Positions 1 through 41,408 of a stretch of 41,408 bases of DNA are shown one piece after another. The translations under genes were made by a program, and so were the position numbers. How positions within the stretch are numbered: the first letter of the stretch is position 1; each line of letters begins with the position of its first letter. Origin of the DNA: Chloroflexota bacterium (GTDB lineage Bacteria > Chloroflexota > UBA11872 > UBA12225); contig CANFGH010000017.1 in assembly GCA_947446285.1 (NCBI GenBank), positions 1 through 41,408 of the forward strand, given 5' to 3'. The notes below the pieces were generated by a model. It did no database searches and was not told the origin of the DNA. It was given only the letters and a program-made list of their open reading frames with translations.

Positions 1-118
1 CAATCCGGGCGACAAGGGCGTCCCAAGGGACGACGGCGAGCATCTCCTCGAGGAAGGCTTGCCGGCGCGTGCGCTTGGTGGATCGTTCGAAACCGTTCGC
101 GAGGCTCAACTGGTTCAT
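1..118 (-). mobile_element. IS5-like transposase, N-terminal part, cut by window edge
   Basis: Reading the minus strand from the ATG at 118-116 gives an open frame that begins MNQLSLANGFERSTK and continues through KRTRRQAFLEEM to VVPWDALVARI before the window ends. This matches the start of IS5-family DDE transposases, which open with a short lead, a K(K/R)TRR..FL.EM motif and a VVPW..L stretch. The catalytic residues lie outside the window, so whether the copy is intact is unknown. The terminal inverted repeat should lie between about 119 and 270, but I could not identify it with confidence. The family call is from residue pattern only. Confidence 0.75.
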
Positions 119-274
119 GCCACCATGATTCCCGGTCAGGCCCCACCGCCGCTACCTTTTGCAATCAATCCCCAGCAGGTACCGGTAACCAGTGTGTTGT
201 CCCCTAAAACGGCCGTATACTCAAGAGAGTGACGTTCCGGCGGGCCGGTCGTCCGAATACGGGGTGCAGGGCTG

Positions 275-799
275 ATGGCTGATAGCGATGGCCTGGCGGC
301 GGAACCGGTCGGCGTGGCTCGCGCGCGAACTGAAGGCGGGATGCGCCAGCGGATTGGAAACGGCCACCGTCCTGCGCCGATGAGATCAGCACCCGAGGTT
401 CGACGCGCCTTGGCGCCGATTGAGTTCACATTTGACCTTCGTGAGACACCTCCGGAAAAGGTTCTTGGCCGCCTGTTTGCAGGACTCGACCGCATTTCTG
501 GGGACGTGACCTTGCTTGTGCTATTGCGAGACACGCCCGAATTGGTCGGGGTGACTGCAAATGCATTCCATCTTCTCCGGACGAGGGGGTACGCGTCCGA
601 CATGTCTCGCCTGCCGAGCGGTGGGCAACGATTGACGATCCGCCCTCGTAATCGGCGCGTTGACGCTGGCGCTGCTCCTGCAAGCGATGTGGCCGAACAT
701 GATTACGTTCCAGCTCCAACCTCAGCCAGCGATGCTAGTGCGTTCGAAACAGCGGTCCCTTCGCAGTTTGATGATGGGGTCGCTGGGCCAATCGCCTAG
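275..799 (+). CDS. DUF2249-like (TusA/SirA-fold) domain protein
   Basis: The product is 174 residues. Residues about 50-125 carry the recognisable part: a FDLRETPP opening, a helix (KVLGRLFAGLDRI), a strand GDVTLLVLLRD, then LLRTRGY and a final strand QRLTIRPR. This resembles DUF2249 domains, small TusA/SirA-like folds often fused to or found beside redox and hemerythrin proteins. The N-terminal 45 and C-terminal 45 residues look disordered. The start is uncertain: ATG at 275 has only a weak purine stretch before it, and ATGs at 341 or 380 would still keep the whole domain. Function unknown. It is transcribed away from the IS5-like fragment and convergently with queG. Confidence 0.6.
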   Translation: MADSDGLAAEPVGVARARTEGGMRQRIGNGHRPAPMRSAPEVRRALAPIEFTFDLRETPPEKVLGRLFAGLDRISGDVTLLVLLRDTPELVGVTANAFHLLRTRGYASDMSRLPSGGQRLTIRPRNRRVDAGAAPASDVAEHDYVPAPTSASDASAFETAVPSQFDDGVAGPIA

Positions 800-836
800 C
801 CGCATCGTCCAACATGTTCATAATCGGGCGATCCTT

Positions 837-2015
837 CTAACGCAGTCTCTGCGTCGATGCCATCGCCAGGGCCGCTTCCAGTTCTGATGCGTGCCCGACA
901 CCCGCTTCGTCGAGGCACGAACCTTCCTCAACGGCCTTCGATGCGCTTTCGAGTCCATTGCGGGCTTCACGGCCTCCGATGCGGCCTAGGGCCCAGGCGG
1001 CGTGGCCTCTGATTATTGGGTCGGTCGACGGGTTGTGCAGGAGGGAAAGAAGCGGCCCGACCGATGACGGATCACGCACGTTTCCGAGGGCGACGCAGGC
1101 ATTTCGGATGAGGCCGCGATGTTTGGTGCGTGTCACTGCGGATCCGCGGTAGCGGGCACGGAACTGTTGGTTATCCATTGCCAACAGTTGGTGAAGTGCC
1201 GGAAATGCATCATCATCTTGGTATGCACGGAGGGAGGCGAGACGCCCTTCAATCGCCCGGCGGTTCACTGGACAGATTTCCTGGCAGTCGTCGCAACCGA
1301 AAATCCAGTCGCCAAACAGATGGCGGAGTTCCAAGGGAATGCTGCCTCGGTTCTCAATGGTGTGGAAACTGATGCATGTAGGGGCATCGAGAACACCCGG
1401 TGCGACAAGTGCCCCGGTCGGGCACGCGGATATGCATCGGGTACACGACCCGCAGGACTTTCCAAGGGGCGCGTCGGGCTCAAGTTCGACATCGACGAGG
1501 ATTGTGGTGAGCAACGTGAATGATCCGACACCGGGCGTGAGGATCATGGTGTTCTTGCCGAACCAACCTGTTCCTGCCCGTTCGGCGACGGCGCGTTCCG
1601 CAAGCGGGCTCGAGTCGACGAATATCCGTGCCCGGACCGGCTGGGCACAGGCACGGATCAGGTCATCGCGAACCTGAATTGTCAGATCCTTCAGGACGTC
1701 GTGATAGTCGCTACCCCATGCATAGCGCGCGATGCGACCACGGGGGTTGCCTGGCACTGACGGTGGTCGTTCGCGAACTCCTAGGTAACTGATCCCGAGC
1801 GATATGAATGACTTCGCGCCTAGGAGCAACCTCTGAGGCGTAGTTGCGAGATCGATTCGTTCATGGGTCACCCAAGGTATGCCGTCAAGGTGGCCCGAAG
1901 CGAGCCTCGAGTGCATGGTCCGCGCCGCGTCGACAAGTGGCGCGGCGTCGGCAATTCGCACGACATCGAACCCATGTCCGTGGGCGATTTCCTTGAGCCT
2001 TGAGGAGAGGGTCAT
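837..2015 (-). CDS. queG: Epoxyqueuosine reductase QueG
   Basis: QueG catalyses the last step of queuosine synthesis, reducing epoxyqueuosine in the tRNA wobble position to queuosine with cobalamin and two [4Fe-4S] clusters. The 392-residue product starts at MTLSSRLKEIA. It has the QueG N-terminal region with RYAWGSDYHDVLK, the conserved VDSSPLAERAVAERAGTGWFG stretch (two halves read separately), and two ferredoxin-type cysteine sets, CGSCTRCISACPTGA and CDDCQEICPVN. The C-terminal about 90 residues contain the HEAT-like repeat seen in full-length QueG (GHAAWALGRIGG). The ATG at 2015 was preferred over the longer frame to 2114 because family homology begins there. No other queuosine gene is in the window. 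Confidence 0.93.
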   Translation of the reverse strand: MTLSSRLKEIAHGHGFDVVRIADAAPLVDAARTMHSRLASGHLDGIPWVTHERIDLATTPQRLLLGAKSFISLGISYLGVRERPPSVPGNPRGRIARYAWGSDYHDVLKDLTIQVRDDLIRACAQPVRARIFVDSSPLAERAVAERAGTGWFGKNTMILTPGVGSFTLLTTILVDVELEPDAPLGKSCGSCTRCISACPTGALVAPGVLDAPTCISFHTIENRGSIPLELRHLFGDWIFGCDDCQEICPVNRRAIEGRLASLRAYQDDDAFPALHQLLAMDNQQFRARYRGSAVTRTKHRGLIRNACVALGNVRDPSSVGPLLSLLHNPSTDPIIRGHAAWALGRIGGREARNGLESASKAVEEGSCLDEAGVGHASELEAALAMASTQRLR

Positions 2016-2164
2016 TTGAGTGCCTTCGTCTCGAGTTGGAGCACGGTCATCGCTTCTGGTGCCACCGGAGAGTTGCCAGCCATGCCCGTCGACGGTGGTA
2101 CGATAGCGGCCCAAGCAGTCCGTCCATCAGGTAGAGGCCTCGTCCTGCAAGGAGTATCACGAAC

Positions 2165-3043
2165 ATGCGTGTTGTTCAGTTTCATCGGCCGGGTCACGGG
2201 CCACGAACGGGAGTCGTTCGAGACGGCACCGTCTACGATGTGACCGCAGAGGCTGGAGATGCCTTGTCGCTACTTCTGGCGCACCACGCCGGAGCACCTG
2301 CCCCCCGGGGAGTCCCGGCTGGAACCCTCGCAGCGCTCGATGTCGCACCTCACGAGGATGTGGCACATCTCTTGATGCCCGTCTTCCCTTCGGAAGTATG
2401 GGGTGCCGGCGTTACCTATAAGAAGTCTGCCGAGTTTCGTGACGAAGACGCGACCAGTTCCAAGGGCATCTACGACCAGGTGTACGTGGCGGCCCGGCCC
2501 GAACTCTTCTATAAGGGGCGTGCGGTTCACTGTGCGGGTCCCAACGGCGCTGGGGGCATTCGCGTCGACAGCGATTTCACCGCGCCGGAACCTGAACTGG
2601 CAATCGTTGTGGCCGCGAATGGCGACATTCTCGGATACACGCTTTGCGACGATGTTTCTGCTTGGGACATCGAACGGGCAAACCCGCTCTACCTGCCTCA
2701 ATCGAAAATCTTCCGTGGATGCGTCGTGATCGGTCCGACGATTGTGACCCCGGAAGAGATTACAGACCCGGCATCGATTGTCATCCGGGCGACGATTACC
2801 CGTGGTCAGACCGTGATCTTTGACGACCATTGCGGCGTCGATCGGATGAAGCGCACACTGCCGGAACTGGTCCATTTCCTTCGGCTGAACAACCCGATCC
2901 AAGATGGGACCGTGTTGACGACGGGGACAGGGATCATCGTCACCCAGGAACAGGCCCTTCACGAACACGACATCGTGACCCTCGACGCGCCCGTGATTGG
3001 CACGCTGCGCCACACGATGCATAAGTTGCCGCTCGACGCCTGA
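2165..3043 (+). CDS. Fumarylacetoacetate hydrolase (FAH) family enzyme
   Basis: The 292-residue protein has the FAH fold: a short N-terminal domain (1-75), then a catalytic domain starting at WGAGVTYKKSAEFR. The metal-binding acidic cluster is visible in APEPELAIVV (E-x-E), and later in GYTLCDDVSAWDIE (D). FAH enzymes cleave or dehydrate 2-oxo acids with Mg2+. The WGAGVTY..S...R...  and RPELFYKG arrangement resembles 2-keto-3-deoxy-acid dehydratases of this superfamily (KdaD-like) more than true fumarylacetoacetase, but the substrate cannot be settled by eye. It is divergent from queG with a gap of about 150 bases that should hold both promoters. Confidence 0.85.
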   Translation: MRVVQFHRPGHGPRTGVVRDGTVYDVTAEAGDALSLLLAHHAGAPAPRGVPAGTLAALDVAPHEDVAHLLMPVFPSEVWGAGVTYKKSAEFRDEDATSSKGIYDQVYVAARPELFYKGRAVHCAGPNGAGGIRVDSDFTAPEPELAIVVAANGDILGYTLCDDVSAWDIERANPLYLPQSKIFRGCVVIGPTIVTPEEITDPASIVIRATITRGQTVIFDDHCGVDRMKRTLPELVHFLRLNNPIQDGTVLTTGTGIIVTQEQALHEHDIVTLDAPVIGTLRHTMHKLPLDA

Positions 3044-3068
3044 TACCGCGTAAGTTCGCTCCCCTCGT

Positions 3069-4007
3069 CTACCTCAGTTCCGCGTGGTGCCATGAGCGCC
3101 ACCACTGGTAGGCGAGCGGGATGCCTCGCGCGGCGGGGTACTCAGGCTCGTATCCAATCAATTTCCGGGCCTTGGTGAGATCCGCTACATATCGACTGAT
3201 CTCACCGACCCTGATCGTTCCCAACGTGAAGTTAGGGGTGACCCCAGCTGCCTCGGCTACTAGGTTGGCTGCTTCAAGGAGGGTGGTCCCGTTCCCGGTG
3301 CCGAGATTGATTGCGTTTCCAGATACCGATTCCGGAGAGGTCGCCAACTTGGAGATTGCCCTGGACACTCCCTCAACCGCATCGTCAATGTAGGTGAAAT
3401 CGAAGGCCTTTGATGGACCGAATATTGTCATCGGATCGCCCCGGGGGACCCGGTCGCACAGTAACGGGATGAACCGTCCGTTCCGTTCGAGGTCATCGAA
3501 TCTGCCATAGACGTTGCTGAACCGGATAATGATGAATGGGAGTGAGAAGCACCTGCCAAAGCTGCGGATTAGCGCCTCGTCGGCAAGCTTGGCCGCCGCG
3601 TACGGACTTGCTGCACCTTCTAGACGAACAGTGTCTTCCGCAACGGGCACCACGGCCTGTTCGCCGTAGACCTCACGCGAACTTCCGTAGATGACCGGGG
3701 TACCCGTCGCTCGACAGAACTCGAGAACGCGATGCGTTACGGTGTAGTTTTCCAAGGCATTGAGGGGACGCTCTACCGACTCGTGGACTTTGGCGCGGGC
3801 CGCGAGGTGCACGACAACGTCGGCTTTCCCCCACAACTTCGCATCGGGCGGTGCTGAAGAGCAAAGATCTTCGATGTGAGTGGGAATGGCATCGGTCCAC
3901 GGATTTGGTGATCGGTCCACTCCAAGGACCTCAGTGCCATCCGCAATCAGGCGCAAAGCCAGACTTGTCCCGATAAGGCCACTGGAACCCGTGATGATCA
4001 CTCTCAT
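3069..4007 (-). CDS. NAD-dependent epimerase/dehydratase (extended SDR)
   Basis: The product is 312 residues from the ATG at 4007. It opens with the Rossmann motif MRVIITGSSGLIGTS and has the SDR active site: a serine/threonine region at IYGSSREVYGE and the catalytic YxxxK in SPYAAAKLADE. Later segments (RFSNVYGRFDD, FDFTYIDDAVEG, NLGTGNG, IGYEPEY) match UDP-glucose 4-epimerase-like sugar-nucleotide epimerases. It probably supplies an activated sugar for surface glycans such as those built by the glycosyltransferases elsewhere in this window. The chosen start has a GAGG sequence about 8 bases upstream. The longer frame to 4043 adds only residues outside the fold. Confidence 0.88.
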   Translation of the reverse strand: MRVIITGSSGLIGTSLALRLIADGTEVLGVDRSPNPWTDAIPTHIEDLCSSAPPDAKLWGKADVVVHLAARAKVHESVERPLNALENYTVTHRVLEFCRATGTPVIYGSSREVYGEQAVVPVAEDTVRLEGAASPYAAAKLADEALIRSFGRCFSLPFIIIRFSNVYGRFDDLERNGRFIPLLCDRVPRGDPMTIFGPSKAFDFTYIDDAVEGVSRAISKLATSPESVSGNAINLGTGNGTTLLEAANLVAEAAGVTPNFTLGTIRVGEISRYVADLTKARKLIGYEPEYPAARGIPLAYQWWRSWHHAELR

Positions 4008-4148
4008 TAAGCGTGCCTCGCGCCCGGCGTTGTAGTGGGTCACCGACCGGGTGACCAGACGTGACCTTCGTTGTGTGAATTTGACCGTGCCGCTCGTGAT
4101 CGAACCACGCCATGGAACCTGATTTCAGAGGGTCGGTGGCACTGGGAT

Positions 4149-4160
4149 CTGACTAGTCAG
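4149..4160. repeat. Perfect 12-bp palindrome in epimerase upstream region
   Basis: CTGACTAGTCAG reads the same on both strands. It sits about 140 bases upstream of the epimerase start, in a 250-base stretch without a gene. It could be an operator half-site pair, but nothing else supports a regulatory role. Confidence 0.3.
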
Positions 4161-4259
4161 GTTTGAATCGCATGCCCCAAAGGGTACTGCGTCGCGGCGT
4201 GAACCCGGTAGAGATGGCGCGTAGGCAGCCGTTCATCAGTGCAACTCGACCGGTCTTCT

Positions 4260-4478
4260 TTATAACGGCGCCTCAAGCAACCAGTCGGCAAGGCGCATCA
4301 GTCTGGATGCAATCCAGATCACGACCCCGAAGGAAAGGATTGCCGCGTAGGCGGCAAGTTTTGGACCGACGGTTTCGGACCAGAACGGTGGGGCAATCAG
4401 GAAGATCACGAGTGCCGCAAGGGAACAACCGGCGATTGCCGTGAAAACCAGAACCATCGAGGCGAGAACGCGGAACAT
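4260..4478 (-). CDS. Small two-helix membrane protein
   Basis: From the ATG at 4478 the product is 72 residues with two hydrophobic stretches, VLASMVLVFTAIAGCSLAAL extending to VIFLI, and LAAYAAILSFGVVIWIA, separated by a short loop (APPFWSETVGPK). It ends in RLADWLLEAPL. The length, hydrophobicity and single open frame support a real inner-membrane protein, but no family is recognised. It lies between the epimerase and a YggU-like gene and is not clearly in an operon with either. Confidence 0.5.
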   Translation of the reverse strand: MFRVLASMVLVFTAIAGCSLAALVIFLIAPPFWSETVGPKLAAYAAILSFGVVIWIASRLMRLADWLLEAPL

Positions 4479-4596
4479 GGTTAGCGAGTGTATCGGCGAA
4501 CGTGATGGATGATGGCCATGGTTTGGCGCCATTGGTGATGCCAGTATCAGAGATGGTGTTCGTGGTTGTCACTGACTCGAAGCGTATGATCGGCCG

Positions 4597-4941
4597 ATGG
4601 GGCGCAAACCATTGGTTCGACCGGGGCATCGACTTCCGGACCAAGAAGTCGGGTGTGAGTTGGCGGTCTTTGCCGTTCCGCGGTCTTCCAGGACAGAGGT
4701 CGCTGGGATGCACCGGGATGCACTCAGGATTCGTGTGGCGGCCCCACCAGACGAGGGAGCCGCAAACGAAGCAATCATGAGGTTCGTCGCCGACAGCTTG
4801 GGGATATCGATCAGCGATGTTTCAGTGGTCAGTGGCGCAACTGGGAGGCGGAAGCGTCTCTTAGTGTCTGGGGTGGATCGCGTGTCGGCGATGAGCCGCC
4901 TGCTTCCTGACCCCGACCTGATCGTGACGCGGACCCCGTAA
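4597..4941 (+). CDS. DUF167 / YggU family protein
   Basis: The 114-residue product shows the DUF167 (UPF0235, YggU) pattern: a basic VPRSSRTEVAG segment, then LRIRVAAPPDEGAANEAI, and VSVVSGATGRRKRLLVSGV. The family is a small conserved alpha/beta fold of unknown molecular role. The first 25 residues look extra relative to the about 95-residue family norm, so a later start is possible, though I see no better-placed ATG. It is convergent with the acidic hypothetical gene that follows. Confidence 0.8.
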   Translation: MGRKPLVRPGHRLPDQEVGCELAVFAVPRSSRTEVAGMHRDALRIRVAAPPDEGAANEAIMRFVADSLGISISDVSVVSGATGRRKRLLVSGVDRVSAMSRLLPDPDLIVTRTP

Positions 4942-4948
4942 CACTGGG

Positions 4949-5557
4949 TTAGTCGATCACTGGATACGGTTGGTACCAGTGTTCGGCCTCGTTATTACTC
5001 TCGCGGTCAAGGCGTGCGACGGCCCCCCTCGCGGTGGCTTCGGAGCTATAGACGCCGACGAGAGAATCACTCTCCCTAAGGGTCCCTTCGGGGTCGTTCC
5101 AAGCCGCCGACCGGAAGACCACCCATACCTGGCCGGTTACCGGATCTAGCTGACCCCGAAAGCCGGAGCCTTCATCACCTTCGTCGTCTTCGATGTCATC
5201 GTCGGCGACATCGTCTTCGATAGTCACGGGTGCCCCGATGAAGGCACTCATTTCCTGTTCACGGCGCAAAGAATCACGTCGACGCTTCTGCCGTTCACGT
5301 ATGGAAACCACCGTACCCGGAACGCTGAGTACTTCGGATGACGCATTTTCATCAGCCGGTGCTTGATGATCAGCATCACCCCGATCCGTCACTCCTGGGA
5401 TTTGGGGCTCGCCAATTTCGGGTGTACTGGCTTCTTTCGAAGTGGAAGGGTCTGTGTCGCCGGAAGCACGGCGCCGGCGGAAGAGGTCTCGAGGTTGCAT
5501 TTCCCAAGACGCTACCACGCGCTTGGCGTCGTTGCCGACGTCCGTTGATTTTGGCAT
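4949..5557 (-). CDS. Hypothetical protein, charged linker plus C-terminal domain
   Basis: From the ATG at 5557 (MPKSTDVGN) the product is 202 residues. The first about 140 are low-complexity and charged, including RRRRAS, RERQKRRRDSLRREQE and an acidic run (DDVADDDIEDDEGDEG). The last 60 form a compact-looking domain with aromatic residues (VWVVFRSAAWNDPEG, VGVYSSEATARGAVARL, EHWYQPYPVID) that resembles the small DUF-type domains of annotated hypotheticals. The longer frame to 5623 would overlap the divergent methyltransferase start, so the shorter start is favoured. No function is recognised. Confidence 0.6.
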   Translation of the reverse strand: MPKSTDVGNDAKRVVASWEMQPRDLFRRRRASGDTDPSTSKEASTPEIGEPQIPGVTDRGDADHQAPADENASSEVLSVPGTVVSIRERQKRRRDSLRREQEMSAFIGAPVTIEDDVADDDIEDDEGDEGSGFRGQLDPVTGQVWVVFRSAAWNDPEGTLRESDSLVGVYSSEATARGAVARLDRESNNEAEHWYQPYPVID

Positions 5558-5604
5558 GTTAGTAGCATCCCGGTTGTGGATGATTTCCGGTGGATTGACT
5601 AAGG

Positions 5605-6480
5605 ATGGATGCGATGAACTCAATGCCTGGGGAACGGTTGCCAGCCCTTGTTGTCCGTAATGCTGACGCGGTCGTCCGGCAAGCGCGTGAACGGTGGCGC
5701 GCCCTCGGCGAGGTCAATGCGCTCTTTACCCGCCCGTGGATTGGACTGGATACACATGGGGCGCGTGAAAGGATTGATCGGGACGGATTGCTGGCGAGGT
5801 TCGCGGGTCCCGATCTTGCAGGGCGACGAGTGTTGCTCATCGGCGGTGGTGGCGGACAGCAGTCAATCGCCTTCGGTTTGCTTGGAGCCTCGGTGACTGT
5901 AGTCGATTTCGATGAGGGACAACTGGAACGCGACCGCCAAACCTGGTCCGCGCGATTGCTGCCCCCGGACGGACTTCGAACACTTCAGTCTGACATGCGC
6001 GCGCTAGGCTCCTGCGCCTTGGATGCCGGTTCTTTCGATCTAGTCTGGCACCCGTACTCAATCAACTTCGTGCCCGATTGTCATCCAGTCATCTTGGCCT
6101 CGGGCAGGTTGCTTGCACGCGGAGGCGTCTATCGATTGCAGGCGGCAAACCCATTCGTACTCGGGATGCACATGTCTGACCAGAATGGTGATGGGTACGT
6201 TCGGCGAGGCGTCTATCGGGATGGAGAGGCAGTCCAGTCACCGGACCCTGGATGGGTCTACGACAGGTCAGTCGCCTCGCACTCAGTGCCGGAGCCGATT
6301 GAATTTCGACATACGCTGGCAACCGTGGTGAACTCATGCATTGGAGCGGGGTTGGGGATCATCCATTTTGAGGATGCGATCGATGTACCCCGCGATCCGG
6401 GCGCCGAACCAGGCACGTGGGACCATTTCTGCTCGGTTAACCCACCTTGGTTCGCAGTTTGGGCGCGTCGCCAAGACTGA
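5605..6480 (+). CDS. Class I SAM-dependent methyltransferase
   Basis: The 291-residue product has a Rossmann-type methyltransferase core at about 65-185: motif I VLLIGGGGGQQSIA, motif II acidic strand TVVDFDEGQL, LQSDMRAL, and the post-motif FDLVWHPYSINFVPD. The C-terminal third (FRHTLATVVNS, WDHFCSVNPPWFAVWAR) resembles small-molecule methyltransferases of the UbiE/MenG-like superfamily. The substrate is unknown. It is divergent from the acidic hypothetical; the MDAM start and the internal ATG six codons later are both possible. Confidence 0.8.
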   Translation: MDAMNSMPGERLPALVVRNADAVVRQARERWRALGEVNALFTRPWIGLDTHGARERIDRDGLLARFAGPDLAGRRVLLIGGGGGQQSIAFGLLGASVTVVDFDEGQLERDRQTWSARLLPPDGLRTLQSDMRALGSCALDAGSFDLVWHPYSINFVPDCHPVILASGRLLARGGVYRLQAANPFVLGMHMSDQNGDGYVRRGVYRDGEAVQSPDPGWVYDRSVASHSVPEPIEFRHTLATVVNSCIGAGLGIIHFEDAIDVPRDPGAEPGTWDHFCSVNPPWFAVWARRQD

Positions 6481-6510
6481 TTTGGGTGTTTGGGAACCAC
6501 GACCCGCCGC

Positions 6511-7887
6511 TCAGTCTGCGTTGAGGTCGATCCCAAGCCTCGCCGCGATCCGGTGGCGGGCAACGTCTGCGCTTGCCATCGTGTCCTTGAGGTTCAGAGT
6601 GGAGAGTGTCCCGTTTCGAACCACTCGGTGGCCATCGACCCACACATGCCTGACATCCGTGGCGCGTGTCCCATAGACTAGGCGTGTGTAAATGCTGCCC
6701 CCCCCACTTGATGCTGGCGCATCCGAAGTGATCGCCACGAGATCGGCCACCTTTCCAACCTCGATGCTGCCGATGCGGTCTGACAACCCCAGAGCTCTCG
6801 CGCCGGCAATGGTCGCGAGTTCGAAGACGGCGATGGCATCAACCACTCCGGGCCCATTTGCCATCGAGGCAAGGAGTCCGGCAAGCCGGAGCTCCTGCCA
6901 TGCATCGAGGTGGTTGCTACACGCTGCGCCGTCTGAGCCAAGGGCGACGTTCACGCCAGCATCTCGATAGGCCTTGAGGGGAATTACTCCACTCCCGAGT
7001 TTCATGTTGCTTGACGGGCAGTGCACCACGTGCGTGCCGTCAGAGGCCATCATGAGCGTCTCTTCGGCTTCCGGCCACACCCCATGGGCAAGGACAGTGC
7101 CCGGACCGCGGATGCCCATTGACCGGAGGGTTGCGATGTTCGGTTGCCCGTACGCTTTACGGACAATCGCGGCCTCGTCGGGTTGCTCACTGGCGTGCGT
7201 GTGAATGACCATCCCGCTTCGACGTGATCGTTCGGCGACGCCTCGAAGTGCTTCGGGCGTACAGGACAGGACAAACCGAGGACAGTAGGCGTACCTGAGT
7301 CGTCCCCCGGAAACGCCATGCCACCGATCTGCCAGACGGTCGCTCTCGGCAAGTGAATGGCCGGTGGTTTCGGCGAGCGACCCGGGTATGTCGTCGCCGG
7401 TGTCCATGACCGCCTTTCCTCCGGTGTACCGGATGCCGGTGTGTTTGGCGGCTTGGAAGAGTGCATCAGTGTGGTGGACCGTGCCCATGTCCAGGACGCT
7501 CGTCGTGCCACCGAGCAGCAATTCTGCAATACCGAGATTTGCTGAAGCCTGCAACGTTTCCGGGTCATGTGCACCCTCGAGAGGCCAGATGCGTTCGCGC
7601 AACCAACGAAGGAGCGGGCGCGCTTCCGACAGTCCCCGGAACAGCGTCTGGCACAGGTGAACGTGAGCCTGAATCAGGCCGGGAACGATGATCAGACCAG
7701 AGGCATCGAAGTCCGCAGTGCCGTCGATCGGTGCTCCAGGGTCGAGGACGGAACGTATTCGCCCGTCGGTTCCGATGTGGAGGTCGCGGTTCCCGACCGT
7801 TCGATCCCGGTCCATAGTCACCACTCGGGCGCCTCGGATCACCGTGCCATTCGGTCCGGAAACTTCTGCGGATGTGATCGTGTCCAT
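6511..7887 (-). CDS. Amidohydrolase-superfamily deaminase (TrzN/MtaD-like)
   Basis: This is a metal-dependent amidohydrolase of the ATZ/TRZ, SAH/5'-deoxyadenosine deaminase group. The 458-residue frame from the ATG at 7887 contains the metal ligands in order: HVH (IQAHVHLCQTLFRG), His in VIHTHASEQPDE, His in VLAHGVW, and the final Asp in ALGSDGAACSNH. NLG(I)AELLLGGTTSVLDMG and the C-terminal EVGKVADLV are typical. The likely reaction is deamination of a purine or triazine-like heterocycle. An earlier ATG at 7941 (MGIWGRV) is possible; MDTITSAE was chosen because the beta-sandwich begins just after. It is divergent from the TauE-like exporter. Confidence 0.88.
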   Translation of the reverse strand: MDTITSAEVSGPNGTVIRGARVVTMDRDRTVGNRDLHIGTDGRIRSVLDPGAPIDGTADFDASGLIIVPGLIQAHVHLCQTLFRGLSEARPLLRWLRERIWPLEGAHDPETLQASANLGIAELLLGGTTSVLDMGTVHHTDALFQAAKHTGIRYTGGKAVMDTGDDIPGSLAETTGHSLAESDRLADRWHGVSGGRLRYAYCPRFVLSCTPEALRGVAERSRRSGMVIHTHASEQPDEAAIVRKAYGQPNIATLRSMGIRGPGTVLAHGVWPEAEETLMMASDGTHVVHCPSSNMKLGSGVIPLKAYRDAGVNVALGSDGAACSNHLDAWQELRLAGLLASMANGPGVVDAIAVFELATIAGARALGLSDRIGSIEVGKVADLVAITSDAPASSGGGSIYTRLVYGTRATDVRHVWVDGHRVVRNGTLSTLNLKDTMASADVARHRIAARLGIDLNAD

Positions 7888-8143
7888 GATGCCCTGCCCG
7901 GGGAACGATACGTCATCTTTCACGCGACCCCATATGCCCATGGACGACCCCGCACAGGTCCATATGGATTCGAGTGATTGTTGACCTCGACTTGAAGGGG
8001 AATGGGAGCGTACTGGCGTCCGCCCGTGGTGACACACCACCAGGGTGAGATGTCACGATCCGGATCCGGTGACCGATACACTGCCGTCGCCGGCGTATCC
8101 GACGACGTCGGTCAAATCCTGAATTCCCGGGGCAACGATCACC

Positions 8144-8947
8144 ATGCCAGAGATGACGACCGCCGACCTGCTTGCATTCACGCTACTGTTCTGTGCGGCT
8201 GGCCTCGGTGGCGCCTTGAACGCGGTTGCAGGTGGCGGGACATTCATTACCCTTCCATGCCTGATTTTCACCGGCGTCCCACCGATCTTCGCAAATACGA
8301 CCAGCACGATGGCCTTGTGGCCGGGTTCGGTCAGCAGTGTGGCCGCCTATCGTAAGGAAATTGCCGGTCTCAGGAACCTTGGGCTGCTGGCGGTTCCTTC
8401 AGTCCTCGGTGGGCTCGCGGGGGCAGTCTTGCTGCTTCGTACTCCCGAAGACACTTTCGTGCGCCTGGTGCCGTGGCTTCTCCTGGGGGCAACGATCCTC
8501 TTCACTTTCGGATCGAGGCTGACCCGCAGCCTTCGTGCCCGCCTGACGATGGGTTCCCCGGACGGCGTCCGCGGCGTCCTGCTCGTTGGCGCACTGCAAA
8601 TCGTCATCGCGATCTATGGTGGCTACTTTGGTGGTGGCATCGGAATCCTGATGCTCGCGTCATTCGTGCTGATGGGCATGGAGAACATTCATGAGATGAA
8701 TGCCCTGAAGACGATTCTTGCAAGCTGCATCAATGGGGTCGCGATGATCACGTTCGTCTGGAACGGCTCAGTGCTCTGGCCCCAGGCCGCGGTGATGATC
8801 GTTGGGGGGATCGCTGGGGGTTACGGCGGAGCACACTTTGCACAGCGCATTGCTCCCGCGCGGGTCCGGACATTCGTCACGGTGGTCGCCAGCACGATGA
8901 CCGTGTACTTCTTTGTCAGGACCTACCTGTTGCCGTACTGGGCGTGA
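8144..8947 (+). CDS. TSUP family membrane transporter (TauE/SafE-like)
   Basis: The 267-residue protein has about eight hydrophobic segments and the duplicated TSUP signature: GLGGALNAVAGGGTFITLP in the first half and YGGYFGGGIGILMLASFVL in the second, with NALKTILASCINGVAM. TSUP proteins export sulfite, sulfoacetate or related organic anions across the cytoplasmic membrane. Downstream on the other strand lie a sulfite-oxidase-fold protein and a ThDP enzyme, so a role in sulfur-compound export is plausible but inferred from proximity only. ATG 8144 has no strong Shine-Dalgarno; ATG 8153 is an alternative. Confidence 0.88.
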   Translation: MPEMTTADLLAFTLLFCAAGLGGALNAVAGGGTFITLPCLIFTGVPPIFANTTSTMALWPGSVSSVAAYRKEIAGLRNLGLLAVPSVLGGLAGAVLLLRTPEDTFVRLVPWLLLGATILFTFGSRLTRSLRARLTMGSPDGVRGVLLVGALQIVIAIYGGYFGGGIGILMLASFVLMGMENIHEMNALKTILASCINGVAMITFVWNGSVLWPQAAVMIVGGIAGGYGGAHFAQRIAPARVRTFVTVVASTMTVYFFVRTYLLPYWA

Positions 8948-8997
8948 CCCCTGTCCAGCCACTGGTGGGGGTTCCACTGGTGGCTCGACACCCATCG

Positions 8998-10143
8998 TCA
9001 CCAGTCACGCATCAAATCGGCCGCTGACAGTCCAGCATTCTGACCGAGGCCAAATGCGGTTGCAATCAAATTGCGTTGCCCGGCGACGATGTCACCGGCG
9101 GCAAAGAGACCGGGAACGGCAATCCCATCTGCGCCGACGACCGCTCCATCCTCGTCGACGACAAGAAGGCCCTCATCATCGGTTTTGAGGTCCCATCCGT
9201 CGTCAGTCGCCAGATACTCGCGGTTCGCCTTGAGACCGTAGTCAACGAAGAAACCGTCGGCAAAGACTTCGCGGCCGGACGAAAGCTTCAGGCCGAGAAG
9301 GTCGGTCCCCTTGCCGATATGGGCGGTGATCGGTTCGGTAATGACTTCGATGTTTCGCTCAGCAAGCGTTGCTCGCCGGGCATCGCTGAAATCTGGATCA
9401 GCGCCGTTCGTCAGGATGGTGATGTGACCCGTGAAGTCCTGGGCACCCCGGGCAATGCTCCAAGCAAAGTCGCCGGAAGCGACCACGGCGATGTGCTCGT
9501 CAAGGTGCAAGTGACCATCGCACCGGATACACACATGCCAGCCCTTCCGGTTGCCGGCGTAGCGGAAAAGGATTCGGTGGGTCTGATAGAGACGGTCGGC
9601 ACCTTCAGTGATGTCGATATCGGGCCAGATGTCCTCAAACCCGCTTGCAACGACCAATGATCGAGCGAGGAACCGTTCAGTCGTCAATTTGGTCCCGGCT
9701 TTCAGTGGTCGCGTCGACGCTTCGATGGCGAAGAGATGCCCCGCCGGAGCATGCACTCCCTCCGCCGGTTTCACGCGCGTCACGCGCAGGACCATGCCTC
9801 CGCGGCGCCAGATGCCGACGTGGCGCGATTTGCCTCCGATGGTGACCATTCTTCCGACCTGGGCACTCATCCACGCGGTGAGTGCATTGGCGAGCCGTGG
9901 GCCAGTGATCCCGGGGAAGACGGGGGCATCCTGGAATTCGACACTTTTCGACCAGAATGCCCTGCCCTTGCGCTGGCTTACCGCCCCTGCCTCGATCACC
10001 AAGACCGAGCGAGTTTGATGGGCCGCCGACACGGCCGATTGTGATCCCGCCGGACCAGACCCGATCACCGCCACGTCGAACACGGATGGCGGAGTGAGGG
10101 TGTCTTCCTGCTGGGCTTCTATCGGCGCACTTGCTTCGGTCAC
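8998..10143 (-). CDS. Thioredoxin-reductase-like FAD oxidoreductase
   Basis: The product is about 381 residues with an N-terminal FAD site (VAVIGSGPAGSQSAV), a redox pair CIRCDG (Cys205 and Cys208, thioredoxin-reductase position) followed by a second dinucleotide site (IAVVASGDFAWSIA), and the C-terminal GLFAAGDIVAGQRN motif plus AFGLGQNAG. This is the pattern of a low-molecular-weight thioredoxin reductase or ferredoxin/flavodoxin reductase relative. The start is set as GTG 10143, giving a 4-base GTGA overlap with the stop of the molybdopterin gene; an earlier GTG at 10164 would overlap by 25 bases. Translational coupling implies a joint job with that upstream gene. Confidence 0.85.
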   Translation of the reverse strand: MTEASAPIEAQQEDTLTPPSVFDVAVIGSGPAGSQSAVSAAHQTRSVLVIEAGAVSQRKGRAFWSKSVEFQDAPVFPGITGPRLANALTAWMSAQVGRMVTIGGKSRHVGIWRRGGMVLRVTRVKPAEGVHAPAGHLFAIEASTRPLKAGTKLTTERFLARSLVVASGFEDIWPDIDITEGADRLYQTHRILFRYAGNRKGWHVCIRCDGHLHLDEHIAVVASGDFAWSIARGAQDFTGHITILTNGADPDFSDARRATLAERNIEVITEPITAHIGKGTDLLGLKLSSGREVFADGFFVDYGLKANREYLATDDGWDLKTDDEGLLVVDEDGAVVGADGIAVPGLFAAGDIVAGQRNLIATAFGLGQNAGLSAADLMRDW

Positions 10144-10892
10144 CAGTGTCGTTCTTCTTTCCACGGGTCGGCATCGTTGTGATAGCCGTTCTGTTCCCAG
10201 AACCCGGGTCGGTCATGAGTAGTGAACTCGAGACCGCGCAACCACTTTGCGCTCTTCCAGAAATAGCGGGAGGGTACGACGAGGCGCAATGGCCACCCGT
10301 GTTCGGCGGTGATGTCATGTCCGTCTGCGCGGTGAGCCAACAGGACATCCTCGTCGAGGATTGATTCGAAGGGTACGTTCGCGGTGAAGCCGGCTTCTGC
10401 ATGAGCAATCACGAAGCGTGCGGACGACGTCGGCTGGACCATATCGAGGATGTGGCGAATCGGTACACCCTCCCACGACATGCCGAGTTTGCTCCAACGG
10501 GTTACGCAGTGGATGTCCGCGGTAGTTTCCAGCTGAGGCAAGGCCCGGAATGCCTGGTAATCAAGCTCAATCGGGTTTGCCACACAACCCCAGACCTTGA
10601 AGGACCAGGTCTTTGGGTCGAACCGAGGCACGGAACCGTAATGAAGGACTGGCCATCCGTTGGTGACGAACTGGCCGGGTGGCACACGGTCACGGACCGG
10701 TTCCGGTGTGCGTTCACGCAAGGCGTCGATTTTGGTCTCATCAACCCCCTTGCCCTTGAGTTTGCCGGGCAATCGAAAGAACACAGGCATACCCTCCAGG
10801 TGAAAAGTGTACGGCGTCAATGGTGTGGGTTGGAGGCGCAGTTCGGTCCAAGCGTCGGACGCGCCAGGGTGTTCGGAGTTCTGCCTCGACAT
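10140..10892 (-). CDS. Sulfite-oxidase-fold molybdopterin oxidoreductase
   Basis: From ATG 10892 the product is 250 residues and belongs to the cytoplasmic sulfite oxidase-like (COG2041) group. Key elements are PPGQFVTNGWPVLHYGSVP, the Mo ligand cysteine in ADIHCVTRWSKLGMSW (Cys129), FTANVPFESILDEDVLLA, HGWPLRLVVPSRYFWKSAKW and FWEQNGYHNDADPWKEER. No signal peptide or heme domain is visible, so it is likely cytoplasmic. A partner flavoprotein follows with overlapping codons. The natural electron donor or acceptor and substrate are unknown; sulfite or sulfoxide is a family-based guess. The longer frame to 10994 adds an unconvincing N-terminus. Confidence 0.87.
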   Translation of the reverse strand: MSRQNSEHPGASDAWTELRLQPTPLTPYTFHLEGMPVFFRLPGKLKGKGVDETKIDALRERTPEPVRDRVPPGQFVTNGWPVLHYGSVPRFDPKTWSFKVWGCVANPIELDYQAFRALPQLETTADIHCVTRWSKLGMSWEGVPIRHILDMVQPTSSARFVIAHAEAGFTANVPFESILDEDVLLAHRADGHDITAEHGWPLRLVVPSRYFWKSAKWLRGLEFTTHDRPGFWEQNGYHNDADPWKEERHW

Positions 10893-11017
10893 CAGTTGAA
10901 GGTGGGGAGGTGCTGCGAACCGAGATGCCGGTGACAACCGCAACAGGGTTACACTGCAGGCCGGGACCAACCGGCGCACGCTTGCGGTGCGCAAAACCCG
11001 ACAAGTGAGGCAATGTC

Positions 11018-12712
11018 ATGACGGCGATAGCACCGGCAACGGCAATTTCGAGCGACGACTCCGACACCACAAGCGCTTCAGTTGCCCGGACGGGTGGCGA
11101 GATGATCGTTGATGCGATGATCGCCTCGGGCGTCAGGCATGCATTCGGGATTGCCGGCGTCCACAATTTGCCGCTGTACGATGCACTTTACGACCGTGGA
11201 AAAATCACCACGTACGTGACCCGCCATGAACAGGGTGCCGCGTTCATGGCCGATGGATATGCGCGCGTCTCGGGGACGCCCGGCGTTGCGCTGGTAACAA
11301 CCGGGCCGGGTCTCACAAATACGGTGACGCCAATTGCGGGTTCCTGGTCCGATAGTGTCCCGGTTCTCGTGATCGGAACGGCCGGTGAAGTTCCTCTGCT
11401 TGGCAAGTACAAGGGCTACCTGCACGAATACAAGGACCAGCACGGGGTCATGGATGCGGCGGCCGGTAGCCGTCTGGTGACGCGAACTGAAGACCTTGAG
11501 ACTGCGACGATTGATCTTCTTGTTGGAATGCAGACCGGGCGTGCGCGACCAGCTGTTCTTGAAGTTCCAATAGACACGATGGCAGCGTCAGCGACAACCC
11601 GTCGCCATGCGGCTCCTTCGCACCCTTTAGTCCAGGTTCCGAACGCCGATGCCGTTCGCCGGACTGCCCTGATGCTGCGTCAGGCGACGCATCCCTTGAT
11701 TTTCGCCGGAGGTGGCGTGATTGCGTCCGGCGCACATGTCTTGTTGCTGCGTCTTGCAGAACTCTTGCGCGCTCCAGTTTTGACGTCAATCAGTGGGAAG
11801 GGAGCGATCCCGGACAGCAGCCCGTGGGCTGCGGGTTGCACCTGGAGGACATCCTCAGGGCCAGCTGACGGTTACCCAGATGAATGGCGCTTGGCCGATG
11901 CCGGGATTGTTGTTGGGAGTCGTCTCACGGGGATGTCCACGCGTGCTTGGCGTCTGCCGTTGCCAGCACGGCTTGCGCATCTTGACATTGACGCGTCCGA
12001 AATCGGCAAGAGTTACCCGGTTGAGGAACCCTTGATCGGCGATGCGCGTGCTGGTCTCGGGATGCTGCTTGCCGAACTCGATCGCCTCGGTGGGGATGGC
12101 GCGTCTGTATGGAAGTCTGAACAGATCAAGGCCATTCGTGACGCCGACGACCGGGCGGGTGAGGAGCGATGCGCCGATGCGTTGTCAGTGGTCAGGCAGG
12201 TGCGGGAAGGGCTGCCGGATGACGGCATTCTGGCGTGCGACCAATCAATTGCGTGCTACTGGTCGGTGCGACATTTCCGGGTTGATGCACCCCGGCGGTT
12301 CCTATATCCCGCCGGATCCGCGGCGCTTGGTTTCGGGTTGCCGGTCGGGATTGGTGCCCAAGTCGCGGCACCTGACCGACAGGTCGTTGTTCTGGCTGGC
12401 GATGGCGGGTTCCTGTTCACGGCGACCGAACTCGCGACAGCAGTGCAGTATGACTTGCCGGTAACCATCATCGTCTGCAACGACAATGCGTACGGGATGA
12501 TCAAGGCATCGCAGGAGCGTCGGTATGGCGGACGGGTCATCGACACCGTCTTGCGGAACCCCGACTTCGTGGCTTTCGGGCGATCCTTTGGGGCTTACGC
12601 GGAGAAGTTGCACGGGCCGACCGAAATTGGTGATGCAATAAAGGCCGCCCGACATCGCCCCGGTCCGTCCCTCTACGCGCTGGATATCGTGCTGGAACCA
12701 CCATTCCACTGA
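11018..12712 (+). CDS. ThDP-dependent acetolactate-synthase-like enzyme
   Basis: The 564-residue protein has all three domains of the ThDP decarboxylase/synthase family: the N-terminal Pyr domain with the catalytic glutamate in TRHEQGAAFMADGYAR (Glu71), a central domain (about 215-350), and the PP domain with GDGGFLFTATELATA...CNDNAYGMI, which binds ThDP and Mg2+. Compared with biosynthetic acetolactate synthase the first domain has a distinctive YKGYLHEYKDQHGVMD segment, and there is no neighbouring ilvN, so a catabolic decarboxylase (AruI-like or C-S lyase-type) is a reasonable alternative. ATG 11018 is preceded by GAGG about 8 bases upstream. It is divergent from the molybdopterin/flavoprotein pair. 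Confidence 0.88.
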   Translation: MTAIAPATAISSDDSDTTSASVARTGGEMIVDAMIASGVRHAFGIAGVHNLPLYDALYDRGKITTYVTRHEQGAAFMADGYARVSGTPGVALVTTGPGLTNTVTPIAGSWSDSVPVLVIGTAGEVPLLGKYKGYLHEYKDQHGVMDAAAGSRLVTRTEDLETATIDLLVGMQTGRARPAVLEVPIDTMAASATTRRHAAPSHPLVQVPNADAVRRTALMLRQATHPLIFAGGGVIASGAHVLLLRLAELLRAPVLTSISGKGAIPDSSPWAAGCTWRTSSGPADGYPDEWRLADAGIVVGSRLTGMSTRAWRLPLPARLAHLDIDASEIGKSYPVEEPLIGDARAGLGMLLAELDRLGGDGASVWKSEQIKAIRDADDRAGEERCADALSVVRQVREGLPDDGILACDQSIACYWSVRHFRVDAPRRFLYPAGSAALGFGLPVGIGAQVAAPDRQVVVLAGDGGFLFTATELATAVQYDLPVTIIVCNDNAYGMIKASQERRYGGRVIDTVLRNPDFVAFGRSFGAYAEKLHGPTEIGDAIKAARHRPGPSLYALDIVLEPPFH

Positions 12713-12748
12713 ATTGCGAGTGAAATGGTGAAACCGGAGACAGGTGGC

Positions 12749-13021
12749 TTACCCGCGGGTAAGACCCTCATCTCGAGGATGGGTCTTCTCGAGGATCAGC
12801 CGCTTGGCTTCAATTCCGCTGAAACCTTTGCGCTCAAGCTGAGTGCACCAGGATGCGAGCGTGCGCTTAGCGGGAAGGCGACGTGCGCGCGGTGGCGCTG
12901 AAACTGTCACGGTCGGCACGGCACTGCTGCTCCGGGCGGTGGTCGCGCGACGTGCGCGCTTTGGAGTCGATGCCTCGGGCGTCACGGAGTCGCTTTCGTT
13001 TGGAACCTCATGGCTGTCCAT
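12749..13021 (-). CDS. Small basic hypothetical protein
   Basis: The ATG at 13021 has an excellent Shine-Dalgarno, GGAAGGAG, seven bases upstream, and gives a 90-residue protein. The first half is disordered and rich in Ser, Ala, Pro and Arg (TPKRARRATTARSS); the second half looks like a short helical domain (LASWCTQLERKGFSGIEAKRLILE). No family is recognised. The basic linker plus a small helical C-terminus suggests a nucleic-acid or ribosome-associated role, but that is only a guess. It is convergent with the ThDP gene and divergent from the MIP channel. Confidence 0.55.
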   Translation of the reverse strand: MDSHEVPNESDSVTPEASTPKRARRATTARSSSAVPTVTVSAPPRARRLPAKRTLASWCTQLERKGFSGIEAKRLILEKTHPRDEGLTRG

Positions 13022-13224
13022 CGCTAACTCCTTCCAGTGTCCCAATGACCCGGGGCGGTCACGCCACGCATCCATGAAAGCATACGCATCTTGAGTAGCA
13101 ACGCGCGGGGCGGATCATGAGACTGTCGCCGCGCGTCATGAGAGGGAACAGTTGACGCGACCGTCGACGCGCCGCACTTGCGATGAGACGCGGCACGCGG
13201 TTATCCAGATCAGGAGAACGAACA

Positions 13225-13986
13225 ATGCCAAGAACGCCCCGGGTCGCCATGGCCCCCCGTCCCAAGAAGGATCCGGTTGAAAGCGATGAACCGGCAGTCT
13301 CGAGCGATGCAGTCGCTGGTGACATGCGGGTTGCATTCGCGGTCGAGATCGTCGGGACCTTCGCGCTGATCTTCATCAGTGTTGGCGCCTTGGCGGTGAC
13401 CCGCGCGAATGACGCGGTTGGCGCGGCGCTTGCGTACGGGCTGACGACAGCGGTCCTCATAGGCGCACTTGGGCACCTCAGTGCGGCACTCTTCAATCCG
13501 GCGGTCGCACTTGCGTTTGCGGTCACGGGACGCATGACCTTCCGTGATGCCGGGATTGCAACGATTGGCCAGGTGATCGGTGCGGTGCTTGGCGCGGCTG
13601 GGGTGGTGATTGCATTTCCGTCAGACATGATCCAGAAGGTGGCGAACGGAACTCCCGCCGTTGGACCTGGTGCCGGCGCATTCGGGGCTTGTGCTGCCGA
13701 GGCTGTTGCGACCTTCCTGATCACGATCGTGCTCTACGGGGCCTGGTTTGATCACCGCAACCGGTCCGCGTTGGGGCCACTGTATGCAGGGCTCGCCGTT
13801 GTTGCGGGGACCCTTGCGACGGCTGGGATCAGTGGCGGGATCATGAACCCGGCGCGGTGGTTCGGCCCTGCGCTCTACAACGCCACCTACAGCGAATTCT
13901 GGGTCTGGATCATCGGTCCATGCCTCGGCGCGGTCCTCGCCGGCGTGGTCTACCAGTTCGGGTTCCTGCGCGCACCTCGCGGCTGA
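13225..13986 (+). CDS. MIP-family channel (aquaporin/glyceroporin-like)
   Basis: From ATG 13225, which has CAGGAG about nine bases upstream, the product is 253 residues. It has the MIP architecture: six hydrophobic helices and two half-helices with NPA boxes, ALFNPAVALAFAVTGRM and GGIMNPARWFGPAL, and the family opening AFAVEIVGTFALIFISVGA. The first 35 residues are a charged cytoplasmic lead. The region before the first helix contains a proline/lysine-rich stretch not typical of the family. Water or small neutral solutes are the likely substrates; specificity residues were not resolved. Confidence 0.9.
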   Translation: MPRTPRVAMAPRPKKDPVESDEPAVSSDAVAGDMRVAFAVEIVGTFALIFISVGALAVTRANDAVGAALAYGLTTAVLIGALGHLSAALFNPAVALAFAVTGRMTFRDAGIATIGQVIGAVLGAAGVVIAFPSDMIQKVANGTPAVGPGAGAFGACAAEAVATFLITIVLYGAWFDHRNRSALGPLYAGLAVVAGTLATAGISGGIMNPARWFGPALYNATYSEFWVWIIGPCLGAVLAGVVYQFGFLRAPRG

Positions 13987-14081
13987 GAAGTATTCCGTCA
14001 ACCTGCAACCCAGTACGTGGTGGTGCGTTTGGATGAGTGAAGTCCCAAAGGTGCGGCCACACTGCTGGGACTCGACCAAGA

Positions 14082-14114
14082 GGGGCCGTCGGTATCGCCA
14101 GTGCCGACGGCCCC
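14082..14114. terminator. GC-rich hairpin between convergent genes
   Basis: An 11-bp perfect stem (GGGGCCGTCGG at 14082-14092 and CCGACGGCCCC at 14104-14114) encloses an 11-base loop. It lies between the convergent MIP and RraA-like genes, where a bidirectional terminator would be expected. There is no T-run on either side, so it may be a Rho-assisted or a weak terminator. Confidence 0.45.
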
Positions 14115-14145
14115 ACTGGATTCTGGGCAGCTGATTTCAGGCCTC

Positions 14146-14907
14146 TCAAGAGGCGTTCTTGGGCCGAGACGCTTCGTAGGCAGCAAGGGTTGCTGCATCT
14201 GGCGGATATGTGCCGATGATGCTTGCACCATCCCGGACACGGTTGAGGATGAAACGCTCCCGTCGCTCTTGTTCGATTGCCCTTAGGCCGACCTCACTTG
14301 CGAGGTGGCGAGGGATCACGATGACACCGTCGTCATCCCCTACGATTGCGTCGCCCGGGAAGACGGACACCCCGCCGCACGCAATTGGTCGCTGAATATC
14401 CACGGGGTGGTGGAGCGTCACGTTTGTGGCGGCGTGGGTCCCTGCCGAATAGGCCGGTAGGCCGACCGCGGCGATCCCCTCGGCATCGCGGAATGAGCCG
14501 TCCGTGACAATGCCTGCCCCACCGCGGACCTTCATCCGGCTGACCAGAATGTTGCCGATAGTGCCCGCGTGAATTTCCTCGCGTGCATCGATGACGAGGA
14601 CATCGCCATGGCCGATGTGTTCGATTGCGATGCGCTGGGCATTGGTCAGATTGTCGAAACGTCCTTCGAGAGCGTCTCCATCGAGGTCTTCCCGCATGGG
14701 TATGTACCTGAGCGTGTACGCCTTCCCCACGAGGCGCGTGCCCCTTGCGAGCGGTCGGACGCGACGCATGAACGGCGTGCGGATGCCGAACTTGAGTAGC
14801 ACCGAAGTCAGCGTGGCCGTGCTTACCTGTGCAAGACTCTCCATGGCCGTGTCCGGCAACAGTTGGCTGGGCGTTGGGTCAAAATCGGTGGTGGCAGGCG
14901 TACTCAT
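14146..14907 (-). CDS. RraA-like / HMG aldolase family protein
   Basis: The 253-residue product matches the RraA-like superfamily (4-hydroxy-4-methyl-2-oxoglutarate aldolase and the ribonuclease-E inhibitor fold). Visible are STATLTSVLLKFGIRT, the conserved GHGDVLVIDAREEIHAGTIG and GGAGIVTDGSFRDAEGI, and VFPGDAIVGDDDGVIVIPRH near the end; the D of GDxxxxDxDG-type loops is kept. Proteins of this length are usually metal-dependent aldolases or decarboxylases of 2-oxo acids rather than RraA itself. Start ATG 14907. It is downstream of the Nudix gene on the same strand, with about 50 bases between. Confidence 0.85.
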   Translation of the reverse strand: MSTPATTDFDPTPSQLLPDTAMESLAQVSTATLTSVLLKFGIRTPFMRRVRPLARGTRLVGKAYTLRYIPMREDLDGDALEGRFDNLTNAQRIAIEHIGHGDVLVIDAREEIHAGTIGNILVSRMKVRGGAGIVTDGSFRDAEGIAAVGLPAYSAGTHAATNVTLHHPVDIQRPIACGGVSVFPGDAIVGDDDGVIVIPRHLASEVGLRAIEQERRERFILNRVRDGASIIGTYPPDAATLAAYEASRPKNAS

Positions 14908-14959
14908 AAGCGAGCAGTGTACGGCGGAAACTGAGGTACCAAAGCTGCGCGGCCGACCC

Positions 14960-15619
14960 CTAGATCACTGGATGCGGGTAGCCCCGGCTTGTGAGATCGA
15001 TTGCGATTGCGGCCCGCCGGACATAGTGATCCGGGGACGGAATGAAGTCGGACGCACAGATCGTGCGAATACCGCAGGTTCGGTCAGGCATCCTGACCCG
15101 TGTTTGAACCTGTGCGCTTGCACCCACGATGAGCGAGACCAGATCGCGGACCGTAACGAGTTCAATTGATGCGACCTCGTCTGGGTTCGGAGTGAACGCC
15201 TCGAATGGCAAGGGGGTCTGCCATAGGTAGACATCCTGGAACTCGTTGTCGAGTACGCCATCCCGATGGCCCCCGATACTGATCCTTGTTCCAAGCGGGC
15301 GAAGTTCCGTGATCGGCGCAACCTGACCGATCTCCTCATCCATCTCCCTGATGACATCTGCGAGGACCTCACCGGCGGCGAAGTGGCCCCCGACGGAAAC
15401 GTCGAGACGGTCTGGCCACGTGTCCTTCATTCGACCCCGCCGCTGGATGATCACGCCTGGTTCAAACTCGCCGGTGGTGACCACTACCCAGCAATGGAAT
15501 GCCCGGTGCCAGTCGCCGTCACGGTGGACCAACTTTCGTGATTTTCTCTCACCAGTCAGTCGGCCGGCACGGTCAAGGACGTCGAAGAGTTCTTCAAATG
15601 AAGTGAAGTCGCCGGTCAC
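14960..15619 (-). CDS. Nudix hydrolase
   Basis: The 219-residue protein carries a Nudix box at GGHFAAGEVLADVIREMDEEIG. The catalytic glutamates of RE..EE.G are present. By my count there are six residues rather than seven between the first Glu and RE, a small departure from the textbook GX5EX7REUXEEXGU. Flanking sequence (RAFHCWVVVTTGE, RRGRMKDTWPDRLDVSV) resembles the isopentenyl-diphosphate-isomerase-like/thiamin-diphosphatase-like Nudix proteins. The start is GTG 15619 with an AAGG some 11 bases upstream. It follows the GT39 gene by about 42 bases on the same strand and may be in its operon. Confidence 0.82.
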   Translation of the reverse strand: MTGDFTSFEELFDVLDRAGRLTGERKSRKLVHRDGDWHRAFHCWVVVTTGEFEPGVIIQRRGRMKDTWPDRLDVSVGGHFAAGEVLADVIREMDEEIGQVAPITELRPLGTRISIGGHRDGVLDNEFQDVYLWQTPLPFEAFTPNPDEVASIELVTVRDLVSLIVGASAQVQTRVRMPDRTCGIRTICASDFIPSPDHYVRRAAIAIDLTSRGYPHPVI

Positions 15620-15661
15620 GAGAAGATGGCCTTTCGCGATACCCAGCCGGGCGAGGTCAGA

Positions 15662-17650
15662 TCAGTCTGTGCGGACAAAGACAACAAACACACCCGACTG
15701 GAATGCCGCTTCATACTGGTTGGCAAGGTAGCCGTGGGCGATCTTGCCAAGGACGGGGTCCCACAGGAACAGTGCGAGGACGTTGACCTCCTTGTCAATG
15801 ACGGTTCCATCGAATGCCGCCTCACCCCGTGCCGAGCGTGCTTCGATATCAGCCCACCAGACGTCCTGATCGATGAAACCGGTTTCGTGGGTGTAGTAAG
15901 CGACCTCGCGTGAAGCAACAAACCGTTCACCTGGTTTCAAGATGGTGTCGAGAAACATGGCCGTTTCGCGTTGCCCTGTGATGCCGTAGTTGTAGGCTGT
16001 CGAATACCCGGCGTCAGCTTGCGTGGTGTTGACGCCCCAGCTCCAGGCACACGTGAGCAAGACCCCGAGGATTGCGAACTGTCTGGGCAACTGGACCTTC
16101 CCAAGGACGGCCCCGAGGATCATGAACCCAAAGCCCATCAGGCCCGGCCACCCGAGCAGGGGAAGCACGAACCCATAGTCCCGGAACAGGACGAGGCGAT
16201 CTCCGATCACCAGTGAGAAGTAGCCGGTCATGCCCGCCAGCACGGTTGCGTAGGCGACCGGTTCCCACCAACTGAAAGATGGGATGCATCTGGCGATCAA
16301 GTATGCGACCCCGACGGCCAGGAAGGGCATCATCGTGATATGGTATTTCGGAAAGCTCGCCGCGAGCTTGATGAGGTAGACCAACCCAATACCCGCACCG
16401 GTGATCACGACGAAGTCAATCGGTTCGAGGCCCCACGCGAACTTGACACTCGGGTCAGGTCGCCATTTCGTTCTGACCCATCGCAATGGGGTTCCGACGA
16501 TATCGGTAACCCGCACGGCACCCGCCCAGATGAACAGGCCCATGAGGTATGGGGAAGTCCAAAGCGCGACGTGGCTGACGAGTTCCATGATTTGTGCCGG
16601 ATTGTCCAACCAGGAACCGGTCGATCCGGCAGCTTCGTCGAGTTCAAGCAACAAGATTTCAAACGGGAACTCGAAGGGCATTCCCATGCGGCTTGCAACC
16701 AACCACCACGTGCCAAGGAATAGACTTAGCCCACCACCCGCAATGACCGGTAGTTCGATGAGCAGTCTCCACGGTCTCCATGGCCTGCCGACAATCCGGT
16801 ACGCCGTCGCGACGCCGATGAGGGCCAGAATGGACGTCATTTTGGCCCATAATGAAAATGCAACTGTGACCATCGCAAAGAGAAGCAGGGCCACAGAGAG
16901 GGGATGCCTGAGCGGGCGCGGGTTTCCGAGGACTAGTGTGTAGGCAAGCATTGCCAAGCTGATAGTTGCAACGAGGACGGTCCCGTCGATATCCAAGAGA
17001 AGCGCACTCTGCAATACGAACGGATTGGTCATGTAGAGGCTGGATGCGATCGCAGCGTAGATTGGGGCGGCACGCGACACTGGCCAGATCACGGCGATTG
17101 ACGTGACAAATACGAGGCCAGCAGCGGTGGCGTTGCATGCGATCCCGAGCAACCTGGCCGACGTCTCGGTTTCGCCCAGCCGCTTGTACGCCTCACCAAG
17201 GGCAAAAACGTACAGGGGCGGATGCCAAAGCGCCCAATTAAAACGTTCGCTGAAGTCGCCGGGAACGAGGGTCTGGAGATGTCCCAGGTTACTCCACGGA
17301 AGTCCAGTTGACGCTACCGCGTGTCCGGCAAACGCGAACGCAGCTTCATCGTAGACGTATGGCTTGGTTAGTTGAGGTTCGGCAAATGACCACGCGAAAG
17401 TGCCAGAAATCCCGAGGATGAGGAGAGATACCGTCCAAATCGCGGCGAAACGGACGGCGGCGAGGAACCCGACGCGCACCATGGATGGCACTGGTGAGAT
17501 CGCTTCAACCGGATTTGCCGTCCCGGCTAAGGCGTGATCCTCAGTGTCGTCCTCGGCTTCATCCGGTTCTTGAAGCGGAACCTCAGGCTCCCGCAATCTC
17601 TCGGTCTTGCCAATCGACGACAACAGGTCTAGGTACGTTTCGGTCACCAT
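15662..17650 (-). CDS. GT39-family membrane glycosyltransferase
   Basis: The 662-residue protein has about eleven hydrophobic segments and the GT39/PMT-ArnT layout: a periplasmic acidic motif YVYDEAAFAFAGHAVA after the first helix and the HPPLYVFALGEAY motif that contacts the lipid-linked sugar. The soluble C-terminal 110 residues (SREVAYYTHETGFIDQDVWW) follow the last helix. Such enzymes transfer sugars from polyprenyl-phosphate donors to proteins or lipids at the outer face of the membrane. Acceptor and sugar cannot be read from sequence. Start ATG 17650. A Nudix gene follows on the same strand. Confidence 0.87.
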   Translation of the reverse strand: MVTETYLDLLSSIGKTERLREPEVPLQEPDEAEDDTEDHALAGTANPVEAISPVPSMVRVGFLAAVRFAAIWTVSLLILGISGTFAWSFAEPQLTKPYVYDEAAFAFAGHAVASTGLPWSNLGHLQTLVPGDFSERFNWALWHPPLYVFALGEAYKRLGETETSARLLGIACNATAAGLVFVTSIAVIWPVSRAAPIYAAIASSLYMTNPFVLQSALLLDIDGTVLVATISLAMLAYTLVLGNPRPLRHPLSVALLLFAMVTVAFSLWAKMTSILALIGVATAYRIVGRPWRPWRLLIELPVIAGGGLSLFLGTWWLVASRMGMPFEFPFEILLLELDEAAGSTGSWLDNPAQIMELVSHVALWTSPYLMGLFIWAGAVRVTDIVGTPLRWVRTKWRPDPSVKFAWGLEPIDFVVITGAGIGLVYLIKLAASFPKYHITMMPFLAVGVAYLIARCIPSFSWWEPVAYATVLAGMTGYFSLVIGDRLVLFRDYGFVLPLLGWPGLMGFGFMILGAVLGKVQLPRQFAILGVLLTCAWSWGVNTTQADAGYSTAYNYGITGQRETAMFLDTILKPGERFVASREVAYYTHETGFIDQDVWWADIEARSARGEAAFDGTVIDKEVNVLALFLWDPVLGKIAHGYLANQYEAAFQSGVFVVFVRTD

Positions 17651-18299
17651 CTCACGTCAGGAAATCGGGTGCACCGAGTTCGCGCAATCTGGTGCCGGAT
17701 CGTTGAACTACGCCGGTACTCACTTGTTGAAAGATCCCTGATACGCGCCGGGTTTCCTCACGCTCGGGATAGGGTGGCCTTTGCGGAAGTTCGGTGCGTC
17801 GTGGCGCCTTTAGGCAGCAATTCGCCAACGTGTACGTGTTCGTGGGGCTGGCGGGGCGTGGGTTGGGCGTCGCTTCAGCACGGTAGTCCGTTCGACGACA
17901 TTCCAAGCATTGCGATCGCGTTCGGAATGCAACTTGGCGCGCTTGCCGAGCAGTCGCTCCAACGGCGCCCATGCGATCGCAAAACCGTAACACGCTAGTG
18001 CAAACATGCTGCCAACGACCTTCGTCACGAACACTGGAGTTCGTGGCCGAAGGCGTTCCATTCCGCCTGGCGCTAGGCGGACGAACCGAGGCGTCTCGGG
18101 CAAGGGCATGAAAGCCTGATCTGCATCGCTGGCAATTGCTGTCACTTCGCGTAACTCCGGTCGTCGGTACCTGTCCGTTGCGATTGGGTGTGGCCTCAGA
18201 CACTCCAAACGATCCACTCGACAGAATGTTGCAGTTAATCTCCGGGACTTTGCGGGGGGGGGCCGTGTCCCAAACAATCCGAATGGATATCCTCGGTTC
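17651..18299. other. 649-base stretch with no convincing gene
   Basis: This gap lies between divergent genes (GT39 on minus, YbaK-like on plus), so it should contain their promoters, though I see no clear -35/-10 pair. It contains a run of nine G at about 18252-18261. An open minus-strand frame in the middle (17810-18109) is listed separately as a possible small membrane protein. Otherwise nothing is recognised. Confidence 0.5.
17810..18109 (-). CDS. Possible small membrane protein (weak)
   Basis: From the ATG at 18109 (MPLPETPRFVRLAPGG) the frame codes for about 99 residues with one hydrophobic segment, VFVTKVVGSMFALACYGFAI, and an arginine-rich tail. The same frame continues upstream into sequence antisense to the YbaK-like gene, which is certainly not coding there. 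No Shine-Dalgarno is obvious and no family is recognised, so it may be a chance frame in GC-rich DNA. Confidence 0.3.
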   Translation of the reverse strand: MPLPETPRFVRLAPGGMERLRPRTPVFVTKVVGSMFALACYGFAIAWAPLERLLGKRAKLHSERDRNAWNVVERTTVLKRRPTHAPPAPRTRTRWRIAA

Positions 18300-18980
18300 A
18301 TGACCATCAATCCAGAAGGAGACCCTACCGAGCAGGCGAATCCTTCTGGGGGTCGTGACGAGACGGTTTGGCGCCGCCTAGCCGAGGCCCGCCTGCGAAA
18401 GACGATATTCATGGGTGAGCAAGGCGACGTCTCCACGCCTGATGTTGCCGTGTCGCAGGGTGTTGCCGTGACGCGGCTTCTTGACCTGATGGCTTCGCGA
18501 CACATCGGGTTCGAGATGCGCACACATCACGAGGCGCGGCATGCACGGCATCTTTCTTCAATGTGGGAGGTCGCGCTTTCGACGACGGTCCGCGCCACGC
18601 TGATGGCGATCGACGGTAGCCCGGTGCTTGTCGCTGTCCCTGCTGATCGCAAGATTGATGCACCGGGTGTACGGGCACGGATTGGGGCGGTTGCGATTGC
18701 AGTCTTGCGTGGCGACCGTGGGGTTGGCCTCCTTGGCTGGGTGGGCATGGAAGGTCAGCCCGGGGCGTTGCCCTGTCTTCCAGGCATGTTCGGTGCATCC
18801 CTGATGATCGACCCCGAACTTACGGGTTCAGGGCCTATCGTTGTCGGTCTTGGCGGCGGGCAGTCGTTCCGCTGCGACGGCACCCTCTTTGCAGAGGCAT
18901 GCGGAGGCACGGTCATCAGGTGTGTCGGACGGACCCGCCTGTTGCCAGAGGGCGGGATGGTCGTTGACCCGCCGGGCTAG
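18300..18980 (+). CDS. YbaK/EbsC-like aminoacyl-tRNA deacylase
   Basis: The 226-residue product has the YbaK/ProX editing-domain layout: an opening LLDLMASRHIGFEMRTHHEA, then the strand-loop region with ALSTTVRATLMAIDGSPVLVAVPADRKID, a central IGAVAIAVLRGDRGVGLLGW, and closing IDPELTGSGPIVVG and GGTVIRCVG. These proteins hydrolyse mischarged tRNAs such as Cys-tRNA(Pro). The canonical active-site lysine of bacterial YbaK (KT motif) is not evident here (TTVRATL), so the specificity may differ or the domain may be degenerate. It is about 30 bases from the 5S terminator region, convergent with the 5S gene. Confidence 0.75.
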   Translation: MTINPEGDPTEQANPSGGRDETVWRRLAEARLRKTIFMGEQGDVSTPDVAVSQGVAVTRLLDLMASRHIGFEMRTHHEARHARHLSSMWEVALSTTVRATLMAIDGSPVLVAVPADRKIDAPGVRARIGAVAIAVLRGDRGVGLLGWVGMEGQPGALPCLPGMFGASLMIDPELTGSGPIVVGLGGGQSFRCDGTLFAEACGGTVIRCVGRTRLLPEGGMVVDPPG

Positions 18981-19011
18981 CGGCATGAGTGCGCGCGACT
19001 TCGTGGCGGTA

Positions 19012-19050
19012 CAGAAAATAAAACCCCCACCTTCTCGCGAAGGTGGGGAA
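19012..19050 (-). terminator. Intrinsic terminator of the 5S rRNA gene
   Basis: On the minus strand a 10-bp perfect stem (CCCCACCTTC/GAAGGTGGGG, 19025-19048, tetraloop GCGA) is followed by GTTTTATTTT. This is a textbook Rho-independent terminator right after the 5S 3' end. Confidence 0.92.
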
Positions 19051-19052
19051 AA

Positions 19053-19172
19053 GCCTAGGCAATGGCTTATTTTCCCAGACCGTCTCCAGTCTAGTATCGT
19101 CAGCGCTGAAGTGTTTCACGACCGTGTTCGGGATGGGAACGGGTGGGTCCACTACGCTCGGATCACCAAGAC
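19053..19172 (-). rRNA. rrf: 5S ribosomal RNA, isolated single gene
   Basis: The minus strand carries the conserved 5S core: AGCGTAGTGGACCCACC, CGTTCCCATCCCGAACACGG and GAAACACTTCAGCGC. The ends GTCTTGGTGAT and ATTGCCTAGGC pair as helix I (10 of 11 positions, with G-U pairs), giving a 120-nt molecule. No 16S, 23S or tRNA is adjacent; clpS lies upstream on the same strand and the YbaK-like gene is downstream, convergent. The gene has its own promoter and terminator, so it is a separate transcription unit. Confidence 0.93.
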
Positions 19173-19178
19173 GCCCAA

Positions 19179-19207
19179 GTTATAACAGCCCCTGAAACGC
19201 GGTGCAA
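19179..19207 (-). promoter_or_regulatory. Promoter of the 5S rRNA gene
   Basis: On the minus strand TTGCAC (19207-19202) and TATAAC (19184-19179) are separated by exactly 17 bases, and the predicted 5S 5' end at 19172 follows the -10 box after six bases. The spacing fits sigma-70-type transcription starting at the mature or near-mature 5' end. Confidence 0.75.
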
Positions 19208-19279
19208 GAAATTGATGGAAACGCGTTCGGGTTCGGTGAAATCCAGCGGCGTGGACAGTTCCCGTGCCATAAGTGGTGG

Positions 19280-19762
19280 TCACGCATCCGGTTCGACGCG
19301 AACGAGGATGCCGATCGTGCGGATCACGGCAGCTACGGCTTCAGCACGTTCGAGGGGCCCGACGTAGGGAACGGTTGATCCAGTCTGGTGGATCTCGTTC
19401 GCATGCGCCTCGGCGGTGGCGCGGCTCATGCCGGCAACTGCGCGCACCAGAACGGTGATCACCTCGTCAAAAGTGTTGTGATCGTTATTCACGACCACAA
19501 CCCGATACGGTGGGAGAAGTCGACGCAGGATGTCCGGGTCAAACCCCTCATCATCGGTAGGGGTTGAAGGTTCAGCCGTCGGTGAGGATGGCGACGTGCC
19601 TGGACCGGTGCGCCCACTGTGTGTCCGGTCATCAGGGTCGGCCACACTCGACTGCGGCATCGGCCAGCAAATGGACTGCAGTGCCGGCGTTGGGGTGGCC
19701 GCCACACGGGAAGCAACGGTCATCGAGGGCGTCGAAAGTGATTTGGGGGCCACGTCACTCAT
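19280..19762 (-). CDS. clpS: ClpS-like adaptor of the Clp protease
   Basis: ClpS delivers N-degron substrates to the ClpAP/ClpCP unfoldase. The C-terminal 80 residues match: LPPYRVVVVNNDHNTFDEVI (the NNDxxT/F strand-loop that binds N-terminal residues), LVRAVAGMSRATAEAHANEIHQTG, and the closing RAEAVAAVIRTIGI. The N-terminal about 80 residues are a Ser/Thr/Pro-rich tail far longer than that of typical 100-residue ClpS proteins, probably disordered. Start ATG 19762 is used; a frame to 19792 exists. It lies divergent to gpmI and upstream of the 5S promoter. Confidence 0.88.
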   Translation of the reverse strand: MSDVAPKSLSTPSMTVASRVAATPTPALQSICWPMPQSSVADPDDRTHSGRTGPGTSPSSPTAEPSTPTDDEGFDPDILRRLLPPYRVVVVNNDHNTFDEVITVLVRAVAGMSRATAEAHANEIHQTGSTVPYVGPLERAEAVAAVIRTIGILVRVEPDA

Positions 19763-19893
19763 AACGCGCGCCTGCTCAGAAATGTTCAGCACGGCAGTCG
19801 AACGAAGTGATCACCAAGTGCTTTGCTAAGGTTCGCCCCATGATGCGTGTGGAAACCGACCTGTCACCAGCGACTTCCCGAATTGGCACGGGA

Positions 19894-21438
19894 ATGCGCC
19901 CGGTAGTCCTCATCATCCTCGATGGGTGGGGAATAGCCCCCGCTGGTGATGGTAACGCGATCACACTTGCGAATACCCCGAACCTGGATCGCCTTGAGGC
20001 TGAAGGCCTCACCACGGTGCTCGATGCGTCAGGACTGGCGGTTGGTCTGCCTGAGGGTCAGATTGGCAACTCCGAGGTTGGTCATTTGAACCTTGGTGCT
20101 GGATTCAGGGTAGTGCAGGACCTGCCGCGGATCGATGAAGCCATCGCTGATGGGCGATTTGGTGAAAACCACGCTTTGCTTGGAGCGATCGGTCACGCTC
20201 GTGATTCCGGGCGCACGCTCCATCTAATTGGGTTGTTCAGTCACGGGGGTGTTCATTCCCACGCGAGGCACTTGGAAGCGCTGCTGCGCCTCGCATGCCG
20301 TGAAGGAATGGCTAGGGTTGCCGTTCACCTGATCCTTGACGGGCGTGATACCCCGCCTCGACAAGCGCTGGCCGACTTGCCCGGACTTGAGGCCGTTCTC
20401 AAAGCGACTGGGGTAGGGCGCATTGCAACGGTCATCGGTCGCTACTTCGCAATGGACCGAGATCGTCGGTGGGACCGGGTGTCGCAGGCCTACAGCGCGT
20501 ATGTGATCGGGAGTGGTCCGGTGTTTCCATCAGCGCGGGAGGCGATCGAGAGCGCCTACGCGGAAGGTCTCAATGATGAGTTTGTCGCGCCATCAATCAT
20601 CGGAGGCGAACCTGCCGGGATCATCAACGACGGGGACAGTGTGGTCTTTTTCAACTACCGCTCGGACCGTGCGCGCCAATTGTCTCAGGCACTCATCGTC
20701 TCGGACTTTGAGGGTTTCAATCGGTCACGCGTTGTGCGGGACATTCATTTCGTTTCGATGAGTGAATACGAGGCGGACCTTCCGGTCAACGCGATCGCGT
20801 TCCCTCCCTTACACGTTGAGCGTCCCCTCGCCCGCGTGATAAGCGATCTAGGCGGAACGCAATGTCATATCGCCGAGACCGAAAAATATGCTCATGTGAC
20901 CTTCTTCCTGAATGGTGGGCGAGAGACGCCATTTCCGGGCGAAGACCGAGTGTTGATCCCTTCGCCGAGCGTAGCTACCTACGACCTTCAGCCGGGGATG
21001 AGCGCCGAGGGTGTCGCTCACGCCGCCGTGCATCGAATGTCGACCAGGCATGACGACTTGGTGGTCATGAACTTCGCGAACTGCGACATGGTCGGTCATA
21101 CCGGCATCCTGGTCGCGGCCCGTCAGGCGGTCGAGGCCGTGGATCGTGCCGTTGGTGCTGTTGTTACGGCGGCACGGGCGGATGATCGGGTCGTCTTGGT
21201 GACGTCCGACCATGGCAATGCCGAAGTGATGATCGATCCCGAAACTGGTGGGCCGTTTACTGCGCACACGACAAACCCGGTTCCGCTTTACCTCATTGGT
21301 ATGCCAATCGGCACACGACTGGTTCCGCACGGTCAATTGTCCAGTGTTGCGCCAACGATCCTTCGGCTGATGGGGATCTCCGTGCCCGACGAGATGACGT
21401 CACCTGACCTTTTCGATCCTGGTTCGCTCGCCACCTAA
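19894..21438 (+). CDS. gpmI: 2,3-bisphosphoglycerate-independent phosphoglycerate mutase
   Basis: This glycolytic enzyme interconverts 3- and 2-phosphoglycerate with Mn2+. The frame opens RPVVLIILDGWG (first metal Asp) and has the phosphoserine motif GNSEVGHLNLGAG (Ser60 from this start), GRYFAMDRD, NYRSDRARQLSQAL, the CHIAETEKYAHVTFFLNGG block, NFANCDMVGHTG and TSDHGNAEVM with the remaining metal ligands. The 514-residue length fits the family and puts the serine near its usual position. A longer start at 19840 has an AAGG about eight bases upstream and would add 18 residues; translation may begin there. Confidence 0.95.
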   Translation: MRPVVLIILDGWGIAPAGDGNAITLANTPNLDRLEAEGLTTVLDASGLAVGLPEGQIGNSEVGHLNLGAGFRVVQDLPRIDEAIADGRFGENHALLGAIGHARDSGRTLHLIGLFSHGGVHSHARHLEALLRLACREGMARVAVHLILDGRDTPPRQALADLPGLEAVLKATGVGRIATVIGRYFAMDRDRRWDRVSQAYSAYVIGSGPVFPSAREAIESAYAEGLNDEFVAPSIIGGEPAGIINDGDSVVFFNYRSDRARQLSQALIVSDFEGFNRSRVVRDIHFVSMSEYEADLPVNAIAFPPLHVERPLARVISDLGGTQCHIAETEKYAHVTFFLNGGRETPFPGEDRVLIPSPSVATYDLQPGMSAEGVAHAAVHRMSTRHDDLVVMNFANCDMVGHTGILVAARQAVEAVDRAVGAVVTAARADDRVVLVTSDHGNAEVMIDPETGGPFTAHTTNPVPLYLIGMPIGTRLVPHGQLSSVAPTILRLMGISVPDEMTSPDLFDPGSLAT

Positions 21439-21484
21439 GTTCGCTCCTCGGTGAATTGCCGGACCGGAGGCGTGTGCGCATCTG

Positions 21485-22639
21485 ATGGACTACCATCCAA
21501 GCATGTCTGAGATGTTCGACGTGGTAGTCCTTGGCCTCGGAGTGATGGGTGCGTCCGCGGTCCATCAGTTGGCCGGGCGTGGTGTACGGGTCCTTGGTCT
21601 GGATGCAAACCAGCGTGGGCACGTGCTTGGATCGTCCCACGGACGGAGCCGGATCATCCGGGAGGCCTACTACGAGGCAGTCGAGTATGTGCCCCTCGTG
21701 CAACGGGCGTTCACTCAATGGCGGGAACTTGAGCAGGAGACCGGTCTGGAGCTCCTGCTCATGACTGGATGTCTCAATATCGGAGAACCGGGCACCCATG
21801 TCGTAGACGGGGTAATCGCGAGTGCCATGCGCCATGGGTTGCTATCTGAGGTTCTTCATGCAGACGCACTGCGTGACCGATTTCCGGCGTTCGCGTTGCC
21901 TGAAAGCCATGTCGGGGTCTTCCAACCTAATGCAGGAGTGCTGAACGCCGATGTTTGCGTTGGCGCGCTGCTTGATGCCGCAGTCGCGCGTGGAGCCACG
22001 ACCCGTCACGGGGAAATGGTGAGCGGTTGGGATCCGGATGGTGATGGAGTGATAGTTCGCACTCCTCGAGGCGCAATCCGCGCGTCTCGTCTCGTCATCA
22101 CGGCTGGCCCGTGGTCGGCCTCAGTGCTGTCAGGACTGGGCTTGCCACTCCAGGCCGTTCGTCAGTACGTCGTGCACTTCGAACCTCGGGATCCTGAGCG
22201 GTTCTCTCCACCCGGCTTTCCGGCTTTCATCTGGGATGTGGCGGAAGGAGAGGTGTATGGCATTCCCTACTTGGCCGGAAGCGGGTTCAAGGTTGGCGGG
22301 CATGACCCGGGTGAACCCTGTACGCCCGAAACGGCCCGGCGTCATGTCACGGTCGATGAAATCGAGAGTGTCCGAACGATTTTCGAGAGGTGCCTGCCGG
22401 GAAGCGCCACCACGCTCTTGATGACCGCGACCTGTCTCTACACCGTTACCCCGGATCGCCATTTCATTATTGATCGCCACCCGGAGCATCCACAAGTTTC
22501 GTACGCGGCCGGCTTCTCAGGCCACGGATTCAAGTTCGGCCCTGCCATCGGCGAGGTCCTCTCTAACCTCGCGCTTGACGGAAGCACCCGGCACGACATC
22601 GCGTTTCTGGGTGCAAAACGCTTCGCTACGTCGTCGTGA
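21485..22639 (+). CDS. Monomeric sarcosine oxidase / SolA-like flavoenzyme
   Basis: The 384-residue protein starts (after a few residues) with the FAD-binding VVVLGLGVMGASAVHQLAGRG and has the family marks SSHGRSRIIREAYYE, the substrate-domain middle, and MTATCLYTVTPDRHFIIDRH, where the cysteine is the usual site of covalent 8-alpha-cysteinyl FAD attachment. The end YAAGFSGHGFKFGPAIGEVL is typical. These enzymes oxidise N-methylated or other secondary amino acids to formaldehyde and H2O2. Start ATG 21485 has a GGAGG about 13 bases before it; ATG 21503 is an alternative. Confidence 0.9.
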   Translation: MDYHPSMSEMFDVVVLGLGVMGASAVHQLAGRGVRVLGLDANQRGHVLGSSHGRSRIIREAYYEAVEYVPLVQRAFTQWRELEQETGLELLLMTGCLNIGEPGTHVVDGVIASAMRHGLLSEVLHADALRDRFPAFALPESHVGVFQPNAGVLNADVCVGALLDAAVARGATTRHGEMVSGWDPDGDGVIVRTPRGAIRASRLVITAGPWSASVLSGLGLPLQAVRQYVVHFEPRDPERFSPPGFPAFIWDVAEGEVYGIPYLAGSGFKVGGHDPGEPCTPETARRHVTVDEIESVRTIFERCLPGSATTLLMTATCLYTVTPDRHFIIDRHPEHPQVSYAAGFSGHGFKFGPAIGEVLSNLALDGSTRHDIAFLGAKRFATSS

Positions 22640-22681
22640 ACTGAACCTCTAGAAGTTCTCTGGCGTCTGCGAAAGAGGAAC

Positions 22682-23623
22682 CTACCGACGCGGCGCGTAC
22701 GCCTCTACGAGCGCCTTCTCGATCTTCGCGACCATGGTGTATGCCGGATCGAAGACGTTCCCGACGTCGTACCTCACGCATTGCCCAAGAAGCAGGGACG
22801 ATGCACGCGTGCTGTAGCCGTAGTCCTCCCCAAGCCATTGCACGAGTTCGGTGGTGGCGTGCTGAAGCGCCTGATCTAGAGGGCGTGCATTGCCGGCTGC
22901 CATCAACCAGGTCCCGTCGTCGGCGCGTGGCCAGAAGATCGGCTGATCCCGGCGATGGATCCACGCGGTGAATGTGACATCCAGGGAAATCTCGATTCCT
23001 GTGCCGGCGATTTCGCCACAGCCTTGGGTGGCATGTCCGTCCCCGAGTTGGAACAGGGCGCCGGGGACGAAGACTGGGAGGTAAACGGTCACACCTTGCC
23101 GAAACCCACGGTAATCCATGTTTCCGCCGTGCGGCCCGGAGGTGGCGCACGAAATTGCCTGTCCCCGGTCCGGCGCGACCCCAAAGCATCCGACCATTGG
23201 ATCGAGCGGGATCTTGAAGTCTGGAAGATCAGGTTCAATTGGGTCGTGCGACGCAAGGGTGGCTGTCCAATCCTCGGTATCGACGTTCCAAATGGCTCGC
23301 CCACGTTCGGGTGGAAGCTTGAAGACGAAATCGGGGTCGACAACATGAGCAGCGAGCCGCCCACTTGTATGCCCGTACGCCCGGTTCGGCACAACCCGAT
23401 CGAAACGCACGGCGATCACGTCGCCAGGGTTGGCGGAAGTAATGAAGAAGGGCCCCGTCTGTGGATTGCCGGCAATGTTGACCTTGTGGCCGTGTTGATC
23501 AACACCGGCGCTGTCAATCGTGGTTGTCACAACCGTATCCCCGGGCGCGATACGAAGCACCGGCTGCCAAGATCCGATCGAGACGTGGTATTTCGTCGGG
23601 TGGAAGGTATGAAGGGTTGACAT
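22682..23623 (-). CDS. Formamidase/acetamidase family protein
   Basis: The 313-residue protein belongs to the FmdA/AmdA family, which hydrolyses short amides to acid and ammonia. Diagnostic stretches are ITSANPGDVIAVRFD, the metal-associated CATSGPHGGNMDYRGFRQG, and FQLGDGHATQGCGEIAGTGIE. The frame is colinear and of full length. It sits tail-to-tail with the sarcosine oxidase-like gene and has the lipoyl-domain gene further along the same strand. Both enzymes in the pair release small C1 or N units from nitrogen compounds, consistent with nitrogen scavenging. Confidence 0.9.
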   Translation of the reverse strand: MSTLHTFHPTKYHVSIGSWQPVLRIAPGDTVVTTTIDSAGVDQHGHKVNIAGNPQTGPFFITSANPGDVIAVRFDRVVPNRAYGHTSGRLAAHVVDPDFVFKLPPERGRAIWNVDTEDWTATLASHDPIEPDLPDFKIPLDPMVGCFGVAPDRGQAISCATSGPHGGNMDYRGFRQGVTVYLPVFVPGALFQLGDGHATQGCGEIAGTGIEISLDVTFTAWIHRRDQPIFWPRADDGTWLMAAGNARPLDQALQHATTELVQWLGEDYGYSTRASSLLLGQCVRYDVGNVFDPAYTMVAKIEKALVEAYAPRR

Positions 23624-23707
23624 GCGTGACGGTATACGCGATCACGCGCGACACGTCCACCTAAAGTCAACCGTCCGTCGGTGATCCCGATCTACTCGTG
23701 CGACCGG

Positions 23708-23962
23708 CTAGCCCACTGGTGACACGTCAGCGATGGCGGTACCGATTGCTACCCGGTCACCCTCAGCGACGAGGTGGCGGTCAATCCTGACCCGAATATC
23801 GACTGGGATTTCGATGTTGACTTTTTCGGCCTCGACCTCGGCGATTGCTTCCCCGGCATCAACGATGGCGCCTTCAGCGGCAAGCCAATGGGTCAAGGTC
23901 GCCTCGGTGACGGATTCACCTAGGTCGGGCACGACCACCACTGTATATCCGGATCTTCTCAT
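23708..23962 (-). CDS. Stand-alone lipoyl-domain protein
   Basis: From ATG 23962, preceded by GGAAGGG, the 84-residue product is almost exactly one E2-type lipoyl domain: VVVPDLGESVTEATLTHW, EGAIVDAGEAIAEVEAEKVN with the candidate lipoyl lysine (Lys47), and a final EGDRVAIGTAIADV. A full dihydrolipoyl acyltransferase would have linker, subunit-binding and catalytic domains after this, and the frame ends at once with no sign of a frameshifted continuation. It is divergent from, and overlaps nothing in, the CaCA gene. It may be a free carrier protein, or a domain supplied to a complex elsewhere. Confidence 0.8.
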   Translation of the reverse strand: MRRSGYTVVVVPDLGESVTEATLTHWLAAEGAIVDAGEAIAEVEAEKVNIEIPVDIRVRIDRHLVAEGDRVAIGTAIADVSPVG

Positions 23963-24098
23963 GGCCCACCCTTCCGTCTCGGTCAGATGGTCGCACATCG
24001 ATGCGGGCGACCCGGTTTCGAGACCGGCGGTGGACCGCCTGCAATGTCGTAAACTCGTTACGGTTTTGCCCTTCGACCCGTCGTTGAGGTGACTTTCA

Positions 24099-25592
24099 AT
24101 GAGTTCCGGCCGATCTTTGGCCAATGGAGGGTTTCAGGTGTCGCCAGTTCACCAACATTCGGGGCGCAGGAACCGACCAGACCGACGTGGAACCACACGA
24201 GTGATTGATCCCGACACGCACTCAACCGGTGGGGCCGTGCCGGGTCGGGCGCCGATCAGAAACTCCGGCGAACACGTCGATACAGGATCGGGCGACCTGA
24301 AGTCATGGTTGCTCATCATCGCCGCGATGGCGTGCGCTGTCCCTTGGTTCATTTATCTCTCGGTTGGTGACGTGGTTTCTGGGCCTCCGATCATGATTGC
24401 GATCATGACTGGCGGTGGGATTCTTGGCGCTGCCTTTCTCCTGTCATGGGCTGCCGAGGTCTTCCAACTCGACGTCTCCCAGGCGCTTGCGCTTGCCCTG
24501 CTCGCGCTTATCGCCGTCCTTCCGGAATACGCAGTTGACGCGGTCTTTGCATGGAACGCCGCCAGCGACCCAACTCAAGCTGCATACGCCGTCGCAAACA
24601 TGACCGGATCGAACCGGTTGCTCGTCGGATTCGGGTGGGGCGCGGTGGTCGTTGTGGCGTGGTTGCGGTCTCGGGGCCGTGCAAAGCTGTCACGAAGCGC
24701 GGCCCAGACTACCGATGATGGAACCGTTGTGAACGGGGTTGTCACCCTGCCTCCGGAGCAGGCATTGGAACTGGTGGTCCTGGCCATAGCCTCCGTCTAC
24801 TCTTTGGTCATTCCTTTCAAGGGCCAGATTGACCTGTTTGACGCCGGGTTTCTTGTCACGCTCTTCTGCGTCTACGCATGGGCAACGTCGCGCTTGCCTT
24901 CCGGAGACCCGCATCTGGTTGGTCCGGCTGCGACGGTAGGAAAGTTGCGACCCTCAGTTCGACGCGCGGTCATGGGTGCATTGTTCGTGTTTGCAACCGC
25001 TGTGATTTTCATGAGTGCACATTACTTCGCAGATGGTCTCGTTCGCACTGGGAAGTCATTCGGCATTGACGAGTTCGTCCTGGTGCAGTGGTTAGCCCCT
25101 CTTGCATCGGAGGCCCCGGAGTTTCTTGTAGCCCTGCTCTTTGCGTGGCGCGGTCTTGCCGGGGCGGGACTGCGCACCTTGATTTCATCGACCGTGAACC
25201 AGTGGACGCTACTGGTTGGAACACTCGGGGTGGTTTTCAGGATCGGTCAGCATTACGACGTTAACCAGACTGTTGGCGCAGGGTTGCCTCTTGACATGCG
25301 CCAGACCGAGGAACTTCTTCTGACAAGTGCGCTGTCACTGTTCGCGCTCGCAATGATTGCCAACTTCGAACTGAGCATCCGTGGGGCTGCTGCCCTGCTC
25401 GGTTTCTTCCTCTTCCAACTCGTGGGAGCACAGATTGTAACCGATCGAACCGCGTTTCAATCAGTGATGATTGCCTCATTCTTGACCGGCGCGGTCTATT
25501 TGATTTCGACATCGCGGGACCGGCGCGAGGCACTGATGCGCGTACCAAGCATCTTGAGGTCATCACTTGGTTTTGGGACAGCAGCCCGCTAG
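24099..25592 (+). CDS. CaCA-superfamily cation exchanger-like membrane protein
   Basis: The 497-residue product has a hydrophilic first 65 residues, then about eleven membrane segments. Two repeated acid-containing helices mark the CaCA (Na+/Ca2+ exchanger) fold: ALIAVLPEYAVDAVFAWNA followed by ANMTGSNRLLVG, and WLAPLASEAPEFLVALLFAW followed by SSTVNQWTLLVG. Their PE and N residues sit in the alpha-repeat ion-binding positions. A soluble loop separates the halves (about 190-225). Start ATG 24099 has GAGGTGA seven bases upstream. The transported ion is not determinable by eye. Confidence 0.82.
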   Translation: MSSGRSLANGGFQVSPVHQHSGRRNRPDRRGTTRVIDPDTHSTGGAVPGRAPIRNSGEHVDTGSGDLKSWLLIIAAMACAVPWFIYLSVGDVVSGPPIMIAIMTGGGILGAAFLLSWAAEVFQLDVSQALALALLALIAVLPEYAVDAVFAWNAASDPTQAAYAVANMTGSNRLLVGFGWGAVVVVAWLRSRGRAKLSRSAAQTTDDGTVVNGVVTLPPEQALELVVLAIASVYSLVIPFKGQIDLFDAGFLVTLFCVYAWATSRLPSGDPHLVGPAATVGKLRPSVRRAVMGALFVFATAVIFMSAHYFADGLVRTGKSFGIDEFVLVQWLAPLASEAPEFLVALLFAWRGLAGAGLRTLISSTVNQWTLLVGTLGVVFRIGQHYDVNQTVGAGLPLDMRQTEELLLTSALSLFALAMIANFELSIRGAAALLGFFLFQLVGAQIVTDRTAFQSVMIASFLTGAVYLISTSRDRREALMRVPSILRSSLGFGTAAR

Positions 25593-26055
25593 GGTTACCG
25601 TCTCATTAGTGTCGTAAGTCGCGCCCCATCCTTCGCGGCGACGGAAAAGGGGCGCGCGCGTCGGTAAGGTCATCATTACCTGATGCGACACATGGACCGA
25701 ATCATGATGCCGTATCGCGAATGCACGATGGTTCAGTTCGTTTGCTGTCGAGCACACGGTTCTGATTGACCTGTCAGCGGACTGCGTTGCCGGAAGTCAG
25801 GAACAGGCCCGGCCCTGCCGAGCAAGGGCTATGCAGCACTAAACATCACATCCGCCATTGGGTAAGGCGTGCCTGGTGCAGGCGTCCCGGGCACCTCGTC
25901 GAACTTCAATCGACAGTGTGTGGCGAGACACGTGCGCCCTACTCGCTGTACGATGGGTGTCACTGGCGAATTCAATTCGAGTAAAAGGCGGTGCGGTCGT
26001 AACCGTACTCGAACCATGAATAATTGAACGACGGTTTCCCGGATGGAAACAAATT
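25593..26055. other. 463-base intergenic stretch, no gene seen
   Basis: It lies between the convergent CaCA gene and the alpha-carbonic anhydrase terminator. It contains an inverted repeat CGCGCCCC (25620-25627) / GGGGCGCG (25649-25656) with a 21-base loop and no T-run. Short open frames here lack Shine-Dalgarno sequences and family resemblance. I see no tRNA. Confidence 0.5.
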
Positions 26056-26091
26056 GAGGCCGACCGGATGCTGGAGCATCCCGCCGGCCTC
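26045..26091 (-). terminator. Intrinsic terminator after the carbonic anhydrase gene
   Basis: On the minus strand a long stem pairs GAGGCCGGCGGGATGCT with AGCATCCGGTCGGCCTC (26056-26091, one small internal mismatch) and is followed by AATTTGTTT. It begins 22 bases after the stop codon of the gene at 26114. Confidence 0.8.
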
Positions 26092-26113
26092 GATTTACCG
26101 ATGAGCCGCAGTG

Positions 26114-27223
26114 CTAGTACTTTGCTGCTGCGGCTGAAGCCGGAGCAGCCGGAGCAGCCGGAGCAGCCGGAGCAGCCGCAGCAGCCGCAGCAGCCGGAAC
26201 TGGTGCTGCTCCGTGCGAGTCTGCTGCTGCGCCAGCCGGTGCTGGCCCATGTGAGTCCGCGGCTGCCCCTGGCTTGGCGCCCGTAGCCGGTGCTGCACCA
26301 TGAGCGTCAGCAGCAGCGGATCCGCGTCCGCCGTCCATTCCTCCGGGCACACTCTCGGAGATGACACGGCCGTATAAGGGCTGTACCGGACGGTTTGTGT
26401 TTCCCTTGAAGAGCCCCTTGAACTTCTCAACTTGTGACTTCGAGACGGTCACGGGCTCCTTCATCACGAGCCATGTGACCGTTTCGGCGCATGGGGGCGT
26501 TGTCAGTGAACCCTTGTACGTGTAAAAGGTTCGATCGTCGGGAAGCGCATCGAGGATGCTGAAACCTCCTGACCACTCGGCCTTCTTTCCCTCTTCAGCT
26601 GGCATCGAATCCCAGAACTGATCGAGGATCGGATTGTCTGGCCCTATCTTGAGCATCACCCCGATGACTGCCAGTCGGTTCGCGTCGGCCGCGTGGACGA
26701 AATGCACTTCCATGTCGGTGTTCATGCCTACTAGGGTATGTTCGCTTGGGGAATGGAAGTGCCATTGCTTGAGTTCGTACCAGACCTTGTCGTAATTGAG
26801 CCAGTTCCCGCGTTCAGGAGTAACCTGAATGGTGTGCCCATTGTTCAGCACATCAAGTTTCTTGGTGTCTTTGTAGGCAAACCGGAGTTCCTGAAGCCAC
26901 TCGGCCTTGAGTAGTTTGGCGGGTGCAATGTCAATCGGTGATTGCGTACGACCGTTAGAGCATGCTGACCAATGTGGGTCAAGTTCAGCCCATCGATCGG
27001 GGCCATCCTTGCCGGCGTAGGACCAACGGGCGTGCTTCACCACCTCTGCCGTGGTGGCTTCGCCAAGCATAACGCCACCGATGCCGCAACCGACCAGGGA
27101 GATGCTTAGTATGACCGCACTGGCGATCGCGCCAAAACTTGACCGAGGCTTCGTTCGTGGCGCTATTTCGACACGCGCGACGCTGCCAGTGGTGCGCGCC
27201 TCGTGGTCCGGGGTTCTCGTCAT
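26114..27223 (-). CDS. Alpha-carbonic anhydrase lipoprotein with repeat tail
   Basis: The 369-residue product has an N-terminal membrane segment ending in LVGC (lipobox-like, Cys46), then an alpha-class carbonic anhydrase domain. The three zinc histidines fall in LKQWHFHSPSEH (HFH) and MEVHFVH, and CSNGRTQSPIDIAP and GSLTTPPCAETVTWLV are class signatures. It likely hydrates CO2 on the outer membrane face. The last about 75 residues are a low-complexity Ala/Pro tail with repeats of ADSHGAAP type and AAPAAPAAPA. ATG 27223 is used; GGGAGG lies about 11 bases upstream. The gene is followed by its own terminator. Confidence 0.9.
   Translation of the reverse strand: MTRTPDHEARTTGSVARVEIAPRTKPRSSFGAIASAVILSISLVGCGIGGVMLGEATTAEVVKHARWSYAGKDGPDRWAELDPHWSACSNGRTQSPIDIAPAKLLKAEWLQELRFAYKDTKKLDVLNNGHTIQVTPERGNWLNYDKVWYELKQWHFHSPSEHTLVGMNTDMEVHFVHAADANRLAVIGVMLKIGPDNPILDQFWDSMPAEEGKKAEWSGGFSILDALPDDRTFYTYKGSLTTPPCAETVTWLVMKEPVTVSKSQVEKFKGLFKGNTNRPVQPLYGRVISESVPGGMDGGRGSAAADAHGAAPATGAKPGAAADSHGPAPAGAAADSHGAAPVPAAAAAAAAPAAPAAPAAPASAAAAKY
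26140..26198. repeat. Short tandem repeat inside the carbonic anhydrase tail
   Basis: A 9-base unit (GGAGCAGCC on the plus strand, drifting to GCAGCAGCC) repeats about six times in frame and codes for Ala-Ala-Pro blocks. Being a multiple of three, gain or loss of units would change tail length without frameshift. Confidence 0.85.
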
Positions 27224-27623
27224 CACTATCGATGCCTCCCTTTGCCCGTTCGCTCCGCACAAATCTGGTCTTCAAGACCATCATGCGAACGGGTTTACGC
27301 TACTCCGATAAGAGTTGGGGTAGTATCGCATGAGCAGCTACTCTTGTGCATCTGTCAAGCCGTTCGGGCGTCGACGAACGCCGGCATCGTGTAAGGGCCC
27401 AGAAGAACGTGCGACGCAAGCTCCATAGAGCGCGTACCAGCAAGACTCACGGAGAGTTCAAGGGGTGCTTGGCTGAGAGTACCCATGAGTTTCTTTCAGT
27501 TGTTCCCGGGCTTTCTACAACGACCTGTATGCGTTCGTGCTAGAGGTTGTCGGCAATGGTAATCACGTACACTTAGATACCGTCCGCCGCGTAGACGCAC
27601 GCGGGCGGGGAGGTGGCGGAACT
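27224..27623. other. 400-base intergenic stretch with a TPP-riboswitch-like half element
   Basis: This lies between the divergent carbonic anhydrase and the hypothetical gene at 27624. On the plus strand 27462-27484 reads GGGGTGCTTGGCTGAGAGTACCC-like sequence (read as GGGGTGC, CTGAGAG, TACCC), matching the 5' core of a thiamine pyrophosphate riboswitch. ACCTG follows at 27523 but the rest of the 3' core is poorly matched. No other gene is visible. Confidence 0.35.
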
Positions 27624-28157
27624 ATGATCGTTGAAGATATTCTGGAAGCAGATCCGGGAACACTACAAGCAGCGATGCAGCGGGCACGTGCGATTGCAAC
27701 CCGTGCATCCCAAGAGCGACATCAGGCTGAGCGCGCCTATGAATTGGCGCTCGTTCGTCTTGAGAACTCGCGTGCAAATGAAATATCTGCCCGGGAAGGC
27801 CTTGAGACAGCAAAGCAGGCGATCACCGATGCGGAATTGCGCGTTCCTCTCATGACCACCGAGGTCATTGAGGTATTGGGCGCTGCAGGACTTAGTGCAT
27901 GGCATCGCGGAAGTGCTGACGGTGCCCGAGTTGACCAGAGGGATGCTGCACATGTGTTTCTATGGCATGCGCCGGCTTCACGTCCTGCAGATGCGAAGGC
28001 GTGGCGTGAACACGCAACCGAGGTGCTTGCGCGGTACGAGGAAGTCCTGACGGCGCACGGATGCATCGTAATCAAGGACCCGGAGCGCGCACTGTGGCGG
28101 ATTGTTCGTCGCCTCAGCGTCCTCGACGACGACCAACCTGCTCGTCAAGGGTTCTAG
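27624..28157 (+). CDS. Hypothetical coiled-coil protein
   Basis: From ATG 27624 (MIVEDILEADPG), which has GGAGG about ten bases upstream, the product is 177 residues. Residues about 15-85 look like a long alpha-helical coiled coil (ATRASQERHQAERAYELAL, RLENSRANEISAREGLETA). The C-terminal part (VIEVLGAAGLSAWH, WREHATEVLARYEEVLTAHG) is a mixed domain with no family I recognise. The longer frame to 27537 gives an unconvincing lead. It is convergent with the GT39 gene. Confidence 0.5.
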   Translation: MIVEDILEADPGTLQAAMQRARAIATRASQERHQAERAYELALVRLENSRANEISAREGLETAKQAITDAELRVPLMTTEVIEVLGAAGLSAWHRGSADGARVDQRDAAHVFLWHAPASRPADAKAWREHATEVLARYEEVLTAHGCIVIKDPERALWRIVRRLSVLDDDQPARQGF

Positions 28158-28226
28158 AGGATCACGCGCGGGTACGCCACATGGTAAACCCGCGACTTTT
28201 TCTCAGAATGCTCGTGAGCGATACCG

Positions 28227-30443
28227 TTACTCGACGGTTACTTCGCCAAGGTAGACGCGGTTCTCGCCATCGATCACACCTGATTGTGGCTTGGTGCCAT
28301 CAGTTGGCCAACCCAGACCCTGTCCGTTGGCGGCCGTAACTGCCATCCGTTCCATGGTCCCCAAGTCGTACATGCCCACGACCAGCCGGTATGTTCCGGT
28401 TGGCGTTCCTGAGGGCACATTTATGTCGTAGCGGTCAGCGATGAAGTCACCGACACGCCAGCCAGTTGTTGGCTGTGCGCCGTTTCCAGGTCTGCTGTCA
28501 CGCTGCGCAACGCGTAGCCCTCCGGTGGGATTTACCCCTGAAATCAGGTGCGCAAAAACTGTCAGGTCCTTTGTGAGCCTCTGTTTGGTGGTCCAATACA
28601 GAATGACCCGGGCGTCAGCTCCCGCACGGACTTTAGGTGTGTCCAGACGGAATCCTTCCAGACGGATCGCGGCGTCGAGCAACGGTGTGGTGCCGTCGAA
28701 CACGGTATCGGGTGCGGGGGGTGTCCAATTGATTTGGAAGAGCTTGAACCGACTGTGATCCCCGGGCTTTGGGAGATCGATCAGCTGGCGCGCGGCAGGG
28801 TTCATTGAGATGAACCTGCGTTCCTGTTCGCCTCCGGGGGCATCGGTTAGCGCGTAATAGATCGGTGCGCCTCTTCCCGCTTGGAAAGAAGCACGGTCAG
28901 GATCCGCGGAAAGGCGGTCGGCGACCGCCCTCGCCTCGTCGACGTATCCGAGGGTGATGCCCGGACGCTCCCGAAGGTAGGCAAAGATCGCGTCCCTCGG
29001 CATCCCTGTCGCAGTGCGCGTGATGACGACGATCCCAGTTTCCGGGTGGTCCAAACGGGCCTTTTCCAGAAAGGCTAGGAGTTCTGCAAGACCGTATCCC
29101 GCATAGTTACTTTCGATGTACTGGAACCGGTCAGTGATGTAGCGCCGGTCGTTCATCCATGGCGCCTCGGCGGGCGAGTTGATCAAGGGCCATATGAACG
29201 CGGTGCAACTGATCGTGATTGCGCCCATCCAAAGCGATATGATTGCCATCGGCAAAATGTTGGCGAGGCGATGTGCCCAGTTCGGCTTCACCGTCGCCAA
29301 ACGAAACCCGCGCAGATGGACCATAGCTCTGGCGGCCCCGATGGCAGTTGGGATCAGGGTGCTGATCAGGACGAAGACGACGTAACGGGAATAGATGAGT
29401 TTGGCGGTAATCACAAAGGCAGCGACCGGCACAACTATCCACACCGCCAAGATGAATGCAGATCGACCGCGATTGGATGCTACGGAGGAAATGTTTCCTG
29501 CAACCGGTTCAGCTGGGCTGAACAAGACGAGCACTGATGCGACGGTCGCGAGGATGAGCGGAAGACCGACGTAGGTTTCAAAGGTCTTAGCGACGAACAC
29601 GGTATTCGCCCACCAGAGGGTCAGTGGAAACCTCATCACCTCCCTGAGGGTCAGGCTATACCGCCCGAAGTTTCCATCGGCGAGGTTGTCCACAATCGGG
29701 CTCAAGTAGAGGACTGAGTAGGCGCCGGCGCCAATGAAGGCAGCCTGTGCCAGTTGCCACCACTGCCTTCTGGACGCCGGGTTCCACGCGACCGCCACCA
29801 CGGGCACAAGACCGACAAAGAAAAGTGCGGAAAGCTTCGTGAGGACTGAGACGGCGATTGCACATCCGACCAGGATCATCCGTACCCACCCGGGACGCTC
29901 GGACCAATGGATGGTCGTCAGCAGCACCGTCAGCGACGCCGTGGTGACCAGCGTGTCATAGAGGGCCATGCGGTCATGCACGACGGCAACAGGTGTGATG
30001 ACATAGAGTGCCCCGGCAATCGGCCCGGCGAGTCTTGATGTCCGCTGACCCCACGGTTGACCAAGGCGCGAGGCAACCGACCAGATGAGCGCCACATTGA
30101 TCGCACCGCACGCTATCGATGTCAGGCGGCCAGCGATCAGTCGGTCTTCAACTGCGCTCAGGAACGGGATCATGAGCCACGCGAGGAGGGGTTGCTTGCC
30201 GTCCTCGAGCGAGGCTAGCCAGTCTGAAAGGTCCCGGGCGTGCCACGCGCGTACCCCCCAGTCGATGTACGTCCCCTCGTCACTGACCATCGGAAGCGCG
30301 CCAAGCTTTGCCAGCCGGATGCTGAGATACGTCGCACCGAGAAGGATTGCGAGCACGAGTGGCCAACGAGCATCCCTTTCGCGGAGTGCGGAAACGACGA
30401 CGCTTGCCGATTCGGGGTCGGATCGGGCATCGAGGGTATTCAT
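28227..30443 (-). CDS. GT39-like glycosyltransferase with C-terminal beta domain
   Basis: The frame gives about 738 residues from ATG 30443. It has roughly eleven membrane helices, the periplasmic acidic motif MVSDEGTYIDWGVRAWHA, and KQPLLAWLMIPFLS in the place of the GT39 HPPL segment. After the last helix a soluble part of more than 200 residues ends in a beta-rich domain (LTVFAHLISGVNPTG, WRVGDFIADRYDINVP, GTYRLVVGMYDLGT), a combination I associate with Chloroflexota. It is the last gene of a four-gene minus-strand run. An earlier ATG at 30476 is possible. Confidence 0.85.
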   Translation of the reverse strand: MNTLDARSDPESASVVVSALRERDARWPLVLAILLGATYLSIRLAKLGALPMVSDEGTYIDWGVRAWHARDLSDWLASLEDGKQPLLAWLMIPFLSAVEDRLIAGRLTSIACGAINVALIWSVASRLGQPWGQRTSRLAGPIAGALYVITPVAVVHDRMALYDTLVTTASLTVLLTTIHWSERPGWVRMILVGCAIAVSVLTKLSALFFVGLVPVVAVAWNPASRRQWWQLAQAAFIGAGAYSVLYLSPIVDNLADGNFGRYSLTLREVMRFPLTLWWANTVFVAKTFETYVGLPLILATVASVLVLFSPAEPVAGNISSVASNRGRSAFILAVWIVVPVAAFVITAKLIYSRYVVFVLISTLIPTAIGAARAMVHLRGFRLATVKPNWAHRLANILPMAIISLWMGAITISCTAFIWPLINSPAEAPWMNDRRYITDRFQYIESNYAGYGLAELLAFLEKARLDHPETGIVVITRTATGMPRDAIFAYLRERPGITLGYVDEARAVADRLSADPDRASFQAGRGAPIYYALTDAPGGEQERRFISMNPAARQLIDLPKPGDHSRFKLFQINWTPPAPDTVFDGTTPLLDAAIRLEGFRLDTPKVRAGADARVILYWTTKQRLTKDLTVFAHLISGVNPTGGLRVAQRDSRPGNGAQPTTGWRVGDFIADRYDINVPSGTPTGTYRLVVGMYDLGTMERMAVTAANGQGLGWPTDGTKPQSGVIDGENRVYLGEVTVE

Positions 30444-30507
30444 TGGCTTGACCTGCCAGCGAAACACGGGAATCATATTAGTGGTGACCCAAGAGTCATC
30501 GCTAGGA

Positions 30508-31317
30508 TCAGTCCCTGAGCCAGTAGCGCACGAGTGTGAACCACGCGTGGAAGGCATCCGGCCACCGGATCTTCTTCCCCTCATTCCCGCCCCGTCCGTG
30601 ATAGCGGATTGGTACCTCGATCACTCGAAGGCCACGACGCAGGACTTTGGACGTGACTTCCGGACAAAACTCGAATCGTTCGCACCGCAAGTTCAGCGAA
30701 GGGAGGACCGATGTCGCAAAGACCTTGTAGCAGGTCGCCTCGTCGGTGATCGAGCGGAAGAACAGGATTGACGCGGTCCAGGAAAGGATCTTGTTTGCTA
30801 CCCAATTGGTTGGGTGCATGCCAGTGGGTCGGCCCAAGGGTCCGAGGGCAAGGAACCGCGATCCATAGACGACGCGGGACTGACCGGCGAGGATCGGAGC
30901 GACCAGGGCGGCGTAGTCATCAGGGTTGTACTCGAGGTCCGCATCCTGGATGAGCACGACATCACCGGTGACCCGTTCGAGGCCAGTGCGAATAGCTGCA
31001 CCTTTCCCCCGGTTCCTCGCGTGACGCAAGACGCGTACGTCGGCGAATGTTGACTGTCCGGTTTCCCCGAAGAGGAAATCGACGCCTCCGTCGTTCGAGC
31101 AGTCATCTACAACGATGATTTCTAGTGAGACCGGAGCGCCGTTCCAGGAAAGTGACTGGGCGCGAACCCGTTCAAGGAGTTCCGGCAGGGTATTGCGCTC
31201 GTTGTAAACCGGCACGATGACCGACAACCGGTGTGTGACACCCCGGATGTGACCGGTTTCTACAGCGGCCGCGCCGCTTGACCTCGGGTCGTTTGGCGCG
31301 CCATTGGAGGTGGTCAC
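30508..31317 (-). CDS. GT2 family glycosyltransferase (DPM1/ArnC-like)
   Basis: From GTG 31317 the product is about 269 residues of a GT-A type glycosyltransferase: RLSVIVPVYNERNTLPELL, EIIVVDDCSNDGG, RNRGKGAAIRTGL, VLIQDADLEYNPDDY (the metal-binding DxD) and EVTSKVLRRGLRVIEVPI. These motifs fit polyprenyl-phosphate sugar synthases of the dolichol-phosphate-mannose type, which make the lipid-linked donor used by GT39 enzymes such as the neighbouring one. A TTG at 31329 is also possible. Both termini are typical length. It is the third gene of the minus-strand run. Confidence 0.88.
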   Translation of the reverse strand: MTTSNGAPNDPRSSGAAAVETGHIRGVTHRLSVIVPVYNERNTLPELLERVRAQSLSWNGAPVSLEIIVVDDCSNDGGVDFLFGETGQSTFADVRVLRHARNRGKGAAIRTGLERVTGDVVLIQDADLEYNPDDYAALVAPILAGQSRVVYGSRFLALGPLGRPTGMHPTNWVANKILSWTASILFFRSITDEATCYKVFATSVLPSLNLRCERFEFCPEVTSKVLRRGLRVIEVPIRYHGRGGNEGKKIRWPDAFHAWFTLVRYWLRD

Positions 31318-31418
31318 AACAAACCCCAACGGATGGCGCGTGTCACAAGTGCTTGCGAAACCTTGGCGCCACGCCCATGACGGCCAGCGTTACCCCGACC
31401 CAATGACCACCGACGCGG

Positions 31419-33080
31419 TCAGGAAACATCTGGGGTGGGTGGTGGCGACCAGGCGGCTTCATGGCCACCGGTACGGAACAGGCTCGGCAGGTTCCTTACG
31501 ACAACGACCCCGATCCAGATTGCCGACAAGCTTGCCCAGTAGTCGAGAAATCTCGACGTTCCGCGACGCGCGGCCCACCAAAGGTCGAAGCCATAGGCGC
31601 GTTCTGGCGCTTCTGGCACCCGTTCCGGGAACGCCGTGGCCCACGGGTACCGGTATCGGTACGGATTATCCGGCGGCTTGTGAGTGGGGCCGAATACCTC
31701 GAATAGCGATGCTTGGAGCAACCATTGGTGTCCCAGGAGTGGGGAGAACGGCGCAACAGTGCGTGCATCGCGCACGTCGACGCCTCGTCCCAGTTGGTTC
31801 CCTACGACGCTGTAGTAGGCGCCATAGTCAATTGCCACACCGAGGACGTTTACGTAGAGCCCAAATCCTCCGACAGACACCGCCACCAATCCTGTAAAGG
31901 TCTTCGCACTCCAGTGCCACTTCGGCCAAGCGAGAAGCGGCGCAATCCACCCAAGCATCAAGAAGGGAACGGTGACATAGAGGTATCTTGGTCCCCAACT
32001 CCAGTCCCCGTGCCACGCCCACCACCGTGAGAAGTACCAGAGTTGGGTGCCGAACACGGAAAGTGCCACCAGTGCAACGATTGGCCTTCGACGAACCAAC
32101 CAGACTTGTAGGAAGCCTCCTATCACTGCCGGAAGGGTGAACCACACAAGTCCCTTGCCGGAACTCCATAGGAGGTACCCGATTCCGTCGAAGAGCGGGG
32201 TGGTAAATCCGGTCGACGGTTCATCGCCATAGCCGAACTCGAACGGATTGCCAAAGCGGAACCAATTCAGCAGCGCCTGACCGGCTCCGGCGCCCGCAAC
32301 CGGCAGGCCGACCGAGGCAAGAAGGGTTATGGCGCCGGTCAGCCCCCGGATTGTGGTCCGGGTCGTTCCGGCCAGCCTCAGGCGCCACGCGGTGACCAGC
32401 ACGGGAATTGCAATCGCCGGCGCAAGGATGAGGGACGCGGCCTTCGTCAGGAATGCCACCCCGATCGCGGTCCCGATGGCGAGCCCCCATCTGATGATCG
32501 TTCTTGACTCCAGTTCAGCGGTGGACCGAGTGGCCACCACCTTTTGGTGAAGGATGAGACCCGCAAGCAGGGCGGCAAGCAGGGCGGTTGCCTGCAGAGG
32601 TTCCGCGAAGTCGGCCCGGGAATAGGGCCACAGCAAGGTTGTTGTTGCGGTTGCGATGGCTATCCCGGTTGCACCGCGTGAGCCAAGTCCGTTGAGCTTG
32701 GCAATCATCCAGAGAATGCCGACGCCAACAGGTGTGACCAGGACATTCGTCAGGCCCGCAAGGAACCGCGCCGGAAGGTCGGGTGCTGATTGAGTCGGTG
32801 CGATCACCGATATCAGGCGGCCGGCCACGACAAACGGGGCCTGAACGACCGACTGCCCCAGACCGTATTTGCTGAAGTAGCGGCCTCCGCGGCCAATCGC
32901 TGCTTCAGGCCTCTGATCAATCGAAAGTTGTCCGCGTTCCACGATCGCTCGGGTGGTCTGGAACATCGTCTCGCCGTCGCCGCTGACAACTCTTCCCGCC
33001 ATCGTCAGCGCGTACAGCGCAAAGACCCAGACGACGAGGCGGGTAACGGTCCGTCGGTCGGCTGCCGTGACGTTGGTCAC
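31419..33080 (-). CDS. Polytopic membrane protein, GT39/mannosyltransferase-like
   Basis: The 553-residue product has about eleven hydrophobic helices with long aromatic-rich loops (WYFSRWWAWHGDWSWGPRYLY). The N-terminal loop holds an acidic segment after helix one (VVSGDGETMFQTTRAIVERGQL) and RYFSKYGLGQSVVQAPF. This resembles phospholipid-carrier-dependent glycosyltransferases. Start GTG 33080 overlaps the stop of the YfhO-like gene in GTGA, so the two are translated together. Sugar and acceptor are unknown. Confidence 0.78.
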   Translation of the reverse strand: MTNVTAADRRTVTRLVVWVFALYALTMAGRVVSGDGETMFQTTRAIVERGQLSIDQRPEAAIGRGGRYFSKYGLGQSVVQAPFVVAGRLISVIAPTQSAPDLPARFLAGLTNVLVTPVGVGILWMIAKLNGLGSRGATGIAIATATTTLLWPYSRADFAEPLQATALLAALLAGLILHQKVVATRSTAELESRTIIRWGLAIGTAIGVAFLTKAASLILAPAIAIPVLVTAWRLRLAGTTRTTIRGLTGAITLLASVGLPVAGAGAGQALLNWFRFGNPFEFGYGDEPSTGFTTPLFDGIGYLLWSSGKGLVWFTLPAVIGGFLQVWLVRRRPIVALVALSVFGTQLWYFSRWWAWHGDWSWGPRYLYVTVPFLMLGWIAPLLAWPKWHWSAKTFTGLVAVSVGGFGLYVNVLGVAIDYGAYYSVVGNQLGRGVDVRDARTVAPFSPLLGHQWLLQASLFEVFGPTHKPPDNPYRYRYPWATAFPERVPEAPERAYGFDLWWAARRGTSRFLDYWASLSAIWIGVVVVRNLPSLFRTGGHEAAWSPPPTPDVS

Positions 33081-35689
33081 GCCTTGTCTCCGGTGACGGA
33101 GTGCGGGGCGGCCGGGGTGCGAGCATCAGGTCTGCGCCAATTGGTGAAGCAGGTGGTTGTGACCAGGGCAATCAATGTGAGGAGTGTGACTGCGAGGCCC
33201 ACGATGATGGAGGTAGGTGCAAACCAGAACCGGATCACGTGCGAACCGGGTGGGACCACAACCGACCGGAAAAGCCCGTTCGCCCGGATGATCGGTGCGG
33301 TTTGGCCGTCGATCGTGGCGTGCCATCCGGGATAGTCGGTTTCGGTCATGACCAGCAGCGCGGTACGGTCCGACGACGTATCCACAGTGATTTCGTTCGC
33401 CAAGTACCGCGTGACCTTGGCGGTTCCAACCGGCCGCGCAGCTGGGGCGGTGCCACGTTCCGGAATGCCGTCGATGGCCTGGTGAACACTTGCCGTGTTT
33501 GAAAGGTCAGCGGATGCAAGAATGGTTGTTGCGCGGTCGTCATCCGGTTCGACAATGATGTTTCCTACAAGAAGCGCGCGCGACGCTGGCGGCAGGTTGT
33601 TGTCGTGCCACCAGGCAGCTCCAGGTGCGTCATCGTTGGTTCGCCAGTTGTCGCCCGGCGACCCGTTTCGTCCGTCCGAGATCACGGCACCGATTCCGAG
33701 GGAGGCGTACCTGGACGCATTTGCCTTTCCAGCCGCTTGAACACCCAGGGTCAGGTGTGCGACCGAGGGTTCTGCGGCTTGAGGAAGAAGTAGCGCCTTG
33801 AACCTCGCGTAGGTCCGCAATGGGAGGAGGCCGCCGTCGTAGCCGTCGATCGTCGCCAAACCGTAGACAGCCCCGAGGTTGGGCTTGAGGGCATCCTGCA
33901 TTGCGCGGTACCGAACCGTTTCACTGTCAGTGAAACCCGCCCATCGTGCAAGCCGGGTTGCATCCAGGTGCTGCTCGACAGTGAGGCTTACCAATCGTCC
34001 CGGCGAGGCGTCGGGGGCACGGGTTGCGAGGGTCTGCATTGCGTGAGCGGTGACGGGTGGAGGTTTGGTGTAGAGACGTGGTTCGCCCCCGAGGGCGTAC
34101 TCCATCCGATGCCCGGCGAGTAGTAACTCTCCACAGATCAGTCCGACAATTGCGCATCGAACGAGTGCATGAATGGTGCCGCGTGCCTGCCCCAGGAATG
34201 ACACCAGCGCAATTGTCGTGCCACCGAACCAGAACCACGTGAGTGCGACGCGTCCCGGTGGTAACCATTGGACGCCACCGACGAGAAAGGTCCGCGCTAC
34301 CACAAGACCGATCATGGCGCACGCGATGGCCGTGACCGATGCGATCTGGGCTGACTGATCGGTCGAGTGCGCGAGAAGTTGCCGGGTCGTCTTGCTGCTA
34401 CGGCGCGCGCCCAGAGCGTCCAGGCCGTGCGACGCGAGACCAGCGACGGCGAAGGTCCAGATCAGCAACCAGCGTCCCGGTGCGCGGAAACTGGCGAACA
34501 TGGGTACGAAGCGATGGAGCGCATCGAAAACGGGTGTATAGACACCGACGCCGAGGATCAATGCACCGAGCGCAATTGCCCCGAGGGCGAACATCTGTCG
34601 CCGGGCGCGTGCCGCACCAAGCGCAGCGAATGTGAGGGGTATGGCGACAATTCCGGTGTAGCCGGTCACTTCCTGAGCGGGGAGGTTCCAGTACGTCGGA
34701 AGAAGGGATTCAAGGATGTGGGTCCGGTCGATTGCGTAGCTTCCGGCCTCGTCGAGAGACATTCCGCCGACGCGATAGCCGTACTGGCTGAGTTCCAAGG
34801 TCGGCACCAATTGGGCTGCTGCGAGGAGCATTCCAAGCGCGGTGATTACTCCGAAAGACAGGAGGTGGCTTCCGCGGACTGGCCTACGTGCCGGTGGCGC
34901 GATTGTGAAGATCACAGCTTCAGCGCCGATGGTCAGGAGTGCGTAATACGTCTCCTGGGTATGACCGGCCGTGAACAGGAGAGCGATGACAACCGCACCG
35001 GCGGAAACCCAAAGCGATACCTTGCCAAATCGGTTCCAACCCCGGGTCTCGGGTTCTGTGGTGATCGGGCGAAGCAGTCGGCCAATGTGGGTTGCAGTGC
35101 CGTGGACCGTCAGGGTAAGCCAGGGGAGCCACGTTGCGGCGTGAACCTGGTTCAGGTGTCCCATGTGCGCACCGATGAACCCGCTTCCAACGAAAATCAG
35201 TGAACCAGCAAGGGACCCAATATGACCCAGGCCCCATCCTCGTTGGGCTAGAAGGAAGAAGCCGATCCCTGCTAGGAACAGGTGGACTGCCTGGCTTGCC
35301 GTGACCGCGCGTGCGAATGGAGCCAACAGGAAAATGATGTCCGGTGGGTAGAGGACAGCCATCTGGATATTGGCGAGGAACGGTGCACCGAAGAACGTGT
35401 CGGGATTCCAAAGGGGAAGTTCGCCGCGAGACAGGGCGTTTCGCAGGAAGGTCTTTGCGGGAAAGAAGTAGACAAAGAGGTCGTACGACATCATCGCCTG
35501 CCCACCGAGAGGCACCCGCAATAGGATGGCGGTGAATGCGCCAATGAGTGTGATCACCACGGCAGATGGCGCGAAACGGCGCCAATACATGGTGGTTCCG
35601 GACGCGGACGCTCCCATCGGCGTCTCCACCGACCCGCGCTCCGCAGACAGTTCCAATGGGTGGGAATCGCTGGTCACGGGTGGTGCCAC
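33077..35689 (-). CDS. YfhO-like large membrane protein
   Basis: The 870-residue product has an N-terminal helix, the YfhO-family loop (MMSYDLFVYFFPAKTFLRNAL, LWNPDTFFGAPFLANIQMAV), more than ten further membrane segments, a long extracytoplasmic domain near the C-terminus, and a final helix (IIVGLAVTLLTLIALVT). The late segment YPGWHATIDGQTAPIIRANGLFRSVVVPPG is characteristic of YfhO proteins, which are implicated in glycosylating wall polymers such as lipoteichoic acid. The initiator is GTG 35689. It heads a run of four minus-strand genes and shares a 4-base overlap with the next. Confidence 0.85.
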   Translation of the reverse strand: MAPPVTSDSHPLELSAERGSVETPMGASASGTTMYWRRFAPSAVVITLIGAFTAILLRVPLGGQAMMSYDLFVYFFPAKTFLRNALSRGELPLWNPDTFFGAPFLANIQMAVLYPPDIIFLLAPFARAVTASQAVHLFLAGIGFFLLAQRGWGLGHIGSLAGSLIFVGSGFIGAHMGHLNQVHAATWLPWLTLTVHGTATHIGRLLRPITTEPETRGWNRFGKVSLWVSAGAVVIALLFTAGHTQETYYALLTIGAEAVIFTIAPPARRPVRGSHLLSFGVITALGMLLAAAQLVPTLELSQYGYRVGGMSLDEAGSYAIDRTHILESLLPTYWNLPAQEVTGYTGIVAIPLTFAALGAARARRQMFALGAIALGALILGVGVYTPVFDALHRFVPMFASFRAPGRWLLIWTFAVAGLASHGLDALGARRSSKTTRQLLAHSTDQSAQIASVTAIACAMIGLVVARTFLVGGVQWLPPGRVALTWFWFGGTTIALVSFLGQARGTIHALVRCAIVGLICGELLLAGHRMEYALGGEPRLYTKPPPVTAHAMQTLATRAPDASPGRLVSLTVEQHLDATRLARWAGFTDSETVRYRAMQDALKPNLGAVYGLATIDGYDGGLLPLRTYARFKALLLPQAAEPSVAHLTLGVQAAGKANASRYASLGIGAVISDGRNGSPGDNWRTNDDAPGAAWWHDNNLPPASRALLVGNIIVEPDDDRATTILASADLSNTASVHQAIDGIPERGTAPAARPVGTAKVTRYLANEITVDTSSDRTALLVMTETDYPGWHATIDGQTAPIIRANGLFRSVVVPPGSHVIRFWFAPTSIIVGLAVTLLTLIALVTTTCFTNWRRPDARTPAAPHSVTGDKA

Positions 35690-35869
35690 TTAGACGAACG
35701 GTGGCAATCGCGTGAGTGCTTCCGCCCTGTGCGGTTGTGGATGTAGAGGCGGAGGGGTGGTCGCATGGCTCCTCGGTCGAGAAGGGCACCGTCGTGACGG
35801 TCAGGTTTCGCCCATTGTCTGGATTAGCGGCCAAAGATTCCCGGGCCGATCGGTCTCTTGGTCACCGTT

Positions 35870-36562
35870 TCAACGCGTGGACCTGCCCTCGGGATTGTCC
35901 GAACACGTGACCGCGCTTCCGGACGGTGACTCCGCGCCAACGTTATCGTTCCACCATTCGCTAATGAGATGGAGGGCGGCCTCGAGGCGGTCGCGGTTTC
36001 CAAGTCCGTAGGTCCACGCGCTGGCACCGGATGGATGAGGCAGTGGAATGCAAGTGGTCCCACCGCTATCGATGGTCGTGCCGATGACTTCCGAGAGGAC
36101 AGTGCGACCGGTCATCGCGTGGATTGCCAACTGGCCTATCGGGATGATGAGTGAGGGTCTCAACAAACTTCGTTCGTGTTCAAGCCACGGACGACACAGG
36201 GAGGCTTCGATCCGGGTCGGGACCCGGTCGCCTCGCCCGGTGGCGGATGGGCCTGGGTAGCAGCGGGTTACGGCAACGATCAATGCCGACGACCGCAAAC
36301 CGGCCTCGTCGATACCGGCCCGGGCAAACCAGGTGAACAGGGTCCGACCAGCCGCGCCGATGAATGGTTGGGTTCCGGTTGCCTCGGTTCGACCGGGCGC
36401 CTGACCAACGACCAGTATCCGTGCCTTGCGGGACAGGAGGGTGGGAATGTCTTCGCTGCGAGCCGGAGACACCGGGAACCCGGCAACCGGGAACCCGGCG
36501 CTGTGACATCGGCGGCATGCGCTGAGCTGCCGGGTGTGGAGGCGTAATAAATCAATAGTCAT
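35870..36562 (-). CDS. Family-4-like uracil-DNA glycosylase
   Basis: From ATG 36562 the product is 230 residues. The UDG motif A is GQAPGRTEATGTQPFIGAAG with the acidic catalytic region, and motif B is LPHPSGAS. Four cysteines (C16, C19, C101, C123; CRRC and later TRCYPG, SLCRPW) occupy the places expected for the [4Fe-4S] cluster of family-4 enzymes. It would excise uracil from deaminated DNA. The longer frame to 36739 would run across the closing hairpin of the zinc-finger gene and is rejected. It lies downstream of that gene, on the same strand. Confidence 0.85.
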   Translation of the reverse strand: MTIDLLRLHTRQLSACRRCHSAGFPVAGFPVSPARSEDIPTLLSRKARILVVGQAPGRTEATGTQPFIGAAGRTLFTWFARAGIDEAGLRSSALIVAVTRCYPGPSATGRGDRVPTRIEASLCRPWLEHERSLLRPSLIIPIGQLAIHAMTGRTVLSEVIGTTIDSGGTTCIPLPHPSGASAWTYGLGNRDRLEAALHLISEWWNDNVGAESPSGSAVTCSDNPEGRSTR

Positions 36563-36623
36563 AACGTGTGACCCATAGTTACGATCACGAAAGTGCTGTA
36601 AGGGCGCACATGCACCAGAAACA

Positions 36624-36657
36624 CCGACGCGGTGGTCCTGGGGGACCACCGCGTCGG
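36624..36657 (-). terminator. Closing hairpin of the c-di-AMP riboswitch unit
   Basis: A perfect 15-bp stem (CCGACGCGGTGGTCC / GGACCACCGCGTCGG, 36624-36638 and 36643-36657) with a 4-base loop follows the stop of the small zinc-finger gene on the minus strand. The T-content after it is weak (TGTTTCT), so efficiency is uncertain. Confidence 0.75.
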
Positions 36658-36686
36658 AGCGAGTGAGGAGAAGGAAGGAGAGAGAA

Positions 36687-36923
36687 TCAATCCATGCGGA
36701 GTACGGGGTGCTGGTCGGCAATGGTGTGTGCCGCCGCACTCCCGGGGTTGGTGAAATCGGTCTCGCAAACTGGGCAGTGGTACTGGGATCCGTGCCACCA
36801 GACTGGTTGCTGACGCAGGACCGCCAACTTCACGTCGGTAACCGACATCAGGCCAAGCGCACGGGCACGCTGGGACATACGAGGGACAATGTCCGCGTCG
36901 ACGGTGCGACCGATGCTTTGCAT
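36687..36923 (-). CDS. 78-aa C2H2-type zinc-finger protein under a c-di-AMP riboswitch
   Basis: The ATG at 36923 has AGGAG six bases upstream and gives 78 residues; a TTG-started frame to 36989 exists but starts inside the terminator. Near the end is CPVCETDFTNPGSAAAHTI followed by ADQH: Cys50-x2-Cys53-x12-His66-x5-His72, with Phe57 at the hydrophobic position of TFIIIA-type fingers (the usual leucine is alanine). The first 45 residues have two likely helical parts (MSQRARALGL and VTDVKLAVLRQQ). No family is recognised. Its leader is a ydaO-class riboswitch, so expression should fall or rise with c-di-AMP. A nucleic-acid-binding or metal-binding role is an inference. Confidence 0.7.
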   Translation of the reverse strand: MQSIGRTVDADIVPRMSQRARALGLMSVTDVKLAVLRQQPVWWHGSQYHCPVCETDFTNPGSAAAHTIADQHPVLRMD

Positions 36924-36983
36924 CCGGCACTCCTGACCAGTTCGGCCATGCTCGGCAATAGCCGCGCAGTTCAGGGACCGGAC

Positions 36984-37019
36984 AAACAAAAGCGGACCGA
37001 AGGAATAGCCTCCGGCCCG
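36984..37019 (-). terminator. Riboswitch expression-platform terminator
   Basis: On the minus strand CGGGCCGGA (37019-37011) pairs with TTCGGTCCG (37001-36993), nine pairs including two G-U, with a nine-base loop, and is followed at once by CTTTTGTTTG. It lies between the aptamer and the start codon of the zinc-finger gene. Confidence 0.8.
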
Positions 37020-37196
37020 GGCCGCTACTCCTCTTTCAGGTGCCGACGGGGTTAGCTGACGGGTTCGGGCTGAAAGAGCTGCCCTACCTTCCGTGTATCA
37101 GGAAGGATTCACCCCAGTTGTGGGTCCCCCGTTCCCAGGAAATGATCCCAAGATTAGGCCGTTATTCGGTTTCTCCGCTACCGGATTTCGCCGGTG
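37020..37196 (-). ncRNA. ydaO/yuaA-type c-di-AMP riboswitch
   Basis: Read on the minus strand, the leader holds the class core in order: ACGGGGGACCCACAACTGGG, GGGGTGAATCC, a helix closing with AAGGTAGGGCAGC, then CAGCCCGAACCCGTCAGCTA and the CCCCGTCGGCACCTGAAAGAGG end. This set of conserved blocks (GGGGACCC, GGGGTGAATC, CCCGAACCCGTCAGCTAA) is that of the c-di-AMP riboswitch (RF00379-type). A strong promoter precedes it and an intrinsic terminator plus a small gene follow it. c-di-AMP riboswitches of this class usually act as off-switches. The exact aptamer 5' boundary is approximate. Confidence 0.93.
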
Positions 37197-37202
37197 ACCA
37201 AC

Positions 37203-37231
37203 AGCATATAAGGGTCGGTGCCGGATGTCAA
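37203..37231 (-). promoter_or_regulatory. Promoter of the riboswitch unit
   Basis: Minus-strand TTGACA (37231-37226) and TATGCT (37208-37203) have a 17-base spacer and put the start near 37196, just before the riboswitch. Confidence 0.8.
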
Positions 37232-37303
37232 CCGTACCCGACTAGGGGATATCATCGGTTGGCGACCGGTGTGCAACCGGGGCGAGGACGAAAGGACATG
37301 GAG

Positions 37304-37657
37304 ATGGATGGCCAAGGAAACCCGGCTTCGCCGCCTGTGTCCGACGAGGCACCTAGGCAGGTATATGTCCTGCACCCGGATGACAATATCGCCGTCGCTT
37401 TAGTTGACTTGACGCCCGGCCAGGTCGTCACGGTTTCGGATGGGGTCGGCGTGGACTTGGTGTTGACCGTCACAGGGAATGTTGTGTTCGGGCATAAGAT
37501 TGCGACGAGGGCGATCTCGGTTGGCGATACCGTGCGCAAGTATGGCGAGGATATCGGACTTGCCACTGTGCCAATACATCCTGGTGATCATGTGCACACG
37601 CACAATATAGAATCACAACGCGGGCGCGGAGACCTGCACCGTTCCGCCGGGTCCTAG
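37304..37657 (+). CDS. SAF-domain protein, UxaA N-terminal-like
   Basis: The product is about 117 residues (MDGQGNPASPP start). Residues 20-105 match the SAF/UxaA N-terminal domain: VLHPDDNIAVALVDLTPGQVV, VVFGHKIATRAISVGDTVRKYGEDIG, and a final HPGDHVHTHNIES. In altronate or galactarate dehydratases this domain precedes or accompanies a larger catalytic unit. Here the large part is absent, so it is either a separate small subunit or a degraded gene. ATG 37304 has AAGGA seven bases upstream; ATG 37298 is two codons earlier. It runs divergent from the riboswitch unit and tail-to-tail with the next gene. Confidence 0.8.
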   Translation: MDGQGNPASPPVSDEAPRQVYVLHPDDNIAVALVDLTPGQVVTVSDGVGVDLVLTVTGNVVFGHKIATRAISVGDTVRKYGEDIGLATVPIHPGDHVHTHNIESQRGRGDLHRSAGS

Positions 37658-37658
37658 C

Positions 37659-38972
37659 CTAGTGGGTGGGAACGCCGACAAGAGCTCCAGCTGCATCGAA
37701 GACCATTGGCATCGGGTCGCTGAGGATTTCGAGGGCAGGGTTCGCACGGACCTCAGGTAGGAGCGCTTCAGACACCATCAAGTCTTCGAGGCGAAGCGTG
37801 CTGTGTGCGTGCACCAGGCGTACTGCGTCAGGTGACGCGGACCCGCCAGACGTGCGGATCGCGATGCTGATCGCCTCGCGGTCATTTGGCATGGTCATCG
37901 GTACACGCGCGATGTCGGGTGCGTTCGCCGTAAGGCAGTTCATGTACATCGCCGCGTAGTCAATCCGGGAGACAAGGTGGTTTGTGGTGACATCAGCCCA
38001 GCCGATGCCAATGGCATTGCCCCGGGACTCATCGGTCACGTCGCGGACCACGATGCGTCGGTAATCGGGACTGCGGTCACCACCCAGGCGTCGCCACATG
38101 CCGATCACGTTCGGGTCCATCCCGCTGCCCGAAAGGTCCTTGCCAATCCAGTCGAGGATCAGGACATCGGCGTGTTCGAATGGGATGCGTGGGAGGACGG
38201 CATTGCTTGCAACCAAGAGGTCGCGGTCGGCGTCGTGGAACGATTGCGGATCCACGACTTCGATCCGCATGAGTTGATCTGAGGCGTTCTCGACGACAGC
38301 GATGCCGAGGACGACCTTGCCGCTCGCGATCCCGACCTTGGCGGCCTCGGGGATCGTGCGGGCCAAGCCGGCGCGATGCATGGTCTCAGCGCCCCGCTGC
38401 TTACCCAGCCCTACAGCAAGCATCTTGCAGAGGCCGCTCTCGATTGGCGCCTTGAACGCAGTATGCGCCTTGACCCGACCGAGGACCACGACACCGTCAC
38501 TTTCCCACGTGATCCGATCCATGTAGACGGGCACTCCAAGGTCGGTTGAACCGACTTCGACAACATCCATGGATGCCCGGATTGGTGCCCCGACGGTCTC
38601 TTGCGTAACACCGTAGCCATGCAGGACTTCGGTCTGGCCTTCGGCGGTCGCACCGCCATGGCTCCCCATTGCTGGAACGAGGAATGGGTGTGCGCCCAGT
38701 GCCTTCAGCGCCTCAACCGTCCCCCGGACGAGGGCCGGCAGATCACTTATGCCCCGGCTTCCAACCGTGATCGCGATGCGCGCGCCAATGGCGACCCGCG
38801 TCGAGATGGAGGATGCGCTGATGGCGCCACGCACATGCGCCTGTGGATCGGTGATGCAGGTGGCATCGAACCGTTGCCGAACCCTTGCAACGTGAGGGAG
38901 GTGGACCCCGGTCGTGAAGCCGGTCACGGATCGCCAAGCCATGGCATGCCCTCGGACTGGTTCACTCGTCAT
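37659..38972 (-). CDS. LarA-like / DUF2088 protein
   Basis: The 437-residue product starts at ATG 38972, preceded by GGAGG six bases upstream. It has a LarA/DUF2088-type start (ITVGSRGISDLPALVRG), the conserved FLVPAMGSHGGATAEGQ stretch, VVVLGRVKAHTAFKAPIESGL and MLAVGLGKQRGAETMHRAG. LarA-like proteins racemise or epimerise hydroxy acids using a nickel-pincer cofactor; the key histidines seem present (GSHGG, KAHTAF) but the cofactor lysine was not confirmed. No larB, larC or larE maturation gene is here. Its stop codon lies one base from the stop of the SAF gene on the opposite strand. Confidence 0.78.
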   Translation of the reverse strand: MTSEPVRGHAMAWRSVTGFTTGVHLPHVARVRQRFDATCITDPQAHVRGAISASSISTRVAIGARIAITVGSRGISDLPALVRGTVEALKALGAHPFLVPAMGSHGGATAEGQTEVLHGYGVTQETVGAPIRASMDVVEVGSTDLGVPVYMDRITWESDGVVVLGRVKAHTAFKAPIESGLCKMLAVGLGKQRGAETMHRAGLARTIPEAAKVGIASGKVVLGIAVVENASDQLMRIEVVDPQSFHDADRDLLVASNAVLPRIPFEHADVLILDWIGKDLSGSGMDPNVIGMWRRLGGDRSPDYRRIVVRDVTDESRGNAIGIGWADVTTNHLVSRIDYAAMYMNCLTANAPDIARVPMTMPNDREAISIAIRTSGGSASPDAVRLVHAHSTLRLEDLMVSEALLPEVRANPALEILSDPMPMVFDAAGALVGVPTH

Positions 38973-39175
38973 CGGTTTCCTCCACGCCCATAGCGTGCCC
39001 CGGTGGTGGGGGCACGACCCATCATGCAAGCTGGTTCCTAAGCAAGGTGGACTGTATCGCGGGCGTGGGTCCGGAACGCGGACGAACAGGACCGCCTCCG
39101 GCCGAATGGCTGCGGAGGCGGGTGGGTTTCGGGCGAATATCGGTTGTCGGCAATCCGGGTTGAGGCGGTGCTCGG

Positions 39176-39580
39176 TTAGCGCGCGTGCGAACTGGGTGAG
39201 TGACCGATTGTGGCGATCAGGCTGCCGAGTGCGTGTTCGACTGGCGCGTGGACGCCGGCCTGTGACGCTGCAATGGATGTCTGGACCGCGTCAATTGCGC
39301 GTTCTAGCCACCGGTGCGTTGAACTGTGCCTCTCTTCGGAGAGGCCAACGTTGTCGAGCTGCTCACGCGCGGCGTTCAGAAGAACAAGGCTGATGTCCCA
39401 CTCTTCGACCCGCGCGTGACTGGCGGAGGCCTTGGTAAGGCGTGCAATCCGGGCAATCTGTCCGGCGATCACTAGCGCCTGCGTCGCGATGTCCCCGGCG
39501 GCGGTGTCGATACGCTCAACCACCTCGGCGGTTGACAAGGGAGTATCGATGCTGAATGGTGAAGCTGAGCGACTAAGCAC
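39176..39580 (-). CDS. Hypothetical alpha-helical protein
   Basis: The GTG at 39580 has AAGGA about eight bases upstream, a good ribosome-binding site, and gives 134 residues. The sequence is helical and amphipathic (AEVVERIDTAAGDIATQALVI, VEEWDISLVLLNAAREQLD, RWLERAIDAVQTSIAAS). No family is recognised. The frame to 39748 would add an N-terminal part without plausible composition. The approximately 200 bases between this gene and the LarA-like start have no clear feature. Confidence 0.5.
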   Translation of the reverse strand: MLSRSASPFSIDTPLSTAEVVERIDTAAGDIATQALVIAGQIARIARLTKASASHARVEEWDISLVLLNAAREQLDNVGLSEERHSSTHRWLERAIDAVQTSIAASQAGVHAPVEHALGSLIATIGHSPSSHAR

Positions 39581-39766
39581 CTTGGCTGTCCTTCCTGCGG
39601 AGTCTGGCCGAAGCGTTTGGCGCACTTGTGCGGCCGCACAATTTGCTCCGCAATCTCGACCTTCGTCAACTTGAGAAGACGTAAGAGCCCGTCTTGAGTT
39701 GTGGTGCTGGGCAGATTTGACCCCAAGCTGGCCAACGAGGCCGGTCAATCCTCGTCACGCACCGGT

Positions 39767-40507
39767 TCAGGAAATTGGAACGCGTGGCGGTTGAGGGGAT
39801 CGCACGGGTGGGAGAGGCACCAGGCGTGACGGGCGCGGTCCGCCTTGCCAGAGCCATTGCCCAATCGCGGCCGATCCAGCGCCGAGCAGGACTGTGCCAG
39901 CGACGACAATCCACCACGGGACAGGTGACGCCGGTTGCACCGGCACTGCGATCAGGACACCACCGGCCATGACGGCCGCAGTGCTTCGCCTTGGCAGTGC
40001 CCCGCGGGCGATTGCGCCAATCCCGAATAAGACTGATCCGGAGGCAAATGCGATGCCCGCGAGACTGGCCAGTCCAGCGAGTGGTGTGCCACCGAACAGG
40101 GAACCGTTCAGTTCGAACACTCTGGGGACGATTGTGGCGACAGCGGCGAACACCAGTCCGTCAGCGAGTTGGGCGGCTGCTTGAAACGTGCAGCCGATGA
40201 AAAGGAGAAAGATTCCGGCGACGTCAACGGACCCGAGGTGGCCGGCAACCCGCATCTGGAAGCCGCTTACTCCCGCAAACCCGACGCAGAGGCTGATGAA
40301 GCCCAACCCTGAGATAACGTGCCACGCGACGTAGGACGATGACACGATTTCACTTGGCGAGGGTGGGTGTCGGTCATATGGATGACCAAGTGCGCCGGTG
40401 CCGACAAGTATTCCGCCGATGATCATGCACAGTCCGGCCAACCGGAACACGCGCTCGGCAGGCCACGGGGTGACGGCAAGATGCCATGCCCGCTCCCACA
40501 AGGGCAT
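39767..40507 (-). CDS. Hypothetical polytopic membrane protein
   Basis: The 246-residue product has about seven hydrophobic segments (VFRLAGLCMIIGGILVGTGAL, VISGLGFISLCVGFAGVSGF, VDVAGIFLLFIGCTFQAA, WWIVVAGTVLLGAGSAA) and a proline-rich basic tail. No transporter or enzyme motif is recognised. Its ATG overlaps the stop of the biotinyl-domain gene by one base (TGATG), so they are co-translated. A functional link to that protein is likely but unspecified; membrane anchoring is one guess. Confidence 0.6.
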   Translation of the reverse strand: MPLWERAWHLAVTPWPAERVFRLAGLCMIIGGILVGTGALGHPYDRHPPSPSEIVSSSYVAWHVISGLGFISLCVGFAGVSGFQMRVAGHLGSVDVAGIFLLFIGCTFQAAAQLADGLVFAAVATIVPRVFELNGSLFGGTPLAGLASLAGIAFASGSVLFGIGAIARGALPRRSTAAVMAGGVLIAVPVQPASPVPWWIVVAGTVLLGAGSAAIGQWLWQGGPRPSRLVPLPPVRSPQPPRVPIS

Positions 40508-41025
40508 CAGCCGGAAATCCGGACCAGCGCCTGCCTGGTTGTGACGGCCTGTCCGGCCCCAATGAGGATCTCACTGACGATCCCGGAGTGGGTGGCAGTG
40601 ATGGAACTCTCCATTTTCATTGCTTCAAGGACCGCAACAACGTCCCCGCGTCCGACGGGCATCCCGACTTCGACGGAGATCGAAACCACACGTCCCGCCA
40701 TCGGAGCATTGATGGTGACAAGCACCGGGCCGCCTGCGTCGCGTCGTGCCTGGGCCAAGCGGGAGGTGCGTGCCCGCGAACCTTCAACGTGCACCGTCAG
40801 TTCGCGCCCTCCGACGTGGAACTTCGTGGGAGCGCCGTCGGGAAACGCGTCCGCGTCTGTCTCGGGGTTCATGATGATCTCGACTGACCGACCACCAATG
40901 ACCGCGTGCCAATGTCCTGGTCCTAGCTGGACGACGTTCGCGGTTCCCGCAGGGGCATGTACCGACCCGTCAAGGGCGTGTTCGATGCCGTCGATGAAGA
41001 CCGCGTCACTTGACCGACCGCTCAC
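40507..41025 (-). CDS. Biotinyl-domain (BCCP-like) protein
   Basis: The GTG at 41025 has a perfect AGGAGG six bases upstream and gives 172 residues. The C-terminal 75 are a biotinyl domain: INAPMAGRVVSISVEVGMPV, VVAVLEAMKMESSI with biotin-accepting Lys137, and the end GIVSEILIGAGQAV. The first 95 residues hold a small beta-rich region (GHWHAVIGGRSVEIIM, KFHVGGRELTVHVE) like the linker of acyl-CoA carboxylase alpha-subunits. No carboxylase is in the window, and a probable IS66-type element starts beyond. It is co-translated with a membrane protein. Confidence 0.85.
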   Translation of the reverse strand: MSGRSSDAVFIDGIEHALDGSVHAPAGTANVVQLGPGHWHAVIGGRSVEIIMNPETDADAFPDGAPTKFHVGGRELTVHVEGSRARTSRLAQARRDAGGPVLVTINAPMAGRVVSISVEVGMPVGRGDVVAVLEAMKMESSITATHSGIVSEILIGAGQAVTTRQALVRISG

Positions 41026-41338
41026 TCGGAACCTCCTAACCTCACTGGCTCCCGGCTACTAGACCCCGTCTGTGGCGACGGCCCGCGCTAGGAAGGATTG
41101 CTTGGCATTGGGCGGGGCGTTCATCACAAGTTTGGCATGTCAGTTCGACCATGCTGGCTATCTAGTGAAAGCTGGACGTCCGTGCACCTTGGTTCCCGTC
41201 CATTCACGGTGTGAGGTGACGTCTGTGGTGTCCACGGACCCACATGCCCGATCTCCTCGCTTGTGTCCGTAGTAACCGTTCACGGGGTCATGGCGGGGTA
41301 GGGTGCCGGGTGGGTTTCGCTGCACGTTCTGTTGAGTG
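41026..41338. other. 313-base stretch between the biotinyl gene and the IS-like start
   Basis: It should carry the promoter of the biotinyl/membrane operon, but none is clear. GTAACCGTTCACGGGGTCA at 41272-41290 could be the left end of an IS66-type element, as it lies about 50 bases before the transposase-like start. There is no other recognisable content. Confidence 0.35.
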
Positions 41339-41408
41339 ATGCCATCCGTGATAGCCACCCTGCAGGCAACCATTGCTGAGCTGCGGGCGGCGAACGTTGA
41401 CCTCCGGG
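41339..41408 (+). mobile_element. Possible IS66-like transposase, N-terminal start, cut by window edge
   Basis: From ATG 41339 the frame gives MPSVIATLQATIAELRAANV, a heptad-type leucine-rich helix like the start of IS66 TnpC transposases, and runs off the window. Only about 23 residues are visible, so the assignment is tentative. Together with the possible end at 41272 it suggests an insertion element begins here. Confidence 0.4.

Follow-up and report, generated by a model that had tools for sequence, protein, structure and literature searches.

What does a c-di-AMP riboswitch control when the open reading frame (ORF) behind it encodes a tiny C2H2 zinc-finger protein? Most targets reported for this class serve ion and osmolyte balance or the cell wall. 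The locus described here lies on the minus strand of a Chloroflexota contig; the window is the whole stretch of 41,408 nt that was analyzed, and all coordinates count from its first letter. In a literature search restricted to open-licence papers, in which c-di-AMP riboswitches were combined with zinc fingers, small proteins or Chloroflexi, neither titles nor abstracts mentioned such a target. The riboswitch itself belongs to a known class; its target family and an RNA element 3′ of the gene appear to be new. Judged from sequence comparison, promoter, aptamer, terminator, C2H2 gene, a CU-rich element and a final hairpin form one conserved unit in a Chloroflexota family.

The Riboswitch Leader

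The leader encompasses three features:

37203-37231, minus strand: promoter TTGACA-17-TATGCT (motif scan; similar -35/-10 pairs in relatives)
37026-37170, minus strand: c-di-AMP riboswitch aptamer, RF00379 (99.1 bits, E 1.8e-22, model positions 1-134)
36983-37019, minus strand: intrinsic terminator of the riboswitch (expression platform), consisting of hairpin 37019-36993 and a T-rich tail (sequence, relatives)

A sequence-only reading of the locus had already proposed this promoter, a ydaO-type aptamer and an intrinsic terminator on the minus strand, and all three were recovered. The promoter (37231-37203) agrees at 10 of 12 positions (mean 0.3 in shuffles), and the genomes G001, G003, G006, G008 and G155 also have comparable -35/-10 pairs ahead of the aptamer. 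The RF00379 match is full-length and far above the gathering score of 38; it is the sole riboswitch match in the window (cmscan) and single-copy in the genome. Between 36200 and 37700, no further Rfam match was obtained, even at E≤1. The terminator hairpin comprises 11 bp and is followed by the tail CTTTTGTTTG. T-tailed hairpins are located 3′ of the aptamer at seven of eight loci; the leader of the exception, G008, lacks such a terminator and may therefore act on translation.

Sequence at and just before the 5′ strand of the P1 helix is predicted to be able to pair with the terminator arms. This antiterminator pairing is a possibility derived from prediction only, and it fits the OFF mechanism known for the riboswitch class (PMC9960051). 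In the presence of c-di-AMP, P1 would form, the terminator would fold and the C2H2 gene would be switched off; in its absence, the RNA at and just before the P1 5′ strand would pair with the terminator and transcription would go on. An OFF switch acting by termination is considered very probable. A diadenylate cyclase (DAC) domain was found in all ten genomes tested. The response of the leader to c-di-AMP is an inference.

Whether the pair of aptamer and gene is conserved was examined by scanning complete genomes of relatives for RF00379. The aptamer is present in seven family genomes (G000, G001, G003, G005, G006, G007 and G008), each of which has one aptamer directly before a C2H2 homolog. 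In G155, a member of a second Chloroflexota family, the homolog is closely preceded by an aptamer of 85 bits. The riboswitch-gene pair is thus kept in all seven aptamer-bearing genomes of the family and in one genome of another family. Neither aptamer nor C2H2 gene was detected in the family genomes G002 and G004 (2.2-2.3 Mb); these are 81-85% complete, so that incompleteness is a possible cause of the missing pair. The homolog of G099 has no aptamer nearby.

The C2H2 Protein

The coding part of the unit is defined by two features:

36930-36934, minus strand: Shine-Dalgarno sequence AGGAG, 6 nt before the ATG (sequence)
36687-36923, minus strand: gene of the 78-aa single-finger C2H2 protein, stop codon included (homologs, dN/dS, model, PDB-sequence and Pfam matches)

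The start codon (ATG at 36923) with its ribosome-binding site and the motif C50-x2-C53-x12-H66-x5-H72 with F57 correspond to what had been read from the DNA before. Compared with two genus mates, the ORF shows dN values of 0.026 and 0.098 and dS values of 0.15 and 0.71, i.e. a dN/dS of about 0.14 to 0.17, indicative of purifying selection. Homologs were found in 11 of 151 genomes at E≤0.01 (own genome included; the weakest three are doubtful), and strong profile matches in nine of 400 genomes of the phylum. Because of dN/dS and homologs, the ORF is regarded as a gene, and a chance ORF was rejected. The four Cys/His residues are invariant among 12 homologs, and F57 is retained in 90% or more. 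Further invariant positions in the 12 sequences are A20, W42, H49, A63 and a C-terminal HPVLRxD motif; outside the genus, the C2H2 proteins of the family are only about 39-59% identical.

The AlphaFold2 model (mean pLDDT 85, exceeding 90 by blocks across residues 21-78) displays helices at the N-terminus and, across residues 48-70, a beta-beta-alpha unit, with the predicted finger elements E48-50, E55-57 and H60-70 at high pLDDT; this architecture rests on AlphaFold2 alone. The best Foldseek matches of the model are C2H2 fingers, none of them significant. A profile search against PDB sequences likewise led to C2H2 fingers, including the RNA-binding proteins ZFa and ZNF346. Among Pfam families, zf-met scores best with the window protein at 18.1 bits, below the gathering score of 21.2, and the G099 homolog passes this cut-off with 26.5 bits. 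No Ros/MucR model of Pfam or NCBIfam matched the window protein at E≤1, and the NCBIfam search with it returned nothing. The protein is not basic. Taken as a single zf-met-like finger, it is probably a nucleic-acid binder; zinc binding, nucleic-acid binding and the role of the protein are inferred.

An origin from plasmids or phages was rejected after searches of three kinds: the window protein had no match among plasmids, phage records contained none for the B-type paralogue (here the paralogue, not the window protein, served as query), and no relative was confirmed in IMG/VR. Those relatives that have a name are MAGs of uncultured Chloroflexota, UBA2235 among them; they stem from a contig scan with two peptide patterns, which does not exclude distant relatives in other phyla.

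Additional C2H2 copies without a riboswitch of their own are found in the family. A paralogous subfamily (..GWSKGTEYHCPFC..SGARKHMKTQ.HPVLRWDWY) is found in G005, G006 and G007, where it lies close to the riboswitch unit and adjoins altronate-dehydratase-like genes. Its copies are located as follows:

L075, 1230-1457, minus strand: paralogous C2H2 copy
L074, 1338-1571, minus strand: paralogous C2H2 copy
L073, 1210-1434, minus strand: paralogous C2H2 copy

G006 carries a second C2H2 copy (G006:C170; L054, 8255-10378), which is joined in frame to the N-terminus of a 707-aa Mur-ligase/cyanophycin-synthetase-like protein.

These copies bear on the question whether the finger binds nucleic acids at all. 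It could instead serve as a protein-protein adaptor that controls an enzyme or an envelope protein, a reading suggested by the fusion to an enzyme, the altronate-dehydratase-like neighbors of the paralogues, the invariant motifs beyond the finger core (W42, HPVLRxD) and the lack of a basic character. No partner has been identified, however, the fused and paralogous copies lack the riboswitch and may differ in role, and the best sequence matches are nucleic-acid-binding fingers. The adaptor function is hence judged unlikely, and binding of nucleic acids is the preferred reading.

The Target of the Riboswitch

Downstream of the C2H2 gene, the unit is closed by a second, strong hairpin:

36615-36657, minus strand: terminator hairpin (36657-36624) with a short T-rich tail, 3′ end of the unit (sequence, covariation)

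Compensatory changes affect seven of its 14 pairs with 99% of cells paired, which is not equaled by any shuffle; the T tail is weak in the window genus. The gene that follows is variable: the window genus and G008 have a UDG-family gene in this place and G005 has a short-chain dehydrogenase gene, each succeeded by a gene for a YfhO-like membrane protein. In G155, the gene after the C2H2 homolog is convergent, and the C2H2 gene is therefore the only possible target there.

The true c-di-AMP target might nevertheless be the downstream set, composed of the UDG-family and YfhO-like genes and further membrane-protein and glycosyltransferase-like genes. Same-strand genes do follow in the family, the YfhO-like gene is kept nearby, and cell-wall genes belong to the known targets (PMC9960051). 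The idea is given little credence, since the C2H2 transcript ends at a conserved, covarying terminator, the identity of the next gene changes, and its orientation in G155 is convergent. For the same reasons, an operon-first reading with the C2H2 gene as a passenger before YfhO-like genes was lowered in rank. The C2H2 gene is the constant target, and there is little doubt that it is controlled by the riboswitch. The claim of a riboswitch governing a zinc-finger-like gene is thereby supported, and none of the observations named as refuting it was made: the RF00379 hit exists, the homologs keep their four Cys/His residues, and most relatives have the leader.

The CU-Rich 3′ Element

Between stop codon and final hairpin lies a feature that the sequence-only reading overlooked, although it had covered these positions:

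36659-36685, minus strand: invariant CU-rich element TCTCTCTCCTTCCTTCTCCTCACTCGC, candidate sRNA seed/anti-Shine-Dalgarno (seven of seven family genomes)

All 27 nt are identical in the seven family genomes; the next-longest stretch common to the seven units measures 11 nt and belongs to the aptamer. At up to three mismatches, the element has one copy in its genome, by which a dispersed repeat was rejected, and is absent from 393 other genomes of the phylum. A covariance model built from element and hairpin gave strong full-length matches exclusively in the seven family genomes. The homologs of G155 and G099 lack the element, and protein and element are therefore separable. Near the 3′ end of the ORF, 18 of 21 synonymous codons are identical between G000 and G003, compared with 17 of 34 (Fisher p 0.0097); this is a weak hint, as raised conservation was not seen against G008 or G007.

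The element contains several runs complementary to Shine-Dalgarno sequences and is similar to the 16S tail of its own genome, CACCTCCTTTCT. From these properties, an sRNA-like anti-Shine-Dalgarno element is inferred, for which no transcript data exist. An antisense RNA directed against one extended target was rejected: only one other 18-nt site with up to two mismatches was encountered in the seven genomes. Rough pairing energies with the genes of the window are uninformative on their own. Concerning rRNA, the window encodes an isolated 5S rRNA gene (19054-19170, minus strand) and shows no other rRNA match; the 3′ end of the genome's 16S rRNA is on another contig.

That the element is a functional RNA is considered probable, whereas its action in trans as an sRNA is an evenly balanced matter. 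Alternatively, it might work in cis only, e.g. in stability, processing or autoregulation of its own mRNA, for instance as a binding site of the C2H2 protein. Such a restriction would suit its strict linkage to the C2H2 gene, to which it is always located 3′, the absence of an extended trans target and its ability to base-pair with purine-rich parts of the leader in the same mRNA. This pairing is not independent evidence because the paired sequence is part of the conserved aptamer, and a simple stability element would not usually be invariant along 27 nt and contain several runs complementary to Shine-Dalgarno sequences. Confinement to cis remains conceivable at somewhat less than even chances, beside the trans-acting sRNA.

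Comparison with Known Systems and Other Aptamers

With the ydaO/yuaA riboswitches, the leader shares a complete aptamer containing the conserved blocks and an intrinsic terminator behind it, an arrangement known from transcriptional OFF switches of Bacillus; it differs in what it controls, namely a tiny C2H2 protein accompanied by an invariant 3′ RNA instead of genes for K+/osmolyte transport or the cell wall. The protein resembles eukaryotic-type zf-met/JAZ (dsRNA-binding) fingers in the spacing C-x2-C-x12-H-x5-H, the core Phe, the beta-beta-alpha model and the zf-met match of G099. Unlike these, it is bacterial, has one finger, N-terminal helices of its own and the invariant HPVLRxD C-terminus, and its zinc and RNA binding are inferred. 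Ros/MucR regulators are bacterial C2H2-type finger proteins as well; they differ by a Cys-His spacing of 9 residues and by a larger domain for zinc binding.

The closest mechanistic analogue found is CcaF1 of Rhodobacter, a 71-aa RNA-binding DUF1127 protein co-transcribed with the CcsR sRNAs in a unit that ends in a Rho-independent terminator (PMC10253847). In both units (CcaF1/CcsR is denoted CIN1), a small protein gene is followed by a pyrimidine-rich, sRNA-like element and by a Rho-independent terminator (PMC10253847). They differ in protein family, in the number of elements (one compared with four sRNAs) and in regulation, which is by riboswitch here and by RpoH there. As DUF1127 did not match the window protein at E≤1, the locus is not a member of CcaF1/CcsR; by analogy, it may at most work like it, with c-di-AMP as input.

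Aptamers of the class also precede other genes in Chloroflexota. In a sister family of the same order (G009 and G010; L029 and L030), the aptamer stands directly before a sigma-70 family sigma factor gene:

L029, minus strand: sigma-70 family gene just after the aptamer at 1501-1651; L030 is arranged alike

The aptamers at L008, L034, L059, L060 and L021 stand before genes for trehalose-phosphate-synthase-like (GT20) proteins, mechanosensitive-channel/DedA-like proteins and ABC-CBS transporters, which agrees with osmotic control. In G042, from another Chloroflexota family (L023, 1501-1983), the aptamer lies before a different small Cys-rich protein of about 85 aa with weak resemblance to the TRASH domain (E 0.025); small metal-binding-like proteins may therefore be recurrent outputs of c-di-AMP riboswitches.

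Proposed Mechanism and Significance

The overall explanation, a ydaO-class c-di-AMP OFF switch on a monocistronic C2H2 mRNA with an sRNA-like 3′ end, is moderately favored, in the absence of experiments and transcript data. At low c-di-AMP levels, the C2H2 protein and the 3′ RNA would be released together. The CU-rich stretch of the RNA could then cover purine-rich Shine-Dalgarno sequences, and the zf-met-like finger might act as a small nucleic-acid-binding partner, for RNA more likely than for DNA, in a manner analogous to CcaF1 with the CcsR sRNAs. Cooperation of the protein with the 3′ element, or its action on RNA, is only tentatively suggested. A locus with dual output, in which a single-finger RNA-binding protein and a 3′ anti-Shine-Dalgarno sRNA link c-di-AMP to the post-transcriptional control of other mRNAs, is a speculative and rather unlikely extension.

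In importance, the conserved RNA element at the 3′ end may equal the protein. With a tiny C2H2 target and its invariant RNA tail, the riboswitch would open the way to a second layer of regulation. The locus provides a single-finger family of the zf-met/JAZ type from bacteria in a conserved context, together with a candidate sRNA family that can be tested and an insight into a c-di-AMP regulon in Chloroflexota.
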